Shown here in pieces: positions 1-64,000 of a stretch of 64,000 bases of DNA. A program made the position numbers and the translations under genes. The stretch is taken from the NCBI RefSeq assembly GCF_963677845.1, contig NZ_OY782498.1, forward strand, positions 1,002,001 to 1,066,000, written 5' to 3'. Position 1 is the stretch's first letter. Each line of letters starts with the position of its first letter. The notes under the pieces are model-generated. The model saw only the letters and a program-made list of their open reading frames with translations. It did no database searches and was not told the origin of the DNA. This DNA is from an uncultured Pseudodesulfovibrio sp. (lineage in GTDB: Bacteria > Desulfobacterota > Desulfovibrionia > Desulfovibrionales > Desulfovibrionaceae).

Positions 1-555
1 GACTGGTTGGATTTTCAGACAAAAAAGTATTCAAAATATATTGAAAAACAACGGGTTGTAATTGCGGAATTGGAGCGACGCAAGGAAGAGGTCAAACGTA
101 TTCGTATGCAATTGGAGCCTTTTCTTGAAACCGTGGTGACAACGCTTGATGAGTATGTCGCGCAGGATTTACCGTTTTTGGCTGATGAACGACAGGGGAG
201 AATCGCATTCCTCCGTTCTTCTTTGGATGATTATCGTCTCGGTCTCAGCGAAAAACTCCGTAGGGTGTTTGAAGCGCTTCTCGTAGAAACTGAGTACGGA
301 CGAAACGTTGCCACAACAACACAGGAATTGGTCTTGAACGGTGTTCCGACGCAGGTTTCCGTCTTTAGACTTGGCCGTACTGCGTTATTTTATCAGGCCT
401 CTGACGGATCTGCTGCCGGTGTTTGGGATAAGTTATCTAATTCATGGGAGCCACTTGCTCAGGATTATGTCCGAACTCTTCGACGGGCTCGGGAGATGGC
501 CGAGCGAAAGCGTGCAGTCCAACTTCTTGAGTTGCCTATAGGAGCTGTCCAATGA
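1..555 (+). CDS. DUF3450 family protein, C-terminal part (5' end outside window)
   Basis: The reading frame is open from base 1 with no convincing start, so about 184 C-terminal residues of a longer protein are seen. DUF3450 proteins are periplasmic coiled-coil proteins that usually open operons encoding a second set of ExbB/ExbD/TonB components; that family assignment comes from the region beginning DFQTKKYSKYIEKQ and from the gene order. The visible part is helical and charged (YIEKQRVVIAELERRKEEVKR), followed by a compact region containing FRLGRTALFYQASDG. The stop overlaps the next start (ATGA), so translation is probably coupled. The biochemical role is unknown; by context it helps energise TonB-dependent outer-membrane uptake. 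Confidence 0.8.
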   Translation, partial: DWLDFQTKKYSKYIEKQRVVIAELERRKEEVKRIRMQLEPFLETVVTTLDEYVAQDLPFLADERQGRIAFLRSSLDDYRLGLSEKLRRVFEALLVETEYGRNVATTTQELVLNGVPTQVSVFRLGRTALFYQASDGSAAGVWDKLSNSWEPLAQDYVRTLRRAREMAERKRAVQLLELPIGAVQ

Positions 556-1976
556 AATCATTGTTTATTACCCTTGTCGCTCTTGTGACCCTCTCTACAC
601 CTGCTTTTGCTCAGCAGTGGCAGCAGGTGGCTCAGGAAGTGACTGCTTCGGCCAGTGAGGCCCAAAAGAATGTTCGGCAGACGGCGAAGATTGTAGCTCG
701 TGAACGTCAGGAGATAATGTCGGAAAAGAGCGTGTTGCAAAAGTCCATCAAGAGTAAACAGAAGCAATTCGATATTTCCAAGACACAGTATGAGGCTCTT
801 CTTGAACAGGAAAAAGCCTTGCAAGAGGAGCTCGCTGAGCAGGCTCATGAACTCAAGACTATTGATGGCACCATACGTACTGCGGCCAAGCAGGCGCGTG
901 ATTACTTTAATGAAAGTCTGACAACTTCCGAATTCCCGCAACGTGAAGCTGTGTTAACGGAAGTGCTTCAACCGGAGAAGTTCCCTGGCCTTGAAGGGAT
1001 TCAGAATCTTTTGTCATTATTTCTTGATGAGTTGCAGGCTTCAGGAACCATTATGAGGCGGTCGGGTGATTTCATTGGTACCGATGGCAAAGACAAAACC
1101 GGCGATCTCCTTCGTGTCGGAACATTCACCATGGCATACCGTTTGGCTGATGGTTCGCTCGGCTTTTTGCGTCCGGGTAATGACGGGAGCAAATTGGTCG
1201 CAGTACAAGGTGATCCGGGGTGGAGTCTTTCGAGCTTGATGGATGAATATTTTGACGGGAAGAGCGATGTCTTCCCGGTGGATATTTCAAATGGCGCCGC
1301 CTTTACTCGTCTGGCTCAGGAACAGAAGGGAGTTTACGAATGGTTGAGTGCCGGTGGACTGCTTGTCTGGCCGATCATTCTGGTAGGTATCGTTGCAATG
1401 ATTCTCGTTATTGAACGGTTCTATTCATTGAGTCGAATTCGTGGAAATTCTGATCGGAACATCGCTACGATTTTGGACATGGTGAATACGGGGCAGTGGC
1501 AGGAGTGCCGAAAGTTTTGTCAGGAACAATCTCATTATCCCACATGTAGAATTATTGGTCATACGCTTAAGTATCTTGGGAATACCCGTGAGATTATCGA
1601 AAATGCCTTTCAGGAAGGGTTGCTCAGGGAATTGCCCATGCTTGAACGGTTTTTGCCAACATTGAACGTACTTGCGGCGGTTGCGCCACTTCTGGGCCTG
1701 CTCGGTACGGTGACCGGTATGATCAATACTTTCCAGATTATTACTGTCTATGGCACAGGCGACCCTCGTATGATGTCGGGCGGCATTTCTGAAGCTCTTG
1801 TTACGACCCAACTCGGTCTTGCCGTGGCTGTACCCATCATGATCTTGCATCACATACTTGAGCGACGGGTGGACAGGATTATCGGTGATATGGAGGAGAA
1901 GGGAACCGGTTTTGCCGTGGCACTTATGAAGTTGGGCAAGATCAAAAAACGGGAGGAGTACGATGCAGCTGCATAA
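552..1976 (+). CDS. MotA/TolQ/ExbB proton channel with N-terminal periplasmic coiled coil (TtpC-like)
   Basis: A 474-residue protein with a signal peptide (about residues 1-20, ending TPAFAQQ), a long coiled-coil periplasmic region (about 30-270) and a C-terminal MotA/TolQ/ExbB channel domain (about 275-460). The channel domain shows the first membrane helix GLLVWPIILVGIVAMILVIE and the family signature APLLGLLGTVTGMI. It is about twice the length of plain ExbB. Comparable fused ExbB proteins (TtpC of Vibrio TonB2 systems) energise iron-chelate uptake together with a separate ExbB, ExbD and TonB, which are all encoded downstream. It starts inside the stop of the previous gene and ends 14 bases inside the next. 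Confidence 0.88.
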   Translation: MKSLFITLVALVTLSTPAFAQQWQQVAQEVTASASEAQKNVRQTAKIVARERQEIMSEKSVLQKSIKSKQKQFDISKTQYEALLEQEKALQEELAEQAHELKTIDGTIRTAAKQARDYFNESLTTSEFPQREAVLTEVLQPEKFPGLEGIQNLLSLFLDELQASGTIMRRSGDFIGTDGKDKTGDLLRVGTFTMAYRLADGSLGFLRPGNDGSKLVAVQGDPGWSLSSLMDEYFDGKSDVFPVDISNGAAFTRLAQEQKGVYEWLSAGGLLVWPIILVGIVAMILVIERFYSLSRIRGNSDRNIATILDMVNTGQWQECRKFCQEQSHYPTCRIIGHTLKYLGNTREIIENAFQEGLLRELPMLERFLPTLNVLAAVAPLLGLLGTVTGMINTFQIITVYGTGDPRMMSGGISEALVTTQLGLAVAVPIMILHHILERRVDRIIGDMEEKGTGFAVALMKLGKIKKREEYDAAA

Positions 1977-2583
1977 TCTTACGGAACGAATGGCAGATTA
2001 CTTTCAGGCCGGTGGGGATATTATGGTTCCCCTGTTTACGCTTTCTTTGATTATGTGGACTCTGGCTATCGTTAAAATTATTCGATTTGTGAGAGAGCAG
2101 CGTAAGGAAACCTCTCCCGAGCAGAGTTGTGACCTTTTTCAGGGGGAAAGCAGTGTATGCAAGGCTGGTATCGCTCAGTGGCAATGGGACATACTCTCCC
2201 AGTATATGGAGCAGAAATGCGATGATTCGGAGTTGAATCGGGAAATGCTGGAAGCCATGCGTATGCGTCAGGAAGTTAAGTCCATGCGCTATATTGGGAC
2301 GATTTTGATTCTTGCGGCCGTGGCTCCACTTCTTGGCTTGCTGGGTACCGTTACTGGCATGATTACAACATTTGATGTCATTTCTCAGTTTGGAACGGGG
2401 AACGCACGCGCTTTGGCCTCCGGTATTTCCGAAGCTCTTGTCACTACGCAGAGCGGCTTGGTGGTCGCTGTTCCCGGACTTTTGCTGGGAGGGTTTCTCT
2501 TTCAGCGAGCTCAGAAATTCAAGGGCCGTATGGAATTGTTTTGTATAGGTTTGCAACATCAGACAGAAGTGTCCGCAAGGTAA
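1963..2583 (+). CDS. exbB: ExbB/TolQ family proton channel subunit
   Basis: A 206-residue inner-membrane protein with three predicted membrane helices: about 21-40 (GGDIMVPLFTLSLIMWTLAI), about 110-135, and about 150-175. The MotA/TolQ/ExbB signature (APLLGLLGTVTGMITTFDVI) and the GISEALVTTQSGLVVAVPGL segment are clear. With ExbD it forms the proton-driven motor that energises TonB. It is the second ExbB of the operon, after the fused one. The overlap of its start with the upstream stop suggests coupled translation and fixed stoichiometry. Confidence 0.92.
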   Translation: MQLHNLTERMADYFQAGGDIMVPLFTLSLIMWTLAIVKIIRFVREQRKETSPEQSCDLFQGESSVCKAGIAQWQWDILSQYMEQKCDDSELNREMLEAMRMRQEVKSMRYIGTILILAAVAPLLGLLGTVTGMITTFDVISQFGTGNARALASGISEALVTTQSGLVVAVPGLLLGGFLFQRAQKFKGRMELFCIGLQHQTEVSAR

Positions 2584-2593
2584 GGAATACGTG

Positions 2594-3004
2594 ATGAAAA
2601 GTATTCGTTATGCTCGTGGAGCCAGATCGCGCAAGAGTGAGATCAATATGACCCCACTCATTGATATGGTGTTCATTCTGCTTATCTTTTTTATCGTAAC
2701 AACGAGTTTTGTGCGTGAATCCGGTGTAGATGTTCAACGCCCTTCGGCACAGTCTGCTGAAACCAAGGAAAAAGCCAATGTCTTGTTAGGCTTGACCAGT
2801 GATGGGCAGATTTTTGTTGAGGGTAGATCTCTCGATATTCGGTCGGTACGTGCATATATGGAACGTTTTCTCGCAGAAATGCCGGAAGGTTCCGTGGTTA
2901 TTGTTGCCGATAAGGAAAGTATGACCGGAAATGCCGTGCAGGTGTTGGACCAATGCCGTTTGGCTGGGGTCAAAAACATTAGCATTGCGGCAAGGAAGCA
3001 ATGA
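2594..3004 (+). CDS. exbD: ExbD/TolR biopolymer transport protein
   Basis: A protein of 136 residues with a short cytoplasmic N-terminus, one membrane helix (about 20-40, NMTPLIDMVFILLIFFIVTT) and a periplasmic domain. The Asp in PLIDMVFILLIFF is the conserved protonatable residue of ExbD/TolR. An AAGG eight bases upstream favours ATG at 2594 over the in-frame GTG at 2591. Its stop overlaps the TonB start (ATGATG), so the motor subunits are translated as a coupled unit. Confidence 0.92.
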   Translation: MKSIRYARGARSRKSEINMTPLIDMVFILLIFFIVTTSFVRESGVDVQRPSAQSAETKEKANVLLGLTSDGQIFVEGRSLDIRSVRAYMERFLAEMPEGSVVIVADKESMTGNAVQVLDQCRLAGVKNISIAARKQ

Positions 3005-3663
3005 TGATTGCGCGAAATAGAGGTGCCGGAGAGTTCGTAGCATCATGCTTGGGAGCGGTTCTCATGGCGGGGATGATCTATGTCTGTGTGTTGATGCTTA
3101 ATGATGCTCCGGTTCCTAAGGGGATGACCGTTGTGGACGGAGCAATTCGTCTTGCTCAGCCGCAACAGGACAAGCTTGAACCAGAATTACAACGTAAGAA
3201 ACTGGATGAAACCAAGCCACCCAAGCAGCTTCCCAAGTTGTTTTCGACGACGGCAAAGAATAAGCCCACAAAACCAGCCATGACAATGAAGACTCCCGCG
3301 TTTTCTACCGATATGTACCCCGGATTGGCTGGGGGGATTGCCCTTCCTTCCGGTGATTTTGGAGGTATCGGTTTTGCTATGGATGAAGTGGATGAAATTC
3401 CGCAGGTTTTGCGGAGCGTCCCTCCTGATTATCCCTATGTCGCCAAAAGAAACAGAGTCGAAGGAGAGGTTGTTGTTCGTATGCTCGTCACAGCGAAAGG
3501 CAAGCCGCAAAATCTTTCCATCAATTCTTCAACCCCGGCAGGCATTTTTGATGATGCCGCACTGAGGGCCGCCAAACGCTGGCGTTTTCAGCCGGGTAAG
3601 TACAAGGGGGAAGCCGTAGATACTTGGGTTCTTCTTCCCTTTGTCTTCGAGCTGACACAATGA
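3001..3663 (+). CDS. tonB: TonB family energy transducer
   Basis: A 220-residue protein with one N-terminal membrane anchor (about 12-32, ASCLGAVLMAGMIYVCVLML), a charged Lys/Pro-rich linker (KKLDETKPPKQLPKL and KNKPTKPAM) and a C-terminal TonB domain (about 135-220). The domain shows VPPDYPYVAKRNRVEGEVVV and ends in AAKRWRFQPGKYKGEAVDTW, typical of TonB C-termini. It would carry energy from the ExbB/ExbD motor to outer-membrane receptors. No receptor gene is visible in the window, so the substrate is unknown. Confidence 0.92.
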   Translation: MMIARNRGAGEFVASCLGAVLMAGMIYVCVLMLNDAPVPKGMTVVDGAIRLAQPQQDKLEPELQRKKLDETKPPKQLPKLFSTTAKNKPTKPAMTMKTPAFSTDMYPGLAGGIALPSGDFGGIGFAMDEVDEIPQVLRSVPPDYPYVAKRNRVEGEVVVRMLVTAKGKPQNLSINSSTPAGIFDDAALRAAKRWRFQPGKYKGEAVDTWVLLPFVFELTQ

Positions 3664-4832
3664 TTATGACCCGAATTTTTCCACTTCTTTTGCTCTTGAT
3701 GTTTTTTGCAGGGGTAGCCAATGCTGCGGATCGAATCCCTCCACAGGCGCGTCAGGTTTTGCATAAGGCGCAGATGTGCATGGACGATTCTCAGTTGGCA
3801 GACGCTGTTACTGTTTTGCATGAGTACATGGCGCAAACGGACGAAGCGATTCCTTTGCAGGTTTATCTTATGCTCGGCGGAGTGCATCACAAAGATGGTG
3901 CCAAGGGAAAAGCCTTAAAGGCGTTTCGTGACGGATTAAAGGCGTACCCTGAGAGTGAATTGTTGGCTCGAAATAGTGCCGTGACCTGCTATGAACTTGA
4001 ACGCTACGCAGAAGCGGGGCAACTTTTTGAAAAAGCTCATTCTCTTTTGTCGCCACCGAAGCCGGTTCTTCTGTTTCAGGCAGGGTCGGCCTATTATAGC
4101 GGTGAAGATTATACTGCTGCCGCCCGAGTCATGAGTCGGCTTCTTTCCATGGAACAGACCCCAAAAAAAGAGTGGGTACGGCTCGCCGTGCACTCTCATC
4201 TAGAGGCTGGTCAGTTTAAGAAGGCGGAATCGATGTTGCGCAAATACTTGTCAAAGAACCCGAATGAGGCTCCTTACTGGGAGTTACTCGCCAAGCTTCA
4301 TCTTGACAGGGAAGAATATGAAAAGGCCGCCAGTGCATTGGAAATATGCTATCGTCTTCGCCCTTCGTCGCCAAAGGAGCTTGAGCGACTGGCGTCGTTG
4401 TATGCTTATTCAAATGCTCCATTGATGGCGTCGGCCACTTTGAAGCGAGCCTATCCCGGTGTGTCTGATACTGATAAATCCATGAAGATTGCGTTGTTGT
4501 CTGCCTCTGCCGGTCGATCCGAAGAAGCTATACGTCAACTTTCGCGATTGGGTAATTCAGCCTCTGTGGCTGAAAAGAAAGGCCATATTTTATATCAGGC
4601 CCGTCGGTTTACTGAGGCCGAAAAAATGTTTGAAAGGGTTGTCCAACGTGATGTAAAGTCTGGAGATAGTTTGTATTTTCTAGCCATGTGCGCGTGGGAA
4701 AAACGTGATTGGAATACTGCCAAATCGTTTTTGAAAAGATTATCGGGGAACAAGAAATTCAGTCGTCGTGTTATTCCTCCTCTCGCGGTAATTGATGATC
4801 TTGAGGTTGCCCGGAAAGAAGCGCTTAACTAA
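3660..4832 (+). CDS. secreted tetratricopeptide repeat protein
   Basis: A protein of 390 residues. The ATG at 3660 overlaps the tonB stop and begins a clean signal peptide (MIMTRIFPLLLLLMFFAGVA, cleavage near ANA-AD), so it is preferred to upstream in-frame starts. The mature part is a run of degenerate TPR/Sel1-like helical pairs (for example KGKALKAFRDGLKAYPESEL, EYEKAASALEICYRLRPSSP and RFTEAEKMFERVV). TPR proteins close this type of TonB operon and probably scaffold the periplasmic face of the machinery; the exact partner is unknown. A strong terminator follows it. Confidence 0.85.
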   Translation: MIMTRIFPLLLLLMFFAGVANAADRIPPQARQVLHKAQMCMDDSQLADAVTVLHEYMAQTDEAIPLQVYLMLGGVHHKDGAKGKALKAFRDGLKAYPESELLARNSAVTCYELERYAEAGQLFEKAHSLLSPPKPVLLFQAGSAYYSGEDYTAAARVMSRLLSMEQTPKKEWVRLAVHSHLEAGQFKKAESMLRKYLSKNPNEAPYWELLAKLHLDREEYEKAASALEICYRLRPSSPKELERLASLYAYSNAPLMASATLKRAYPGVSDTDKSMKIALLSASAGRSEEAIRQLSRLGNSASVAEKKGHILYQARRFTEAEKMFERVVQRDVKSGDSLYFLAMCAWEKRDWNTAKSFLKRLSGNKKFSRRVIPPLAVIDDLEVARKEALN

Positions 4833-4854
4833 GCGGGCGGTATCTTCAATCAAA

Positions 4855-4884
4855 AAGCCCCGGCTCAATAGCGAGTCGGGGCTT
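4855..4884 (+). terminator. Rho-independent terminator of the TonB operon
   Basis: A 12-bp stem (AAGCCCCGGCTC / GAGTCGGGGCTT, one G-T pair) with a 6-base loop lies 22 bases after the TPR stop. The 3' arm ends in CTTT rather than a long T-run, but the A-run on the left also lets it serve the converging methyltransferase transcript. Confidence 0.8.
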
Positions 4885-4990
4885 TAACTGTTTTGTTGGC
4901 CTACAGAAGACCCTGTCGTCGTTTTTTTTACGATGACAAAAGTCGTTGGTTGAAGTGGAGCAGGCCTGCTCAAGGTATACGTCTTGGACG

Positions 4991-5824
4991 TCAGGCCCGT
5001 ACACGTGCCGGGGTTATTGTGAAGTGTAGCATTTTGAATGCTTTGGCTATGTTGGGGATATAGGACATGAATTTGGACATGATATCCCATCGATGTTTTT
5101 CTTGGTCCATGTAGTATGAAACATCTTGCAGGCGCAGGTTGGAGGCCCACTTCTCAGGCAGTGAGTTGTCATTAAGGCCCCATTGAAAGCGTGCATTGGT
5201 ATGTTTTACCGTGTCGTGACGAGACGACATTTTGCACCCTAATTCTGTGCAGGCATCAAAAACGAGTTCTCCAGGTGACAGGGAACGCGCAATTTCTTCC
5301 AAAACCGGACGCACTTCTTCTTCCTTGAAATACATGAGCACTCCCTCAGAGAGAACAAGAATATTCGCTTCAGGGTGTGTGTGTTGGATGTCCTGAATCC
5401 AGGATGTGTCAAACATCGACTTATGTATTGAGTTATTTTGCTCGTCAGGAGGTAGAAGTTTATCACGAAGTTCCATGACTTCAGGCAAATCTACATTGTA
5501 GTAGGTGGCTTTATCCATGCCGACTCTGTAGGAACGGCTGTCGAGTCCGCATCCAAGATTGACGACCACAGGATCAGCTTTTTTTTCGATGAATTTTCGG
5601 GTGATATCATCGAAGTGCCTGACTCGAATGCAGGTGCCGATTTGACTACGAACAGCCTTGTCGTACTTGGAAAAATCGTAATCAATGGATTCAACAATGC
5701 GGCATGCTTCCTGATCTTCGATAATCCCGTCCTGTCTTTGGGTTTCAAGGCAACGCATATAGAGGGTGATGAACAGTGTGTCTGCCACTGCATCTGAGAT
5801 ATTTCCGGTAATCACTTTTGACAT
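4991..5824 (-). CDS. class I SAM-dependent methyltransferase, leucine carboxyl methyltransferase (LCM/Tcmp) family
   Basis: A protein of 277 residues. The SAM-binding motif is VVNLGCGLDSRSYR (about residues 88-101), followed by the acidic YYNVDLPEVMELRDKLLP typical of the LCM family. A further motif, NILVLSEGVLMYFKEEEV, matches the EGLLMYL-type signature. Members methylate carboxylates or hydroxyls of small molecules or proteins; the substrate here is unknown. AAGGA lies just upstream of the ATG. It stands alone, converging on the TonB operon. Confidence 0.85.
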   Translation of the reverse strand: MSKVITGNISDAVADTLFITLYMRCLETQRQDGIIEDQEACRIVESIDYDFSKYDKAVRSQIGTCIRVRHFDDITRKFIEKKADPVVVNLGCGLDSRSYRVGMDKATYYNVDLPEVMELRDKLLPPDEQNNSIHKSMFDTSWIQDIQHTHPEANILVLSEGVLMYFKEEEVRPVLEEIARSLSPGELVFDACTELGCKMSSRHDTVKHTNARFQWGLNDNSLPEKWASNLRLQDVSYYMDQEKHRWDIMSKFMSYIPNIAKAFKMLHFTITPARVRA

Positions 5825-6153
5825 TGATATTCCTTTGTTATGATTATTTGAGCTGTAGAGAAAGATAGCCGATCTTTATTTTGACAGGCGTGTTCATACA
5901 ACCCGTGAAGAAAGCATTGATTCTGTTTCTTGAAAGTGCTGTATATTTTTCATTAATGAAAATGACATTCAACCTCAACTGTTGTCAATATTTATACGTA
6001 ACGAAAGTTAATTGATTGAAATTCGGGGCTATGCTCAATTTCGTATGAAAATAATCGGCTATTGGGTGCACATGAATTGTTTCGCCAAGATCGTCTTGAA
6101 ATAGATGAATCTGTAAAGTAGTTCTTTGGCAACAACGAGGAGTTGGAGTTAGA
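5825..6153. promoter_or_regulatory. divergent intergenic region with a 16-bp perfect palindrome
   Basis: This spacer separates the divergent methyltransferase and NifX-permease genes. It contains TTTTCATTAATGAAAA at 5947-5962, followed by ATGACATT, which together loosely resemble a Fur-type AT-rich operator. No convincing -24/-12 element was seen. The regulator is unknown. Confidence 0.45.
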
Positions 6154-6945
6154 ATGAAAATTGCTGTTCCAAGTACGCTTCCCAATCTGGATGGTCATAT
6201 TGAATGCAAGTTGGGCACTGCTGCCTACCTGTTGGTGGTAGATACCGATGATATGTCTTTCGAAGTGATGGAAGGTCCTCCTCGTTCTTCCGGGGCAGGG
6301 GCAGGGCTCATGGTTTTGACGCAAGTGGTCAACATGGGGGTGCAGGTTGTCCTTGTGGAATATATTGCTCCAAATATTATCGGAGTTTTAAAGAAACAAG
6401 GTATTGAAGTCGTTTCTTCGGTCTCTGGACCTGTTGGTGAGGCAATTACAAACTATATGCAATCTCGATCATCCGTGGGTGAGAAAAAAAGAACAAAGGA
6501 TGGTGATGACGCAGTCCCCAGACAGGCCGTATGGAGTGAAGCGTTGCGAAAGGGAGGACAACAGTTTTCCACGCTTTTGCCCCGTCTTGTGGGAGTGATT
6601 TTGCTTCTGGGGTTATTTCGTGGATTCGTTTCGGAGCAAACACTGCTTTCCCTGTTTTCAAACTCACCCTTGTATGACGCTGTGTGTGGGGCTTCCATTG
6701 GAAGTTTGTTAGCGGGGAATCCCGTGAATAGTTATATTATCGGGAAAAGCCTGCTGAGTGCCGGTGTGGGCGTCGCCGGTGCAGCTGCTTTGATGTTCGC
6801 TTGGGTCAATGTCGGAATTATTCAACTCCCGGCAGAAGTGGCGGCTCTTGGTATGCGTTTTGCCTTGGTACGTAATATTGCCGGTTTTATTCTGGCTATT
6901 CTCATGGCGTTACTTTTCCTTTTGTTGGCAGGGGGCGCAGTATGA
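6154..6945 (+). CDS. NifX/NifB C-terminal-like domain fused to an N-terminal half permease
   Basis: A protein of 263 residues with two parts. Residues 1-105 are a dinitrogenase iron-molybdenum cofactor biosynthesis (NifX/NafY/NifB-C) domain: MKIAVPSTLPNLDGHIECKL, then VLVEYIAPNIIGVLKKQGIEV. Residues about 140-263 are membrane helices (VGVILLLGLFRGFVSEQTLL and SLLAGNPVNSYIIGKSLLSA) resembling one half of DUF318/ArsP-type permeases. A GGAG-containing ribosome site precedes the ATG. Its stop overlaps the start of a second membrane gene (ATGA), so the two halves probably form one transporter. The NifX-like domain may bind a metal cluster or anion on the cytoplasmic side; the substrate is unknown. 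Confidence 0.75.
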   Translation: MKIAVPSTLPNLDGHIECKLGTAAYLLVVDTDDMSFEVMEGPPRSSGAGAGLMVLTQVVNMGVQVVLVEYIAPNIIGVLKKQGIEVVSSVSGPVGEAITNYMQSRSSVGEKKRTKDGDDAVPRQAVWSEALRKGGQQFSTLLPRLVGVILLLGLFRGFVSEQTLLSLFSNSPLYDAVCGASIGSLLAGNPVNSYIIGKSLLSAGVGVAGAAALMFAWVNVGIIQLPAEVAALGMRFALVRNIAGFILAILMALLFLLLAGGAV

Positions 6946-7481
6946 GCCAGAAGCACGTTTCTTCTTCAATGTCCGTAATGAGACCGTGGTTATTTCCTCT
7001 GGGAGTCAGCTTGCTCTATGGCCTCGGTTTTCTTTTAGAGCCAGAAAACACGGAGCGTTCATTGCATATCTGTGTGGACATGTTTCAACAGTTGGCGTTG
7101 CCTATGCTTTTTGCCGTTGTCATGATGGTGGCCTTTAATCGGTTCCTGTCCCCAACTGTGGTTGTTCGTTTTTTGGGGCGGAGCGCTGGAGCCAAGGGGA
7201 TCGTGCTGTCTTCTTTGGCTGGAATCCTATCAATGGGACCAGTCTATGCGTGGTATCCGCTTTTTAAAACGTTGCGGGATAAAGGTGCATCGGTTTTCCA
7301 CGTTGCCAATTTTGTTGGTTGCCGTTCCATCAAACCGGCATTGCTTCCCATTGTGGTAAGTTCTTTTGGCTGGCGATTTACCATACTTTTTCTTCTCATG
7401 AGTCTGGTCATAGCTTTAGGTGTAGCTTGCATCGTGAGTCTGGTTTGCACTGACCATGAGAAAAAGGACTCTGTGAGATGA
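6942..7481 (+). CDS. permease, second half (DUF318/ArsP-like)
   Basis: A 179-residue, almost wholly hydrophobic protein with about five membrane segments. SSLAGILSMGPVYAWYPLFK and VGCRSIKPALLPIVV resemble the second repeat of DUF318-type permeases. The four-base overlap with the previous gene and the complementary halves suggest that the two polypeptides assemble into one carrier. The transported solute cannot be read from sequence. Confidence 0.65.
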   Translation: MSQKHVSSSMSVMRPWLFPLGVSLLYGLGFLLEPENTERSLHICVDMFQQLALPMLFAVVMMVAFNRFLSPTVVVRFLGRSAGAKGIVLSSLAGILSMGPVYAWYPLFKTLRDKGASVFHVANFVGCRSIKPALLPIVVSSFGWRFTILFLLMSLVIALGVACIVSLVCTDHEKKDSVR

Positions 7482-7594
7482 AGTGTTTTTAAAGGCGTAT
7501 GAATCGAGGGAAAAAGAGTTTTCCTTATCTGCATAATTTTTAAATATACGCCGTAACAAAGCGTCATCTGGGAATAATTAAAGATAAAAAAGAA

Positions 7595-7626
7595 AAGGCA
7601 CTTACGAAAGAAATCGTAAGTGCCTT
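7595..7626. terminator. bidirectional hairpin next to the left tRNA-Pro fragment
   Basis: A perfect 13-bp stem (AAGGCACTTACGA / TCGTAAGTGCCTT) with a 6-base loop and an A-rich 5' flank. It lies immediately outside the tRNA-Pro 3'-end repeat, where a terminator for a leftward tRNA gene would be expected. Confidence 0.75.
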
Positions 7627-7684
7627 GATTTATCTGGTCGGGATGAGAGGATTTGAACCTCCGATCTCTGCGTCCCGAACGCAG
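7627..7684 (-). repeat. tRNA-Pro(CGG) 3'-half fragment, putative left attachment site
   Basis: Read on the minus strand this is the anticodon arm (CTGCG-TTCGGGA-CGCAG, anticodon CGG), the T arm (GGAGG-TTCAAAT-CCTCT) and the acceptor 3' strand ending CCA at 7635. The D arm and 5' acceptor strand are absent, so it is not a functional tRNA. Bases 7627-7675 recur at 58893-58941 in the same orientation with one mismatch (7668 versus 58934). tRNA 3' ends are classic targets of tyrosine integrases, and an integrase gene lies 0.95 kb inside. Confidence 0.8.
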
Positions 7685-7820
7685 AATGGTCTGTCTTTAA
7701 CGAAATCTATTCTTGTTTAATTTACCTTCATATACTTTGTAATAATAGGATAATTTGAGTTGTTTTTTGTGATTTGAGTTTAATCAAATTTTTCATAAAT
7801 TGCCTAAAATTGATCTAGGT

Positions 7821-7836
7821 GTTAGCAATAGGTTAG
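7821..7836 (+). repeat. 16-bp motif, candidate integrase arm site (left)
   Basis: GTTAGCAATAGGTTAG lies about 145 bases inside the left tRNA-Pro fragment and recurs exactly at 58835-58850, just inside the right fragment, in the same orientation. Both copies are followed by an A-run. In a circularised element both copies would flank the attachment core, as integrase arm sites do; this is inference. Confidence 0.55.
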
Positions 7837-7894
7837 CAAAAAATGGTTGTCGGTATCAAAAAAATCTTATCTTTATTATTTGAAGGAATGTTCT

Positions 7895-8605
7895 ATGGTC
7901 TACAATATGGTGAATTTTATTCCTGCCCAGTGGGCCTCGGGCGGGCTGCCTGAGGGGGACTTGGTGCATACATTTATATCTGAAATTGAGAAATCAGTTG
8001 AACGTATGGCAAGTGATTTTGAAAATAGTGAGATGGATGAGACTCATGAAATTGAAGAACCGTATGATAATTGTGACTCTGTAAGTAGATGTTGGCTTAC
8101 TAGAAGTCATAAGGGGATTTCTGATGGTTGCTATTGCTTGGATGAAATTTTTCTCGACTATTATCCGACCTTGCATCGATCTTCTGCATTATTAACGATT
8201 TATGGATTAATGGAAAAACAATTGCAGTATGTTGTGAATAAATTGGAGGAATATTCTGGAATTAAATATAAGCGTGATAGGCAACTTAGTATAGTTGGTA
8301 GCTGTATGAAGTATCTTGAGGATGAATTCAATTGTTCCCCAGAGAAAAAGGAATCATTAAATTATATTCGTTTGGTTAGAAATCTTCTTGCTCATAACGC
8401 TGGTCAACTGGAAGAGCAGGATGAGGGTAAGTCTTCAAAGTTGTTAGAATATATTGAGAATAAAGACGAGCTAGAGATTAAGTGGGATGAATTAATGATA
8501 CGAAAAGGATATTTGAGTTTCGTTATGAGTGAATTCGATGAGTATTTTTGTTTAATTAGCTCTGCAATTAAAAAATTTGATCAGGATCGTGGTGTTTCTT
8601 TGTAA
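7895..8605 (+). CDS. HEPN-like protein of unknown function
   Basis: A protein of 236 residues. An AAGGA seven to ten bases upstream selects ATG 7895 over an upstream TTG at 7847. The sequence is helical and acidic, with no signal peptide. About residues 163-176 read RLVRNLLAHNAGQ, an R-N-x3-H motif as in HEPN nucleases and their relatives, preceded by a predicted long helix. The gene is AT-rich compared with its neighbours and sits between the tRNA-Pro fragment and the integrase, a position that often carries defence or stabilisation genes. It could equally be a non-catalytic HEPN protein. Confidence 0.55.
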   Translation: MVYNMVNFIPAQWASGGLPEGDLVHTFISEIEKSVERMASDFENSEMDETHEIEEPYDNCDSVSRCWLTRSHKGISDGCYCLDEIFLDYYPTLHRSSALLTIYGLMEKQLQYVVNKLEEYSGIKYKRDRQLSIVGSCMKYLEDEFNCSPEKKESLNYIRLVRNLLAHNAGQLEEQDEGKSSKLLEYIENKDELEIKWDELMIRKGYLSFVMSEFDEYFCLISSAIKKFDQDRGVSL

Positions 8606-8632
8606 ATCAGTTGGGTATCCCTAGGAGATTAG

Positions 8633-9787
8633 ATGGTATCTAAGAATACTGGGCAAAGGTTGCTTGTCAATAGGAAGCGTTGGCCAGGTGTCTATTACTA
8701 CGAGAGTAGGTCTAAACGTTATCGTGGTAAGCCGGACGTTTGTTACCATATCGCCTACCGTTTAGACGGCAAACTCAAATGGGAGAAGGTCGGGTGGATG
8801 TCCGAGAAATATACCCCTCAGATTGCCGCTGACCTTCGCTCTGACCGCTTGAAGAAGGCTCGGCATGGGGAGGAGGTTAAAACCCATAAAGAGCTTCGTG
8901 AGGAGAATCGTAAGGCCAATGTCTTTTTGAGTGAGATTGCCACCGAGTATTTCAAGATTCGTGGTGAAGCATCCCAAGGGGCGAAGATAGATAAGGGGCG
9001 ATATGATAACCACGTTGCCCCTGTGCTTGGCTCTCGGCCTGTGAAGAAGCTCAGCCCTCTGGACATGGAGCGGATCAAAAAGAAGATGGAAGGCATGTCT
9101 GCCGCTTCTATCTGGGGCGGCTTGGAGATAACCCGCCGGATTATCAATTTTGGTGTCAAGAATGGTCTGTGTGAGCCTCTAGGGTTCATCATTCAGATGC
9201 CCAAGCGAGATAATGAAGTAGTTGAATACCTCACTCCTGCCCAACTCAAACGCTTTTTTAAGGTACTCAAGGAATGGCCCGCGCAGGATGTGTGCAGAAT
9301 GCTTGAACTGGCTATGTTCACAGGTATGCGCCGGGGCGAGATATTCAAGCTTGAAAATCGTGATGTAGATTTTCAGCAAGCCCTTATTACCTTGCGTTCT
9401 CCCAAAGGCGGGAAGACCGTATCAATCCCCATGAATGGGAAAGCCAAAGAGGTCCTTACGACTCAAATTCAATGGCGTAATGAGCATTCCCCAGAGTCTC
9501 CTTACATCTTCCCCGGAAAGGGCGGGGTGCTTCGTACTGGATGCACGGCAGTGAAGCGAATCAAGACAGAGGCGAAGCTCCCCAAGGAGTTCAGAATATT
9601 CCATGGCCTCCGTCACCATTTTGCCGTGACCCTTGCCAATTCTGGCGAATTCTCACTGGATATGATCGGGGAGTTACTGACCCACAAGGATTCATCCATG
9701 ACAAAGCGGTATGGTCAATTTTTGCCTGATACGAAGAAGCAAGCCAGTGATCGGGCCGCCGAGTTGCTGTGTGGAGGAAATACGTAA
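8633..9787 (+). CDS. int: tyrosine recombinase / phage-type integrase
   Basis: A protein of 384 residues with AGGAG six bases before the ATG. The N-terminal part (about 20-90) resembles the arm-binding domain of tRNA-targeting integrases, followed by a core-binding SAM-like domain (about 95-190). The catalytic domain shows the first Arg in MFTGMRRGEIFKL, the H-x-x-R box in FHGLRHHFAV and the late His and nucleophile Tyr in GELLTHKDSSMTKRYGQF. All key residues are present, so it looks active. Its location 0.95 kb from the tRNA-Pro fragment makes that fragment its probable target. Confidence 0.93.
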   Translation: MVSKNTGQRLLVNRKRWPGVYYYESRSKRYRGKPDVCYHIAYRLDGKLKWEKVGWMSEKYTPQIAADLRSDRLKKARHGEEVKTHKELREENRKANVFLSEIATEYFKIRGEASQGAKIDKGRYDNHVAPVLGSRPVKKLSPLDMERIKKKMEGMSAASIWGGLEITRRIINFGVKNGLCEPLGFIIQMPKRDNEVVEYLTPAQLKRFFKVLKEWPAQDVCRMLELAMFTGMRRGEIFKLENRDVDFQQALITLRSPKGGKTVSIPMNGKAKEVLTTQIQWRNEHSPESPYIFPGKGGVLRTGCTAVKRIKTEAKLPKEFRIFHGLRHHFAVTLANSGEFSLDMIGELLTHKDSSMTKRYGQFLPDTKKQASDRAAELLCGGNT

Positions 9788-9835
9788 TAGTTAGATTGTT
9801 GTCGGATTGTTTCGTTTTTGAAAGGAGGGGTCAAA

Positions 9836-10561
9836 ATGCCTGAATTAGTATTCGAAATGGAGTTGCTTGATTTGCAAGATCCATTTGCTAGTCGAGCAGT
9901 TGCAATTGATTTGGCTGGTGCAATGCTGTTTCCAAGAAAAAAAGATTTGAAGAAGTTTTTGCATTATAAGGCTGTGTATCTGTTGGAATCAATTTCGTTC
10001 CTTGTTGACACGGTTGGTTATTCACCGGAAGCAGCAGGAGCATTTTTTATAAAGAAAGCTACAGATTCATTTAATGGTTGGAATAATTATATGGCTGCGG
10101 TGTTGGGCACTAGGATCCCGCAGCACGGTAAAGGGGCTCCAGAATCTATAGCAAGGCATGGGTATATTGCTGGTGCTCTTTTTAGAGAGATATATTTTAA
10201 TGAAGTTTCATTAAAAGGGGCAATTAAGACCTTCACCAAAGACAAGACGTCGTCTGAGATTTGGACAAGTGAAAAAAATATAATGAATAATATATGGCCA
10301 GCATATAAACCTGTGGCTCATATATGGGCAGCAATGCTTTCGTTTGAGATGCCCGAACCAGATGGTCGATATTTCGCAATAGACAAGGCAACCGTTTGTG
10401 CAGAAGAAAAAGATATTGTGCCAGAGGGAATATCTGGAGTGCTTCAATTAGCAAAGATGTTTTACGATGGGGCAGCCGAAAAGGGTATTGTTTTTAAAAA
10501 TACTCATCGACCTCTTGTAGATCCTGAAACGGCTTGGAAAATTGTTTTGAATGGTTTGTAG
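9836..10561 (+). CDS. hypothetical protein
   Basis: A protein of 241 residues. AAGGAGGGG six to fourteen bases upstream supports ATG 9836. I recognise no family: the sequence is mixed helical and aromatic (YMAAVLGTRIPQHGKG, NIMNNIWPAYKPVAHIWAAM), without signal peptide or clear membrane helix. It follows the integrase by 48 bases in the same direction, and its AT-rich codon use resembles the mobile genes around it. Confidence 0.6.
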   Translation: MPELVFEMELLDLQDPFASRAVAIDLAGAMLFPRKKDLKKFLHYKAVYLLESISFLVDTVGYSPEAAGAFFIKKATDSFNGWNNYMAAVLGTRIPQHGKGAPESIARHGYIAGALFREIYFNEVSLKGAIKTFTKDKTSSEIWTSEKNIMNNIWPAYKPVAHIWAAMLSFEMPEPDGRYFAIDKATVCAEEKDIVPEGISGVLQLAKMFYDGAAEKGIVFKNTHRPLVDPETAWKIVLNGL

Positions 10562-10767
10562 CTCGGGCTGCATGGAGGAGATTAAATGCGAATGGTTGGT
10601 CCCGTTGATACGCGTTCATGGGGCCGAATTGCACATCCAGCGCGCTTAGTTTTCCATTGTCATATGTTTCAACAGAGCCGCCTGTCCGGCCCGCGTAAAA
10701 ACCATATCTTCCCACTGTAGGCCTCTTATATAAACAATTTGATTGTGATACTTGGCGGCGATATTGC
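10562..10767. other. convergent spacer with a coding-like fragment on the minus strand
   Basis: The minus strand between about 10590 and 10715 reads as GRYGFYAGRTGGSVETYDNG followed by further plausible protein sequence, with no start site or continuation. It looks like a short relic of an unidentified gene. No terminator stands out. Confidence 0.25.
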
Positions 10768-11763
10768 CTATTGATTTAATTCGTTTAATATTTTTTGTTT
10801 GAATAAATGCAACGAGTTGTCTTCGGGGTTAAGGCTGATAGCTTCCTCTATGTCTTTTTTTGCATTTATGAGATTCCCACTATTTACATATGCTAAGCTT
10901 CTGTTGGCATAGTATTGCCACGACTGTTCAATTTGTATTGCTTTTGATAATGATTTTATCGCTTTTTCATATTTGCCAGTTTTTATATAAAGCAACCCAA
11001 GACCATTGTAACTTCTTGAATCATGGCGGTTGATATAAATAGCTTTGTTATAGTCTGTTTCTGCCTTTTTTAGAGAGCCCATCTTTCGATATAGGTCGCC
11101 TCTTAGTGAGTGTGAAGTTGAAAAAGTATCATTTAAGCGAATGGATGTGTTGAACGAATCTAACGCGAGCTGCCTTTCACCTTTTATTTCGTATAGTGTT
11201 CCGCGAATACAATGCGCGTTGTACATGAACGAGTTTATGGATAAGGCTTTATTTATGTCTTTTTCTGACTTTTGATAATCACCAATATCAAGATAAGAAA
11301 CTCCTCGGCCATAAAGAGCGTCCAAATTGATAGGATCAATACTGAGTGCTTTTGAATAATAATTTATCGCATTGTTATATTCTTCAAGTTTAACATAGGC
11401 GTTTCCACAAAATGCATAAGGGGAAGCAAGTTGTGGATTGAGTGTTATTCCTTTTGAGAATATACTGGCAGCTTTTTCAAAATGTTTTTGTCTAAAGGCT
11501 ATTTTTCCGCACAATAGATACGAATCGAGAAGAACGTTGGCATTTGTTTGTTTTGTAGGTCTATTTTGAAGTATTGCTTCGCAAATATTCGATGCATCTT
11601 CGTACTTATTTTCAGTGTACAATTCTCTAACTTTTTGAAGTACTGATTCATCAAGGTCGATAGAGTTTGCCTCGCATGATTGAGTGCATATTAACGACAA
11701 GAAAATGATTAATAACAAGAGTCGAAATGTAGGCTTTTGGTGAAAAATGAATATATTTTGCAT
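10768..11763 (-). CDS. exported tetratricopeptide repeat protein
   Basis: A protein of 331 residues. Residues 15-38 form a signal peptide (LLLLIIFLSLICTQSC), possibly of lipoprotein type with Cys near position 29. The rest is about eight regular TPR units, for example FEKAASIFSKGITLNPQLAS, YNNAINYYSKALSIDPINLD and YEKAIKSLSKAIQIEQSWQ. It is AT-rich. TPR proteins act as protein-protein scaffolds; no partner is indicated and the gene appears monocistronic. The ribosome site upstream of the ATG is weak. Confidence 0.8.
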   Translation of the reverse strand: MQNIFIFHQKPTFRLLLLIIFLSLICTQSCEANSIDLDESVLQKVRELYTENKYEDASNICEAILQNRPTKQTNANVLLDSYLLCGKIAFRQKHFEKAASIFSKGITLNPQLASPYAFCGNAYVKLEEYNNAINYYSKALSIDPINLDALYGRGVSYLDIGDYQKSEKDINKALSINSFMYNAHCIRGTLYEIKGERQLALDSFNTSIRLNDTFSTSHSLRGDLYRKMGSLKKAETDYNKAIYINRHDSRSYNGLGLLYIKTGKYEKAIKSLSKAIQIEQSWQYYANRSLAYVNSGNLINAKKDIEEAISLNPEDNSLHLFKQKILNELNQ

Positions 11764-12193
11764 AATTATGTCGCTATTTGTCGTTTTTTTGTTTGAATTG
11801 AGAGGCGGGAATGTCTGGCAGTCTATTTGATGTTCACAACCTTGTTTGTTGAGTTGTCCTTTTTTATTGGGCCTTATGTGCCTTAGGCTTCAAACTAAGG
11901 CCTACAAGTAGTTCCAGCTTAACTACGAAACCCTCGTCGCTGCCTGGTGTCCCGTTCGCAACTGACGGAACAACCGTGCCACAAAGGCGAATTCGCTGCC
12001 ATGGGCTGGCAGTAAGCAATCTCCGTTTTTGAAATCACTGTGTTGACTAAGCCTCCCTAATTTGTGTTGGTGGCGGCAGTGTATATATAAACCGTTTTCT
12101 CCAAGAGAGGTGGTCCAGTTTTCTGGGGGCACCTCTGTCTTCCCCATTGAATTTAAATTTTTGGGGGTGAGTGTCCTCCCCCCTGTTTCTGCG
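11764..12193. other. 430-bp spacer without a recognised gene
   Basis: The spacer lies between the TPR gene and hipA. A 92-codon minus-strand frame (11923-12201) exists but has no ribosome site, overlaps the end of hipA and matches no family I know. A short imperfect hairpin around CCTTAGGCTTCAAACTAAGG (about 11881-11900) may act as a terminator. Confidence 0.4.
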
Positions 12194-13477
12194 TCAGGCA
12201 CGGGAGTTTCCTATAACAACCTTAGCCTTGAGCCCCAGCTTTAGGTCGTCATGGTTAAATGCAGAACTCATGGTTTCAATGTCATTTTTGTCCGCTCCAA
12301 GTCGACCAGCTTCGTGGGCCCAATTTCTTGTTGCTTCTGCCACCTCTTTAGCGATTTTGCGTGCTTCATTCAAATTGAGGTCAAATTCGTCTGCCACACT
12401 GTAAGCAAGATCTAAAGAAGCTGTACCATTGTACATGTCTATATAAGTGTGCAACACTCTCGGCTTGTCGTGTGTCGGCGTTGGTTCGAGATCGTAGAGT
12501 GGCGAAAGCCGCCATCCTGCGGAACCGTCGTAGAGAAAACCGTGGTTTCGAAGATGATCATCAACATTCGAGATCATGATGTTGAACACCATCCTACGCC
12601 ATAAGTCCTTTTGGTCCAATGTTGTTTCAGATCCATATCGGGCCAGAATCTCGGCTAATTCAATATAGCTACCGTGGGTTCCATCAGAATAACTCAGCAT
12701 ACTCATGGCAGACAGGAAGGGAATTCGAATTCCTTTTTCTCTGCGGTCAAAGCGCTTGAGAAGAAGTACATTTTTATCGTTAATCTTTTCCAATCGAGTG
12801 GCAGGCGTTGGAATGCCCGCACGCTCTGCCATTTTGAAAGAGAGATACTCCCATAGCTCAACATCCCAATCATCATTTCGGCTAGGAAATTTCGCAATAA
12901 GCAGGTCGCCATTTGTATCAATGACGGAGGCCTTTGGTCGTGCCCCGCCCAAGGAGGCACCCGGATCAACAAGGTCTTTGATGTCCTGATCCAGTTCCTG
13001 GCGAGCCTGAATTCTTTCAGACGCGTTTAGAAGTCGTCTAAGGTCAACGACTGGGGGAACGCTGTCGTTTGTGTTTGCAGCCATGAAAGGGCCGTTTTTC
13101 GTTTCGGCAAAGCGCAAAGCTCCTTGTCTGGAGAAGTCGTTGACCATTAGCAAGTAGTCAGAGTCATGAAGAAGTCGAGGATTACGCTTCTCAGCTTTTG
13201 CAGCATGAGCTTCACGGCGTTTCATGAGCACTCGCCCCCACCTGTCAGGCGCAGAGTCTCCAATAGAGCCGAACAAGGATTTGCCTGCATCTGTGTGAAA
13301 AGCCCCTTCACCAACTTCCAGTGCTGGCTCAAGAGAAAATTTAGACGGAGAGTTCCTCCACTCCGGTGCATATTCAAAAGACGCACTTTCCCCTGCATTG
13401 TTGGCATGTACCCACAATGTCCCTACGGGATGAGTCCCTTCTTGGAGATCAACATAAACATATATTTCTTTGGCCAT
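12194..13477 (-). CDS. hipA: HipA-family serine/threonine kinase toxin
   Basis: A protein of 427 residues, the usual HipA length. The N-terminal subdomain (about 5-110) contains LWVHANNAGESASFEYAPEW. The kinase core includes GASLGGARPKAS (about 172-183), corresponding to the ATP/autophosphorylation loop. The catalytic segment NVDDHLRNHGFLYDG and the metal-binding YDLEPTP are both intact. Known HipA proteins phosphorylate aminoacyl-tRNA synthetases and cause growth arrest. It follows its antitoxin hipB by nine bases, the classic hipBA order. Addiction modules of this kind stabilise integrated elements. Confidence 0.92.
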   Translation of the reverse strand: MAKEIYVYVDLQEGTHPVGTLWVHANNAGESASFEYAPEWRNSPSKFSLEPALEVGEGAFHTDAGKSLFGSIGDSAPDRWGRVLMKRREAHAAKAEKRNPRLLHDSDYLLMVNDFSRQGALRFAETKNGPFMAANTNDSVPPVVDLRRLLNASERIQARQELDQDIKDLVDPGASLGGARPKASVIDTNGDLLIAKFPSRNDDWDVELWEYLSFKMAERAGIPTPATRLEKINDKNVLLLKRFDRREKGIRIPFLSAMSMLSYSDGTHGSYIELAEILARYGSETTLDQKDLWRRMVFNIMISNVDDHLRNHGFLYDGSAGWRLSPLYDLEPTPTHDKPRVLHTYIDMYNGTASLDLAYSVADEFDLNLNEARKIAKEVAEATRNWAHEAGRLGADKNDIETMSSAFNHDDLKLGLKAKVVIGNSRA

Positions 13478-13486
13478 GGTGAATTC

Positions 13487-13795
13487 CTATGCCTTAATAT
13501 CTCTGGCGCGACGAGGAATGCGCTCTTCATCTAAGGCCTGTCCTACCTTATCTTCCGAGATCTCAGCCAAGCCCATCCACTCAACACCCAGGCCAAGAGC
13601 GAAAATGACGGCTGCATAATTTCCTATGCTCACACCTGAATCACCTTTTTGAATCTTGGCCAAAGTCTCACGACTGATCCCAGCTCGATCAGCGATGGTT
13701 ACCATTTTTAATCGTCTCCGGAGTCTGGCTTTCTTTAAGGAGTCACCGAGTTTTTTTAATCCGCTACGGACAGATATTGGGAGTTTCCTTTTCAT
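13487..13795 (-). CDS. hipB: HipB-like Xre family antitoxin
   Basis: A protein of 102 residues from ATG 13795, chosen because AGG lies seven bases upstream; an in-frame ATG at 13819 has no ribosome site. The helix-turn-helix spans about residues 25-60 (VTIADRAGISRETLAKIQKG). It should neutralise HipA and repress the operon. The AT-rich spacer upstream (13796-13860) presumably holds its operator, though no clear palindrome was found. Confidence 0.85.
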   Translation of the reverse strand: MKRKLPISVRSGLKKLGDSLKKARLRRRLKMVTIADRAGISRETLAKIQKGDSGVSIGNYAAVIFALGLGVEWMGLAEISEDKVGQALDEERIPRRARDIKA

Positions 13796-14030
13796 TATTA
13801 TGCCTATTTTAATTGCCATAAAAATTAATTACACCAAGTATAATAGTCACAAATAAGGCATGAGTCAATGCGGAGTGATATGTAAGTGAATAGTGTCAGA
13901 TCCAACTCTTGGCTGTTCACATAAGAAAATGTGTAAGGCGTATCTGTTTGTAATTATTAATTTTGTGCGACTCTACGTAATGTAGGTCGATTGCTGTCTT
14001 AAGAAAGGATGGAGGCGGGGGGGGGCAAAA

Positions 14031-14132
14031 ACGTTAGGCAGGCAGTAGGTCTTTATACATCAAAGCGTTACTTTGGGGTGGCAAAAAGCGTTACTGTATG
14101 TCGATTTTGGCATACAGTAACGGGGGGAGTAG
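14031..14132. repeat. iteron-like repeats and 12-bp inverted repeat (left copy)
   Basis: Direct repeats of AAA(G)CGTTACT occur, degenerate near 14031 and 14061 and complete at 14089-14100 (CGTTACTGTATG). The complete copy is mirrored by CATACAGTAACG at 14111-14122, followed by GGGGGAGTAG. The same arrangement occurs at 17843-17910. The two copies bracket the recombinase/TraG-like module, suggesting binding sites for a replication, transfer or recombination protein. The rest of the 13796-14224 spacer holds the hipBA upstream region. Confidence 0.6.
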
Positions 14133-14224
14133 CCGGAGAAGGGCATTTTGACCGTTTTATACATTTGGGGGTCAAACGGTTTCATTTGGTCAGGGGCTGA
14201 TTCGGCAATTTGCTGTGTACCCTT

Positions 14225-14464
14225 TTATTCGGCTCTTCGAAATAGATCGCTAGCCTGACAATCTAAAGCATCAGCTAGTACTTTGGTGTTTAGCGCGCTA
14301 ATATTGCGTTCTCCGCGTTCAACCGAGCCTACATAAGTTCTGTGTAATCCAGTCAATTCTGCGAGTCTTTCTTGCGACAAGCCTTTCTTTGTCCGTAGTT
14401 CTTTGATGGCCTTTCCAAGCTTCTTCAAGAATGTTCTTTCCTGCTTCGTGTAATTTCCAGACAT
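14225..14464 (-). CDS. Xre-family helix-turn-helix regulator
   Basis: A protein of 79 residues. GGAGG nine bases upstream selects ATG 14464 over ATG 14470. Nearly the whole protein is an HTH_3 domain (LGKAIKELRTKKGLSQERLA, then LHRTYVGSVERGERN), similar to controller proteins of restriction systems and small phage repressors. No restriction gene is adjacent; the nearest genes are a zinc-ribbon membrane protein (divergent) and the iteron repeats, so it may regulate the mobile module. Confidence 0.8.
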   Translation of the reverse strand: MSGNYTKQERTFLKKLGKAIKELRTKKGLSQERLAELTGLHRTYVGSVERGERNISALNTKVLADALDCQASDLFRRAE

Positions 14465-14569
14465 GCGCATATTCCTCCAAATATTCGCATGGAAGTTTGA
14501 CTTCTATAAGCCTACAGACTATAAGTATCATAATGCGGGCAAATATTAGTATAACTATTGGAGAATGCG

Positions 14570-14869
14570 ATGGATAATAGATTTACTTACCAAGCAACGG
14601 CAGAAGAAGGAGTATGTCCTTTTTGTGGAGAATTCGTGTCCAAGGGAGCTTCTGTCTGTGGTAATTGTCAGGCTGTGCATGGGCAGCAAGTGACAGCTGG
14701 AAGCTTCTCAACCATTATTATCCTGTCAATGACAATACTCTACTCCATCAGTGCGTGGCTGATGACCGACTACGTCATTGTTGGGATGATAGTCTTTGTT
14801 GTACTAATGTACCTTCATATGTTGTGGATTGGGAAATACCGTACGACTATCGGTTGGTTTCGGGATTGA
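14570..14869 (+). CDS. small zinc-ribbon membrane protein
   Basis: A protein of 99 residues from ATG 14570, with GGAG six bases upstream. The N-terminal part carries two Cys pairs, CPFCGEF and CGNCQAV (about residues 16-38), a zinc-ribbon pattern. Two membrane helices follow (STIIILSMTILYSISAWLM and YVIVGMIVFVVLMYLHMLWI). The family is unknown; similar small ribbon-membrane proteins occur beside mobile genes. Confidence 0.6.
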   Translation: MDNRFTYQATAEEGVCPFCGEFVSKGASVCGNCQAVHGQQVTAGSFSTIIILSMTILYSISAWLMTDYVIVGMIVFVVLMYLHMLWIGKYRTTIGWFRD

Positions 14870-14914
14870 TTTTAAAGGTGGTTGCCGTTGTGGTGTGTGC
14901 CATGAGATGAAGAA

Positions 14915-15562
14915 CTAACGTCCACCTTCCCGGCCTATTGTGTAAACGAGGCTTTCTGAAATCCCATATTCCTTGGCGAGTGATGGAGCTTTTTCGCCGT
15001 CAGCGAGCCGTCTGCGAATCTGTGAACGCTTTTCATCTGACACTTTCGTGGGGCGGCCTAAACGGACGCCTTTCTTTTTTGCCTTGATGAGTCCTTCTTT
15101 GCGTCGTTCAAGAGCAACAGCTTGTTCTGCTTTGTAAATGCCTTCAATCAGATTCAATTTTTCTTCAAAGTCTGGCAATTCAGGATCGAGCTTAATGCCT
15201 TCGCGTTCAAATTCAATGCTGACGTCTTTGTCGGCGATGCGTTTTATCAGCTCGACCAATTCTTTGGTGTTTCTAGCTAGTCGATCTATTGATGGAATAT
15301 TAAGACGATCGCCTTGTCTGAGTTGATTGATGCATTTTTCGAGTTGGGGGCGATACTCTGTGGTTTTGCTTCCGGCTTGGTCTAGGAATGACACGTCCGA
15401 GATTAAATACCCCATGTCGTCTTCGAAGTTGGCTTTATTCTTTTCGGTTGGGCCGTAACGGGTATAGTCTATCAAGCGAGGCTTATCGCTGATATGTTTT
15501 TTGAAATCCAGGCCCAAGTCCAAGTCTGCTATGAGGTCGAGATCGTCCTTTTTGTTTTCCAT
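14915..15562 (-). CDS. serine-recombinase-like protein lacking the catalytic serine
   Basis: A protein of 215 residues. An acidic N-terminal extension (DDLDLIADLDLGLDF) precedes a resolvase-type domain with DRLARNTKELVELI and a GRPTKVSDEKRSQI linker to a C-terminal helix-turn-helix (APSLAKEYGISESLVYTI). In active resolvases the first strand carries Y-x-R-V-S, the Ser being the nucleophile; here the matching stretch reads IDYTRYGPTEKN with no Ser, and much of the conserved N-terminus is altered. It may therefore be a DNA-binding regulator rather than a recombinase. The intact HTH argues against simple decay. Confidence 0.7.
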   Translation of the reverse strand: MENKKDDLDLIADLDLGLDFKKHISDKPRLIDYTRYGPTEKNKANFEDDMGYLISDVSFLDQAGSKTTEYRPQLEKCINQLRQGDRLNIPSIDRLARNTKELVELIKRIADKDVSIEFEREGIKLDPELPDFEEKLNLIEGIYKAEQAVALERRKEGLIKAKKKGVRLGRPTKVSDEKRSQIRRRLADGEKAPSLAKEYGISESLVYTIGREGGR

Positions 15563-15604
15563 TTTTTTTATGTAGCAATCAACGTTGCGCGCGGCAATGG
15601 CTGA

Positions 15605-16033
15605 CTAGTTGAAACTCTTGAAGCCATCTTTACGAGCACATACCAGACAACGATTCTTTTTGCTTGGGCCTTTGAGTGGTCGTCCGCACCTGGAACATGT
15701 TGCATAGACTTGTCGGCGGGCCTGTAGCTCGATCCAGCGCAGGGAGCGGGGTTTGTGCAAGAGGTCATCGTACCGTTGTTTGTCGGGCGCTATGTATGCA
15801 AAAAAGAATTTACTGCCGTAACTGTGTGAGGGCTCAACGATAATCATGCTCTCAATTTTGAGGTTTGGGTGATATTGCCTGACTCGTTTAAAAAGTTCTA
15901 CGACGATATTGATCCAACCTACAGGAACTCTGTAGTTTGCTTTTTCTGTTAATAAATTATGGCCAGCCTTGATCAGATAGCGGTTAAACATCTGTTCGCG
16001 TTGAAAGTAGTTATCTGCTTTTTTGTTCTTCAT
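15605..16033 (-). CDS. hypothetical protein with C-terminal zinc ribbon
   Basis: A protein of 142 residues. Its start overlaps the end of the TraG-like gene by 23 bases, so the two are probably co-translated. The C-terminus holds two Cys pairs, CSRCGRPL and CLVCARKD, typical of a zinc ribbon. The N-terminal half (RVPVGWINIVVELFKRVRQY) is not recognised. By position it may be an accessory factor of the adjacent ATPase. Confidence 0.6.
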   Translation of the reverse strand: MKNKKADNYFQREQMFNRYLIKAGHNLLTEKANYRVPVGWINIVVELFKRVRQYHPNLKIESMIIVEPSHSYGSKFFFAYIAPDKQRYDDLLHKPRSLRWIELQARRQVYATCSRCGRPLKGPSKKNRCLVCARKDGFKSFN

Positions 16034-17771
16034 GTTCTTTCTCCAATAGTTCGCGTACGAAGTCGTCTATTTCATCCTCAACATCGAAATCTGAATTAAT
16101 GTCGAGGTAGATGATGCCATAGTTGACTTCAATGATTCCGTTGACAGTAAACTTACCGCTGTAGTTTGTGTGCAGGGTTTTCAATGCGTCCATGACTTTA
16201 CTATGGAGTCCTTCTCTGTATCTGATTTTTACTTCGTCCAAGTCCTCGAATAGGTCTTTGAAGGTTGTGGTCAGTTCTAAATAGTCAGGTCGTATTTTGA
16301 TTGCCCGTGGTAGCTTGTGAAGTTGCAGTACGGTATCAATATTTCGCAGTAAATTGATGTGGGATTTGCAGACGTTTGTGGGAGGAGTAACCTCCTTAAG
16401 CTGAACTAATTGCGCCTGTATTCGTTTGAAAGCCTGGCTGCAATGCAACATTTTGACTGTTTGCTCGCGTTTCTTCAAATCGAAGCGAGAGACAAGTGCT
16501 TCGGCTGCTCCCAGTTGAGCGAGTGTTTTGTCCAAGCCGCAGAAGTGCCGGAAATAAGCATCGGCTGCCGGATCATCGTTTTGCAGGACGATCTTGGTAG
16601 AGCAATTCGCAACCAGAGCATTGACTTGATCTCGCTGGGAACTGTTTGCATACAGGCTTGAGAGTGCCTGTGAAGCCACCACGTTGATGCAGCCAAATTC
16701 ACGTGCCTTAGAAAACCAAGAAAAGTCATCGAAAGTGTTGTCCGGTGAGACGTTGATGACGTCTTGGTATTCGTCGGCCATGAAAAAGCAATGTTTAGGG
16801 CGTTCGTAATCCTGGTCCAAAGTACGATAGATGTCCGCGTAGTATTTTTCTTTGAGCAGTCGTGCCAGCAGTTTGGCTGCATGTCCCTGCGTATGTTTAA
16901 AACGGAGCAGGACGATCTTATTGTTTTTCAGAAGTTCTCGGTAATCCAGAGTGAGCGAGCAATCCATGCCCGACAGGTTGGCGCACAGAGAATCATCTGA
17001 AGTGATGGCTCCTAGGACCAGTCGTGGTGTGTAAAGCTGGAAGGCGAGCTGTTCTTCATACTTGGACGATGTCGTTTGGTCTTGCGGAGTGAAGATATGG
17101 AAGGCTGAAGTTTGGACCCTCGTGACAAAAGCGCGTTGGCAGTAATCTTCGGCATCGTATGCACTGTCCAAGTACATTTTAAAAACAGTGCGTGCGAATT
17201 TATAATCATTAATGCATTTATCGAGTAATACGAAGTTGGGTACAAATAGTAAATTATTTTGTGACACGTAATGTAACAACATAGCGACATCGCTGAGTAT
17301 CCGGATACCTTTATGGAGCCAGTCTATGTTTCGGCTGTTCTCCATGCCGCTGATGATAAGCGATTCAAACAGTTGGTGCATTTCATCCAAACTGAACCCT
17401 GCCAGAATATTTATGGGAGTGGCTGAAGTATGCGTGCCGATTTCAATGATGTCATCTTCACGTCCGGCAGCTTTGGCTAGCTTGCGTATTTGATTCGTCA
17501 AATTGTTTTTGATGTCGATGATGAGCCCAGGCAGACCGTTTTCAATCAGTGAAGATGCCATGGGCAACATAAATGACGCCGTCTTGCCTCTGCCAACTCC
17601 ACCAATAACCAGTACGCCATGTGTCCCCTCGTCAAAGGAGAGTGTGTCGCCTTCGTCAAATTCATAGAGTCGAGGTTGAGTGGGGGGGCTTTGGGTTTTC
17701 GCAGACGAACCACCAGTCAGGACTTGAATCTTTCGCAGGTCCTTTTCTTTGAAAGCTTGAGTCGTTTTCAT
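16011..17771 (-). CDS. TraG/VirD4-like conjugative coupling ATPase
   Basis: A protein of 586 residues. Walker A is GGVGRGKTASF (about residues 52-62) and Walker B is HCFFMADEYQDVI, followed by a sensor-like region NVVASQALSSL. This layout fits coupling proteins (TraG/VirD4/TraD) that bring DNA to a transfer channel, or related HerA-type pumps. No N-terminal membrane helices are evident, unlike VirD4, so it may be a soluble variant used for mobilisation. No relaxase or type IV secretion genes are visible, suggesting a mobilisable rather than self-transmissible element. Confidence 0.72.
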   Translation of the reverse strand: MKTTQAFKEKDLRKIQVLTGGSSAKTQSPPTQPRLYEFDEGDTLSFDEGTHGVLVIGGVGRGKTASFMLPMASSLIENGLPGLIIDIKNNLTNQIRKLAKAAGREDDIIEIGTHTSATPINILAGFSLDEMHQLFESLIISGMENSRNIDWLHKGIRILSDVAMLLHYVSQNNLLFVPNFVLLDKCINDYKFARTVFKMYLDSAYDAEDYCQRAFVTRVQTSAFHIFTPQDQTTSSKYEEQLAFQLYTPRLVLGAITSDDSLCANLSGMDCSLTLDYRELLKNNKIVLLRFKHTQGHAAKLLARLLKEKYYADIYRTLDQDYERPKHCFFMADEYQDVINVSPDNTFDDFSWFSKAREFGCINVVASQALSSLYANSSQRDQVNALVANCSTKIVLQNDDPAADAYFRHFCGLDKTLAQLGAAEALVSRFDLKKREQTVKMLHCSQAFKRIQAQLVQLKEVTPPTNVCKSHINLLRNIDTVLQLHKLPRAIKIRPDYLELTTTFKDLFEDLDEVKIRYREGLHSKVMDALKTLHTNYSGKFTVNGIIEVNYGIIYLDINSDFDVEDEIDDFVRELLEKEHEEQKSR

Positions 17772-17842
17772 GATGTCTCCATTTGTATTGGTACTATAAA
17801 AATCTTTAAGAGGTTTTTGCTCTACATGTCAATACCCAAAAG

Positions 17843-17910
17843 CGTTACTGTATGCCCCCAAAAAACGTTACTGTATGTCTAGGTTAGACATACAGTAACG
17901 GGGGGAGTAG
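17843..17910. repeat. iteron-like repeats and 16-bp inverted repeat (right copy)
   Basis: CGTTACTGTATG occurs at 17843-17854 and again at 17866-17877. The second copy extends to CGTTACTGTATGTCTA, and its mirror image occupies 17885-17900 after a 3-base gap, then GGGGGAGTAG. This repeats the arrangement at 14089-14132. It lies just upstream of the TraG-like gene, so it may be its operator, an origin or a recombination site. Confidence 0.6.
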
Positions 17911-17945
17911 CGTGTTTAGGTTGAAGTTTGGGAGAGGTAGTGGAT

Positions 17946-18146
17946 TTACGAAATGTAGAGTCTCCAGCGGTAAGAGCCGGGAACTTCTTCCTCAAGTTTT
18001 TCGTCGTCAAAAATAATGTGCTCGAGCCGGGAGATGGGATTGATTTTGTACTTGCTGGCAGTTCCGAAAGCTTCAATTTGCACTGAAAGCGCATCAAGCG
18101 CAACTCGGGCTTTGAACTTTGCTGAAAAACGTCTTCTCTAAAACAT
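17946..18146 (-). pseudogene. IS3-family transposase OrfA N-terminal remnant
   Basis: The minus strand reads M-F-stop-RRRFSAKFKARVALDALS, then FGTASKYKINPISRLEHII, ending at a stop. RRRFSAKFKARVALDAL is characteristic of the helix-turn-helix start of IS3/IS150 OrfA transposases. There is an early stop, no OrfB and no obvious terminal inverted repeats, so this is a relic. The rest of 17911-18309 shows nothing else I can support. Confidence 0.5.
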
Positions 18147-18309
18147 GGTTTGAAATCCTTCTCGTTGGTGAACATGACCTTAACAACTTGTCTAAAAACC
18201 GCACCCACCTCAAGTTCACCGAGCGGAAGTTTCTACTCGTAGGTGGAACAAAGAATGAAGGCTTTACAAGGTGTCACTGTTAAGAGCAAAAGCGATGTCT
18301 CATTTGTAG

Positions 18310-19374
18310 CTATATCCATCTTCTTTTTTTGAAGTATAGTAACATTGTTATTGCTACAGCCACCATGAGGGACAGGAGGACATAATAGCCATACTTATAA
18401 TGCAACTCCGGAATAACGTCGAAATTCATTCCATATATTCCCGCGAGAAAGGTTAAGGGGATGAAGATAGTTGCAAAGATTGTTAGAAACTGCATTATTT
18501 CATTTAATCTGTTTCCCATGACCATGTTATATGTGGTGATATGGGAGGCGAGCATCTCTTTGTAAATTTCTGCGGAGTCGACAGACAGTTCTGTGATGTC
18601 GGATAAATCTTTCAAGAATGGTAAGATTTCTGTACTAATTATGTCAGATTCAAGTTTGTTGATTTTGGAAATGATTTCCTTTGTAGGGCGTACAGCCTTT
18701 CGCACATAGGCCATCTCTCGCCTATACAAGTTTATTTCTTCTAAAAGATCTGGCTCAGGGTTTCCAAAAACTTCATCTTCCATTTCCTCGATTCTTTCAC
18801 CCATTTTTTCAATTACTTTCAAGTAATTTTCTAAAAAGCAGTCGATGAGAGTGTAGAGTAAATAATCCGGGCCGAGTTTTCTGAGTCTCCCTCCTTGTCT
18901 TTTGATTCTTTCCCGAACCGGTTCGAAAACATCACCCGGTTGTTCCTGAAAGGTGATTAAATAATTTTTTGCAAGGACTGCACTGAGTTGTTCGGCTCTC
19001 ACTGTGGTTTCGTCTTCGTCGAGGAGAAGCATTTTCATGGAAATGAAAATATGGTTTGGGTATTCTTCGATTTTTGGTCTTTGTCCTGTATTCAGGATGT
19101 CTTCAAGTACCATCGATGGTATGTTGAAATTATCGCCCACACGTTTAATGATTTCTATTTCATGTAGGCCATCTATATTGATCCAGCTTGTCGTTGCGGT
19201 TGTTTTTGCACAGGTAGCATCATCAATGGTTTGAATGAATTCATCCCGTATTATTCCCATGTCGTAATCAATGATGCGTAGACGAGGTGTTTCGTTTTTT
19301 TGTCGTCCGATGAAGATGAGTGATCCCGGTGGCATACCTGACTTTTTGTCAAATTTCTTAAGAAAGCGTGCCAT
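18310..19374 (-). CDS. corA: CorA-type magnesium/cobalt transporter
   Basis: A protein of 354 residues. The large N-terminal cytoplasmic domain includes TTATTSWINIDGLHEIEIIK, and a long stalk helix follows. Two C-terminal membrane helices flank the diagnostic GMN selectivity motif in GIYGMNFDVIPEL (about residues 315-327). A Lys/Arg-rich tail (FKKRRW) is typical. It is followed upstream by a LapA-like gene only 15 bases away, so the two are probably co-transcribed. Confidence 0.95.
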   Translation of the reverse strand: MARFLKKFDKKSGMPPGSLIFIGRQKNETPRLRIIDYDMGIIRDEFIQTIDDATCAKTTATTSWINIDGLHEIEIIKRVGDNFNIPSMVLEDILNTGQRPKIEEYPNHIFISMKMLLLDEDETTVRAEQLSAVLAKNYLITFQEQPGDVFEPVRERIKRQGGRLRKLGPDYLLYTLIDCFLENYLKVIEKMGERIEEMEDEVFGNPEPDLLEEINLYRREMAYVRKAVRPTKEIISKINKLESDIISTEILPFLKDLSDITELSVDSAEIYKEMLASHITTYNMVMGNRLNEIMQFLTIFATIFIPLTFLAGIYGMNFDVIPELHYKYGYYVLLSLMVAVAITMLLYFKKRRWI

Positions 19375-19389
19375 GCTATTTCTCCTTAA

Positions 19390-19629
19390 TCATTCGTTGA
19401 TTGAGTATGATCTTTTTGTCTGTGCGAGCAGGTATCCAATAATAATGCCTATACTCAATGCTGCGAAGAGTAAAAGGGCGCGTGGAGTCGATATGGTCCA
19501 AAAAAGGAAAGAGACTTCTACTTGTTGTATGTTTTGAAAAATGAACAGGAGAAATAAAGCCAGTAATGCTAACATGCTAAATGTTTTTGTTTTTCCCCAT
19601 AAGTTTTGAGTCGTTTTTGGTGACTGCAT
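19390..19629 (-). CDS. LapA (DUF1049) family small membrane protein
   Basis: A protein of 79 residues with two membrane helices: about 18-32 (MLALLALFLLFIFQN) and about 50-68 (LLLFAALSIGIIIGYLLAQ). The intervening QNIQQVEVSFLFWTI matches the LapA/DUF1049 pattern of a short loop with aligned aromatic residues. Family members in E. coli assist lipopolysaccharide assembly regulation; here it lies directly upstream of corA. Confidence 0.75.
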   Translation of the reverse strand: MQSPKTTQNLWGKTKTFSMLALLALFLLFIFQNIQQVEVSFLFWTISTPRALLLFAALSIGIIIGYLLAQTKRSYSINE

Positions 19630-19719
19630 TGGAACTCCTGAAGTTATAATACTTCTTTCGTACGAGCGTTCGCTATAAGTGATAATTATAATATTTTATT
19701 TAACATAAAAGGGGGCGAC

Positions 19720-20784
19720 GTGGATACAATGAGTTTCTTAGTATGGGTTGCGAGGATCGGATTAGCAATTACCATTCTCGCAGGGGCAATTTGGGGATGG
19801 TCTTCAATTCGAAAAATGAAGGACTCCAATGTAGGTCTAAGGGACTCATTTGTTTGTTCCTTGAAGAAAAAAGGGCAGTTATTGATTCCTTTCGTCTGTG
19901 TTACGTTGATTGTTGTAGTGCTTGTGCCCATTGCTGGTATAGATGGAAAGATATCGGTAGCTGTCAATAAAATTTTAGATATTCTTCTGATATTATTGGC
20001 TGGTTGGGCGGGGACAATGATTGTTTCCCTGGTTTCCGAAATGGCCCAATGCCGATATGACATCAACGTGAAGGATAATTTAGCGGCTCGACAGGTCCAT
20101 ACAAAAGTCAAAGTTCTTCAAAGAATTGTTGTCGTTCTTATTTGGTTACTGACTATTGCTGGTATATTAATGCTTTTTGATCAATTCAGGATGCTTGGAA
20201 GCACACTGCTAGCCTCTGCCGGCGTTGTGAGTATTGTATTAGGCTTTTCCGCCCAGAAAACATTTGGAGCAATGGTCGCAGGGTTACAGATCGCCCTTTC
20301 ACATCCAATAAATCTGGATGATGTGGTCATAGTGGAAGGCGAATGGGGTCGGATTGAGGAAATAACATTCACTTATGTGGTTGTAAAAACTTGGGATTTA
20401 AGAAGAATTGTTGTTCCAATGACATATTTTCTGGAGACACCGTTTCAGAACTGGACAAAAAAGAATGCCGACATAATAGGATCTATTTTTATCCATGTAG
20501 ACTATACTTGTCCGTTGGGTCCTTTGCGTGAAGAATTGAACCGTCTTTGCATTAAGTCAAAGCCCCTTTGGGATGGCAAAACTTGTGTTCTACAGGTAAC
20601 AGATGCCGGCCCTGAAACGCTTACACTGCGTGCGATTGTTAGTTCTCCTGACGCCTCCTCCGCATGGGATTTGCGCTGTCAACTCAGGGAAGCGCTTGTT
20701 GAATTCCTACGCATGCATTATCCTAAAAGTTTGCCGAAACATCGGGTGTCAGTGCAGTCTGGATTGGATGTTGTTACTGAGTAG
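19720..20784 (+). CDS. small-conductance mechanosensitive channel (MscS family)
   Basis: A protein of about 354 residues. GTG 19720 follows a G-rich ribosome site; an in-frame ATG lies at 19729. There are four N-terminal membrane helices, then the pore helix and vestibule: VLGFSAQKTFGAMVAGLQIA, followed by the beta domain VVIVEGEWGRIEEITFTYVV and TPFQNWTKKNADI. It protects cells from hypo-osmotic shock. It is transcribed away from corA/lapA and has no obvious operon partner. Confidence 0.9.
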   Translation: MDTMSFLVWVARIGLAITILAGAIWGWSSIRKMKDSNVGLRDSFVCSLKKKGQLLIPFVCVTLIVVVLVPIAGIDGKISVAVNKILDILLILLAGWAGTMIVSLVSEMAQCRYDINVKDNLAARQVHTKVKVLQRIVVVLIWLLTIAGILMLFDQFRMLGSTLLASAGVVSIVLGFSAQKTFGAMVAGLQIALSHPINLDDVVIVEGEWGRIEEITFTYVVVKTWDLRRIVVPMTYFLETPFQNWTKKNADIIGSIFIHVDYTCPLGPLREELNRLCIKSKPLWDGKTCVLQVTDAGPETLTLRAIVSSPDASSAWDLRCQLREALVEFLRMHYPKSLPKHRVSVQSGLDVVTE

Positions 20785-20953
20785 CTTTGCAGTGATGAAG
20801 TCTGATAAGCTTAACAAATAACTTACTCCAGAGAAGATCGACATGGAGGGGCGTTGTTTTTGCCTGTTCCTTGTCTCTTTATGATAGAAGTTAACTACTT
20901 CGCATATAAGGATTTGTTCTGTTTTTTTCAGTCGTTATTAGGAAAAATTTGAG

Positions 20954-23260
20954 TCAGTTATTTCCTAGTTTTTTTGCCAAATGGTCTGCAAGTGCTGGTG
21001 CCGTTTTAAAATGGATATCCATTTGAGGGAATGCTATTTCGATTCCCTCTTTGCGGAAAGCTTCATCGATGGCAAAGCGAAGTTCGGATGTCGCACGAAT
21101 CGTATGGTCTATGTCATCAATCCAGACTCTCAAGATAAAATCCAGGCTGCTTGAACCAAAGGCACTAAAGAGTACTTGGGCGCTAGGTGATTTTAGGACG
21201 TTGAGGTGTTCATCTGCGACCCGAGCGAGTGTCTGACTCACTTTTTCCGTGTCGGAGCCGTAAGCAACACCTACGAGAATATCACGTCTCAAAGACGGGT
21301 TGTTTTTTGTCCAGTTTGTTAACTGGGTTGAAACAAGGTCTGAGTTTGGGATCATGATGACTGCATTTTCAAAAGTTTCGACCACAGTCGTACGAATGTT
21401 GATTTTTTTCACGGTACACCAGAGACCATTCATCTCAATGATATCTCCTTGCTGGATTGATCTACCAAAAAGAAGAATAAGCCCACTAATGAAATTGTTG
21501 ACGACATTTTGCATTCCGAAGCCGATTCCGACGCTGAGTCCACCTGCAATTACCGTGATACTGGTTAAACTGACGCCAATGATACGCATTGCCAACATCG
21601 TAAATAGAGACCAGACGGCATAGGTTGCCAATGTTTGAATCGAAGGGACGGCTCCTCTTTTAGCTTTTTGCCAACGGCTACCGACAAATTCGATGGAGAC
21701 ATTGAAAGCGGAGAGACTATGTTTGGTAAGAAAGAACAGTATGAAGAGTGTAAGAATACTTTTAAGGAAAATTGTATAATCGCCAAGGGCAATTTGAGAA
21801 TTCAATATGGTGCTGACAGTATTCTCTCCGAAGAAATCTACAAACCATAAGTAAGGTAGTGTGAAGGCCCCAGCCCACCCTAATGGGACTAATAGCCCTT
21901 TGGAGAGGCCCTTTTGAATTTTTGTGCTTTTTTCTGTCCCTTGAAAAATAATTTGTGACCAAAGTGTTCCTAACGCCACCACAAAAATGCCCAGACACCA
22001 TATAATAGTGAACAGACATGCAAGTCTTCCGTAACCCAAAACGGCTAGCGCAAAGAGGGGGGTTAAGGCTCCGCCACGCATAGCAGTTACTGTAACGGGC
22101 TGCTTCTTTTTTTTCCAAGTAAGTATGGAGTCTTTGCTCCATAGAATGGTAATTACGACCAGAAATACAAGTGTTATACTGCGACTTGGCAAACCTTGGG
22201 TTAGGAGTTGGGTGCTGACAATAAAAAGCGACGCGAATCGTGAATAGCCATATGAACTCAAGTGTTTATCAGTATTCATATGTTTAGAGAGCTTGAGGAT
22301 ACTGAGCAGGAAAACACCAGCCCCCAGTGCTGCCAAGGACTCCATACTGGTTGGAAAGGTAATGCGAGTTACCAGAAACAGGGATAGGCCGGTTGTTGCC
22401 AGTACGAAATAGAATTGAGAGCGTATGGCAGAGCTCTCTTTGTCTACCTTTACGTGTATATATTTTTTAAAGAATCTTTTTGTCGTTATGCCCATGGTCA
22501 CAAGGATCATGAATAAAAAAAGGAATCTGGCGGCATTGTTTATGATGGCTGCTGTCGCATCTTTGAGTCCTGAGGCCTTAAGCGTTAGCCAACTCCCGCT
22601 GGGGAAAACTTCATTCCAATACTCTAAACTGAAAATAGGCGTTTTTCCGGTTAGGAAATACTGTTTCCACAGTTCATAGAGGGATTTTTTACCTTTTTGA
22701 ATTTTGTCAATCCGCCCAAGTAATTGATTTGATTTGCGGAGTAGGGATTCTAATTGGGCTAACTGCTTACCTGACTCAGTCTGAATGTGATGTGCTCTTT
22801 TCCATACATCGTCAAACTGTCTGAACAACGATGGTGTTGCCTTTTTGGTGTCTGATGTCAGTTGTTCATATGCCTGGAAGAGGTCTACCCTTATTGATAC
22901 AGCGTCAGTCTCATTTGTAAGATCCTCAACCAGATTGGAATTCTTATTACTAAGATAAGTTAGGGTTGTTTCAAAGTGTTTGCGCTCCAAAGGGGATCCG
23001 CTTGAGGTGTTTCTGGAAATGAATAGTTGTTGGTAATTGTCGAAAAGATTGTTCAGCTTGAGTTTTGCATTGTCGATCTGGGCTGCTGTGCGTTTAATTG
23101 CCGCTTGTTCTTCTGCTATCATGACAGAGAATTTTTCTATACGGTGGCGAAGATCCTCATGATTTTGTTGCTCTACACTGAGTGCAACTCCTCCCAATGT
23201 AAATGTTATTAGACAGAATAGTATGGTGGTGATGAATAGATTCTTTATGAAATGATTCAT
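20954..23260 (-). CDS. large mechanosensitive channel of the MscK/MscM type
   Basis: A protein of 768 residues. It has a signal peptide or first membrane helix at about 9-28, a periplasmic coiled-coil region (about 30-200, EQAAIKRTAAQIDNAKLKLN), about eight membrane helices in the middle, and a C-terminal MscS core: GGLSVGIGFGMQNVVNNFIS, then GDIIEMNGLWCTVKKINIRT and IPNSDLVSTQLTNWTKNN. It is much larger than MscS, like E. coli MscK/YbdG relatives. It is a second osmotic valve in the neighbourhood. Confidence 0.9.
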   Translation of the reverse strand: MNHFIKNLFITTILFCLITFTLGGVALSVEQQNHEDLRHRIEKFSVMIAEEQAAIKRTAAQIDNAKLKLNNLFDNYQQLFISRNTSSGSPLERKHFETTLTYLSNKNSNLVEDLTNETDAVSIRVDLFQAYEQLTSDTKKATPSLFRQFDDVWKRAHHIQTESGKQLAQLESLLRKSNQLLGRIDKIQKGKKSLYELWKQYFLTGKTPIFSLEYWNEVFPSGSWLTLKASGLKDATAAIINNAARFLFLFMILVTMGITTKRFFKKYIHVKVDKESSAIRSQFYFVLATTGLSLFLVTRITFPTSMESLAALGAGVFLLSILKLSKHMNTDKHLSSYGYSRFASLFIVSTQLLTQGLPSRSITLVFLVVITILWSKDSILTWKKKKQPVTVTAMRGGALTPLFALAVLGYGRLACLFTIIWCLGIFVVALGTLWSQIIFQGTEKSTKIQKGLSKGLLVPLGWAGAFTLPYLWFVDFFGENTVSTILNSQIALGDYTIFLKSILTLFILFFLTKHSLSAFNVSIEFVGSRWQKAKRGAVPSIQTLATYAVWSLFTMLAMRIIGVSLTSITVIAGGLSVGIGFGMQNVVNNFISGLILLFGRSIQQGDIIEMNGLWCTVKKINIRTTVVETFENAVIMIPNSDLVSTQLTNWTKNNPSLRRDILVGVAYGSDTEKVSQTLARVADEHLNVLKSPSAQVLFSAFGSSSLDFILRVWIDDIDHTIRATSELRFAIDEAFRKEGIEIAFPQMDIHFKTAPALADHLAKKLGNN

Positions 23261-23413
23261 TGGCAGATTCCCGATTTTTATGGCTACATTAAAATATGAA
23301 TTTATTCTGTGAAGTTGTTTGTATAAAACATTTTTTATTATTCTAAGGATAACGTTTTATTCCTGTGCTAGCCTAATTTTTTTACGGTTTCTTTGTTGAT
23401 GGGCGTCGCTAGG

Positions 23414-25249
23414 TTATAAGAATTGAATAGGCAACAGAAAAGAGAGTGTTGCCCACATAATGATTACAAGGGGGATGCCAACTTTGAGGAAGTCCGTAAA
23501 TGAATATTCGCCAGCATTCATGACGAGCAGGTTCGTTTTGTAAGCCATGGGAGTCGCAAAGCTCATGTTAGCACCAAAAAGGACCGCAAGGACAAAAGGC
23601 TCCGCTGATTGCCCCATTTGGTTTGCAATAGATATGGCTATGGGGGTTCCGATGACTGCTGTGGCATTGTTGGAGATGATATTCGTGAAGATTGCCATAA
23701 GCAACATCAGGCCGCTAATAACCAAAGGTGGTGAGGCATGTCCTGCCATAACCACAAAAACTGAACCGAGATATTCTGCGCCGCCCGTCGTAAGCATTGC
23801 AGTTCCAAGAGCTAGGCTCGTTACGACAATCAGGATGACTTGTGCACTGAGTGCCCGAGTTGCATCCCGCCAGTCGAGACAACCAGTCGTAATCATTAAC
23901 AATGCTCCGCAGGGGGCACTAATGGCAATGGGGAGTACTCCAAGGGCTGCGGTCATAATTATGGCGAGCATGAGGCCCATAGCTATAGGTGCTTTTTTTG
24001 AATATGGAAGGTCTACGGTTGAATCGAGAACAAGAACATCATTACTTTTCTTGAGATTTGTAATGTTACTGCGTGGTCCTTGGATGAGAAGAATATCACC
24101 AACGCGTAATCTGATTTCGCCAATTTTATCCTCTATTCGTTTGAAGCGTTTTCCAGATCGGTGCAGGGCAAGAGGCATCAAGCCATATCGGTCGAAAAAT
24201 CTGAAATTGTTCAATGTGGTGGAGTTAAGTTGTGATCCTTGAAAAATGGCGACCTCTGCAATTTGTTGGTCACTATCATGCAAGGGATTGTTTTCATCGA
24301 CAGGTGAATCTTCTGACCCTACGGGATACAATGTACCATGAAGAATTGTTTCAAATTCTTTAAGATTTTCCGGCGTGTCATTAATAACTAAATGATCACC
24401 GGGCATGAGAAGTACATCGGGAAGCTGCATAATACTATTCCCTTCACCTCGTTCCAGCCCCATGATTTTCATTTTCCCATCGGTCAGCTCAAGGGCCTTG
24501 ATCAGTGCTTTCCCATTGATTGGGCTTTCTTCCGTAACCGCAAGATGTGCAGTGAAAATTCGGGCTGACGAGTCACTAATAGCGATTTTGCGTTTGGACA
24601 AAAGACGAGGCGCAATAAGCCAAAGATAAAGGATGCCTATGCTGCCAGCCAGAACTGCGGGGACAGCGAAGTCAAACATACTAAATTTCTTTAGTCCCAT
24701 TTCCGTTGCTACAGCTACTACGAGCAGATTGGTTGACGTTCCAATAGTTGTGCTGGTCCCTCCAAGTAAGGTCGAAAACCCCATTGGCATTAGGATCGGT
24801 GTTGCTGATTCTCCGGTTTTTAAAGAGACGCTTATCAACACAGGAAGCAATAATACGACAACAGGAACATTGTTGATGAAAGCACTGATGAATGCGCCGA
24901 GCAACAATGTTAGCAGCAACGATAACGTCGGACTGAGCCGCCAAAGTTTAGCAAGTATTCGTCCGATTGGGTCAAGGGCACCTGTGCGTAATATCCCTTG
25001 TCCCGCGATCATCAGAGAGCACACCGCGATCAATGCTTCATTACCAAAACCCATGAAGAAATCCACGGCATGAAAGGTCTTTTCATCAGTCTGATATGGG
25101 AAGATTTCAAACCCAACAGCAAGAGAAATAAGGATAAATAGGCTTGAGGACTCAAGTGATATCTTCTCACGGCTAAAAAGAATGAGAGCAATTGCTGTCA
25201 AAATAAGAACAGCCAAGGCATGTGAGTTTGGCGGGGGTGGGAAAATCAT
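23414..25249 (-). CDS. SLC13/CitT-type permease with two TrkA-C domains
   Basis: A protein of 611 residues. The N-terminal half permease includes NNVPVVVLLLPVLISVSLKT and STLLGGTSTTIGTSTNLLVV. Two TrkA-C ligand-binding domains occupy about residues 215-395 (FTAHLAVTEESPINGKALIK and VAIFQGSQLNSTTLNNFRFF). The second half permease ends with NNATAVIGTPIAISIANQMG. This is the usual SLC13 anion carrier plan (sulfate, dicarboxylate or related). In a sulfate reducer, sulfate or a sulfonate is possible, but nothing in the sequence decides this. Confidence 0.85.
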   Translation of the reverse strand: MIFPPPPNSHALAVLILTAIALILFSREKISLESSSLFILISLAVGFEIFPYQTDEKTFHAVDFFMGFGNEALIAVCSLMIAGQGILRTGALDPIGRILAKLWRLSPTLSLLLTLLLGAFISAFINNVPVVVLLLPVLISVSLKTGESATPILMPMGFSTLLGGTSTTIGTSTNLLVVAVATEMGLKKFSMFDFAVPAVLAGSIGILYLWLIAPRLLSKRKIAISDSSARIFTAHLAVTEESPINGKALIKALELTDGKMKIMGLERGEGNSIMQLPDVLLMPGDHLVINDTPENLKEFETILHGTLYPVGSEDSPVDENNPLHDSDQQIAEVAIFQGSQLNSTTLNNFRFFDRYGLMPLALHRSGKRFKRIEDKIGEIRLRVGDILLIQGPRSNITNLKKSNDVLVLDSTVDLPYSKKAPIAMGLMLAIIMTAALGVLPIAISAPCGALLMITTGCLDWRDATRALSAQVILIVVTSLALGTAMLTTGGAEYLGSVFVVMAGHASPPLVISGLMLLMAIFTNIISNNATAVIGTPIAISIANQMGQSAEPFVLAVLFGANMSFATPMAYKTNLLVMNAGEYSFTDFLKVGIPLVIIMWATLSFLLPIQFL

Positions 25250-25509
25250 GATATGGATTCCTTATGGAAAGGGCTGTTTTTATTGTGGAGTCTATCCGTC
25301 TATCTGTTTTATATCATTTATTACAGGAATTTTCCTTGAAGAAAAATGGTTTAAAGGTTTTTTTTAGTCTTTAATTCATCTTTTGCTGCTCGTTATTCGT
25401 TATCCATATATTATTTATAGGTATGCTAGTTTAATTTAGCTTTGAAAAACAGTCAGTAGAATTAACAAGGCGTTAAAGTCAGCCGTTGACAGGATCTTGT
25501 ACAGGAAAA

Positions 25510-25537
25510 GGATGCACTTCTTTTTAGAGGTACATCC
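25510..25537 (-). terminator. terminator after the pot operon
   Basis: An 11-bp stem (GGATGCACTTC / GAGGTACATCC, one mismatch and one wobble pair) with a 6-base loop lies about 85 bases beyond the potD stop, in a 370-base spacer otherwise empty of genes. T-runs flank both sides. Confidence 0.6.
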
Positions 25538-25620
25538 CTTTTTTAAGGTGTGAAGGAGGGAATCGAGTGGTCTATGATGCTTATCGTTAGATGGTACAAA
25601 TGAACATGAATATGAGCCGA

Positions 25621-26649
25621 TTAGTTTGTCTTCAGTTTGACCCAATAATCATTATACATCTTCAGAGCTTCCCCTAAATAGTCTTGGAATTCACCGTGTT
25701 GGATTTCTGCTTCGGTCGGGTACACGATGGGATTGGTGCGTATTTCTTCGGGAATAAGGTCCATGGCTTTAGCGTTGGGTGTGGAGTAACCCATTTCCGT
25801 GCTGAGAGCGGCGGCCACGTCTGGGCGGAGTAAATAGTTCAAGAAGGCATGAGCTTCGTCAAGGTTCTTGGCACCCTTGGGAATGCACAAGGAATCCATC
25901 CAAAGACTGAATCCTTCGGGGGGATATATGTATTGGATATTTGGGTTTTCGGTATTGGCGATATACGCTTCTCCGTTCCATACAACGCCAACGGAAACTT
26001 CGTCAGATAAAAGTGCTTGTTTGGGAGAGTCCGAATCAAACGCGCGAACTCGGGGGAAGAGGCTCTTTAATTTTTGATATGCTTCTTCAAGGTGTGCCGG
26101 GTCGGTTTCATTGACAGAGTATCCGAGTAGTTTCAAGGCGACAGAAAAAACATCCCGCATATCATTGGGAAGGATGAGTCTTCCATCCATTTCCGGTTTC
26201 CAAAGGTCGGCAATACTTTCGATAGCTGCGGAACCGAGTGTGCCGGTGTTTACAATGATGGATGTGGACCCCCACATATACGGTACGGAAAAGGTGTTGT
26301 CAGGGTCGAATGGCTGATCCACGAACGCAGAGGAAAGGTTTGTGAAATTGGATAGTTTTGACTTGTCGAGTGGGAGCAGGAGGTTTTCTCTGCGCATCAG
26401 GCCTACATAGTCCGAAGACGGAACGATCAAATCATAGCCTTGGCCTGCCAGTTTGATCTTTGTGAGCATCGCTTCATTGCTGTCGTAGTTTGATATGTGA
26501 ACTTTAATACCGGTTTCTTGGGTGAAATTTTCCACAATTTCATCCGGGAGGTATTCGGACCAAATATAAAGGAAAAGTTCTTCATTTTCTGCATAGGATG
26601 GAGCGGAACAAAGGACAATAAAAACGAGTGCAAATAAGAATTTTTTCAT
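25621..26649 (-). CDS. potD: spermidine/putrescine-binding periplasmic protein
   Basis: A protein of 342 residues. The signal peptide MKKFLFALVFIVLCSAPSYA is followed by the PotD opening LFLYIWSEYLPDEIVENFTQ. Other family segments include GYDLIVPSSDYVGLMRRENL, VPYMWGSTSIIVNTG and VVWNGEAYIANTENPNIQYI. It captures polyamines for the PotABC importer. It is the last gene of the pot block, and its start overlaps the potC stop by four bases. Confidence 0.93.
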   Translation of the reverse strand: MKKFLFALVFIVLCSAPSYAENEELFLYIWSEYLPDEIVENFTQETGIKVHISNYDSNEAMLTKIKLAGQGYDLIVPSSDYVGLMRRENLLLPLDKSKLSNFTNLSSAFVDQPFDPDNTFSVPYMWGSTSIIVNTGTLGSAAIESIADLWKPEMDGRLILPNDMRDVFSVALKLLGYSVNETDPAHLEEAYQKLKSLFPRVRAFDSDSPKQALLSDEVSVGVVWNGEAYIANTENPNIQYIYPPEGFSLWMDSLCIPKGAKNLDEAHAFLNYLLRPDVAAALSTEMGYSTPNAKAMDLIPEEIRTNPIVYPTEAEIQHGEFQDYLGEALKMYNDYWVKLKTN

Positions 26650-27413
26650 CTTTTCTCCTTGAGCAGTCGCCGAGACAGGAAGACTGCGACTACGGTTATG
26701 ACAATCATCACCACGCTGAGCGCGTTGACGTCGGGTTTGATCCCCAGACGAACCATGGAGTAGATTCGTAAAGGCAGGACTTCATAAGTTGGGCCGGTTG
26801 TGAAAAAGCTAATGATAACATCATCTAGCGACAGGGTGAAACTGAGCAGCCATCCGGCAACAAAGCCCGGTATGGCCATGGGGAGAATTATACGGCTAAA
26901 AACTTGATACTCATTGGCCCCGAGATCTTTGGCCGCTTCGATAACAGAGATATCAAAGCCTTCGAAGCGAGAGTACACGGTCGCTGCGACAAATGGGACG
27001 CAGAGAGTTACATGCCCCATCAGAAGCGTCCAGAAGCCAAGAGTAAAACCTGCAGCGAGGAAGAGGACAAGCAGGGATATGCCGATGACGATGTCGGGCG
27101 ACATCATCATTACGAAAAGGCTACCAAATATCGCTTTACGCCCTCGAAAGCGATATTGATGTAGCATGAAGGCTGTCAGTGTACCGATTATACAGGCAAT
27201 GGTCGCCGAGAGTATGGCAATGGTCAGGGAACGAAGTGCGGCATCGAACAGGTTAGTGTTGGTCAGTAGTTTTCCGTACCATTTGAGCGTGAAGCCTTTC
27301 CACGTTAGAGAGTACTTCGACGCATTGAACGAATAGAATGCCATGACTGCCAGCGGAAGATAGAGGAAGAGATAGATGAGCCACGCATATACGGATTTGA
27401 GGAATTGCATCAT
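26646..27413 (-). CDS. potC: polyamine ABC transporter permease
   Basis: A protein of 255 residues with six membrane helices. The EAA loop EAAKDLGANEYQVFSRIILP (about 160-180) contacts the ATPase. The N-terminus includes YLPLAVMAFYSFNASKYSLT, characteristic of PotC. It overlaps potB by four bases. The double ATG at 27413/27410 leaves the start uncertain by one codon. Confidence 0.92.
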   Translation of the reverse strand: MMQFLKSVYAWLIYLFLYLPLAVMAFYSFNASKYSLTWKGFTLKWYGKLLTNTNLFDAALRSLTIAILSATIACIIGTLTAFMLHQYRFRGRKAIFGSLFVMMMSPDIVIGISLLVLFLAAGFTLGFWTLLMGHVTLCVPFVAATVYSRFEGFDISVIEAAKDLGANEYQVFSRIILPMAIPGFVAGWLLSFTLSLDDVIISFFTTGPTYEVLPLRIYSMVRLGIKPDVNALSVVMIVITVVAVFLSRRLLKEKR

Positions 27414-28264
27414 GGCCGTATTGTCCTTCCCGAATTTTTGAGGCTTCTATAGTACGTTAACAGCATGAGGCCCATAATAAGAGTTAGGGCAACGCTTGCG
27501 GCAGCGCCCATTGGAATATCTTGTGAGGTAAGGAATTGATCTCGAATGTAATTGCCAAGAAGCATGGTTCGTGCGCCTCCCAGAATGTCCGGAATATAGA
27601 ACATGCCGAGGGCGGGTAGGAAGACCAGCATACACCCGGAAATAATGCCTGGCATGGTCAGGGGGATGGTGACCTTTCGAAATGATTTCCAGCGATTTGC
27701 GCCGAGGTCCCTTGATGCTTCAAGTAATCTGAAATCAAGTTTCTCAATGGCTGCATATAGTGGGAGAATCATGAATGGGAGTAGAGTATAGATGAGTCCT
27801 ATGAAAACGGCGGTCTGAGTATACATGATTTTCAGGGGGGTATCGATCAGCCCCAGAAACATGAGAGTCTTGTTCAGGACTCCATCAGCCTTGAGAACTG
27901 CCACCAGAGCGTAGGTGCGGATGAGCGTATTGGTCCAGAAAGGGATCATGACGAGCAAAAGCATCCTTCGACTGTGCCGTTTTTCAGCTCGGGCAATAAT
28001 GTAGGCAAAAGGATACCCAATAAGAAGGCAAAGAAGCATTGCCGTGGCTGCCATGAAGAGCGATTTGATAACCATTGTGCCTATAGTGGGATCGGCCAAA
28101 CGGATATAACTGCTCAAGTTGAAGCTTGGTTTGATCAGGTTAGACGTATGACTCTTGAGGAAGCTGACACCCGTGAGCATGAGGGTAGGAATAGCTCCAA
28201 AAATGGCTATCCATCCAATCGTTCCCCATATGACAAGGTTCTTGAAAAAATGGTTATCCTTCAT
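27410..28264 (-). CDS. potB: polyamine ABC transporter permease
   Basis: A protein of 284 residues with six membrane helices. Typical PotB segments include MLLLVMIPFWTNTLIRTYAL and the EAA loop LEASRDLGANRWKSFRKVTI. Together with PotC it forms the membrane channel of the importer. Its start lies inside the 3' end of potA, so the pot genes are tightly coupled in the order potA-B-C-D. Confidence 0.93.
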   Translation of the reverse strand: MKDNHFFKNLVIWGTIGWIAIFGAIPTLMLTGVSFLKSHTSNLIKPSFNLSSYIRLADPTIGTMVIKSLFMAATAMLLCLLIGYPFAYIIARAEKRHSRRMLLLVMIPFWTNTLIRTYALVAVLKADGVLNKTLMFLGLIDTPLKIMYTQTAVFIGLIYTLLPFMILPLYAAIEKLDFRLLEASRDLGANRWKSFRKVTIPLTMPGIISGCMLVFLPALGMFYIPDILGGARTMLLGNYIRDQFLTSQDIPMGAAASVALTLIMGLMLLTYYRSLKNSGRTIRP

Positions 28265-29372
28265 GGGGCAATACTACCTCCCAGCCTTCAAACCAACCCA
28301 CTGCAACACGGTCTCCCTGATTGAAATAGAGAGACTCGCTGTCTTCATCGAAAAACTCCGTTACAAGAATTCGTTTTCCGTCATTCAGGATGATGTCGAC
28401 GTCGTAGGTCGCACCTTTGTAATAGGTGGATTCCACTGTCCCCTTAAGAAGAGCCTTGGCGAATTTCTTTGCTAGCGTTGACGATTCTTCAAGATCGTGC
28501 ATGACTTCGATCCGAAAATCCTCAGGCCGAAGCAGCACATGTACGGGGTCGCCTATGGCGAAATCCCGTTTCGATTTGACGATCACGGATACATTCTCAA
28601 CATCAGCTACATAGTGGCTTTCGCCGCGACCTGTAATGATACCATCCAGCACGTTTATTTCGCCGACGAAGCTGGCTATGTAGAGATTGGCAGGTTCTTC
28701 ATAAATGGCGCGTGGTGAGTCGACTTGTACAATTTGACCATGATCCATGACAACCACGCGGTCAGACATGGTGAAGGCTTCTTCCTGGTCATGAGTCACA
28801 AGGATGAAGGTGATACCAAGAGTTTGCTGGAGTTCCTTCAATTCTTTTTGCATTTGTTTACGCAAGCGGTAGTCCAAAGCTGAAAGAGGTTCGTCCAGCA
28901 AGAGAACCCGAGGCTTATTGACGATTGCACGGGCAATGGCAACCCGTTGCTGTTGGCCGCCAGACAGCTCAGCGGGCATCTTGTGTCGAGTGTTTTCAAG
29001 ACGAACCAGCTTGAGAGCATCAAGTACAGCTTTGGATATTTCAGAATTTGTTTTTCCCGCTATACGAAGCCCAAAGGCGATATTGTCGAATACGGTCATG
29101 TGGGGGAATAGGGCGTAACTTTGGAACACCGTGTTCACGGCACGATTTTCGGGCGGAACTCCTGTGGCAGACTGTCCGTCGATGTGTATTTCACCGCTGT
29201 CACACGTTTCAAAGCCGCCAACGATGCGTAGGAGAGTGGTCTTGCCACATCCTGATGGACCGAGCAGGGTCAGAAATTCTCCATCTCGAACGGAAAGGGT
29301 GAAGTCTTTGAGAGCGATATCTCCATCAAAGGATTTGTTAATACCAGATATAGTCACAACATTTTTTTTCAT
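28254..29372 (-). CDS. potA: polyamine ABC transporter ATP-binding protein
   Basis: A protein of 372 residues from ATG 29372, at the end of a 5' region with no coding character. Walker A is GPSGCGKTTLLRIVGG, the ABC signature is LSGGQQQRVAIARAIVNKP and Walker B is VLLLDEPLSALD. A C-terminal TOBE domain (about 280-370) includes HVLLRPEDFRIEVM. It drives PotBC. It is 28 bases downstream of the RimK-like gene, which suggests the polyamine importer belongs to the longer leftward operon. Confidence 0.92.
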   Translation of the reverse strand: MKKNVVTISGINKSFDGDIALKDFTLSVRDGEFLTLLGPSGCGKTTLLRIVGGFETCDSGEIHIDGQSATGVPPENRAVNTVFQSYALFPHMTVFDNIAFGLRIAGKTNSEISKAVLDALKLVRLENTRHKMPAELSGGQQQRVAIARAIVNKPRVLLLDEPLSALDYRLRKQMQKELKELQQTLGITFILVTHDQEEAFTMSDRVVVMDHGQIVQVDSPRAIYEEPANLYIASFVGEINVLDGIITGRGESHYVADVENVSVIVKSKRDFAIGDPVHVLLRPEDFRIEVMHDLEESSTLAKKFAKALLKGTVESTYYKGATYDVDIILNDGKRILVTEFFDEDSESLYFNQGDRVAVGWFEGWEVVLPHEG

Positions 29373-29400
29373 GATCAGCCTCGTCTTCCGGCCTTGTGGC

Positions 29401-30306
29401 CTACCCTTTGCCTCGGGTTTTGTTGCCGCCTGATTTGGCATTCTTCTCGATAAATTCGATGATCTTGGCCGCAAGGTTTTTCCCTGTGACAGTCTCAATA
29501 CCTTCAAGTCCAGGAGATGAGTTGACCTCCATAACCACCGGACCGTGGTTTGTTCTGAGCAGGTCGACGCCACATACATTAAGCCCCATTATTTTGGCTG
29601 CTCTAACGGCTGTTGAACGTTCTTCTGGAGTGATCTTGACTGTGGATGCTGATCCGCCTCTATGGAGGTTGGAGCGAAATTCTCCGGCCGGAGCTTTTCG
29701 TTGCATGGATGCGACAATTTTGCCTCCAATGACGATGCAGCGGATGTCTTTCCCTTTTGATTCCTTGATGTATTCCTGAACCAAAATATTGGCCTTCACA
29801 CCCTGAAAAGCTTCAATAACGCTTTTGGCTGCTTGATTGTTTTCTGCCAGGACAACGCCGATACCCTGTGTGCCTTCAAGTAGTTTGACAACAAGTGGAG
29901 CACCTCCGACCATCTTGATGAGGTCGTCAGTGAATTTTGTAGAGTTTGCAAAGCCGGTCACGGGGAGGCCGATGCCTTTGCGTGATAGGAGTTGCATGCT
30001 GCGTAATTTGTCTCTGGATCGGGTAATGGCCACCGATTCGTTTAGGTTATATACGCCCATCATCTCAAATTGCCGCGCTACGGCTGTGCCGTAAAATGTA
30101 ATGGATGCACCAATGCGAGGGATGATCGCATCAATATCAGACAGGTCTTCTCCTTTGTAATGAATAGTCGGGTTGTGGGAGGCAATATTCATGTAGCAGC
30201 GCAATGGGTTGATGACGTGCATGTCGTGCCCGTTGGCAACACCTGCTTCCACTAGAGCATTCGTGGAGTACAGGTTTTTTTTTCTCGAAAGGATTGCTAT
30301 TTTCAT
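29401..30306 (-). CDS. rimK: RimK-like ATP-grasp ligase
   Basis: A protein of 301 residues, the length of E. coli RimK. It starts [20 protein letters not shown] and has ATP-grasp motifs: [40 protein letters not shown] and [20 protein letters not shown]. RimK adds glutamate residues to the C-terminus of ribosomal protein S6; relatives ligate amino acids to other acceptors. Here it is next to a predicted retropepsin-like 'ATP-dependent zinc protease', a common pairing. The acceptor in this organism is not known. Confidence 0.9.
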
Positions 30307-30313
30307 TCTGTCT

Positions 30314-30784
30314 TTAGTCTTTATAGATTTTTTCTGTGTTGACTATTCCGGTCTGATGAGATTGTTGTGGGTCGACAATGAGAACCCCTTTCATGGCTGA
30401 ACGGCCAAGGAGCATTCGGAATTTCATCTCATCCCGGTTGGTCAGGGTGAGTTCGATTTCCCATTGCCGCCCCGCAATCTCAACGGTGGTGCCTATGACA
30501 TATCTTTTTTGGCCTATTCCGCCAGAGTTGGTCACTTTTCGTTTGTCGATTACTCTTGCTTCACAAGGAATGGACACGTCGTCGCGCCCTTGAAGAGGGT
30601 GAATATAAAAGCGAACATATTTCTCTCCCGATCTTTCAAACGGTTCGATTTGAAAAGCATGGATCGCCGAGGTTTTGGCCCCGGTATCAATTTTGGCCTT
30701 GATGGCCGGAATAAAAAAATTGGGCAGCGAGATCCACTCCCGCCACCCGATGATCATCTTCGGTTGTTTTGGAGTTTTAGCCAT
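30314..30784 (-). CDS. retropepsin-like 'ATP-dependent zinc protease' (PF05618) associated with RimK
   Basis: A protein of 156 residues. The core [13 protein letters not shown] (about 31-43) is the D-T-G-A aspartic-protease-like motif of PF05618. It is preceded by [12 protein letters not shown] and followed by [20 protein letters not shown] and [20 protein letters not shown]. Members are often beside rimK, and in Pseudomonas the equivalent (RimB) limits RimK glutamylation by proteolysis. It is eight bases upstream of rimK and overlaps the SET-domain gene by eight bases. Confidence 0.88.
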
Positions 30785-31469
30785 TGTATCCTTGATTGGT
30801 ATGCGGTGTACTGTCCGTCAAAATCTTCGACGTGTTAGTCCTGTTTTGGTGATATTTCAATGCAAGTACTGACGTGTAAGGGTCTTCACCACAAAGGTAC
30901 GCTCTGAGCAGTGCTTTGGTTTTTGAATCCATGTATTTCATAAGTGGTTGGGGTACTGAGGTAACTTTTTCCAAGGCGGAAAGAATTTGTTCATCCCAAA
31001 GCGTGTGGAAATTATCAACATCATCAGGGCGAAGTAATTTGCGACACCCAATGCAGCCGCATGCTATTGGGGTGACTTCTTCAAGGTTAAACAGCCCATA
31101 TTCATCGCAGATTTCTTCATCTTTCCATATGTTGCGTACCGCTATCTCGAAACCGTAGCCTGTGCTCATGGTATTGCAGTCACATCTGTGGTTGACAAAT
31201 TTGGCGTGATCCCAGCTCAGGATACGGACACCGTGTTCGTCTATGTATGAATATTTTTCGGCTATGATCTTGTGTTGCTCGTCCAGTTCATTAAATGCCG
31301 TGTCGGACAACTCAATTTCCAGTCGGTCTTTGACGTACACAATGGTTCCACGAGGGATATCTACTGTTGCAAAAACGCCATATCCAATAGTCGGATTGAC
31401 GAAGCGCACTTCAGTATTGGGATGTATCATTTCTGTATTCTCACAGGATGCTTTGATTGGTCTGTACAT
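30777..31469 (-). CDS. SET-domain protein (putative lysine methyltransferase)
   Basis: A protein of 230 residues. SET signatures are present: an opening GYGVFATVDIPRGTIVY, then NHRCDCNTMSTGYGFEIAVR (the N-H of the SAM site), DEEICDEYGLFN and a CGCIGCRKLL post-SET-like Cys cluster. Bacterial SET proteins methylate lysines of proteins; the target is unknown. Its overlap with the zinc-protease gene suggests a joint protein-modification unit. The ribosome site is weak; Met14 is an alternative start. Confidence 0.85.
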   Translation of the reverse strand: MYRPIKASCENTEMIHPNTEVRFVNPTIGYGVFATVDIPRGTIVYVKDRLEIELSDTAFNELDEQHKIIAEKYSYIDEHGVRILSWDHAKFVNHRCDCNTMSTGYGFEIAVRNIWKDEEICDEYGLFNLEEVTPIACGCIGCRKLLRPDDVDNFHTLWDEQILSALEKVTSVPQPLMKYMDSKTKALLRAYLCGEDPYTSVLALKYHQNRTNTSKILTDSTPHTNQGYNG

Positions 31470-31508
31470 GATGAGACAAGCTTTTATGGTTGCCTGCGGA
31501 AATAGGAT

Positions 31509-31781
31509 CTACCATTTGTCATCATTGTCATAATCAAGTTCGTCATCCACTTTGAAATTGCGGATTCGGATGCGATATTCATCATCAGTTTCTTCAACAA
31601 TGCCCTGAGCTGTCACCCATTTGTCTATGTGATCTGTAAGCCTTTCGCCGTTATCATCATTCTCGATGATGAACTCTTCCTCTCCATCCACAAGGAGGAT
31701 GAGGCCTGTCACGGCATCATTATTCCAGTCCACAGGAAGGATTTGACCATAAATAGTGTCTTCATAGATGTCTGAAGCCAT
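31509..31781 (-). CDS. small acidic protein, predicted beta-barrel
   Basis: A protein of 90 residues, rich in Asp and Glu. Its core GQILPVDWNNDAVTGLILLV, followed by EFIIENDD, resembles the 90-residue protein encoded at 32859-33131 (RGVVVPKEWDNSFQVTELLI, then REIRVENLD), so the two are probably paralogues with an OB-like fold. The function is unknown. It lies 11 bases downstream of the GNAT gene and 39 bases upstream of the SET gene in the same operon. Confidence 0.7.
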   Translation of the reverse strand: MASDIYEDTIYGQILPVDWNNDAVTGLILLVDGEEEFIIENDDNGERLTDHIDKWVTAQGIVEETDDEYRIRIRNFKVDDELDYDNDDKW

Positions 31782-31792
31782 GCTTTTGTCCT

Positions 31793-32359
31793 CTATTGGA
31801 AATTATCGCTGTTCTCGACGGATTCAAGTAAGCGGCAATAAACAACACCATCGTCTTTGGGGATGAATTGTTTGAAAAAATGTTGTTCCATAACATAACC
31901 GTTTGCTTCATAAAAAAGCCGGAGTTCTTCAAAGTCACGGCTGTCGCCAGTCTCAAGGAGAATGCGTTTCCCATTGGCAGCCAACGTGATGCGTTCCATT
32001 TCCACGATGAGGGCTGAACCAATTCCAAGCCGTTGATATTCAGGAGTTACGGCGATTCCGAACAGTTCAAAATTGTGTGCCCAATGAGAAATTTCGGCAA
32101 AGCATAGAAACCCTATAGGTTTATCACCATCGGGTGTGTTGATCTTGGCCTGTAGAAAACAGCATGAAGTGTTATCCCCTTGATAAGCGCAGCCCCATGC
32201 CATGTCTTCGGCTGCGAGCAATTCGTTGGGAGTGAACAAACCACTGGTTCTCGCCATATCGAGAAGACTTTCAACGTCTTTTGGAGAAACTCCGGAGGTA
32301 ATGTTGACTTCGCAAACATCGCCCTCAAAAACTTCATTTTTAATCATGGGTGTTTCCAT
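31793..32359 (-). CDS. GNAT family N-acetyltransferase
   Basis: A protein of 188 residues. The acetyl-CoA site is VTPEYQRLGIGSALIVEME (R/Q-x-x-G-x-G/A pattern). Upstream strands include KPIGFLCFAEISHWAHNFEL, and RLFYEANGYV matches the C-terminal GNAT motif. The substrate is unknown; within this operon a protein or polyamine acceptor is conceivable. Met5 (MIKNEV) is an alternative start. Confidence 0.85.
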   Translation of the reverse strand: METPMIKNEVFEGDVCEVNITSGVSPKDVESLLDMARTSGLFTPNELLAAEDMAWGCAYQGDNTSCCFLQAKINTPDGDKPIGFLCFAEISHWAHNFELFGIAVTPEYQRLGIGSALIVEMERITLAANGKRILLETGDSRDFEELRLFYEANGYVMEQHFFKQFIPKDDGVVYCRLLESVENSDNFQ

Positions 32360-32384
32360 GGTTATGTCGCCCTTCCTGCGGTTG

Positions 32385-32855
32385 TCATGAACAGAACGAT
32401 GTGCCGACTATCGGCACATCGTTCTTTCCCTGTTCGAAGGTCCTATTTGCGCAATACCAGCATGCCAGTCCGCAGGGAGTCAATTGGCGTGCATGTCCAG
32501 AATGGTATTGCACAGTCCGAGTCAAGAATTGCCTGTTGTAATCAATGCCTATGTTGTCATCGTGAAGGAATTCGTCTGAGGACAGATGAACTTCAAATAC
32601 ATCGATGACTGGCATTTCTGTGTTGTAAATTAGATCACCAAAGATGATACAGGTGCGTCCTTCTATGCCGATATCGTCAACGCCGAGGAGAAGATATTCC
32701 TGCGTTCCGTCGTTGATGGTTAGGCCTTTTTCGGAGTTGACCACCAGCCCTTTGATTTCAATGGGGTTGTGCGGCTGATCTTCGGCATAGACTCGTGCTG
32801 TAAATGTTCCAATCATTAAGGCCGATATGAGCATTGCCGTAAAAAATATCTGCAT
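32385..32855 (-). CDS. small exported protein of unknown function
   Basis: A protein of 156 residues with a signal peptide (about 1-24, MLISALMIGTFTARVYAEDQ). The mature part begins NPIEIKGLVVNSEKGLTIND, with beta-rich character recalling small OB-fold proteins. The last 13 codons run through a perfect 14-bp hairpin (32394-32424), and the terminal region contains several Cys (GLACWYCANRTFEQGK), so the natural C-terminus may have been altered. The gene starts three bases after the previous stop. Confidence 0.65.
   Translation of the reverse strand: MQIFFTAMLISALMIGTFTARVYAEDQPHNPIEIKGLVVNSEKGLTINDGTQEYLLLGVDDIGIEGRTCIIFGDLIYNTEMPVIDVFEVHLSSDEFLHDDNIGIDYNRQFLTRTVQYHSGHARQLTPCGLACWYCANRTFEQGKNDVPIVGTSFCS
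32394..32424. terminator. perfect hairpin inside the 3' end of a coding region
   Basis: A 14-bp perfect stem (GAACGATGTGCCGA / TCGGCACATCGTTC) with a three-base loop is contained in the last codons of the exported-protein gene. The T-run is weak on both strands. It may attenuate or process the long leftward transcript before the GNAT gene. Confidence 0.6.
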
Positions 32856-32858
32856 ACT

Positions 32859-33131
32859 TTAGCTCAGTGTTGTCTTTTCAATAACATCAATATGTTCAAC
32901 AATAATGGATTCGTCCCCGTCATCTTTTAGGATGGTGCCAGTTATTCTTGCCTCTTTTTGAGAAAGTGAGAATAGGATCGGAAATTTGTCCAGATTTTCA
33001 ACGCGAATCTCACGTTCATCCTTGCAGGCAATGAGGAGCTCCGTTACTTGGAAGCTATTGTCCCATTCTTTAGGAACAACGACCCCCCTAACGGTTTCCT
33101 TTTGATGCGCAGATGTTTTTTGTCGTTTCAT
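32859..33131 (-). CDS. small predicted OB-fold-like protein
   Basis: A protein of 90 residues that opens the leftward operon. It starts MKRQKTSAHQKETVRGVVVP and contains the WDN-x-VTELLI and VENLD segments shared with the protein at 31509-31781. It has no signal peptide. The function is unknown. The 274-base spacer upstream (33132-33405) carries no gene; it should hold the operon promoter, but I could not identify one with confidence. Confidence 0.65.
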   Translation of the reverse strand: MKRQKTSAHQKETVRGVVVPKEWDNSFQVTELLIACKDEREIRVENLDKFPILFSLSQKEARITGTILKDDGDESIIVEHIDVIEKTTLS

Positions 33132-33405
33132 ACTTTCTCGTCCTTACTTTGGACGAAGGAAAGTTAGCAGAGAACGTGCCAAGGCTTTAAGTGGTTGTAA
33201 TTTAACACAAAGAGATCTTTTGTGAGGTCACAGAAGGGAACTCATAGTTCCTTTCTGTAGGAAAGAAGGAGTTTCTGCAGGATAATTTGAGAAAAGTTGA
33301 GTCGTTTTGAGCGTGGTTTAGTCAAGTATAATCTATTATATTAGCGGCATAGATAGAGATAAGAACTTTTAGTTCTTGTGTTTCTCGTATGGGAACCAGG
33401 AGTTC

Positions 33406-34803
33406 CTATTTTGACAGCCTGAAGTCCTTTCGTTCCAAGCCGTGTCTTTTTATGAGTTTGTTCAACTGTCGAGTGCTGATGCCTGCTTTTTCTGCGGAGT
33501 CCTTGATAATACCATTGCATTGCTCAAGCAGGCTGGATAAATATTGTTTTTCGAATTTGTCGATGGTTATCTGTCGAGCCTCTTTGATTGGAAGGCTGGT
33601 CCTTATGGGGGAGGTCATTATCTCTCTCTGAGTGTCGAGAAGGTCAGGAGGGAAGCTCTCTGGTTGTAAGACTTCAGTCGCTTCCAAAATACAGGCACGT
33701 TCAATGATATTTTCGAGTTCCCGAACATTGCCGGGCCAGTCGTATTCTTGAAATGCGTCGAGAACTTCGGGGTGGATGCCTTTGATTTCAGTATTTAAAA
33801 GGCCGTTGAATTGTTGGATGAAACTTTCTGATATTCGAGCAATGTCCTCAATCCTGTTGCGTAACGGTGGTATGCATATGGGAAAAACATTGAGTCTGTA
33901 AAATAGATCGCGTCTGAATCGACCTTCGTCGCAAAGCTGTCCCATATCCTCATTGGTGGCAGCAATGATGCGAACATCAACATGGATGTCTTTTTCTCCG
34001 CCTACGCGTTGAATAATTCGTTCTTGAATGACGTTAAGAAGTTTGACCTGCACAGACTGACTTACCGTGCCGATTTCATCGAGAAAGATAGTCCCTCCAT
34101 GAGCGAGTTCGAACTTGCCGAGTTTACGTCGGACAGCGCCGGTGAATGATCCCTTTTCATGACCAAACAGTTCACTTTCCACCAGGGAATCCGGGATAGC
34201 TCCACAATGTAAACTGATGAAGGGCATATCCTTACGGTTACTGTGACTGTGAAGGAGTTTGGCGATGAGACTTTTCCCGGTTCCGGTTTCTCCTGTGAGG
34301 AGGACGGTAGTTCGAGTCCCGGCGACTTGTCTGATCTTGACGAAAACATCCCGCATGGCTTGGCTTCGTGTGTCTACATAATCAAGAGAATCTTCATTCC
34401 AGAATTGGCCACGCAAATAATCAAGTTCAGATTGTAACACATCAGACTCATGGACTTTGTCCATAACGAGACCGAGTTCTTCTTTGCCAATAGGGTGGGT
34501 GAGATAGTCGAAGGCTCCAGCTTTAACCGCGTCAACTGCAGCCTTGGTCTGTTCTTCTTCGGCCATGACCACGATTGCGGCTGAAGGGTAGTGCTCCCAA
34601 AGTCCTTGAAGTGCTTTATTAATAGATTCGTTATTCCCAACCAATGATTCTACATCAACGAAAAGTGTGTCCACTTCTCGATCATCATTTGGATCTGACG
34701 ATTCCAACGTTGTTTCCGTCAGGATATCGTCGTTTCGATTTAATAAATTCCCAACATCCTCGGAGCGGCTTCCGTCGCGTGTGATAACTAGCATTTTTCT
34801 CAT
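33406..34803 (-). CDS. sigma-54-dependent activator with degenerate receiver domain
   Basis: A protein of 465 residues. The receiver-like N-terminus (1-125) keeps an Asp in LFVDVES but lacks the usual acidic pair (VITRDGS), the Thr/Ser switch (VVMAEEE) and the Lys (DYLTHPIG). A central AAA+ domain follows: Walker A GETGTGKS, GSFTGA in place of GAFTGA, and Walker [12 protein letters not shown] Fis-type helix-turn-helix closes it (SAEKAGISTRQLNKLIKRHG). It activates sigma-54 promoters, probably under control other than phosphorylation. It is divergent from the frameshifted activator. Confidence 0.9.
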   Translation of the reverse strand: MRKMLVITRDGSRSEDVGNLLNRNDDILTETTLESSDPNDDREVDTLFVDVESLVGNNESINKALQGLWEHYPSAAIVVMAEEEQTKAAVDAVKAGAFDYLTHPIGKEELGLVMDKVHESDVLQSELDYLRGQFWNEDSLDYVDTRSQAMRDVFVKIRQVAGTRTTVLLTGETGTGKSLIAKLLHSHSNRKDMPFISLHCGAIPDSLVESELFGHEKGSFTGAVRRKLGKFELAHGGTIFLDEIGTVSQSVQVKLLNVIQERIIQRVGGEKDIHVDVRIIAATNEDMGQLCDEGRFRRDLFYRLNVFPICIPPLRNRIEDIARISESFIQQFNGLLNTEIKGIHPEVLDAFQEYDWPGNVRELENIIERACILEATEVLQPESFPPDLLDTQREIMTSPIRTSLPIKEARQITIDKFEKQYLSSLLEQCNGIIKDSAEKAGISTRQLNKLIKRHGLERKDFRLSK

Positions 34804-34995
34804 GGTTTGACCTCAAAATCAGAATTACTGACATTCCAACTGAAGGACAACTGTAAAATGACCATTCTACACGGAGAAGGCCTAAAGTGGGCTTGGTTGT
34901 AAGAAATGTGGTCACTTTGTCGGACCACTGAGTTGTGATTTAAGGTAATGGGATGAACCTGTTTCTTACATTTAGCTTGTACTTCATGAACAAGT

Positions 34996-36488
34996 TTGTT
35001 GGCAGCCTCGGCTGACTTTGATGAAAAGTCAAAGAGCTTATTAAAGGGGCGGGGCCATTATATTACTTCTTTTCCCAAGTGCCTCGACTCCCTTGTCCGT
35101 AAGGGAGCCGAGGCATGCTATGGGGAAGGTGTTACACAAAAAAAATGTGAAATGTTTTCGTGCGAAGATGTTTTAATAATTGTTCCCACCCTTGCTCGCG
35201 ACACGCTGTTTATCCTAAGCGCACAAGGTGTCAGAATGGAATATGAAACCGATGTCATTGCTCAAACCATTACGGCACTGGAATTGACACAGCCCGGAAT
35301 TCTTATATCTGAACTCCCCATACCTGAAAACCTGCTTCCATTTTCTTTCTGCCAAGCAGATCAATTCAGTATTGTTTTAAGCCACGCACATGGTCAATTT
35401 AGCAGTGCCCTCTGTTTTGCCTCCCCAACGGAACATGAATCCCGTTTACAAGAAGCGGAAATGGCGAGATTAATTCTTTCGCACGTCATGGACAGTATTT
35501 TACGCGCCATAGCTCAAGAAGAGGAACTTCGTCGGTTGCGCGTCAGTCCTGGAGGTGAGGTACATTTTTGCGGCATTGTAGGCAGCCACCCTTCGATGCA
35601 ACGAATATATTCGCTCATAGAAAATGCTGGTCCGTCAGACGCTACAGTACTCATTCAGGGCGAAAGCGGAACCGGAAAAGAGTTAGTGGCTCACGCACTG
35701 CATGAAAAAAGTTTACGGGCGTCCAAGCCATTTGTCGTCATTAACTGTGCCGCATATCCTGAAACGCTTATTGAAAGTGAATTGTTTGGATACGAAAAGG
35801 GCTCGTTTACCGGCGCAATCAAAACCAAAAAAGGACGATTTGAACAAGCCGAAGGCGGAACGGTGTTCCTTGATGAAATCGGAGAAATTCCCCACTCCAC
35901 CCAGGTCAAACTCCTCAGAGTCTTACAAGATCACCAGTTCGAAAGGTTGGGAAGTGACCATACTATAAAAGGAGATATCCGCATTATTGCGGCGACTAAC
36001 AGGAATCTCGAAAAAGAAGCCAAGACTGGAAATTTCAGAGAAGATCTTTTTATCGTCTGAACGTCATTCCCGTTGAATTGCCCGCCTTACGAGAACGCCA
36101 AAGCGACATAATCCTGCTGGCAAGACACTTTCTAAAAAAATATGCAAAACAACAAGAACGGGAATCCATAGAAATTCATCCTCGAGTATTTTCAATACTA
36201 CAAGAATACCCATGGCCTGGAAATGTACGAGAACTGGAAAATGTTATGGAGCAAGCTGTGGTCCTTGTCCAGAATGACCTCATTACTCCCTCTGACATTT
36301 CTTCCCGATTGGGCACTACAGTCCCGCAATCCCCCCAACAAAGTACACTCGTTACCATGGAACAGCAGGCCATTGTCGATGCATTGGATAAATGTAATTG
36401 GAACAAGAGCAGGGCCGCTAAATTGTTGGGGATAGGGCGGACATCTTTGTATTCGAAACTGAAGAAATATAAAATATCAATGAGATAG
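34996..36488 (+). pseudogene. sigma-54-dependent activator interrupted by a single-base frameshift
   Basis: Two frames form one Fis-type activator. The first (to 36060) has an unrecognised N-terminal sensor region of about 185 residues, then AAA+ motifs [24 protein letters not shown] and [13 protein letters not shown], ending FREDLFIV-stop. The second (to 36488) resumes NVIPVELPALRERQSDI and ends with the helix-turn-helix NWNKSRAAKLLGIGRTSLYS. The expected junction [11 protein letters not shown] would be restored by one extra T in the T-run at 36047-36051. It could be a real mutation, an assembly error or slippage. The N-terminal start (TTG 34996) is also doubtful. Confidence 0.75.
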
Positions 36489-36664
36489 TTTGGGTTTAAC
36501 AAAATGTTTGCGGATTTCATGTGTTTGTTCAGTTTTCTACACGATGCTCAAGTAGCGACATTCTACACCTTTTGTACGCGCTGTTGTATAGTGCCCGAAG
36601 TCGCTATACGATGAATAAGTAGACTAATTACAGGTGTGTTGGTAGGTGCACCCAAGGAATATAT

Positions 36665-36701
36665 TTAGAGACGTGGGTTCGTCCCCCCATCCGTTCTACC
36701 A
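36665..36701 (+). other. tRNA/tmRNA 3'-end-like relic
   Basis: GACGTGGGTTCG followed by a C-run and CCGTTCTACCA looks like a T arm and acceptor end with CCA, but the T stem is imperfect and no 5' part is present. It lies next to a decayed integrase, as attachment-site scars often do. Confidence 0.3.
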
Positions 36702-36769
36702 AAAGTCGATTTTATGTCACCTATGTGTCCTAAATGTTTTTTTGTTTTCTTAGTGTGCGGCTGACTTGT

Positions 36770-37330
36770 CCTGCACCGGATTATGCCGCAATGTCTCAAG
36801 GTTGGTGTATACGCTCAGTCATGCGTGGATCCTTGTGTCTGATTATGGCCGCCGTATGTTTGGTCGGGTCGCCTGTCAGCACGATGTTCGTGCCGTAAAT
36901 TTGGCAGTTGCCATGGAAGTTGAGCTTCCGCATGTATTGCCGATGGTGTGCCAGGCTTTGTTGAAGTTGGTAAACAGAGTGCCATTAAGTCATCCGATGA
37001 CATATCCTTCTTTTGCTTTGATCCCACATTTTTTCGAGATGAGCCTTTCGCTTGAGCTGGGCTTCTCTTGTTCTCAGCATGATTGAGTAGAGCCTTTCTT
37101 GCGTATTCTTGGTGCGGAAGAAGTTGATAAATCCAGAGTTCTGAAACTTCAGACCAATGTGTGACCATTTGAGGTCAAGTACTTCTTGGCGCGCGCATCC
37201 AGTTTTATTGATACATATGAGTATCCTGGTTGATTTGGTTTTCCAGTGGCAAGTAATCTATAAAGGGATGTCTCGTGTCCTTTTTGTGTCCCAATCCACA
37301 GCTACAACATGCGTAATCCATTGAAATCAG
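36770..37330 (-). pseudogene. decayed tyrosine integrase
   Basis: Pieces of a phage-type integrase appear in three minus-strand frames: ILICINKTGCARQEVLDLKW and SHIGLKFQNSGFINFFRTKN, then LNGTLFTNFNKAWHTI, then LRHE, and last HKDPRMTERI. These correspond to the first catalytic Arg region, the mid-domain, the H-x-x-R box and the final His/Tyr region. Several frameshifts and stops make it non-functional. It shares a 13-bp repeat (ACACGATGCTCAA at 36539 and 37351) around its ends. Confidence 0.7.
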
Positions 37331-37430
37331 GCGCCTCCTACACGACGTGCACACGATGCTCAAATCAGAATATTCGGGCGAAAGCTCTTTGTTTTTAGTT
37401 GGTTAATCCATTGTCGCACCCACAGGCAAT

Positions 37431-37480
37431 CTTGAATGGCATTCAAGAGGTCGTGGGTTCGATTCCCTCCAGCTCCACCA
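37431..37480 (+). repeat. tRNA-Ala(GGC) 3'-half fragment, left side of nif island
   Basis: The anticodon arm CTTGA-ATGGCAT-TCAAG (anticodon GGC), a T arm with one mismatch (GTGGG-TTCGATT-CCCTC) and acceptor AGCTCCACCA are present. The D arm and 5' strand are missing. A degenerate copy in the same orientation lies at 56806-56856, and both are followed by a terminator-like hairpin. Such fragments mark ends of integrated elements. Confidence 0.75.
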
Positions 37481-37490
37481 CAAGAAAGAT

Positions 37491-37520
37491 AAGGCTTAGA
37501 AGGAAAACCTTCTAAGCCTT
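37491..37520 (+). terminator. terminator behind the tRNA-Ala fragment
   Basis: A perfect 13-bp stem (AAGGCTTAGAAGG / CCTTCTAAGCCTT) with an AAAA loop and a TTTT tail, 10 bases after the CCA end of the fragment. It is probably the original terminator of the tRNA gene. Confidence 0.85.
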
Positions 37521-37625
37521 TTTTCGTGGGCTATACAAAAGAATATACAGTGATATCTGGGGTGGATGTTTTTTGTTCTGGGAGTGGCAATGGGTTTTGG
37601 GGGGGGCTATATAAGTCCGTTCGAA

Positions 37626-37661
37626 ACCAAGCCCTTACAAGGCTCTGTAAGGGCTTGGTTT
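37626..37661. terminator. strong hairpin at the end of the leftward nif-side operon
   Basis: A perfect 15-bp stem (AACCAAGCCCTTACA / TGTAAGGGCTTGGTT) with a six-base loop and a T tail on the right. It lies about 125 bases beyond the stop of the ABC substrate-binding gene and ends that operon or guards the island edge. Confidence 0.75.
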
Positions 37662-37787
37662 TTAGTTGTGGAGTCAATGTGATTCGATAAGAAGTTTGGA
37701 TGATATAGTACACACATAACCTTAGTATGATGAGGAAGATAGTCCGGACTTATAAAGTGTCTTGGGGAACAGTCCATAATCGTCCGT

Positions 37788-38792
37788 CTACTGGATATTT
37801 TCCTTTGCAGCCTTCATGAAGGTTTGGTCGACCATTGAAGGCATGGGAGGGGCTGTTTTGATGACGTTGTTCATGAGACAGAAGTCCGTAACCGCCTTGT
37901 AGCCTTCGGTGGAGAACTGGCCGTCGTGAGAGATGCAACGACGCAAGACGCTGATGAGTTGTGCGTCAATGTTTCTGCCTGGGAACATGGGGGCGATCTT
38001 TGCTGCTACTTCTTCGTCAGAGTGAGCATCCTGCCACAGCATGGCCCTGTATACGGCGTTACTAAAAGCCTGAACCTGTTCAGGATGTTCTTTGATATAG
38101 TCATCACGCACTTGAACGACCATGGCTTGATAGAGTTCTGAGCCGTAGATATCTTTGTGTTGTTTAGGTTCGGTTGCGTCCACCAGAACATTGCCGTGTA
38201 TAGTTTCTACCTGAGGGAGGCGCGTGGCCCTGATGTAAGCGCCATCTATGTCGCTTTTGCTCATGGCTACGATTTCTGCACCGTATTCCATGCTGGCGAA
38301 AGTCACATCCTTGTCTGGATTCATTCCGGCATTTCTGAATACCGTCTTCACAAAAAAATAGGGGGCAGAACCCGGCATGCCTGCAAAGACGACTCCGCCC
38401 TTGAAGTCTTCAAGTTTTTTTACATCAGGGCGGCTGCAAAAGGTGTAGGGCTGACTATCGAGAGTGGTCATGATGACTTTGCTGGATTGTCCTTTTTCAA
38501 AGGCCATCAGCACGGGTTCAAAACCGATAATGCAGAATTCTGCGTCGCCGTTGAGCAGTCCCATCAAAGCCAGCGGACCATCTTTGTATGTGATGAATTC
38601 CGGGTCCAGACCTTCGTGCGCAAAGTACCCAAGCTCATTGGCCAGATAAATGGGTAGCCAGCCTTCGCCTCGGACAGCTTCGGCAAAGACAACTTTTGTC
38701 AGCGGGGCGTCAGCAGCCGATGACGGTGCACCGGTCATGGTCAGCAGTGTCAGCAAGATGAGACAAGCGTATGCGATTTTTGTTTTGATCAT
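37788..38792 (-). CDS. NitT/TauT-type ABC substrate-binding protein (SsuA/NMT1 family)
   Basis: A protein of 334 residues from ATG 38792, preceded by GAGGAG. The signal peptide (about 1-28) ends in SSAADAPLTK. Family segments include LPIYLANELGYFAHEGLDPE, DGPLALMGLLNGDAEFCIIG and YIKEHPEQVQAFSNAVYRAM. Relatives bind sulfonates, nitrate, thiamine precursors or other small anions. It is part of a three-gene importer within the nif island; a nitrogenase-related ligand is possible but unproven. Confidence 0.88.
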   Translation of the reverse strand: MIKTKIAYACLILLTLLTMTGAPSSAADAPLTKVVFAEAVRGEGWLPIYLANELGYFAHEGLDPEFITYKDGPLALMGLLNGDAEFCIIGFEPVLMAFEKGQSSKVIMTTLDSQPYTFCSRPDVKKLEDFKGGVVFAGMPGSAPYFFVKTVFRNAGMNPDKDVTFASMEYGAEIVAMSKSDIDGAYIRATRLPQVETIHGNVLVDATEPKQHKDIYGSELYQAMVVQVRDDYIKEHPEQVQAFSNAVYRAMLWQDAHSDEEVAAKIAPMFPGRNIDAQLISVLRRCISHDGQFSTEGYKAVTDFCLMNNVIKTAPPMPSMVDQTFMKAAKENIQ

Positions 38793-38842
38793 TGGTTTTT
38801 CTCCTCGTGAGTAATGGGTGTATGTCATGTCGGCTACACACT

Positions 38843-39622
38843 TTATCCGTTGTTTGGATGCCAGCGGAGTAGACGTTTTTCTATCAATTTCAAACCATTG
38901 TTAAAGGCTAATCCAATCAGAAGTAATGTCAGGATGCAGGACATGACTCTGTCTACCTGATAGGTTGTGGTGGCGTATTGGACCATCCAGCCAAGGCCGG
39001 CGCTCGCTCCCATGTATTCGCCTACGATGGCGCCTAACAGGGATGCGCCGATGCCGCCTCGGACACCTGTGAGTATCCAAGGAATACTTGATGGTAACGT
39101 GACCTTGAAAAAAATCTGTCGGCGATTCGCTCCCATGAGTTTGACGGTCGCAATAATGTCTGGATTGATGTTTCGGATGCCGGAGTATGTACTGAAGAAG
39201 ACGAGATAAAAGACCAGCAGTGCGGAGAGGAATATTTTCGACTCAATGCCCAGCCCGAACCAGAGGATAAAGATGGGAGCCAGAGCCAGCTTGGGGATGC
39301 CATACAAAGCGGTAATGATTGGTTCGAACAAGTCGGCTAGTCGTTTGGTTTTGCCCAGACTTACCCCGCATATTATGCCTGCGATGGTCCCGAAGAACAG
39401 ACCGAAAACCGCCTCCTGTAACGTGGTGAGCAGGTGGGGCAGAATCTCCCCACTCCCCACGAAGTGAATGAAGTCCGAGGCAATAGCCGTCGGCTGGCTT
39501 GCGTAGAAGGTGTTGATGATCTTTTGTTGCGCCGCGATTTCCCATGAGAGGAGCAACACTGAAACTATGCTCAGAATGGATAGCCGGTTGCGAAGTCCTT
39601 CATTGATGCGAAATTTACGCAT
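38843..39622 (-). CDS. NitT/TauT-type ABC permease
   Basis: A protein of 259 residues from ATG 39622. It has six membrane helices with a BPD_transp_1 domain; the EAA-like loop is TVKLMGANRRQIFFKVTLPS. FGTIAGIICGVSLGKTKRLA and IPKLALAPIFILWFGLGIES are typical of SsuC/TauC permeases. Its start overlaps the end of the DUF169-ATPase gene by eight bases, so the subunits are co-translated. Confidence 0.9.
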   Translation of the reverse strand: MRKFRINEGLRNRLSILSIVSVLLLSWEIAAQQKIINTFYASQPTAIASDFIHFVGSGEILPHLLTTLQEAVFGLFFGTIAGIICGVSLGKTKRLADLFEPIITALYGIPKLALAPIFILWFGLGIESKIFLSALLVFYLVFFSTYSGIRNINPDIIATVKLMGANRRQIFFKVTLPSSIPWILTGVRGGIGASLLGAIVGEYMGASAGLGWMVQYATTTYQVDRVMSCILTLLLIGLAFNNGLKLIEKRLLRWHPNNG

Positions 39623-41267
39623 GGTCCCTCCGTTTGGACACATTGAGAACCTCGGCGCTGAGATCCCGCCAGATGCGTTTGTGAATAGCGACGAACTCAT
39701 CGGTAAACTTACTTTCGACCACCGACCTGGGTCTTGGCAGGGGGATGGTATATTCAGCTTTGATTTTGGCAGGCCTGCCAGAGAAAAGTATGACCCGATC
39801 GGATAGAGTGATGGCTTCTCCCAAATCGTGGGTGACCATGACGATAGTTTTCTTGTGCTTCTGCCATAGATTGAGGATGTCTTCTTCCAAAGCGTCTCGG
39901 GTCTGGACGTCCAGTCCGACAAACGGTTCGTCCATGAAGATGATATCCGGATCGTAGGCCAGAGCTCGTATGACTGAGGCTCGTTGTTTCATGCCACCGG
40001 ACAATTCAAATGGGTAGCTTTGCGCGAAGTCGAGCAATCCGACTTGGTCCATAAGTCTGTCGGCAGTTTTACGGCGTTCCTTTGAAGGTATGTTGCGTAT
40101 TTCCATGCCTAACTCCACGTTCTTGCGGACCGTGCGCCAGGGCAGGAGAGTATCTGCTTGTGAAATGAATCCGAGATCGAGTCCCTTTGTTGCGTTGCAG
40201 TCGGGCAGCGAGATGCTTCCGGAGTCAGGAGCATACCGTCCGGCCATGAGATTGAGTAGTGTACTTTTACCGCAACCGCTTGGGCCGACAAGAGTCAGGA
40301 ATTCTTGTTGTCTGACATTCAGTGAGATGTCGTCCAGCACTTTGATCGCAGAACCGCTCTGCAACGTGTGGCTTTTGGAGATCGCATGCACTTTGATGGA
40401 ATAGTGATCTGATGACGGTGTTTTCGCGGTAGCGGGAGGTGTTTTCGCTTTTGGAGGTGGCGCGCTGGGCGTGGATGAAGATTGATAGTATGCGGTCCCT
40501 TTGAGTATATTCAGACCAATGTCCATTCTTTTGGCCCGGGCAAGAATGATGTCTTTCTGACTGTCGGATTCGGTTGCGTTTAGTGTTTCTAATACGCCGT
40601 CGACTGTCTGCAGGAACGATTTGAAAGGTATTCCTACACCCAGTTCATGATCTTTCCAGGCACAGGTGTAACGAGTGTTGGAGCAGAGAAGAGAGACATT
40701 TGGTTTGTTCGTGAGATACGGGCGTACCGTCAGTTCCGAGCAGAGCCCTTGCATGCCCATACATCGCATGGTTTCAATAGGCCCATTGTGATGTATGTAT
40801 CCTTGGGTGATCCGCATAGCTTGGTTCGCATCGCAGATGGCTATGACCACATGCGGTGTGTGGTCATGGTCTGACAGAGGTTGCACAGACACACCGTATA
40901 CGGCTCTGTCCATTATGCTCACCGTGGTGGATGTCTCTTTAGCGCAATTTATGTCTTGGTATAGGCCGAGATCAAGATACCGTTTCCCAGACAGAAAGTC
41001 TTCGTTAGCAGGCTCCATGCCTAACGATCGCCTTGCACCGGGACAGGATATCTCTTGCAGTCCGGCCTTTCTCGCTCGCCCACCGCTGGCCATTCTGACC
41101 AGCGAACAATACGAAAGTGGTTTGCGAGCCAGTTTGGCTTCACATTGTTCAAACGCATCCTGAGTGGATAGAAAAGTTACACCCACAAGCTGTCTCTCAA
41201 GCCCGAGGGCGCAGTCCAGCATTCTGGCGAGCATGTCCAGACCGTCAGTATCCGGAGTGTTTTGCAT
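39615..41267 (-). CDS. DUF169 domain fused to a NitT/TauT-type ABC ATPase
   Basis: A protein of 550 residues with two modules. Residues 1-260 are a DUF169 (COG2043) domain with scattered Cys (PLSYCSLVRMASGG, QEISCPGARRSL, MGMQGLCSELTVRPYL). A Pro/Thr/Lys linker (PPPKAKTPPATAKTPSS) leads to residues 290-545, an ABC ATPase: Walker A GPSGCGKSTLLNLMAG, signature LSGGMKQRASVIRALAYDPD and Walker B IIFMDEPFVGLD. DUF169 has no established activity; it is often near molybdenum or nitrogen-fixation genes. The fusion suggests it senses ligand or metal state and gates the importer. Confidence 0.85.
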   Translation of the reverse strand: MQNTPDTDGLDMLARMLDCALGLERQLVGVTFLSTQDAFEQCEAKLARKPLSYCSLVRMASGGRARKAGLQEISCPGARRSLGMEPANEDFLSGKRYLDLGLYQDINCAKETSTTVSIMDRAVYGVSVQPLSDHDHTPHVVIAICDANQAMRITQGYIHHNGPIETMRCMGMQGLCSELTVRPYLTNKPNVSLLCSNTRYTCAWKDHELGVGIPFKSFLQTVDGVLETLNATESDSQKDIILARAKRMDIGLNILKGTAYYQSSSTPSAPPPKAKTPPATAKTPSSDHYSIKVHAISKSHTLQSGSAIKVLDDISLNVRQQEFLTLVGPSGCGKSTLLNLMAGRYAPDSGSISLPDCNATKGLDLGFISQADTLLPWRTVRKNVELGMEIRNIPSKERRKTADRLMDQVGLLDFAQSYPFELSGGMKQRASVIRALAYDPDIIFMDEPFVGLDVQTRDALEEDILNLWQKHKKTIVMVTHDLGEAITLSDRVILFSGRPAKIKAEYTIPLPRPRSVVESKFTDEFVAIHKRIWRDLSAEVLNVSKRRDHA

Positions 41268-41624
41268 GGAAATACCTACTCATGGCGTACAGCAACCCAT
41301 GTTCTTTGTTAACGTATGTCACAGTTTGTTCATTGTACGTGGTTCGTACGAAAGTTGTGCAACTGGTTGTTTGTAACATGTTTGAAATGTTCTCTTTTTA
41401 TATAAAGAGAACTCATGGTAGGTCCAATTTAAAATATTCATCACGTAAATAGAAAAGATAGACACCGTCTATCTGAATAGCGAAGGAAGACTTGTCGACT
41501 GTTATTTAGTGGCACAACAACGAGGACCACTTCTTTCCAACCATAAAAAGCATGGCATACGTCATTGATAACCACGAATCTCAATGTCTGTGAGATCAGG
41601 CGATTCGCTATTAAAATATAGTGG
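41268..41624. other. upstream region of the ABC operon with palindromes
   Basis: This 357-base spacer contains TTCTCTTT-N6-AAAGAGAA at 41390-41411 and GATAGAC-ACC-GTCTATC at 41456-41472. No good -24/-12 sequence was found on the minus strand; the best is a weak GG-N10-GC near 41286-41300. No gene is visible. Confidence 0.4.
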
Positions 41625-42479
41625 TTACATTGAGCAACTGGTTGTCCACATAGCTTGCGCCAGTTGAGGGAGGTATGGTTCCGAAAAGAACAAGTGGTTC
41701 TTCTTGGGGATATTTACCGAAGGTGAGTCCGGATTTGTACTGATGTTAACGGTTTGTTCGCAAAATGTGACGACCATGGGGATAACTTCCTGCTCAGTGT
41801 CACTACAGTAGCTTTCCCGGAATTCTGGTGTGAAGCTGGTTGTCTTGCCGTCAGAGCGGATGGTCTTGATTCGACTGAGGGTTGTAGTCGTTTGAATCAC
41901 ATTGCCCATGGTGTCCAGTACAAGTGAATTCTTGTCGCCGTTCACACCGACTGCGTCGGGATCATAGGCTGTGATTTTTCCGGCCATGGTTTTGACCGGG
42001 AATGGTCTTGCTGGCTCCAATGATTGTACATTGCCATTCGGGAAGAAACTAATACCTATACGGGTTTCATAATGGTTCGTGCGTGTTGCGATGGATACAG
42101 TCTCGTCTGGACAAAGGGTTATGCTGCGAAGTGTTTCGTTTTCATAAAAGCTGATGCTGATGATTCGGGTCGCAATGGAGCCTGCCGGGGTGCGCAGGAC
42201 AATCGGGCGTGCGAGTCCCATTTCGTCGACTTCGCTCCAGTAGCCGGAAAGCCTTCCATTCAGAGGAAATATTCGATTGATATTGCCGTTCTCATGGAAT
42301 GTGACAAGTTCAGCCGGAATGTCGCCAACAGGGGTAATAATGGTTGTCTGGTGCTCCAGCGGGAGTGACTTTGGCGTCCCGTTGTCATGAAAAATGGTTG
42401 GAATGATGTCCTTTTTGCGTAAATCATCAGTCGTATGCTGTGGGATCAGTTCCCCGTAGTTCGTCATAATTGCCTGCAT
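41625..42479 (-). CDS. uncharacterised nif-island protein with repeated F-x-NG units
   Basis: A protein of 284 residues without signal peptide or membrane helix. It contains repeated beta-strand units of the type FHENGNINRIFPLNG, FYENETLRSITLCPDE, FFPNGNVQSLEP and FHDNGTPKSLPLEH, reminiscent of MORN-like or toxin-antitoxin wraps of short beta-hairpins. I do not recognise a named family. It lies 79 bases after nifV in the same direction and upstream of the DUF169-ABC operon, so a role in nitrogen fixation or its transport is inferred only from position. Confidence 0.7.
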   Translation of the reverse strand: MQAIMTNYGELIPQHTTDDLRKKDIIPTIFHDNGTPKSLPLEHQTTIITPVGDIPAELVTFHENGNINRIFPLNGRLSGYWSEVDEMGLARPIVLRTPAGSIATRIISISFYENETLRSITLCPDETVSIATRTNHYETRIGISFFPNGNVQSLEPARPFPVKTMAGKITAYDPDAVGVNGDKNSLVLDTMGNVIQTTTTLSRIKTIRSDGKTTSFTPEFRESYCSDTEQEVIPMVVTFCEQTVNISTNPDSPSVNIPKKNHLFFSEPYLPQLAQAMWTTSCSM

Positions 42480-42558
42480 GGTAACTCCTTGTGTGTTTTG
42501 AAGTGGGAATAGAGTCCAACCATTGTTGTGGTATTGTTTTCTGGTTGCTTCGCGGATT

Positions 42559-43656
42559 CTAATTGGTTTTAGAGAGCTCTGAGAGTTCCTGTTTCGTCAG
42601 AGGACGTTCTAGTTCCCACGAGAGGCGTTTCACCTCCGCAACAAGAGTGGCGATTTCATTCTTCGGTATCTCAATGTTGTTTTTGCCAAGCGCGTGGGCA
42701 ATGGCTGCACGACCGCTTTTGCCACCCACCGCGAGAACGCGATTTGCGTTGATACGGGCGGGATCATACGGTTCAAAGAGGTTAGGCGATTTTCCCATGG
42801 CGTGGACATGGATGCCTGACTCACAGGCGAATATGTCCTGACCCGCGACGGCTTTAGTCCTTGGGATTTGCACCCCGGCAGCGACAGACACGAAATGGCA
42901 AAGTTCACGAATCCTCTCCGTTTGATACGCAGGATTTGTTTCCTTCATGGTGAGGTAGGTTGCCAGTTCTTCAGTGGCTGAAATGCCGGACCGCTCGCCG
43001 ATACCAAGTATGCTGCCGTCGGCGTAGTCTGCACCGCATTGAAGAGCGGTGATAGCGTTGCCTGTGCCCATGCCGAAGTCATCATGACAATGCACAGCGA
43101 CGTCGATGTCGATTTGGTTTCTGAAGATGTGAACCAATTCCTTCATTTTCATGGGGGTAAGCACACCCACCGAGTCTGCGAGGCGAATACGGGATGCCCC
43201 CATGCTTTCGGCAAGCTGTCCAGCGACCAGGGCGAATTGTTCATCGGCTCGTGAGACGTCTTCCAGTCCAACAGAGATATATTCGATACCAAGGAGTCCG
43301 GCCGTGAGAACGGTGTGGGCGAGGCGTTCGAGTAGCCCCTCACGGCCGATTCCAAGGCGTTTTTCGACGTGCAGGTCGGACACGGGGACGCCGATGTTTA
43401 CGCGGTCAACGTTGAGTGCCGCGGCCTTGCTGATGTCTTCTCCTCGACAGGGTGACCAGACGCTCAAGGCTGTGTTTTTGGCTAGAGGGCGGATCCGATC
43501 GACAAGTTCCTCCAAACCTTCCTGCCCCACCCAGCCCATTTCTATTTCATCCACGCCGAGGCTTAAAAGACCGAATATGATTTTCAGCTTCGTTTCCTTA
43601 TTGAAATAGGCTCCGAACATCTGTGCGCCTTCTCTGAGTGTAGTATCGATCAGCAT
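42559..43656 (-). CDS. nifV: homocitrate synthase
   Basis: A protein of 365 residues from ATG 43656, chosen because AAGGAG lies seven bases upstream (an in-frame ATG at 43677 lacks it). It opens MLIDTTLREGAQMFGAYF, the DRE-TIM metallolyase signature with the catalytic R-E. VAVHCHDDFGMGTGNAITAL supplies the metal-binding H-x-H, and SGIHVHAMGKSPNLFEPYDP follows. It condenses acetyl-CoA with 2-oxoglutarate to give the organic ligand of the FeMo cofactor. It is divergent from nifH with a possible sigma-54 promoter at 43698-43712. Confidence 0.92.
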   Translation of the reverse strand: MLIDTTLREGAQMFGAYFNKETKLKIIFGLLSLGVDEIEMGWVGQEGLEELVDRIRPLAKNTALSVWSPCRGEDISKAAALNVDRVNIGVPVSDLHVEKRLGIGREGLLERLAHTVLTAGLLGIEYISVGLEDVSRADEQFALVAGQLAESMGASRIRLADSVGVLTPMKMKELVHIFRNQIDIDVAVHCHDDFGMGTGNAITALQCGADYADGSILGIGERSGISATEELATYLTMKETNPAYQTERIRELCHFVSVAAGVQIPRTKAVAGQDIFACESGIHVHAMGKSPNLFEPYDPARINANRVLAVGGKSGRAAIAHALGKNNIEIPKNEIATLVAEVKRLSWELERPLTKQELSELSKTN

Positions 43657-43697
43657 TGTTTCACTCCTTGCAATCATTCAGTGATGCTTTCCCTTGA

Positions 43698-43712
43698 GCA
43701 TGATCGATGCCA
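43698..43712 (-). promoter_or_regulatory. candidate sigma-54 promoter for nifV
   Basis: On the minus strand TGGCATCGATCATGC has GG and GC ten bases apart, with -24 TGGCA intact and -12 ATGC instead of TTGC. The start site would be about 30 bases ahead of the nifV ATG. Confidence 0.55.
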
Positions 43713-43748
43713 AAAGCAATGCCATCTTTATCTGCTTGAAATTTAATA

Positions 43749-43845
43749 CCAATTTGAGAATTGGTTTCTCGTGATGTCTGGCTACATTTTTGTAGTTTCT
43801 TACACTTTTGTCTTCATTGGTGGTGCTCTCCTACACTTTTCGTAG
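43749..43845. promoter_or_regulatory. cluster of dyads upstream of nifH (candidate activator sites)
   Basis: CCAATT-TGAG-AATTGG lies at 43749-43764, CTACA-TTTT-TGTAG at 43782-43795, a partial TTACACTTTTG at 43800-43810 and CTACACTTTTCGTAG at 43831-43845. They stand 70-165 bases before the -24 element, the usual range for NifA-type enhancer sites, but do not fit the classical TGT-N10-ACA spacing. Confidence 0.5.
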
Positions 43846-44805
<960 letters not shown>

Positions 44806-44850
44806 TTCAATCAATCAATTATTAATCCAAACAATGAGGAAGGGATAGAA

Positions 44851-45201
44851 ATGATGATTATGGTAAGAGCGATTGTACGCCCCGAGAAAGCTGATGATGT
44901 CTTGGCTGCTCTGATGGACAACGGTTTTCCTGCCGTCACCAAGTACTCAGTTGCCGGTCGCGGTAAGCAGCGTGGCATTAAGATCGGCGAAGTTACCTAC
45001 GACGAAATTCCGAAGACCATGCTCATGAGCGTGGTCAAAGCGGAAGACAAGGAATTTGTCATCAACACGATTATGGATGCAGCCCGTTCCGGTGTGAAGG
45101 GCGCATTCGGTGATGGCAAGATTTTTGTGGCTGAAGTGGACGATGTTTACACCATTTCTTCTGGCGTGTGCGATACCGCCGCAGCCGTGGAGGCCGCGTG
45201 A
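44851..45201 (+). CDS. nifI1: PII-like nitrogenase regulator NifI1
   Basis: A protein of 116 residues of the GlnB/NifI1 family. It opens MIMVRAIVRPEKADDVLAAL. The T-loop region GRGKQRGIKIGEVTYDEIPK differs from canonical PII, and the C-terminal GDGKIFVAEVDDVYTISS is typical. With NifI2 it binds NifDK and inhibits activity when 2-oxoglutarate is low, as shown in methanogens. The gene order between nifH and nifD is the hallmark of anaerobe-type nif operons. Confidence 0.95.
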   Translation: MMIMVRAIVRPEKADDVLAALMDNGFPAVTKYSVAGRGKQRGIKIGEVTYDEIPKTMLMSVVKAEDKEFVINTIMDAARSGVKGAFGDGKIFVAEVDDVYTISSGVCDTAAAVEAA

Positions 45202-45575
45202 TGAAGGAAGTTATCGCAGTAGTTCGCATGAACATGATGAACCGCAGCAAGGCCGCGCTGAGTGAGGCTGGCATCGATGCGTTCTTTGCTCATGAAGCGC
45301 AAGGTCGGGGCAAAGGGTTCGTGAATGTTGAAGTCCTGGAAGGTGCGGAGAGCGGATATGAAGAAGCCGCCGCCGTTCTTGGAGAGAAGGGCAAACTCTA
45401 TCCCAAGCGCATGTTGACTGTAGTGGTCGCTGATGACGTGGTTCCTGAAGTGGTGGAAGTCCTCACCAAAGTCAATCAGACCGGTAAACCCGGTGATGGC
45501 AAGATTTTTGTTTTGCCGCTGGGAGACGCCGTTCGCGTCAGAACATCTGAGTCCGGCGAAAAGGCAATAGCCTAA
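45201..45575 (+). CDS. nifI2: PII-like nitrogenase regulator NifI2
   Basis: A protein of 124 residues starting at ATG 45201, which overlaps the nifI1 stop by one base. It opens MKEVIAVVRMNMMNRSKAAL. HEAQGRGKGFVNVEVLEGAE occupies the T-loop, and GDGKIFVLPLGDAVRVRTSE the C-terminal part. It is longer than NifI1, as expected. It is the partner of NifI1 in ammonia switch-off. Confidence 0.95.
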   Translation: MKEVIAVVRMNMMNRSKAALSEAGIDAFFAHEAQGRGKGFVNVEVLEGAESGYEEAAAVLGEKGKLYPKRMLTVVVADDVVPEVVEVLTKVNQTGKPGDGKIFVLPLGDAVRVRTSESGEKAIA

Positions 45576-45597
45576 GGCCATTAAGGAGATATGATTC

Positions 45598-47235
45598 ATG
45601 GCTAAGACGAAAAAGCTGGTGCAGCTCAATCCCACCGATATCAAGGATGCGCTTCTTGCGAAGTACCCTCCCAAGGTGGCTCGCAAGCGTGCCAAGCAGA
45701 TAATGATCAACGAAGCTCAGGAGTCCGAGACCCCTTCTGAAATTGTGGCGAACGTCCGTACCATCCCTGGTATCATCACCATGCGTGGCTGTACTTATGC
45801 AGGCTGTAAGGGCGTTATCATGGGGCCTACCCGCGACATCGTGAATATCACCCATGGTCCCATCGGCTGCGGATTTTATTCCTGGCTCACTCGCCGAAAT
45901 CAGACTGATCCCGGCCCGGACGGCGAAAATTATATGCCGTACTGCTTCTCCACTGATATGCAGGATCAGGACATCATTTTTGGTGGTGAAAAGAAGCTCG
46001 CTGCCGCCATTCAGGAAGCTTACGACCTGTTCCATCCCAAAGGCATCGCGATCTTCGCTACCTGCCCGGTTGGTCTGATCGGTGATGACATCCATGCTGT
46101 TGCCCGTCAGATGAAGGAAAAGCTTGGCGATTGCAACGTCTTTGCCTTCTCATGTGAAGGCTACAAGGGCGTATCGCAGTCTGCGGGTCACCATATTGCC
46201 AACAACCAGGTGTTCACCCACCTTGTGGGCGAGAATGAAACGCCCACCGAAGGCGAGTACAAGATCAATCTGCTTGGTGAATACAACATCGGTGGTGATG
46301 GATTCGAAATCGACCGTATCTTCAAGAAATGCGGTATTACCAATGTGGCAACATTCTCCGGCAACTCTTCATATGAACAGTTCGCTTCGGCTCAGCATGC
46401 CGACCTGAACACGGTCATGTGCCACCGATCCATCAACTACGTGGCCGACATGCTTGAGACCAAGTATGGCATTCCGTGGATCAAGGTGAACTTTATCGGC
46501 GCTGAAGCGACAGCCAAATCTTTGCGGAAGATTGCCAAGTATTTTGGTGACAAGAAGCTTATCGACAAGGTCGAAGCTGTTATCGCAGAAGAAATGCCCG
46601 CAGTCGAAGCGATTATCTCCGATGTGAAACCTCGCACCGAGGGCAAGACCGCCATGATGTTTGTCGGCGGTTCCCGAGCTCATCATTACAACGAATTGTT
46701 TAACGAAATGGGTATGACAACCATTTCCGCTGGCTACGAGTTTGGTCATCGTGATGACTACGAAGGTCGTCAGGTTATTCCTGATCTCAAGGTCGATGCC
46801 GATTCCCGTAATATCGAGGAGTTGGAGATTGAGCCGGATGAAAATCTCTACAATCCGCGGAAGACCCCGGAAGAAATGAAGGCACTGCAAGAGGCCGGTT
46901 TCAAATTCAAACATTATGACGGTCTGAATCCGGACATGGATAAAGGCACTATCATCGTAGATGACCTCAACCAGTATGAGGCCGAGAAGCTGGTGGAAAT
47001 CATGAAGCCGGACATCTTCTGTGCTGGCGTCAAGGAAAAGTATTCCATTCAGAAGCTGGGCGTGCCCATGAAGCAGCTCCACAGCTACGATTCCGGTGGG
47101 CCCTATGCCGGGTTCAAGGGCGCTGTTAATTTCTACAAGGAAATCGATCGTCTCGTGAACAGCAGGGTCTGGAGCTATATGAAAGCCCCCTGGCAGGAAA
47201 ACCCCGAGTTAACAGCCACTTTCGTGTGGGAATAA
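45598..47235 (+). CDS. nifD: nitrogenase molybdenum-iron protein alpha chain
   Basis: A protein of 545 residues. P-cluster Cys occur in MRGCTYAGCKGVIMGPTRD, ITHGPIGCGFYSW and FATCPVGLIGDD. The FeMo-cofactor Cys is in NTVMCHRSINYV and the cofactor His in LHSYDSGGPYAGF. An insertion of about 50 residues near 395-445 (including LYNPRKTPEEMKALQEAG) is shared with Clostridium-type NifD and accounts for the length. NifD binds N2 at the FeMo cofactor. Confidence 0.98.
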   Translation: MAKTKKLVQLNPTDIKDALLAKYPPKVARKRAKQIMINEAQESETPSEIVANVRTIPGIITMRGCTYAGCKGVIMGPTRDIVNITHGPIGCGFYSWLTRRNQTDPGPDGENYMPYCFSTDMQDQDIIFGGEKKLAAAIQEAYDLFHPKGIAIFATCPVGLIGDDIHAVARQMKEKLGDCNVFAFSCEGYKGVSQSAGHHIANNQVFTHLVGENETPTEGEYKINLLGEYNIGGDGFEIDRIFKKCGITNVATFSGNSSYEQFASAQHADLNTVMCHRSINYVADMLETKYGIPWIKVNFIGAEATAKSLRKIAKYFGDKKLIDKVEAVIAEEMPAVEAIISDVKPRTEGKTAMMFVGGSRAHHYNELFNEMGMTTISAGYEFGHRDDYEGRQVIPDLKVDADSRNIEELEIEPDENLYNPRKTPEEMKALQEAGFKFKHYDGLNPDMDKGTIIVDDLNQYEAEKLVEIMKPDIFCAGVKEKYSIQKLGVPMKQLHSYDSGGPYAGFKGAVNFYKEIDRLVNSRVWSYMKAPWQENPELTATFVWE

Positions 47236-47253
47236 GTAGGGAGATTACAAAAA

Positions 47254-48627
47254 ATGTTACTTAGACACACACCAGAAGAAGTTGCTGACCGTAAGGCCCT
47301 GATGATTAATCCGGCCAAGACGTGTCAGCCCATCGGCGCCATGTATGCGGCCCTTGGCATCAAGGGATGCCTTCCACACAGCCACGGGTCCCAGGGGTGT
47401 TGCGCCTACCATCGCTCCACTCTGACCCGGCACTACAAGGAGCCCATTTCCGCTGCAACCAGTTCCTTCACTGAAGGTGCATCCGTGTTCGGCGGTCAGG
47501 CCAACCTCGTGCAGGCCCTTAACAATATCTTCACGGTTTACGATCCGGATGTTGTTGCCGTGCATACCACCTGTTTGTCCGAGACTATCGGTGATGATTT
47601 GAATCAGATTCGAGACAAGGCGATCAAGGATGGCAAGGTTCCAGAAGGCAAGACCATTATTGGCGCACCGACTCCGAGCTACGTTGGCTCGCACGTTACT
47701 GGTTTCTCCAACATGGTGAAAGCCATGGCGCAGTTGGCCGAACCGTCCGGTACCAAGTCCGGCAAGGTCAACGTTATCCCCGGCTGGGTCGAACCCGCCG
47801 ACATGGCCGAGATCAGACGTCTGGCTGAGCTGGTCGGTGTGGAGATCACTCTGTTCCCGGATACCTCAGGCGTGCTGGATGCGCCTTTGACCGGCGAATA
47901 CTCCATGTTTCCCGATGGTGGTGTGACTATTCCCGAGCTTAAGGCGGCTGGTGATGCCATCGGAACCCTCGCTCTTGGCGAATGGTGTTCCGCTGACGCT
48001 GCCCGTTGGCTGGACGCCAAGAGCAAGGTGCCGTGCACCGTGCTGGACATGCCGTTCGGCCTGGCTGCCACTGACCGCTTTATCGATGTGTTGCGTACCG
48101 TCGCCGGTGTCTCTGTTCCCGACTCCGTGGCTGTCGAGCGCGGACAGCTCGTGGACCTGATTTCGGATATGCACCAGTACTTCTACGGCAAGCGTGTGGC
48201 CATTTGGGGTGACCCTGATCAGCTTATTTCCATGACTGAATTCTTGGTGTCACTCGATATGCAGCCTGTCTATGTCGTCACAGGTACTCCGGGCAAGAAA
48301 TTCGAGAAGCGTATTCAGGAAATATGCGAAGGGCAGCCCTTCGAGGTCAAGGTCAAGGCAAAGGGCGACATGTTCCTGCTTCATCAGTGGATCAAGAATG
48401 AATCAGTCGATCTGCTCATCGGCAATACATACGGCAAGTACATCGCTCGTGATGAAGACATCCCATTCATGCGGTGGGGCTTCCCCATCCTTGATCGTCA
48501 GGGACATCAGTACTTCCCGACAGTCGGTTACAAGGGCGGACTCCGTCTGCTTGAAAAGATGTTGAACCTTTTTCTTGATCGTAAAGACCGTGACGATCCG
48601 GAACAAACCTTTGAACTCGTCTTGTAG
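47254..48627 (+). CDS. nifK: nitrogenase molybdenum-iron protein beta chain
   Basis: A protein of 457 residues, the short form lacking the N-terminal extension seen in Azotobacter. P-cluster ligands lie in CQPIGAMYAALGIKGC, HGSQGCCAYHRS and TTCLSETIGDD. APTPSYVGSHVTGF matches the conserved Ser region. It pairs with NifD. A hairpin follows 13 bases after its stop. Confidence 0.98.
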   Translation: MLLRHTPEEVADRKALMINPAKTCQPIGAMYAALGIKGCLPHSHGSQGCCAYHRSTLTRHYKEPISAATSSFTEGASVFGGQANLVQALNNIFTVYDPDVVAVHTTCLSETIGDDLNQIRDKAIKDGKVPEGKTIIGAPTPSYVGSHVTGFSNMVKAMAQLAEPSGTKSGKVNVIPGWVEPADMAEIRRLAELVGVEITLFPDTSGVLDAPLTGEYSMFPDGGVTIPELKAAGDAIGTLALGEWCSADAARWLDAKSKVPCTVLDMPFGLAATDRFIDVLRTVAGVSVPDSVAVERGQLVDLISDMHQYFYGKRVAIWGDPDQLISMTEFLVSLDMQPVYVVTGTPGKKFEKRIQEICEGQPFEVKVKAKGDMFLLHQWIKNESVDLLIGNTYGKYIARDEDIPFMRWGFPILDRQGHQYFPTVGYKGGLRLLEKMLNLFLDRKDRDDPEQTFELVL

Positions 48628-48639
48628 TTCGTCATTCCA

Positions 48640-48675
48640 AGCTCCGGACGGAGGTCCTTTCCCTCCGTCCGGGCT
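48640..48675 (+). terminator. hairpin between nifK and the NifB-like gene
   Basis: A stem of CCGGACGGAGG / CCTCCGTCCGG, extended outward by AGC/GCT, with a seven-base loop. The tail is GTTTAC rather than a clean T-run, so it may partly terminate or protect the nifHDK transcript, reducing expression of downstream cofactor genes. Confidence 0.7.
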
Positions 48676-48757
48676 GTTTACAAGGGGATGATCAAAGGCG
48701 TTCGTTTTTTTGTGAACCGTTCGGAATTGTAAAAACCATTCAACGCAAAGGCCAGCC

Positions 48758-49927
48758 ATGGAAACGACTTTATCGTATGCAAATCATCCTTGTTTTGGAT
48801 TCTCCGCCCGGAAAAAAGTCGGTCGGATTCATCTTCCCGTTGCTCCTCGGGCCAATGCTCGTATCAAGTTTGCGAGCATGAAAAAGGCTGCTTCGGCGAT
48901 TATGCCTGCCGACGCGTTGAATATGTTGACCCGGACAATTGAGGCCGGGAATCCGGTTGGAGTCGTTGGGATTACCGGTCCGGGCGATCCTTTGGCCGTG
49001 CCGGAATATACGTTGGAAACATTGCGTCTGGTCCGTGAAAAGTACCCGGATATGCCTTTGTGCATGACCTCGATCGGTATAGGCGGGGCCGAACATGCTG
49101 AGGAATTGGCTGAAATTGGCCTTTTACATGTGACTATACTTGTCGATGCCGTGGACCCGAAAGTGGCGGAACAACTGTATGCATGGGTTCGTCCTTCAAC
49201 ACGAACAATGCCAATTTCTGAGGCCGTGGAAATTCTTTTGAATGAACAGGCCAAGACGATTGTTGCGCTGAAAAATGCAGGCCTCACCGTCAAAATTAAC
49301 ACCACTGTTTTTCCTGGATACAACGCTGGTCACGTGGAGGATGTTGCTGCTGCCGTGGCCTCATTGGACGCGGATATCATGGCCATTGTCCCGTGTGATT
49401 TTGAGGTGGAGTCCGACGATGCCCTGGTCAAGCCGGACATGGCGTTGATGGCGACGGCGTGTGATCGAGCAGCCCGGCATATGAACCTCGTGCCCTTTTG
49501 GAATTATTGCGGTGAGAAGATTGTCGGTCTCAGAGGGCCGGGAGAGATGGGGCAGCCTTCAGAAATTATGCCTATGCCGACTTCGGAGCGGCCCAACGTG
49601 GCTGTTGTCAGTTCCAATGGGATGGAGGTGGATATGCATTTGGGCCATGCCGCTACATTACTTATTTATGGTCCACGCGAGGATGGTCTGGCCTGCCTGT
49701 TGGAAACGCGTCAGGCCCCGGCCCCCGGAACAGGTTCCTCTCGTTGGGTAAAAATGGCGGCATTGCTTGATGATTGCTTTGCGCTGATGACTTCGAATGC
49801 GGGAGAGCGTCCAAGGGAAATTTTAAGTGGCCTCGGCTTACCAGTTCTTATCACTGACGGCGAGGTAGAAGGGACCGTGGATGTCTTGTTTGGTGGTGGT
49901 AAGAAAAAAGGCAAGTGTCTTAAATAG
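48758..49927 (+). CDS. NifB-like protein without radical-SAM cysteines, with NifX-like C-terminal domain
   Basis: A protein of 389 residues, collinear with the true NifB encoded at 53539. It keeps HPCFG, GRIHLPVAP, GVVGITGPGDP, AVDPKVAEQLYAWV and LTVKINTTVFPGYNAGHV. Where NifB has the CNIQCNYC cluster motif this protein has ANARIKFA, so the S-adenosylmethionine cluster cannot form. The later HCKRC pair is also lost (FWNYCGEK). The C-terminus (about 285-375, VAVVSSNGMEVDMHLGHAAT) is a NifX/NafY-like domain. It cannot be a radical-SAM enzyme; a scaffold, chaperone or escort of cofactor precursor is more likely. Confidence 0.85.
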   Translation: METTLSYANHPCFGFSARKKVGRIHLPVAPRANARIKFASMKKAASAIMPADALNMLTRTIEAGNPVGVVGITGPGDPLAVPEYTLETLRLVREKYPDMPLCMTSIGIGGAEHAEELAEIGLLHVTILVDAVDPKVAEQLYAWVRPSTRTMPISEAVEILLNEQAKTIVALKNAGLTVKINTTVFPGYNAGHVEDVAAAVASLDADIMAIVPCDFEVESDDALVKPDMALMATACDRAARHMNLVPFWNYCGEKIVGLRGPGEMGQPSEIMPMPTSERPNVAVVSSNGMEVDMHLGHAATLLIYGPREDGLACLLETRQAPAPGTGSSRWVKMAALLDDCFALMTSNAGERPREILSGLGLPVLITDGEVEGTVDVLFGGGKKKGKCLK

Positions 49928-49953
49928 TGTCTTTAAAATAAAGGAGAGAGAAG

Positions 49954-50256
49954 ATGGCTGTACCCGAGAGAATGATAATTTGTTGTCAGAGTTTCCGTGC
50001 TGCAGGTGATCCCAAAGGCATTTGCCACAAGCAGACCGACGGGTTCCTTCAGTACATAGAGGAAGAGATTCTGGATCGAGGTCTTGATGCGTTGGTTGTT
50101 GCTTCTTCCTGTCTTAAGCAATGTGAATCCGGCCCAATCATGGTCGTTCAGCCTGAGAACTGGTGGTTCAAGGGTGTTGATTCCGAAGAGGCCATTGATG
50201 AAATCCTTGATGCCCTCGAAGACGGGGAAGCCTGTGCTGAATACTTGGCTGCTTAA
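49954..50256 (+). CDS. thioredoxin-like 2Fe-2S ferredoxin
   Basis: A protein of 100 residues, with AGGAGAGAG upstream. The cluster Cys pattern is C-x12-C then C-x3-C: CCQSFRAAGDPKGIC and SSCLKQCESGP, followed by the conserved VVQPENWWFKGV. This is the thioredoxin-fold (2Fe-2S) ferredoxin family found in several nif clusters (Aquifex Fd4, Clostridium 2FeFd). It may interact with nitrogenase or supply electrons for cofactor assembly. Confidence 0.9.
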   Translation: MAVPERMIICCQSFRAAGDPKGICHKQTDGFLQYIEEEILDRGLDALVVASSCLKQCESGPIMVVQPENWWFKGVDSEEAIDEILDALEDGEACAEYLAA

Positions 50257-50269
50257 CGAGGACAGACCA

Positions 50270-50725
50270 ATGCCCGAAGTCGTAATCGTTCGTCCTGCAT
50301 GCACAGAAGATCTTGATGGTTTGGTTTGTCTGCTCGAAATGTTGTTTTCCATTGAGGAAGATTTTGTCATCGATTCTGACAAACACCGGCGCGGTTTGGA
50401 TGTGATGTTGAACAACCGTCGGGGTTGCATCATGGCAGCAGAGGCGGCCAACGGGATTGTTGTTGGCATGTGTTCTGGACAGTTAACGGTTTCCACGGCT
50501 GAAGGCGGTCCTGCTGTGCTGATTGAGGATGTCATAGTCCACAAGGAGTGGCGTGGTCGGGGCATCGGCGCTTTATTGTTGGATTCCATTATGGCCTGGG
50601 GGTGGGAAAATGAAGCCTCTCGGCTTCAACTTCTGGCTGACAGAAAGAATGTCCCGGCCTTGGCTTTTTACAAACACCTTGGTTGGGAAACCACACAACT
50701 CACTTGTTTGAGAAAACAGCTGTAA
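50270..50725 (+). CDS. GNAT family N-acetyltransferase in the nif cluster
   Basis: A protein of 151 residues from ATG 50270, 13 bases after the ferredoxin stop. The acetyl-CoA loop is VHKEWRGRGIGALLLDSI, and LADRKNVPALAFYKHLGWE gives the C-terminal GNAT motif. It lies between the ferredoxin and nifE, clearly within the operon. The substrate is unknown; a nitrogenase-assembly protein or small molecule is possible. Confidence 0.88.
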   Translation: MPEVVIVRPACTEDLDGLVCLLEMLFSIEEDFVIDSDKHRRGLDVMLNNRRGCIMAAEAANGIVVGMCSGQLTVSTAEGGPAVLIEDVIVHKEWRGRGIGALLLDSIMAWGWENEASRLQLLADRKNVPALAFYKHLGWETTQLTCLRKQL

Positions 50726-50754
50726 TGATTGAAGTATAATTCACAGGGGAAGAT

Positions 50755-52140
50755 ATGAGTACAACGATATTGGAAGAAAGAAAGGACCAGATCCATAGAA
50801 CCGGAGAGGGCGACATTGATATCGCCTGCAACCGTGAATCGTTGGCGGGTGCGGTCAGTCAGCGGGCCTGCGTTTTCTGCGGTTCCCGCGTGGTGCTTTA
50901 TCCCATCGCTGACGCTCTGCATTTGGTGCACGGTCCCATCGGGTGTGCTGTTTATACTTGGGATATTCGGGGCGCTTTGAGCAGCGGACCGGAAATACAC
51001 CGGCTTTCTTTTTCCACAGACCTTCAGGAGACCGACGTCATTTTTGGTGGCGAGAAAAAATTGGAGGCTGCCTTGGATGAGCTTATTGATCGGCACAGCC
51101 CCAAAGCAGCGTTTGTTTACTCCACTTGTATCGTGGGGTTGATTGGTGATGATTTGGAAGCGGTTTGTCGTAAAATGTCTGAAAAAAAAGGCATCCCGGT
51201 GCTGCCGGTGCAGTCCGAAGGATTTAAGGGGAGCAAACGGGCTGGATATCTTGCCGCGTGCAAGTCCATGTTCAAACTTGTGGGCACCCAATCTGCAGAT
51301 GATATTTCGCCTGTCTCCATCAATATTCTTGGCGATTTTAATCTGGCTGGCGAAATCTGGATCATCCGTCAATATTTCGAGGAAATGGGTGTAGAAGTGG
51401 TGGCCAATATCACTGGTGACGGCCGAGTCAGGGATGTTGGTCGATGCCACGGGGCAGCTTTGAATTTGGTTCAGTGCTCAGGAGCGACTCTCGATCTCGC
51501 CAAGATGATGGAGGAAAAATATGGCATCCCGTACGAACGTGTTTCCTATCTCGGTATCGAAGATATGGCTGATTCTCTCTATAAGGTCGCCGACTTTTTC
51601 AAGGACAAAGACTCCGGCATTGTCGAGCGTACTCAAAAGCTTGTGAAGAAAGAGCTGGAAGTACTCATGCCGGAACTGGCTCGCTACCGCAGAGATTTGG
51701 AGGGCAAGAAGGTTGCCATGTACGTGGGTGGTTCGTTCAAGGCCTTTTCGCTGGTCAAGGCGTTTCGGCACCTTGGCATGGAGGTGGTCATGGTCGGCTC
51801 CCAGACTGGAACCAAGGAAGACTATGCCGAGTTGGCCCAGATTACCGATCCCGGAACGGTCATTATTGACGACGCCAATCCATTGGAAATTTCGTATTTC
51901 ATCAAGGAAAAAGATGTGGACGTGTTTGTGGGAGGGGTCAAGGAACGGCCTATCGCCTTCAAGCTCGGCGTAGGATTTTGTGACCACAATCATGAGCGCA
52001 AGGAAGCATTGGAAGGTTTTGTGGGTATGCTCAACTTTGCCCGGGAAATCCACCATTCCGCCATGTCTCCGGTGTGGCAGTTTGCTCCGCGTCGAGCCAA
52101 TCGCATCACCTCAGCCCGTAAGGAGGCCGTCAATGAGTAA
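50755..52140 (+). CDS. nifE: nitrogenase cofactor scaffold NifE
   Basis: A protein of 461 residues with GGGGAAG upstream. Cluster ligands appear in RACVFCGSRVVLYPIADALH, HGPIGCAVYTWDIRG and VYSTCIVGLIGDDLEAV. NLVQCSGATLDLAKMMEEKY occupies the cofactor Cys position. NifE with NifN matures NifB-co by adding Mo and homocitrate. It overlaps nifN by eight bases. Confidence 0.97.
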   Translation: MSTTILEERKDQIHRTGEGDIDIACNRESLAGAVSQRACVFCGSRVVLYPIADALHLVHGPIGCAVYTWDIRGALSSGPEIHRLSFSTDLQETDVIFGGEKKLEAALDELIDRHSPKAAFVYSTCIVGLIGDDLEAVCRKMSEKKGIPVLPVQSEGFKGSKRAGYLAACKSMFKLVGTQSADDISPVSINILGDFNLAGEIWIIRQYFEEMGVEVVANITGDGRVRDVGRCHGAALNLVQCSGATLDLAKMMEEKYGIPYERVSYLGIEDMADSLYKVADFFKDKDSGIVERTQKLVKKELEVLMPELARYRRDLEGKKVAMYVGGSFKAFSLVKAFRHLGMEVVMVGSQTGTKEDYAELAQITDPGTVIIDDANPLEISYFIKEKDVDVFVGGVKERPIAFKLGVGFCDHNHERKEALEGFVGMLNFAREIHHSAMSPVWQFAPRRANRITSARKEAVNE

Positions 52141-53506
52141 TGAATTAAAAATGACTCCCAAGCCGAATTATGTGTCGACCACCAACGCGTGCAAGTTGTG
52201 CACACCGCTGGGTGCGTCCCTTGCCTTTCGGGGCGTCGAAGGCGCGATACCGTTTTTGCATGGTTCCCAGGGATGCGCCACCTATATGCGTCGGTACATT
52301 ATCTCCCATTTTCGTGAACCTGTGGATATTGCGTCATCAGCCTTGGGTGAAAAGAACGCCATCTACGGCGGTGGCCCGAATCTTAAGAAGGGCATTCTCA
52401 ATGTCATTAAGAAGTATGAGCCGTCACTGGTGGGTGTGGCTACGACCTGTCTGACCGAAACCATCGGTGACGATGTACCTATGATTCTCAATGAATTCCG
52501 GGACGAGTTCGGTGACCTTGATTTGCCCGAACTGGTGAACGTGTCCACACCTAGCTATAACGGCACCCACATTGATGGCTGGCATGGTGCAGTTCGTTCC
52601 TTGGCGGAACAGCTCTGCATGACTAAAGCCGAAGAAACCAATCAGGTGAATATTCTGCCCAACATGGTTTCTTGTGAGGATGTCCGCCACCTCAAGGAGA
52701 TTTGTCGAGATTTCTTTGTCGGTGCCACTATTCTGCCCGATATTTCGGAAACATTGGATGGTCCGATTTTGGAGGACTATGTCAAAATCCCGTCCGGAGG
52801 CACCCCGCTCGACAGGATAAAGACCATGTCAGGCTCTTTGGCAACTATCGAGTTCGGCCGCTGCCTGCCAAAGGAAACCGGTGGTACCAGTCTGGAAAAA
52901 CGATTTGGTGTCATCAATCATCGCATAGGCCTACCTATGGGCCTGCGTGAATCCGATGTTTTTTTCGAAACGTTGGAGACCATTTCCGGTACTCCCATGC
53001 CACGTCATTACGAACTTGAGCGGGGGCGTCTCATCGATGCTTATGTAGACGGCCACAAGTACGTGTTTGGCAAACGGGCAGTGGTTTATGGCGAGGAAGA
53101 CTTCGTTGTGGGGCTGACTGCCTTTTTGGCAGAGATCGGCCTTGATGTCGTTTTGGCCGGAACCGGCTCTCGTAAAAAGGGATTATCCGAGGCCATTGCC
53201 CGAGTTACTGACGGTGTGGCTCGTGTGACTCCCCAAGTGCGTGAAGGCGTTGATTTTCACGACATCGCTGAAGAGGCAGAAGACCTTGCTCCAGACCTGC
53301 TCATGGGACATTCCAAAGGGTACAAATACGCCAAGGCATGGGGGATTCCCCTTATTCGTGTGGGTTTCCCTATCCATGACCGTTTTGGAGGCCAACGTAT
53401 CCAACATCTTGGGTACAAGGGCGCGCAAAATCTCTTCGACCGCGTGGTTAACACAGTTATAGAGAGGAAGCAGTCTGACAGTTCTATAGGCTACGGATAT
53501 ATTTAG
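52133..53506 (+). CDS. nifN: nitrogenase cofactor scaffold NifN
   Basis: A protein of 457 residues from ATG 52133, with AGGAGG upstream inside nifE. It has CKLCTPLGASLAFRGVEGAI, HGSQGCATYMRRYI and ATTCLTETIGDDVP, similar to NifK. NVSTPSYNGTHIDGWHGAVR follows. It forms the NifEN tetramer. Nothing appears truncated. Confidence 0.97.
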   Translation: MSNELKMTPKPNYVSTTNACKLCTPLGASLAFRGVEGAIPFLHGSQGCATYMRRYIISHFREPVDIASSALGEKNAIYGGGPNLKKGILNVIKKYEPSLVGVATTCLTETIGDDVPMILNEFRDEFGDLDLPELVNVSTPSYNGTHIDGWHGAVRSLAEQLCMTKAEETNQVNILPNMVSCEDVRHLKEICRDFFVGATILPDISETLDGPILEDYVKIPSGGTPLDRIKTMSGSLATIEFGRCLPKETGGTSLEKRFGVINHRIGLPMGLRESDVFFETLETISGTPMPRHYELERGRLIDAYVDGHKYVFGKRAVVYGEEDFVVGLTAFLAEIGLDVVLAGTGSRKKGLSEAIARVTDGVARVTPQVREGVDFHDIAEEAEDLAPDLLMGHSKGYKYAKAWGIPLIRVGFPIHDRFGGQRIQHLGYKGAQNLFDRVVNTVIERKQSDSSIGYGYI

Positions 53507-53538
53507 AAATTCACTCCATTATGAAAAGGAGCATCGAT

Positions 53539-54810
53539 ATGAGCGTCAAGGACATCTCCAAGCACCCCTGTTTCAACAAGGAGACTGCCGGAAGTTGCGG
53601 TCGTGTACATTTGCCTGTGGCTCCCAAGTGCAATATTCAATGTAACTATTGCAATCGTAAATATGATTGTGTGAATGAGTCCCGTCCTGGTGTGACCAGT
53701 GGAGTCCTCAAACCGTATCAGGCCGCTGAGTATATGGAGAAGGTGCTTGAAAAGGAACCGCGCATTACCGTGGCTGGTATAGCCGGTCCCGGCGACCCGT
53801 TTGCCAATCCGATAGAAACCATAGAGACCATGCGTCTGTTGAATGAAAAATATCCGCACCTGCTGTTTTGTCTATCGAGCAACGGTATGGGCATACTGCC
53901 GTATCTGGATGATATTGCCGAATTGGGGGTGTCTCATGTCACCATCACCATTTCTGCCGTTGATCCGAAAATCGGCGCAAAGATTTATGCATGGGTCAAG
54001 GACGGCAACGTTGTCTACCACGGGGAGAAGGGGGCGGAAATTCTTCTTCATCGTCAGATTGCAGCGATTAAGGGGCTCAAGGAGCGTGGCATTGTGGTCA
54101 AGGTCAACTCCATCATTATTCCCGGTGTCAATGATGAGCATGTTGTTGAAGTTGCCAAGGTTGTCTCAGCGTTGGGTGCTGACATCCAGAATATGATTCC
54201 CATTAAGCCTACGGCAGACACGCCATTTGCCGGAGTAATTGAACCGGGACGTGAGACCGTTGGCCCTTTGCGCAAGGACGCAGGCGAGTTCATTGAACAG
54301 ATGACACATTGTAAACGTTGTCGTGCCGATGCTGTTGGATTGCTCGGTGATGACAAATCCGCTTCATTGTGCGGGACGCTCAAGGCGTGCTCCAAGCTCA
54401 AACCGCTTGAAGTCAAAATGGCGCGTCCATACGTGGCGGTTGCTACTCGTGAGGGGATGCTTGTTAATCAGCATCTCGGCGAAGCAAAAGCCTTTCAGAT
54501 TTGGGCAGAGTCCGACGCAGGTGGTTTTCGCATGGTCGAAGAACGTCAGGCTCCCAACGTCGGATGTGGTCCCCAACGGTGGGCAGATTTGGCCGAATTG
54601 CTCCGTGATTGTCGGGCTGTCTTGGCGGTTGCCATCGGTGAGACTTCACAAATGCTTTTGGAAGAGCATGGTATCAAAACGCATGTGGTAGATGGTTTTA
54701 TAGAGGACGCATTGCGATTTGTTTTTGAAGGTGGGGATCTCAATGCCCTGAAGGTTCGGCGAAGTGGCATAGGCAGCGCATGTGCCGGTGGAGGCGTTGG
54801 GTGCGGATAA
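53539..54810 (+). CDS. nifB: FeMo-cofactor biosynthesis radical SAM protein NifB
   Basis: A protein of 423 residues from ATG 53539, selected by AAAAGGAG seven bases upstream (ATG 53521 is in frame but lacks a site). The radical-SAM motif CNIQCNYC is intact, preceded by HPCFN and followed by YDCVNESRPG. AGIAGPGDPFANP binds SAM. HCKRCRADAVGLLG carries additional cluster Cys. The C-terminal NifX-like domain (about 305-405, VAVATREGMLVNQHLGEAKA) is fused, as in many proteobacteria. It makes NifB-co (8Fe-9S-C). Confidence 0.97.
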   Translation: MSVKDISKHPCFNKETAGSCGRVHLPVAPKCNIQCNYCNRKYDCVNESRPGVTSGVLKPYQAAEYMEKVLEKEPRITVAGIAGPGDPFANPIETIETMRLLNEKYPHLLFCLSSNGMGILPYLDDIAELGVSHVTITISAVDPKIGAKIYAWVKDGNVVYHGEKGAEILLHRQIAAIKGLKERGIVVKVNSIIIPGVNDEHVVEVAKVVSALGADIQNMIPIKPTADTPFAGVIEPGRETVGPLRKDAGEFIEQMTHCKRCRADAVGLLGDDKSASLCGTLKACSKLKPLEVKMARPYVAVATREGMLVNQHLGEAKAFQIWAESDAGGFRMVEERQAPNVGCGPQRWADLAELLRDCRAVLAVAIGETSQMLLEEHGIKTHVVDGFIEDALRFVFEGGDLNALKVRRSGIGSACAGGGVGCG

Positions 54811-54835
54811 GAAGATGAATACGTCAATAAAAAAC

Positions 54836-54868
54836 GGCAGGCTCCAGCAATCATTGCTGGAGCCTGCC
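54836..54868. terminator. bidirectional terminator between nifB and nifA
   Basis: A perfect 15-bp stem (GGCAGGCTCCAGCAA / TTGCTGGAGCCTGCC) with a three-base loop. An A-rich left flank gives a U-run to the nifA transcript (minus), and a GTTTG tail follows on the plus strand. Confidence 0.9.
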
Positions 54869-54899
54869 TGTTTGTGGGGATGGAGGTATGGCAGAAATA

Positions 54900-56483
54900 T
54901 TATTGAGCGGCTTCCTTCATGCGTCTGAGTTGTGCGCGTCCTTCTGCAATCATGCTTTCCAGACCGTACTTTTTAACTCGATATCCCATTTGCCGCGCCG
55001 ATAGACCAAGGGCCTCGGCAGCTTTGTATTGGAGCCAGCCGGTCCTTTCCAGGGCGGCCAGGATTTCGTTGCGTTCTACTTCTTTGAGGGAGGTGTAATG
55101 CGTGGGCACCTCAGAAGTGTGATAGATTTTTTGGACAGCATCTGTTTGACCTGGCGAGAGGTAGGATTTGAGGAATTCCAGACTGATTCGTTCAGAGTCG
55201 GACATGATAACCAATCGTTCAATAAGATTCTGCATTTCTCGGACATTGCCAGGCCAGTCGTAGCGGATCAGTGCGTCGAGTGCTGCCGCTGTGAAATGGA
55301 TTGAACGGCCATAGTCGTCCGCCATTTTGTAGAGAAAATGGTTGAGCAGGCCGGTGATATCTTCTTTGCGCTCTCTGAGAGCCGGGACGTGAAGAGGAAA
55401 TACGTTGAGGCGATAGTAAAGATCAAGACGGAACTCTCCGTGTTCCACAAGCTCGCCAAGGTCACGGTTGGTCGCGGCCAGTATACGTACATCAATGGTT
55501 CGGGTGCGGTTGCTACCGAGTCGCTCCAGTTCCTTATCTTGCAAAACACGCAAGAGTTTTGCCTGCAGAGCAATAGGTAATTCCCCAATCTCATCAAGAA
55601 AAATGGTACCACTGTCTGCTTCTTCGAATCGCCCTGGCCGGGAGCCGGTCGCGCCGGTAAAGGCTCCTTTTTCGTGACCGAACAGCTCCGATTCCAGTAA
55701 GTTCTCTGGAATAGAAGCGCAGTTAATTTTGATAAAAGGATATCCCTTGCGTTCGGATAGTTCGTGGACGATCTGGGCAATAAGTGTTTTGCCAACGCCA
55801 GATTCACCGAGCAACAGAACGGTCGCTCGGGTAGGGGAGACTTTTTCCATCTGTCGTTGCACTTCGACCATGGGAGCACTTTCACCGACGATGTATGGGC
55901 CTTTGGTGTTTTTTGAAATTTGATATTTAAGTGATGTGTTCTCACGTTTGAGGACTGCTTCACGTTTCATGATTTTTTCGTTCAAACTAATGAATTGGCC
56001 GATGAGGGTGGCGACAACCTTAAGGAAATCTATGTCCTCGTCAAAAGAGATGTCGTCCTCGAATAACCGGTCGACATTGAGTACGCCGATGGGATCGCCA
56101 TGCAGAATGATAGGAACGCCAATGAATGAGATCATGCCTCGCTGGATTTTACGCGCCCCGGTTTTGTCGAGGAACAGCGGTTCCTTGCTGATATCTGGTA
56201 CATAAAATGGTTCACCTGTCTGGAAAATGCGCCCGGTCACACCTTCATCCAGTCGATAAACACCGCGTTCTTTTTCCCCTGCTGTCAGACCGTAGGATGC
56301 GTTAATGGACAATTGCCCGGTCTCCGGATCGTACAGCGTCACGGTCGCGCGTTGCATGCTTAACTGTTCGGACATGATACGTAGTACGCCATCCAGTGCC
56401 GACTCCAGGTTTAGAGCCGTGTCTATGGCTTGGCAGATGGCAAGTAACGCCGAATTTTTCAATCCGTATACTGTTGGAAGCAT
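54900..56483 (-). CDS. nifA: NifA-type sigma-54 transcriptional activator
   Basis: A protein of 527 residues from ATG 56483 (a TTG at 56510 is an alternative). The GAF domain (about 15-165) opens [20 protein letters not shown]. The AAA+ domain has Walker A GESGVGKT, an intact GAFTGA and Walker [13 protein letters not shown]. The C-terminal Fis-type helix-turn-helix reads [20 protein letters not shown]. The interdomain Cys motif of oxygen-sensitive NifA is not seen. It should activate the nifH and nifV promoters. It is convergent with nifB. Confidence 0.92.
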
Positions 56484-56494
56484 ACTTCGACAAA

Positions 56495-56509
56495 GCAAGC
56501 ATGGTGCCA
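56495..56509 (-). promoter_or_regulatory. sigma-54 promoter directly abutting nifA
   Basis: On the minus strand TGGCACCATGCTTGC is a near-perfect -24/-12 element with GG-N10-GC. The predicted start site (about 56484) coincides with ATG 56483, so the transcript would be nearly leaderless or use a later start. Confidence 0.7.
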
Positions 56510-56573
56510 ATAGTTGATTTGATGATAAGTATGTTATTTCAATATGTTACTCCTTTTAGGCGAATGGAAGGTA

Positions 56574-56587
56574 TGACAATATTGTCA
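56574..56587. promoter_or_regulatory. 14-bp palindrome upstream of nifA
   Basis: TGACAATATTGTCA (ACA-N4-TGT core) lies about 65 bases ahead of the nifA -24 element, where an enhancer-binding site could sit. The core spacing equals that of CTACATTTTTGTAG upstream of nifH. Confidence 0.5.
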
Positions 56588-56805
56588 ATGCGTAAAAGGA
56601 GAGTAGACAAAGATGGGATTAGGACAGTTTTTTATTACTATTCCTAGAGCCGTGTCCGCTATATGTCCGTTCAGCTTTTGACGCCATGCAGAATGAGTTA
56701 CAAACCGCGCCTCATGCACACTATACTTCTGTCTCAGTGAAAACGCTTGGCGACGAGTAAGCCTTTAGTTTTAGATGGTTATATTTATTCTTGTGCTGAA
56801 TGCCC

Positions 56806-56856
56806 TCAAGAATGGCATTCAAGACGGCGTGGGCTCGATTTATTTCAAGTTCCACT
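56806..56856 (+). repeat. degenerate tRNA-Ala 3'-half fragment, right side of nif island
   Basis: TCAAGAATGGCATTCAAGA is followed by GGCGTGGGCTCGATTT and AGTTCCACTA, aligning with the fragment at 37431-37480 over its full length with numerous changes. The anticodon loop ATGGCAT is identical. It is in the same orientation. The surrounding spacer (56588-57168) has no gene. Confidence 0.6.
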
Positions 56857-56873
56857 ATCATATTCCTTAAGTA

Positions 56874-56909
56874 AAAGGTCCGTTTAGCTGAAAAGCTAGG
56901 TGGTCCTTT
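56874..56909 (+). terminator. terminator-like hairpin after the degenerate tRNA-Ala fragment
   Basis: A 16-position stem (AAAGGTCCGTTTAGCT / AGCTAGGTGGTCCTTT, one mismatch and several G-T pairs) with a GAAA loop and a long T tail. Its place after the fragment parallels the hairpin at 37491-37520. Confidence 0.7.
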
Positions 56910-57168
56910 TTTTGTAGGTCTCTTGCCATGGAGTGCTTTTGATTAAAGTCGCATATGATAATGATCAAAGGCGGTTCTGTGTGGCTGTTGAGCGTGGAGG
57001 ATTAGCCGGAGCCGTTTGAATTGTTCATTTCTGGTCTTTTTTGCGGCTACGGACCATTGGGGGGATTTCCAGATTAGCTATGCTTAACTTCTATATTTTC
57101 AAAACATAGTAGACGTTTCTTTTTTGTTATTTATTGTTTTGTTGAATTAATCAGCAGGAGGATCATAG

Positions 57169-57378
57169 ATGTCAAGATTATTAAATACGATTAAGGCTGC
57201 AAAATATTTAGGGCTGTGTCCCGGGACTCTTGAGGTTTGGCGCTGCCATGGTCGTGGGCCGAGGTATTCCAAATTGGGGAGGCGGGTGATGTACGAACAG
57301 ACAGATTTGGATCAGTTTGTTCTTTGGGGAAAGGTTCACACTACAGATTCTATCGGTATGAAGGATACCTCTTTGTAA
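57169..57378 (+). CDS. AlpA/excisionase-type helix-turn-helix protein
   Basis: A protein of 69 residues with GGAGG upstream. The HTH_17 pattern is clear: NTIKAAKYLGLCPGTLEVWR, then GPRYSKLGRRVMYEQTDLDQ. Such proteins act as excisionases or regulators of integrase genes. It is the first of three AT-rich rightward genes at the right end of the tRNA-Pro-bounded region, so it may be the excision factor for the integrase at 8633-9787. Confidence 0.82.
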   Translation: MSRLLNTIKAAKYLGLCPGTLEVWRCHGRGPRYSKLGRRVMYEQTDLDQFVLWGKVHTTDSIGMKDTSL

Positions 57379-57531
57379 GAATAAGTAGAAATTTATGTTG
57401 ATGAGAGATGAAAGTGCGTTGGGGAATGTATTGTGTAAAAAAATATTTAATTTAGTAATTTAGTATTTAAATAGTTGTTTGTTCTTTAATATATATAATT
57501 ATGTAATTCAATAAATAATAAATTTGGTAAT

Positions 57532-58278
57532 ATGATGACAAGAATTATTTCAATAATTAATCAAAAAGGTGGAGTAGGTAAAACGACTATCGCGCTTAAC
57601 ATGGCGCATGGTTTTGTGCGTGAAGGTAAAAAAGTTCTTGCAGTCGACAATGATCCACAGGGTAATTTAACAAATTCATTGTTGATCAATGAAGAGATTA
57701 GATGTTTTTCGGCAAGTTTGTATAATGGTAAAGTGAATAAATTACAATCGGTCAATGGCCATATGGGGATTATGGCCGGGGACTCTAAATTAGAGATAGT
57801 TCAATATAACGAACAAAGTCCTTTGAGATTTTCATCTGTATTAACAAAGATTAAACAGAAGCATATATTCGATTATATTTTGATAGATAGTAGCCCTCAA
57901 ATAACAAATTTGACCTTTGCGAGTATTATGGCTGCAGACAATTTGCTTTTCCCGTTGCAGCCATCAAAGTTCGGCTTAGATGGTCTTAAAAAAGTGCTTA
58001 TGGCGGTTGCCAAAATGAAATCTACCGGGGCGACAAAAGCGGCTGTTCTGGGGGTTGTAATGAATTTAGTGAATCGGACAAAGTTGCATAGACAGACAAT
58101 CTTGGCACTGAAGAAGCGATATCCTCGCGACGTAATGGATTGCGTCATACACAGGCGAACAGCGTACGAAGAGTCGCCAATTAAGGGCCAAAGTATTTGG
58201 GAATATGGGAAAGATGAACGAGCTCAGATTGAGATGAGTGCGTTTATGCGTGAAATTTTGAAGAGGTTGGAGGATTAG
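57532..58278 (+). CDS. parA: ParA-family partition ATPase
   Basis: A protein of 248 residues. The deviant Walker A NQKGGVGKTTIALNMAHGF is at the N-terminus, and DYILIDSSPQITNLTFASIM carries Walker B. LFPLQPSKFGLDGLKKVL is typical of ParA/Soj proteins. The start is ATG 57532 or 57535, and the ribosome site is weak. It would segregate an episomal form of an element or stabilise it after excision. The preceding 150 bases are strongly AT-rich. Confidence 0.9.
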   Translation: MMTRIISIINQKGGVGKTTIALNMAHGFVREGKKVLAVDNDPQGNLTNSLLINEEIRCFSASLYNGKVNKLQSVNGHMGIMAGDSKLEIVQYNEQSPLRFSSVLTKIKQKHIFDYILIDSSPQITNLTFASIMAADNLLFPLQPSKFGLDGLKKVLMAVAKMKSTGATKAAVLGVVMNLVNRTKLHRQTILALKKRYPRDVMDCVIHRRTAYEESPIKGQSIWEYGKDERAQIEMSAFMREILKRLED

Positions 58279-58280
58279 TT

Positions 58281-58589
58281 GTGACAAATGATGGGAAAGA
58301 TTTTATTGATGATATTAATCTGGATTTGGATTTGGATAGGGTAGAGAGTGTGGCTGATTGTGGTTGTCTTATCATTGCGAAGTCTATGCCTAGAGATTTA
58401 AAGGAGCAGCATAGAGCTGCGAAAAAGGTTGAGCGTGGTCCTTTAAAAAATCAGACATACACGATTCCTGAAATGGTTATTGAAGAATTGAGACAATATG
58501 TACTGGCAAAAAAGATGGCTGGCGATAAAATTAATGCAAGTAGGGTGGTCGTCGAAGGAATAAAGCTATATTTGCAGAAATATACCTAA
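58281..58589 (+). CDS. small ParA partner, ribbon-helix-helix-like
   Basis: A protein of 102 residues starting at GTG 58281, two bases after parA. The acidic N-terminus (FIDDINLDLDLDRVESVAD) is followed by a basic segment and a C-terminal part, NQTYTIPEMVIEELRQYVLA and NASRVVVEGIKLYLQKY, compatible with a ribbon-helix-helix DNA-binding domain. ParA partners of this size (ParG-like) bind the centromere and stimulate ParA. The family is not certain. Confidence 0.65.
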   Translation: MTNDGKDFIDDINLDLDLDRVESVADCGCLIIAKSMPRDLKEQHRAAKKVERGPLKNQTYTIPEMVIEELRQYVLAKKMAGDKINASRVVVEGIKLYLQKYT

Positions 58590-58834
58590 GTGAGTTTTTT
58601 TGCCTATACGCTGGGAGTATTGAGTTGTTTTTTTAGCTTGTTAGGATGAAATTGTCAGACGAATAAAATGGACCAATGGTGCCGAGTGGTTGAATAAAGT
58701 TGACGTGGATTATTAGGTCAATGACAGTGGGGAAGGTAAGAGTAAAGATGGGCACATGCGGCGTCGTTTCATGACAAAAAAGTCGATGGGGTGCTTTCTT
58801 CTCGTTTTTGATTTGCTGCAGAGTTGTGTAAGTT

Positions 58835-58850
58835 GTTAGCAATAGGTTAG
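58835..58850 (+). repeat. 16-bp motif, candidate integrase arm site (right)
   Basis: An exact copy of the motif at 7821-7836, here about 42 bases inside the right tRNA-Pro repeat. The rest of the 58590-59228 spacer carries no supported gene. Confidence 0.55.
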
Positions 58851-58862
58851 AAAAAACGAAAA

Positions 58863-58891
58863 AGGGTTTAGCGAATTTTTCGCCAAACCCT
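58863..58891. terminator. hairpin next to the right tRNA-Pro fragment
   Basis: A 13-position stem (AGGGTTTAGCGAA / TTCGCCAAACCCT, one mismatch) directly before the tRNA-Pro repeat, mirroring the arrangement at 7595-7626, although the stem sequence differs. Confidence 0.7.
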
Positions 58892-58892
58892 A

Positions 58893-58941
58893 GATTTATC
58901 TGGTCGGGATGAGAGGATTTGAACCTCCGATCTTTGCGTCC
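58893..58941 (-). repeat. tRNA-Pro 3'-end fragment, putative right attachment site
   Basis: A direct copy of 7627-7675 with one mismatch. On the minus strand it holds the T arm and acceptor end with CCA but is truncated within the anticodon arm. No intact tRNA-Pro follows in the window. Confidence 0.8.
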
Positions 58942-59228
58942 AGAGGGCAGAGGGAGGTTTTTTGTGTTTTGAAATTATTGGATTAGTTCTGCAGTGGTTC
59001 CCCTAAAAAAATCGATAATGATCTTCTAAAGGGAACCGTGAGGGGGGACCGTCTCTTATTAATTTAGGAGTAAAAGAAGATGGGATTATAGAGGGGTACT
59101 CGGCTGGGAACTTTTTTTCAGAGAAGGGGATAACTCTTCATGCTTACTGTTTTATACCAATTGTGTTGAAAATATATTTAACGGCGTGCCACATCAAAAA
59201 AGTGTGTGTCGCAGAAAAAAGAAAGCGG

Positions 59229-60605
59229 TTAACCTGCGGGCAACGTAATTGTCATGTGGAAGCCGGTTTCATTGCTGGCAGCCTGCATGGTTCCTTTGTG
59301 TTCTTCGACGATTTTTCGAGCAAAGGCCAGGCCGAGACCGGTGCCTTCCACCGTATCATATCCAAGTCTTTTGAATGGGATGAAAATCGTTTCAAGTTCA
59401 TTTTTCGAGAGTTGCGGATACGGGTTAGAAATCTTTACGTTAACCGTTTTTTCGTCAGATGTGCAATTGATGGTGATGTCACTATGAGCAGGGCTGTATT
59501 TTATAGCGTTGGCAAGGACATTGCCCACGACCATGGTGATATTTTCCTGGTTGCATAGAAGGGGCGTGATTTCAGTTTTGTTGGAAATAATTGAAAGACC
59601 TTTTTCATTGATTTGTGGCTGTAGCATTTCCACAATCTGCTTGACCATGTTGGGGATATTAACCGTATCGATACGTGGTGATGTCTTTTGTAAATCAAGT
59701 TTGGAAAGTTTGAGAATCTTGTCGATAAGTCCATCCATGTGGTCGATTTCCTGCTCCATCTTGTGAACGTGTTTTTTGATACCGTCTGTTCGTCCCGAAG
59801 CCATGCGTTCTTCAATGATCTGTTGGGATATACGAATACGGGCCAGTGGGCTACGTAGTTCGTGAGACAGGTTGGCGGTCAGTTCGCGGCTACCTCTGAC
59901 TATTTTATCGAGACTGTTGGCCATATGGTTGAACGCCTTGGCCAGTGTGCCTACTTCATCTTTTCGATTGTCGTCCACACGGGGCGAAAAATCACCTTGG
60001 GCGATGAGTTCGGCGGATGCTGTCAATTTGTTAATGGGTAGGGTTATCATTCGGGAGACCGGAATGAGCAGGAGTGCGGCAATACCAGACATGAGCAGCA
60101 GGCCATGCATGAGCCATACTTCTTCTTTGCGTTTTTTCCATTCATGGAGAATGTGAATAGATAAAGGCTGCATGGCTGATTCGATTGTGCCTACCATATA
60201 TAGCAATTTTTCGTCTTCGTTTCCCATGAGGTAAAGAGAGTTTCCATTGGAAGTGGTTGTTTCAAATTCTGTCTCTTCTGTTGCGATGAGGGTCACTTTT
60301 TTAGGGGAAGGAGCATTGATGACGGTGCCTTGTGCATCCGTCAGCCATGCCTGACCGTTGAAAGAGCCGGCAAAGATATCCAGTACCGAAGCAAGTCGTT
60401 GTTGTAATTGTGGCGTCATGCTTTTTGTATCACCTATTTCAAGTAGGATGAGCCTTTTGAAGGCCTCAGTGCGTTCGTCGGCATGTCGAGCGAAGGGTGG
60501 GCGGATTTTTCCCAGATGCATCAATATGGCGATGGTCAGGATGGCTGTGCCGAGAACCGCGATAAACGCGAAGAATATTTTGAGATAGAGTCGACTGATC
60601 TTCAT
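59229..60605 (-). CDS. CpxA-like sensor histidine kinase
   Basis: A protein of 458 residues. Membrane helices at about 7-28 and 165-185 enclose a periplasmic sensor. A HAMP domain follows (INKLTASAELIAQGDFSPRV), then the H-box LSHELRSPLARIRIS, an N-box and the G-box GTGLGLAFARKIVEEHKG. It phosphorylates the response regulator whose gene overlaps its start by four bases. Envelope or drug stress sensing is inferred from the adjacent efflux operon. Confidence 0.92.
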   Translation of the reverse strand: MKISRLYLKIFFAFIAVLGTAILTIAILMHLGKIRPPFARHADERTEAFKRLILLEIGDTKSMTPQLQQRLASVLDIFAGSFNGQAWLTDAQGTVINAPSPKKVTLIATEETEFETTTSNGNSLYLMGNEDEKLLYMVGTIESAMQPLSIHILHEWKKRKEEVWLMHGLLLMSGIAALLLIPVSRMITLPINKLTASAELIAQGDFSPRVDDNRKDEVGTLAKAFNHMANSLDKIVRGSRELTANLSHELRSPLARIRISQQIIEERMASGRTDGIKKHVHKMEQEIDHMDGLIDKILKLSKLDLQKTSPRIDTVNIPNMVKQIVEMLQPQINEKGLSIISNKTEITPLLCNQENITMVVGNVLANAIKYSPAHSDITINCTSDEKTVNVKISNPYPQLSKNELETIFIPFKRLGYDTVEGTGLGLAFARKIVEEHKGTMQAASNETGFHMTITLPAG

Positions 60606-61309
60606 ATTTCTCCCATGAACATATATCCGGTGCCCCAGACTGTCTTGATCCGTTTGGCGTGGGTCTCATATTGTTTGAGCAGGGCGCGTAGTTTGCTGAT
60701 GTGAACGTCTATGCTGCGGTCATACGCCGTGAAGTCTTTGTCCCAAACCATGTCCATGAGTTGGTCGCGGGTCAGGGCTGTGTCCACTTTACTCATAAGA
60801 GCCTTGAGCAGTCGAAACTCTGTAGGGGCCAATTCCAGTTCGTCGGCTTCCACCATGAGTGTTTGGCGAGAGATATTCAGGATAAGCCCTCCTGCGGAAA
60901 TCGTGGAAGGGGTGGTCTTGGCATTGGTGATCGCACTTGCGTCGTAGCGGCGGAGTACGGCCTTGATGCGGGCCAATAATTCACGGGGGTTGAATGGCTT
61001 TGCAATGTAGTCGTCAGCGCCTAGCTCCAGGCCAACAATGCGGTCTGTATCTTCTCCCTTGGCGGTGAGCATGATGACGGGCGTGTCGGATGTCATCCGA
61101 AGTTCTCGTAAAACTTCCAGGCCATTTTTCCCAGGCATCATGACATCCAGAATGATCACGCACGGGGAGAGCGTTTTCACAGTCTCTACAGCTTTTACGC
61201 CGGAGGGAAGGGTGTGCACAGTGAAATCGTATTCTTCGAGATATTCCACGACGAGCTCGCGAAGTCTTTCATCGTCATCGATAATCAGAACTGGTCCTTT
61301 TGCGTCCAT
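60602..61309 (-). CDS. OmpR/CpxR-family response regulator
   Basis: A protein of 235 residues from ATG 61309. The receiver shows VLIIDDDERLREL, phosphoacceptor Asp in VIILDVMMPGKNG and Lys in DDYIAKPFNP. The winged-helix domain includes LAPTEFRLLKALMSKVDTAL and YDRSIDVHISKLRALLKQYE. It probably controls the divergent efflux genes at 61456 as well as its own operon. The start region upstream has no good alternative. Confidence 0.93.
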   Translation of the reverse strand: MDAKGPVLIIDDDERLRELVVEYLEEYDFTVHTLPSGVKAVETVKTLSPCVIILDVMMPGKNGLEVLRELRMTSDTPVIMLTAKGEDTDRIVGLELGADDYIAKPFNPRELLARIKAVLRRYDASAITNAKTTPSTISAGGLILNISRQTLMVEADELELAPTEFRLLKALMSKVDTALTRDQLMDMVWDKDFTAYDRSIDVHISKLRALLKQYETHAKRIKTVWGTGYMFMGEI

Positions 61310-61455
61310 GCTTTTTTCTAGTCCGTAAGTTGTACGTTTGGAAAGGGGCCGTGAAGAAGTTTTACATCCTTTAACATCTTTTATCATAAGCTTTATACTT
61401 TCTCCATTTTTGTGCCGTAAGCAGTGGGTAACGAAAATAATTTTGGAGAAATGCC

Positions 61456-62916
61456 TTGAAAGAAATTCGATCAATATCAAAAACGGCAATTGCGGTGCTT
61501 TTGACTGCAATTGTGGCCTTTATGGTGGGATGTTCCCCATTTCGACCAGGTCCGCGAGTTGAGCCGATGGCTCCATTGCCGGAATCTTTTGCTTTGTATT
61601 CCGATTCTGAACAGTTGAGCGGTAAGTGGTGGGAGTCCTTTGGCTGCGAAGAATTGAATGGCATGGTGGAAGACGCTCTGGTTGCTAATTTTGATGTTTT
61701 AATTGCCTGGGCACGACTCAAGCAGGCAGGGGCCACGGCTATTCAGTCTCAAGCTGACAAGTATCCGACTTTGAATGTGACGGGAGATTATTCTCATTCG
61801 AGTTCGTATACCAAAAAGGCGACGGACAAGGAAACCACCTCTGATACGCATAGTGTCGGTTTGCAGGCAGGATATGAATTGGACCTTTGGGGTCGGATCG
61901 AAGCCGAATCTCAGTCTGGCAATCTCGATTATCTGGCGAGTCGTGAAGATTTGAGCACCGCGGCCATGACCGTGGCTGGAGAAGTGGTCTCGCGCTGGGT
62001 TGAGATTCAAACTGAGCGGCAAAAGAAAAGAATACTGACAGAACAGGTCAAGACCAACGAGACATATCTTGAGCTTATCGAATTGCGTTTTCGAAATTCT
62101 CTTGCCACCGCTCTGGACATCTATCAACAACGGCAAACTTTAGCGAAAGTGACTGCCCAGATTCCGCCGGTAGAGTCTCAGGAGCAACTGTTGCTTCATG
62201 AATTGGCACTGCTCATGGGCAAGCCTGCCGGGGCTGTCACCGTAGCTGATGCCGATTTACCCGAGATGGCCGATTTGCCAGGCCTTGGATTACCTGCCGA
62301 TCTTTTGGCCAATCGTCCTGATGTCAGGTCCGCAGGTTTTGCGCTTCAGTCGGCTGACTGGTCGGTGACGGCAGCAAAGGCCAATCGTCTGCCTTCCCTG
62401 AGCCTGACGGGTACCGCCGAATATACCGGCGCGCAGTTGGGTACTCTTTTTGACAATTGGATGCTTTCCTTGGCCACTTCAGTGGTGGGGCCGATCTTTG
62501 ATGGTGGTTCCCGGAAAGCTGAAGTGGAAAAACAGCAGGGTATTGTTGACGAGCGTTTGGCCTCGTATCGGGAGACCGTCTACACGGCGTTCAAGGAAGT
62601 CGAAGATGCTCTGGTGCAGGAAAAGTGGCAAAAACAGTATATTACGGCTCGTTTGGCTCAGTTGGAAGCTGCCAAAACGAGTTTGAGCGAAGCCGTTTCC
62701 AGGTATGCACAGGGGTTGGACGATTATCTGCCGGTCCTGAGCGCCTTGTTGTCCGTGCAGGAACTGGAAGTTTCCATTGCGGACGAACGGACAGATCTTG
62801 TCCTTTACCGCGTAGCCTTGCACCGGGCTCTTGGCGGTAGCTGGACTGACTCCTTGGCTACGCCTGACGAAAAGAACAAAAAGACAAACGACATCAATGT
62901 CAGCAACGAGGGATAA
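61456..62916 (+). CDS. NodT-family outer-membrane efflux lipoprotein (TolC/OprM type)
   Basis: A protein of 486 residues starting at TTG 61456; GGAGA ends seven bases before it, while the nearer ATG (61451) is out of frame and ends at once. The lipobox is AFMVGC-SPF near residue 26. Two OEP repeats follow, with GLQAGYELDLWGRIEAESQS and GLGLPADLLANRPDVRSAGF, both typical. It forms the exit duct of a tripartite RND pump with the downstream adaptor. Confidence 0.93.
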   Translation: MKEIRSISKTAIAVLLTAIVAFMVGCSPFRPGPRVEPMAPLPESFALYSDSEQLSGKWWESFGCEELNGMVEDALVANFDVLIAWARLKQAGATAIQSQADKYPTLNVTGDYSHSSSYTKKATDKETTSDTHSVGLQAGYELDLWGRIEAESQSGNLDYLASREDLSTAAMTVAGEVVSRWVEIQTERQKKRILTEQVKTNETYLELIELRFRNSLATALDIYQQRQTLAKVTAQIPPVESQEQLLLHELALLMGKPAGAVTVADADLPEMADLPGLGLPADLLANRPDVRSAGFALQSADWSVTAAKANRLPSLSLTGTAEYTGAQLGTLFDNWMLSLATSVVGPIFDGGSRKAEVEKQQGIVDERLASYRETVYTAFKEVEDALVQEKWQKQYITARLAQLEAAKTSLSEAVSRYAQGLDDYLPVLSALLSVQELEVSIADERTDLVLYRVALHRALGGSWTDSLATPDEKNKKTNDINVSNEG

Positions 62917-62918
62917 TT

Positions 62919-64000
62919 ATGCGTACTTTACTCATCAAGGCACGGGCCATTTTCGGCCTCAAGGTTATTATTCCGGTCTGTGTTGTTATACTTGCTGCAG
63001 CCGGTGCGTATGCCACGGTGGCGACGGCTCCCAAAGCAAAAAAAAGACCTCCTGTCGCTATTGCCCCTGCTGTAGAGACCAAGGAGGTTTCCAGTGGGAC
63101 GCACCGGGTTTGGCTTCCGGTCATGGGGACGGTGACCGCTGCCCGGTCCATCACGCTTGAGGCGCGAGTTTCTGGTGAGGTTGAATCAATCAGTTCAACT
63201 TTTACACCCGGCGGTTACTTTGAAAAGGGAGAGCAGATTCTTACCATCAGCCCAGAGGATTATCAGCTTGCGCTTCGTGAAGTGCAGGCTGAAGTCACTA
63301 CTGCCGAATATGACCTGAAAGTTGAACAAGGATATCAGACCGTGTCTGCCCGGGAGTGGAAATTACTCAGTGGCTCCACAAAAGGAACTGAAGCCGAATC
63401 CGAACTCGCCTTGAGAAAACCGCATTTGGCTAAAGCTCAGGCTGAATTGCAAGCGGCCCAAGCCAAGCTTCGTCAGGCGATGCTTGATTTGGAACGTACC
63501 AAAATTTCTGCGCCGTTTTCCGCCATGGTTCAAGAAAAGAGTGTTGACATCGGAGCTATGATTTCTCCTCAGGAATCCCTTGCTACACTTGTTGGGACCG
63601 ATGAATTCTGGATTGAGGCCTCTGTGCCGGTGGATCGTTTGCATTGGATTAATATTCCGTCCGCCGGAACCGTGGATGGCTCCAAGGCTCGAATCTCCTC
63701 GGGCAGCGGCGTCGGTCTGTCGGTTCGTGAAGGGCAGGTGGTTCGTTTATTGCCTTCTCTGGAGAGCGAAGGGCGAATGGCCCGCCTCTTGATATCGGTT
63801 AAGGACCCGTTGAATATTGCGGGGCGACCAAACGTCAAGCCGCTTCTTTTGGGGAGTTATGTTTCTGTTGAAATCGATGGTGGTGTGTTGGAAAACGTGA
63901 TGACTATTCCGCGTTCAGCCTATCATGACAATGATAAGGTTTGGATTATGACCGAAGCCAATACTCTTGAGATCCGGTCGCTGAAATCCGTATGGCGAGA
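62919..64000 (+). CDS. RND efflux periplasmic adaptor (HlyD/MFP family), 3' end outside window
   Basis: About 360 residues are visible from ATG 62919, two bases after the preceding stop. There is an N-terminal membrane anchor (about 10-33, IFGLKVIIPVCVVILAAAGA), a lipoyl-like half (GEVESISSTFTPGGYFEKGE), a helical hairpin rich in Ala/Glu (ELQAAQAKLRQAMLDLERTK) and a beta-barrel (ISAPFSAMVQEKSVDIGAMI). It joins the inner-membrane pump, presumably encoded beyond the edge, to the outer-membrane duct. Confidence 0.9.
   Translation, partial: MRTLLIKARAIFGLKVIIPVCVVILAAAGAYATVATAPKAKKRPPVAIAPAVETKEVSSGTHRVWLPVMGTVTAARSITLEARVSGEVESISSTFTPGGYFEKGEQILTISPEDYQLALREVQAEVTTAEYDLKVEQGYQTVSAREWKLLSGSTKGTEAESELALRKPHLAKAQAELQAAQAKLRQAMLDLERTKISAPFSAMVQEKSVDIGAMISPQESLATLVGTDEFWIEASVPVDRLHWINIPSAGTVDGSKARISSGSGVGLSVREGQVVRLLPSLESEGRMARLLISVKDPLNIAGRPNVKPLLLGSYVSVEIDGGVLENVMTIPRSAYHDNDKVWIMTEANTLEIRSLKSVWR

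Follow-up and report, generated by a model that had tools for sequence, protein, structure and literature searches.

The window, by which we mean the whole stretch of DNA that was analysed, is 64,000 nucleotides long and comes from an uncultured Pseudodesulfovibrio sp.; all coordinates below are positions within it. It carries a nif cluster that reads, in order, nifV (reverse strand), nifH, two PII genes, nifD, nifK, a NifB paralogue without the CX3CX2C motif that we call pseudoB, a ferredoxin gene, a GNAT acetyltransferase gene, nifE, nifN, nifB and nifA (reverse strand). These names were read from the open reading frames, with family-library scans covering NifB, pseudoB, the ferredoxin and the GNAT protein only. 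pseudoB itself occupies 48758-49927 on the forward strand as an intact frame of 389 codons (389 amino acids) with zero internal stops. A first-pass annotation of this DNA had described a full-length frame free of decay between nifK and the nif ferredoxin, and both parts of that description hold: nifK lies upstream (47254-48627, forward) and the 2Fe-2S ferredoxin downstream (49954-50256, forward), the latter assigned from synteny and from an NCBIfam fdxn_Clost match below cut-off. The true NifB (53521-54810, forward, 429 amino acids) is encoded 4.8 kb from pseudoB, contains both CNIQCNYC and a CxxC pair and scores 386.4 bits against TIGR01290, above the cut-off. The GNAT gene (about 50270-50725) fills the gap between the ferredoxin and nifE, and most of the listed nif clusters from Desulfobacterota have a GNAT gene in this place.

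The pseudoB protein consists of two domains, and all of its features are on the forward strand. An N-terminal dead radical-SAM barrel (48758-49513, residues 1-252) is joined by a predicted flexible linker (49514-49564, residues 253-269, pLDDT below 50) to a NifX-like (Nitro_FeMo-Co, PF02579) C-terminal domain (49589-49900, residues 278-381) that was recognised by profile and Foldseek matches. Beyond this domain is a lysine-rich tail (49901-49924, residues 382-389) that is predicted to be disordered; lysine-rich C-terminal ends are common across the pseudoB alignments. The AlphaFold2 model has a mean pLDDT of 87.7, with the barrel and the NifX domain confidently predicted, the 17-residue linker disordered and the barrel adopting a NifB-type fold. 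A scan for promoter and terminator consensus sequences around pseudoB gave no score above those of shuffled sequences.

A NifB paralogue without radical-SAM cysteines

BLASTP aligns pseudoB with the window NifB over 393 columns at 33% identity and 226 bits. The HPCF, HLPVAP, GPGDP, AVDPK and YAW blocks and the NifX domain are collinear, which bears out the relationship that the first-pass annotation had proposed from these blocks. The likeness is not a matter of chance because pseudoB is also matched by Pfam Radical_SAM (41.7 bits), by Nitro_FeMo-Co PF02579 (30 bits against a cut-off of 26.3) and by TIGR01290 nifB (162.6 bits, under the cut-off of 343.65). The Radical_SAM match starts at profile position 34, past the cysteine motif, and in the BLASTP alignment ANARIKFA (48851-48874, residues 32-39) stands in the place of CNIQCNYC, just as had been claimed.

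In NifB the CX3CX2C motif holds the SAM cluster, the K cluster is bound by C18, H31, C115, C260 and C263 (MthNifB), and SAM is gated by a loop with C62 and E65 (MtNifB) (PMC9692996). We read the corresponding pseudoB positions from alignment to 7bi7 and to 43 NifB sequences. Four of the five K-cluster ligands are kept: C12 in HPCF (48791-48793), H25 (48830-48832) and C102 (49061-49063) align with C18, H31 and C115, and C251 (49508-49510) aligns with the K2 ligand C263, while W248 sits at the site of its partner C260. The K1-cluster equivalents C12, H25 and C102 had escaped the first-pass annotation. Its further statement that the later C-x2-C is gone is right for the pair, but only the first cysteine has been lost, as C251 is present in 28 of 28 sequences from the genus. 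C12 and H25 are equally constant in the genus (28/28 each) and C102 is nearly so (27/28), whereas none of the 28 sequences has any of the three CX3CX2C cysteines and all 28 have gaps at both switch-loop sites. Thus pseudoB resembles the two-domain bacterial NifB (TIGR01290) in collinearity and in combining a radical-SAM barrel with a C-terminal NifX domain, but differs in that it lacks the CX3CX2C motif and the C/E switch loop, is one K2 cysteine short and falls under the NifB cut-off.

Judged from the alignment, the retention of K ligands in the genus looks selective, with four of five kept as opposed to none of the five radical-SAM and switch positions (Fisher P 0.048). The statistical case is weak, however, as retention in the genus reaches 90% or more for 39 of the 87 barrel columns that are invariant in NifB, a background against which four of five K ligands has P 0.12. 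Among 61 pseudoB sequences from a scan of genome contigs (the best 80 of 554 relatives), the four K ligands are found in 19, 12, 8 and 6, respectively, and in the 55 of these outside the Desulfovibrionaceae they are found in 19, 6, 3 and 0, where the count for the first ligand is sensitive to how a loose N-terminus is aligned. A lone cysteine at the third position of the SAM motif is present in 11 of the 61. A K-cluster scaffold as a family-wide function is ruled out by the loss of ligands in most scan sequences; holding a cluster at the K site is therefore not what the family has in common.

A quick maximum-likelihood tree of the barrel (unrooted, SH-aLRT support only) separates 41 pseudoB from 49 NifB-like sequences by a branch with a support of 100. 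A Halodesulfovibrio copy (L073) branches beside this split, keeps the same four K ligands as the genus and retains one SAM-motif cysteine together with residues at the switch-loop site. Because of this remaining cysteine, these loop residues and its position in the tree, L073 has the appearance of an intermediate in a stepwise loss.

Constraint on the NifX domain

Foldseek matches the C-terminal domain of pseudoB to NifX (9ian_F); the fold-comparison matches listed do not include the NafY core 1p90. Profile comparison matches the domain to 1p90 (E 0.001) and, weakly, to NifX 9ian (E 0.06). A PF02579-type domain is matched at E 0.01 in all 56 members of set A3, and a cable-bacterium copy without any K ligand is predicted to have a NifB fold (TM 0.94 on 7jma) plus the NifX domain. 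Residue H294 (49637-49639) aligns with H121, the histidine of the NafY His-Phe-Gly motif, and by aligned range only with H35 of NifX. This histidine is present in 89 of 89 pseudoB sequences (28/28 from the genus and 61/61 from the scan, where four scan entries, L059, L060, L062 and L063, are by their length contigs already in the genus set). Searches up to E 1 gave no pseudoB match to DIMCO_N, the N-terminal docking domain of NafY, in Pfam, where only Radical_SAM and Nitro_FeMo-Co were listed, to TIGR02663 (NifX) in NCBIfam or to the AnfO profile PF09582.

The genome that contains the window has eight PF02579 matches, two of which are NifB and pseudoB. Five others gave either sub-cut-off matches (MrpORP, nifB, PRK04217) or none in the NCBIfam scan, with no NifX among them; the eighth lies under the Pfam cut-off and outside that scan. 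PF16844, the NafY N-domain family, has no match in this genome or in the control genomes. Elsewhere in the window, the gene at 6154-6945 fuses a Nitro_FeMo-Co (NifX-like) domain to an ArsP_1-type permease stretch, and an overlapping gene at 6942-7481 holds a second ArsP_1-like stretch; both ArsP_1 matches are just under the Pfam cut-off.

Selection was assessed by Nei-Gojobori dN/dS in 11 pairs that we chose from 23 loci, the pairs sharing loci and thus not being independent. Omega is 0.08-0.42 for pseudoB (11 pairs) and 0.04-0.21 for nifB (10 computable pairs, dS being saturated between the window and L031), and together with conservation beyond this genome the pseudoB values indicate purifying selection, the outcome that the first-pass annotation had set against decay. 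Within pseudoB the C-terminal domain has a lower omega than the barrel in 10 of 11 pairs (the exception is L152-L151), whereas in the true NifB the barrel has the lower omega in 7 of the 10 computable pairs. Additionally, barrel dN is 1.4 to 9.7 times higher in pseudoB than in NifB over the 11 pairs. With retention counted from 90% upwards, the C-terminal domain keeps 18 of its 28 NifB-invariant columns in the genus and 19 of 28 outside the Desulfovibrionaceae; for the barrel, 18 of 87 are kept outside that family (55 sequences), compared with the 39 of the genus (28 sequences). By these sequence measures conservation of pseudoB is concentrated in the NifX domain, and constraint on the barrel is weaker. 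Consequently, the earlier view that pseudoB kept the rest of the NifB fold stands as far as both domains are predicted to be folded, but has to be qualified for a barrel that is under less constraint and whose K ligands are lost in most of the scan sequences from outside the Desulfovibrionales.

A tree of the C-terminal domain (111 columns) sets the NifB domains apart, with a support of 96, from pseudoB and four stand-alone NifX-like proteins; pseudoB forms a group of its own with a support of 71. This tree is unrooted and has many open forks and long branches that meet. The four stand-alone relatives come from four genomes of another family, where they occupy the same slot between nifK and the ferredoxin.

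Distribution and gene order

Of the 35 further genomes of the genus that we examined, 27 have a full-length pseudoB (52-77% identity). In one more (G008) it is split over two contig fragments, two (G009 and G032) have NifB and no pseudoB, and five have no NifB-like match at 1e-10. In the contig scan, 61 loci among the best 80 of 554 relatives have a copy without Cx3Cx2C and the other 19 matched through a true NifB only. The conserved pseudo-enzyme proposed in the first-pass annotation is supported, and in addition its NifX histidine is kept. The record titles of the 61 loci name Pseudodesulfovibrio or Desulfovibrio (5), Halodesulfovibrio (1) and Desulfarculaceae (1), with the remainder mostly Desulfobulbaceae or Desulfocapsaceae, Candidatus Electrothrix (cable bacteria) and vaguely labelled metagenome-assembled genomes. 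By title, the 19 loci matched through true NifB only are from Chlorobi, Planctomycetes, Bacillota, Spirochaetes and one Deltaproteobacteria.

An even sample of 395 genomes from the phylum contains pseudoB in 17, of which 16 were recognised by score (at least 333.8 bits, the next match being NifB-like at 326.9) and one (G356) as two stretches. Score alone fails to separate the two proteins near 333 bits because true NifB of other phyla reaches 337; the one match near this line (G424) is pseudoB by its fetched sequence, and scores for the remaining 15 are 387 or higher. The 17 carriers comprise the genome of the window, 11 with fetched sequence and five identified by score alone (G112, G231, G255, G341, G380). 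All 11 fetched copies lack the motif and all 11 lie between nifK and the ferredoxin, although at least three of these loci (L163, L165, L167) are by their length contigs of the scan set. Outside this range, 24 genomes of other families gave no pseudoB-level match, and 299 genomes from the phylum of the Bacillota-labelled locus gave two matches at 1e-80 (337 and 307 bits) that are at NifB level. Three Nitratidesulfovibrio vulgaris plasmids each have one matching place with an identity (33.5-35.4%) at the level of NifB, as judged by identity and not by cysteines. Ten fetched nif clusters from three other families are likewise without pseudoB. Since nif clusters without pseudoB exist, in G009 and G032 as well as in these ten, the gene is dispensable in principle.

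The order nifK-pseudoB-ferredoxin is common to all 28 genus loci, as established by script for 26 and by tblastn positions for two (L023, L024), the script exceptions having arisen from the ordering of overlapping stop-to-stop frames. It recurs at 55 of the 61 scan loci (from the best 80 of 554 relatives). Among the six that depart from the pattern, L064 and L108 end after pseudoB, L088 begins inside it and in L136 the GNAT gene precedes the ferredoxin. The last two, L102 and L111, have the ferredoxin and GNAT genes downstream, yet nifH, nifD and nifK are absent from the available DNA of either locus, and the tie between pseudoB and nifK is therefore not strict.

The spacer after nifK contains a strong GC-rich hairpin (48644-48672) without a clear T-run, which recurs in the genus (L002-L028). 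In an alignment of 24 of the 28 spacers, 12 of 14 consensus pairs have changed on both sides; L021, L023, L024 and L028 were left out, and in L023, L024 and L028 this hairpin is absent. Since some clusters that lack pseudoB (L038, L039, L044-L046) likewise have a hairpin after nifK, the structure seems to belong to nifK, perhaps as an mRNA stabiliser that sets nifHDK above the downstream genes.

Several other NifB-like or NifX-like genes were seen among the loci. In the cluster of a Desulfobulbales-type contig (L167 and L071, the same contig by length), nifB is accompanied by a small NifX-like gene of its own, which shows that pseudoB does not preclude a NifX-like protein. Extra NifB-like radical-SAM proteins are encoded outside the nif cluster in G013 and G024 (L051 6983-7939 and L052 6311-7189); they have no NifX-domain match and lie on a long tree branch. 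In G135, G168, G249, G394 and others of another genus of the same family, NifB matches fall in open frames of about 930 amino acids that are possibly NifN-NifB fusions.

Candidate roles in cofactor assembly

pseudoB probably carries or guards a metal cofactor rather than making one, and we infer as the most economical reading that it holds or delivers NifB-co or FeMo-co. By analogy with NafY and AnfO, a dead NifB paralogue may have become a two-domain cofactor chaperone in which the NifX domain holds the cofactor and the barrel docks, a reading to which we give about an even chance. The C-terminal domain would bind NifB-co or FeMo-co through H294, and the barrel, no longer catalytic, would dock on a partner in nitrogenase assembly, most likely apo-NifDK. 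The linker would then tether the cofactor-binding domain at this partner until the cofactor is handed over. In the Desulfovibrionales the retained K ligands may provide the barrel with a second site for holding a cluster. In Azotobacter and Klebsiella nifY is located near nifK; because of this position, and because nifK adjoins pseudoB, we favour NifDK as the docking partner, with NifEN as the alternative. NifX passes NifB-co from H35 to NifEN (PMC13128457), and a NifX-like delivery to NifEN would fit H294 equally well.

Of the known systems, NafY shares with pseudoB a two-domain build and a C-terminal NifX-type core with a cofactor histidine; its N-domain binds apo-NifDK and its core FeMo-co (PMC8496260). 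The N-domain of NafY is, however, a sterile alpha motif, according to the title of a reference cited in PMC13128457, whereas pseudoB has a dead NifB barrel whose partner binding is putative. MoFe protein with P-clusters and without FeMo-co copurifies with NafY and NifY; the latter is an assembly factor of the NifX family and binds the MoFe protein when FeMo-co is missing from it (PMC6016461). NifY differs in that the cofactor histidine kept in pseudoB is absent from it (PMC13128457, in the part that treats these proteins). AnfO also has two domains with a flexible linker between them and uses one to dock on immature nitrogenase and the other to capture the cofactor, but docking falls to its NifX-like domain, which lies at the N-terminus (PMC11938142), and pseudoB has no match to the AnfO profile. 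NifX has the same domain fold and NifB-co histidine as the C-terminal part of pseudoB, but is a small stand-alone protein.

Other roles can be weighed against the same evidence. The barrel may hold a K-type cluster or NifB-co at the K ligands and hand it first to the NifX domain of the same protein, then to NifEN; pseudoB would in that case be a carrier of the NifX kind with a barrel added for holding clusters. This fits the contrast between kept K ligands and lost catalytic positions, the same four ligands in Halodesulfovibrio and the clustering of pseudoB with nifE, nifN and nifB, but a retention that is unremarkable beside that of other barrel columns, and its loss in most scan sequences, leave such a relay unlikely. 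A historical version is that radical chemistry was lost stepwise, first the SAM-cluster cysteines and then the K site, and that the protein was recruited into nitrogenase assembly as a second, non-catalytic NifB. The Desulfovibrionales barrel would still hold an Fe-S cluster or NifB-co at the former K site, relay it to the adjoining NifX domain and buffer cofactor between NifB, NifEN and NifDK; we consider this unlikely.

pseudo-enzymes often act as partners or regulators of their active paralogue, and NifB and pseudoB have their fold and gene cluster in common. A dead copy could thus tune NifB activity or stability, either as a binding partner of NifB or by competing for the proteins that NifB binds, but conservation sits in the NifX domain and not in the barrel, and the invariant histidine and the nifK neighbourhood would be left unexplained. 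We regard this role as distinctly unlikely, and for the regulation of NifB that had been suggested in the first-pass annotation no evidence was found. The position beside nifK and the AnfO-like arrangement of two domains and a flexible linker (PMC11938142) would also suit a protein that, like AnfO, blocks wrong or premature cofactor insertion on immature nitrogenase, or that keeps apo-NifDK open in the manner proposed for NifY, without delivering any cofactor. The kept histidine speaks instead for cofactor binding, as NifY and NafX are without it in the account given in PMC13128457, which makes such a guard or placeholder improbable. A decaying nifB duplicate could account for the fast barrel, but all 28 genus sequences are full-length and stop-free, omega is well below 1, and the gene is conserved across orders with mostly fixed synteny. 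Decay is highly improbable, and we reject it on the strength of the open frames, the conservation and omega.

The gene itself is probably already in print as nifB. A Pseudodesulfovibrio nif cluster has been listed with nifB_1 and nifB_2, and orthologous clusters were reported in the type strains of the genus except two (PMC11505543); the gene content suggests that one of the two is pseudoB. The part of that paper dealing with the cluster says nothing of missing cysteines, and the corresponding part of PMC7922080 names nifBENSU only. Arragain et al. removed 28% of their putative NifB sequences, in most cases because CX3CX2C was missing, and took the sequences without the motif for NifX (PMC5715403). 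pseudoB may therefore have been mislabelled as NifB or discarded in surveys. A search of the open-licence literature, with most subscription papers outside its scope, found no description of pseudoB as a cysteine-less pseudo-enzyme, and as far as this literature goes pseudoB is a conserved and unstudied nif component.

FeMo-co assembly is known mostly from Azotobacter and Klebsiella, while the carriers of pseudoB are a large group of anaerobic nif bacteria that includes sulfate reducers and cable bacteria. If pseudoB is a cofactor chaperone, then a dead radical-SAM enzyme would have been reused as a docking platform. For counts of nif genes in this group, the presence of two nifB genes does not amount to two NifB enzymes.
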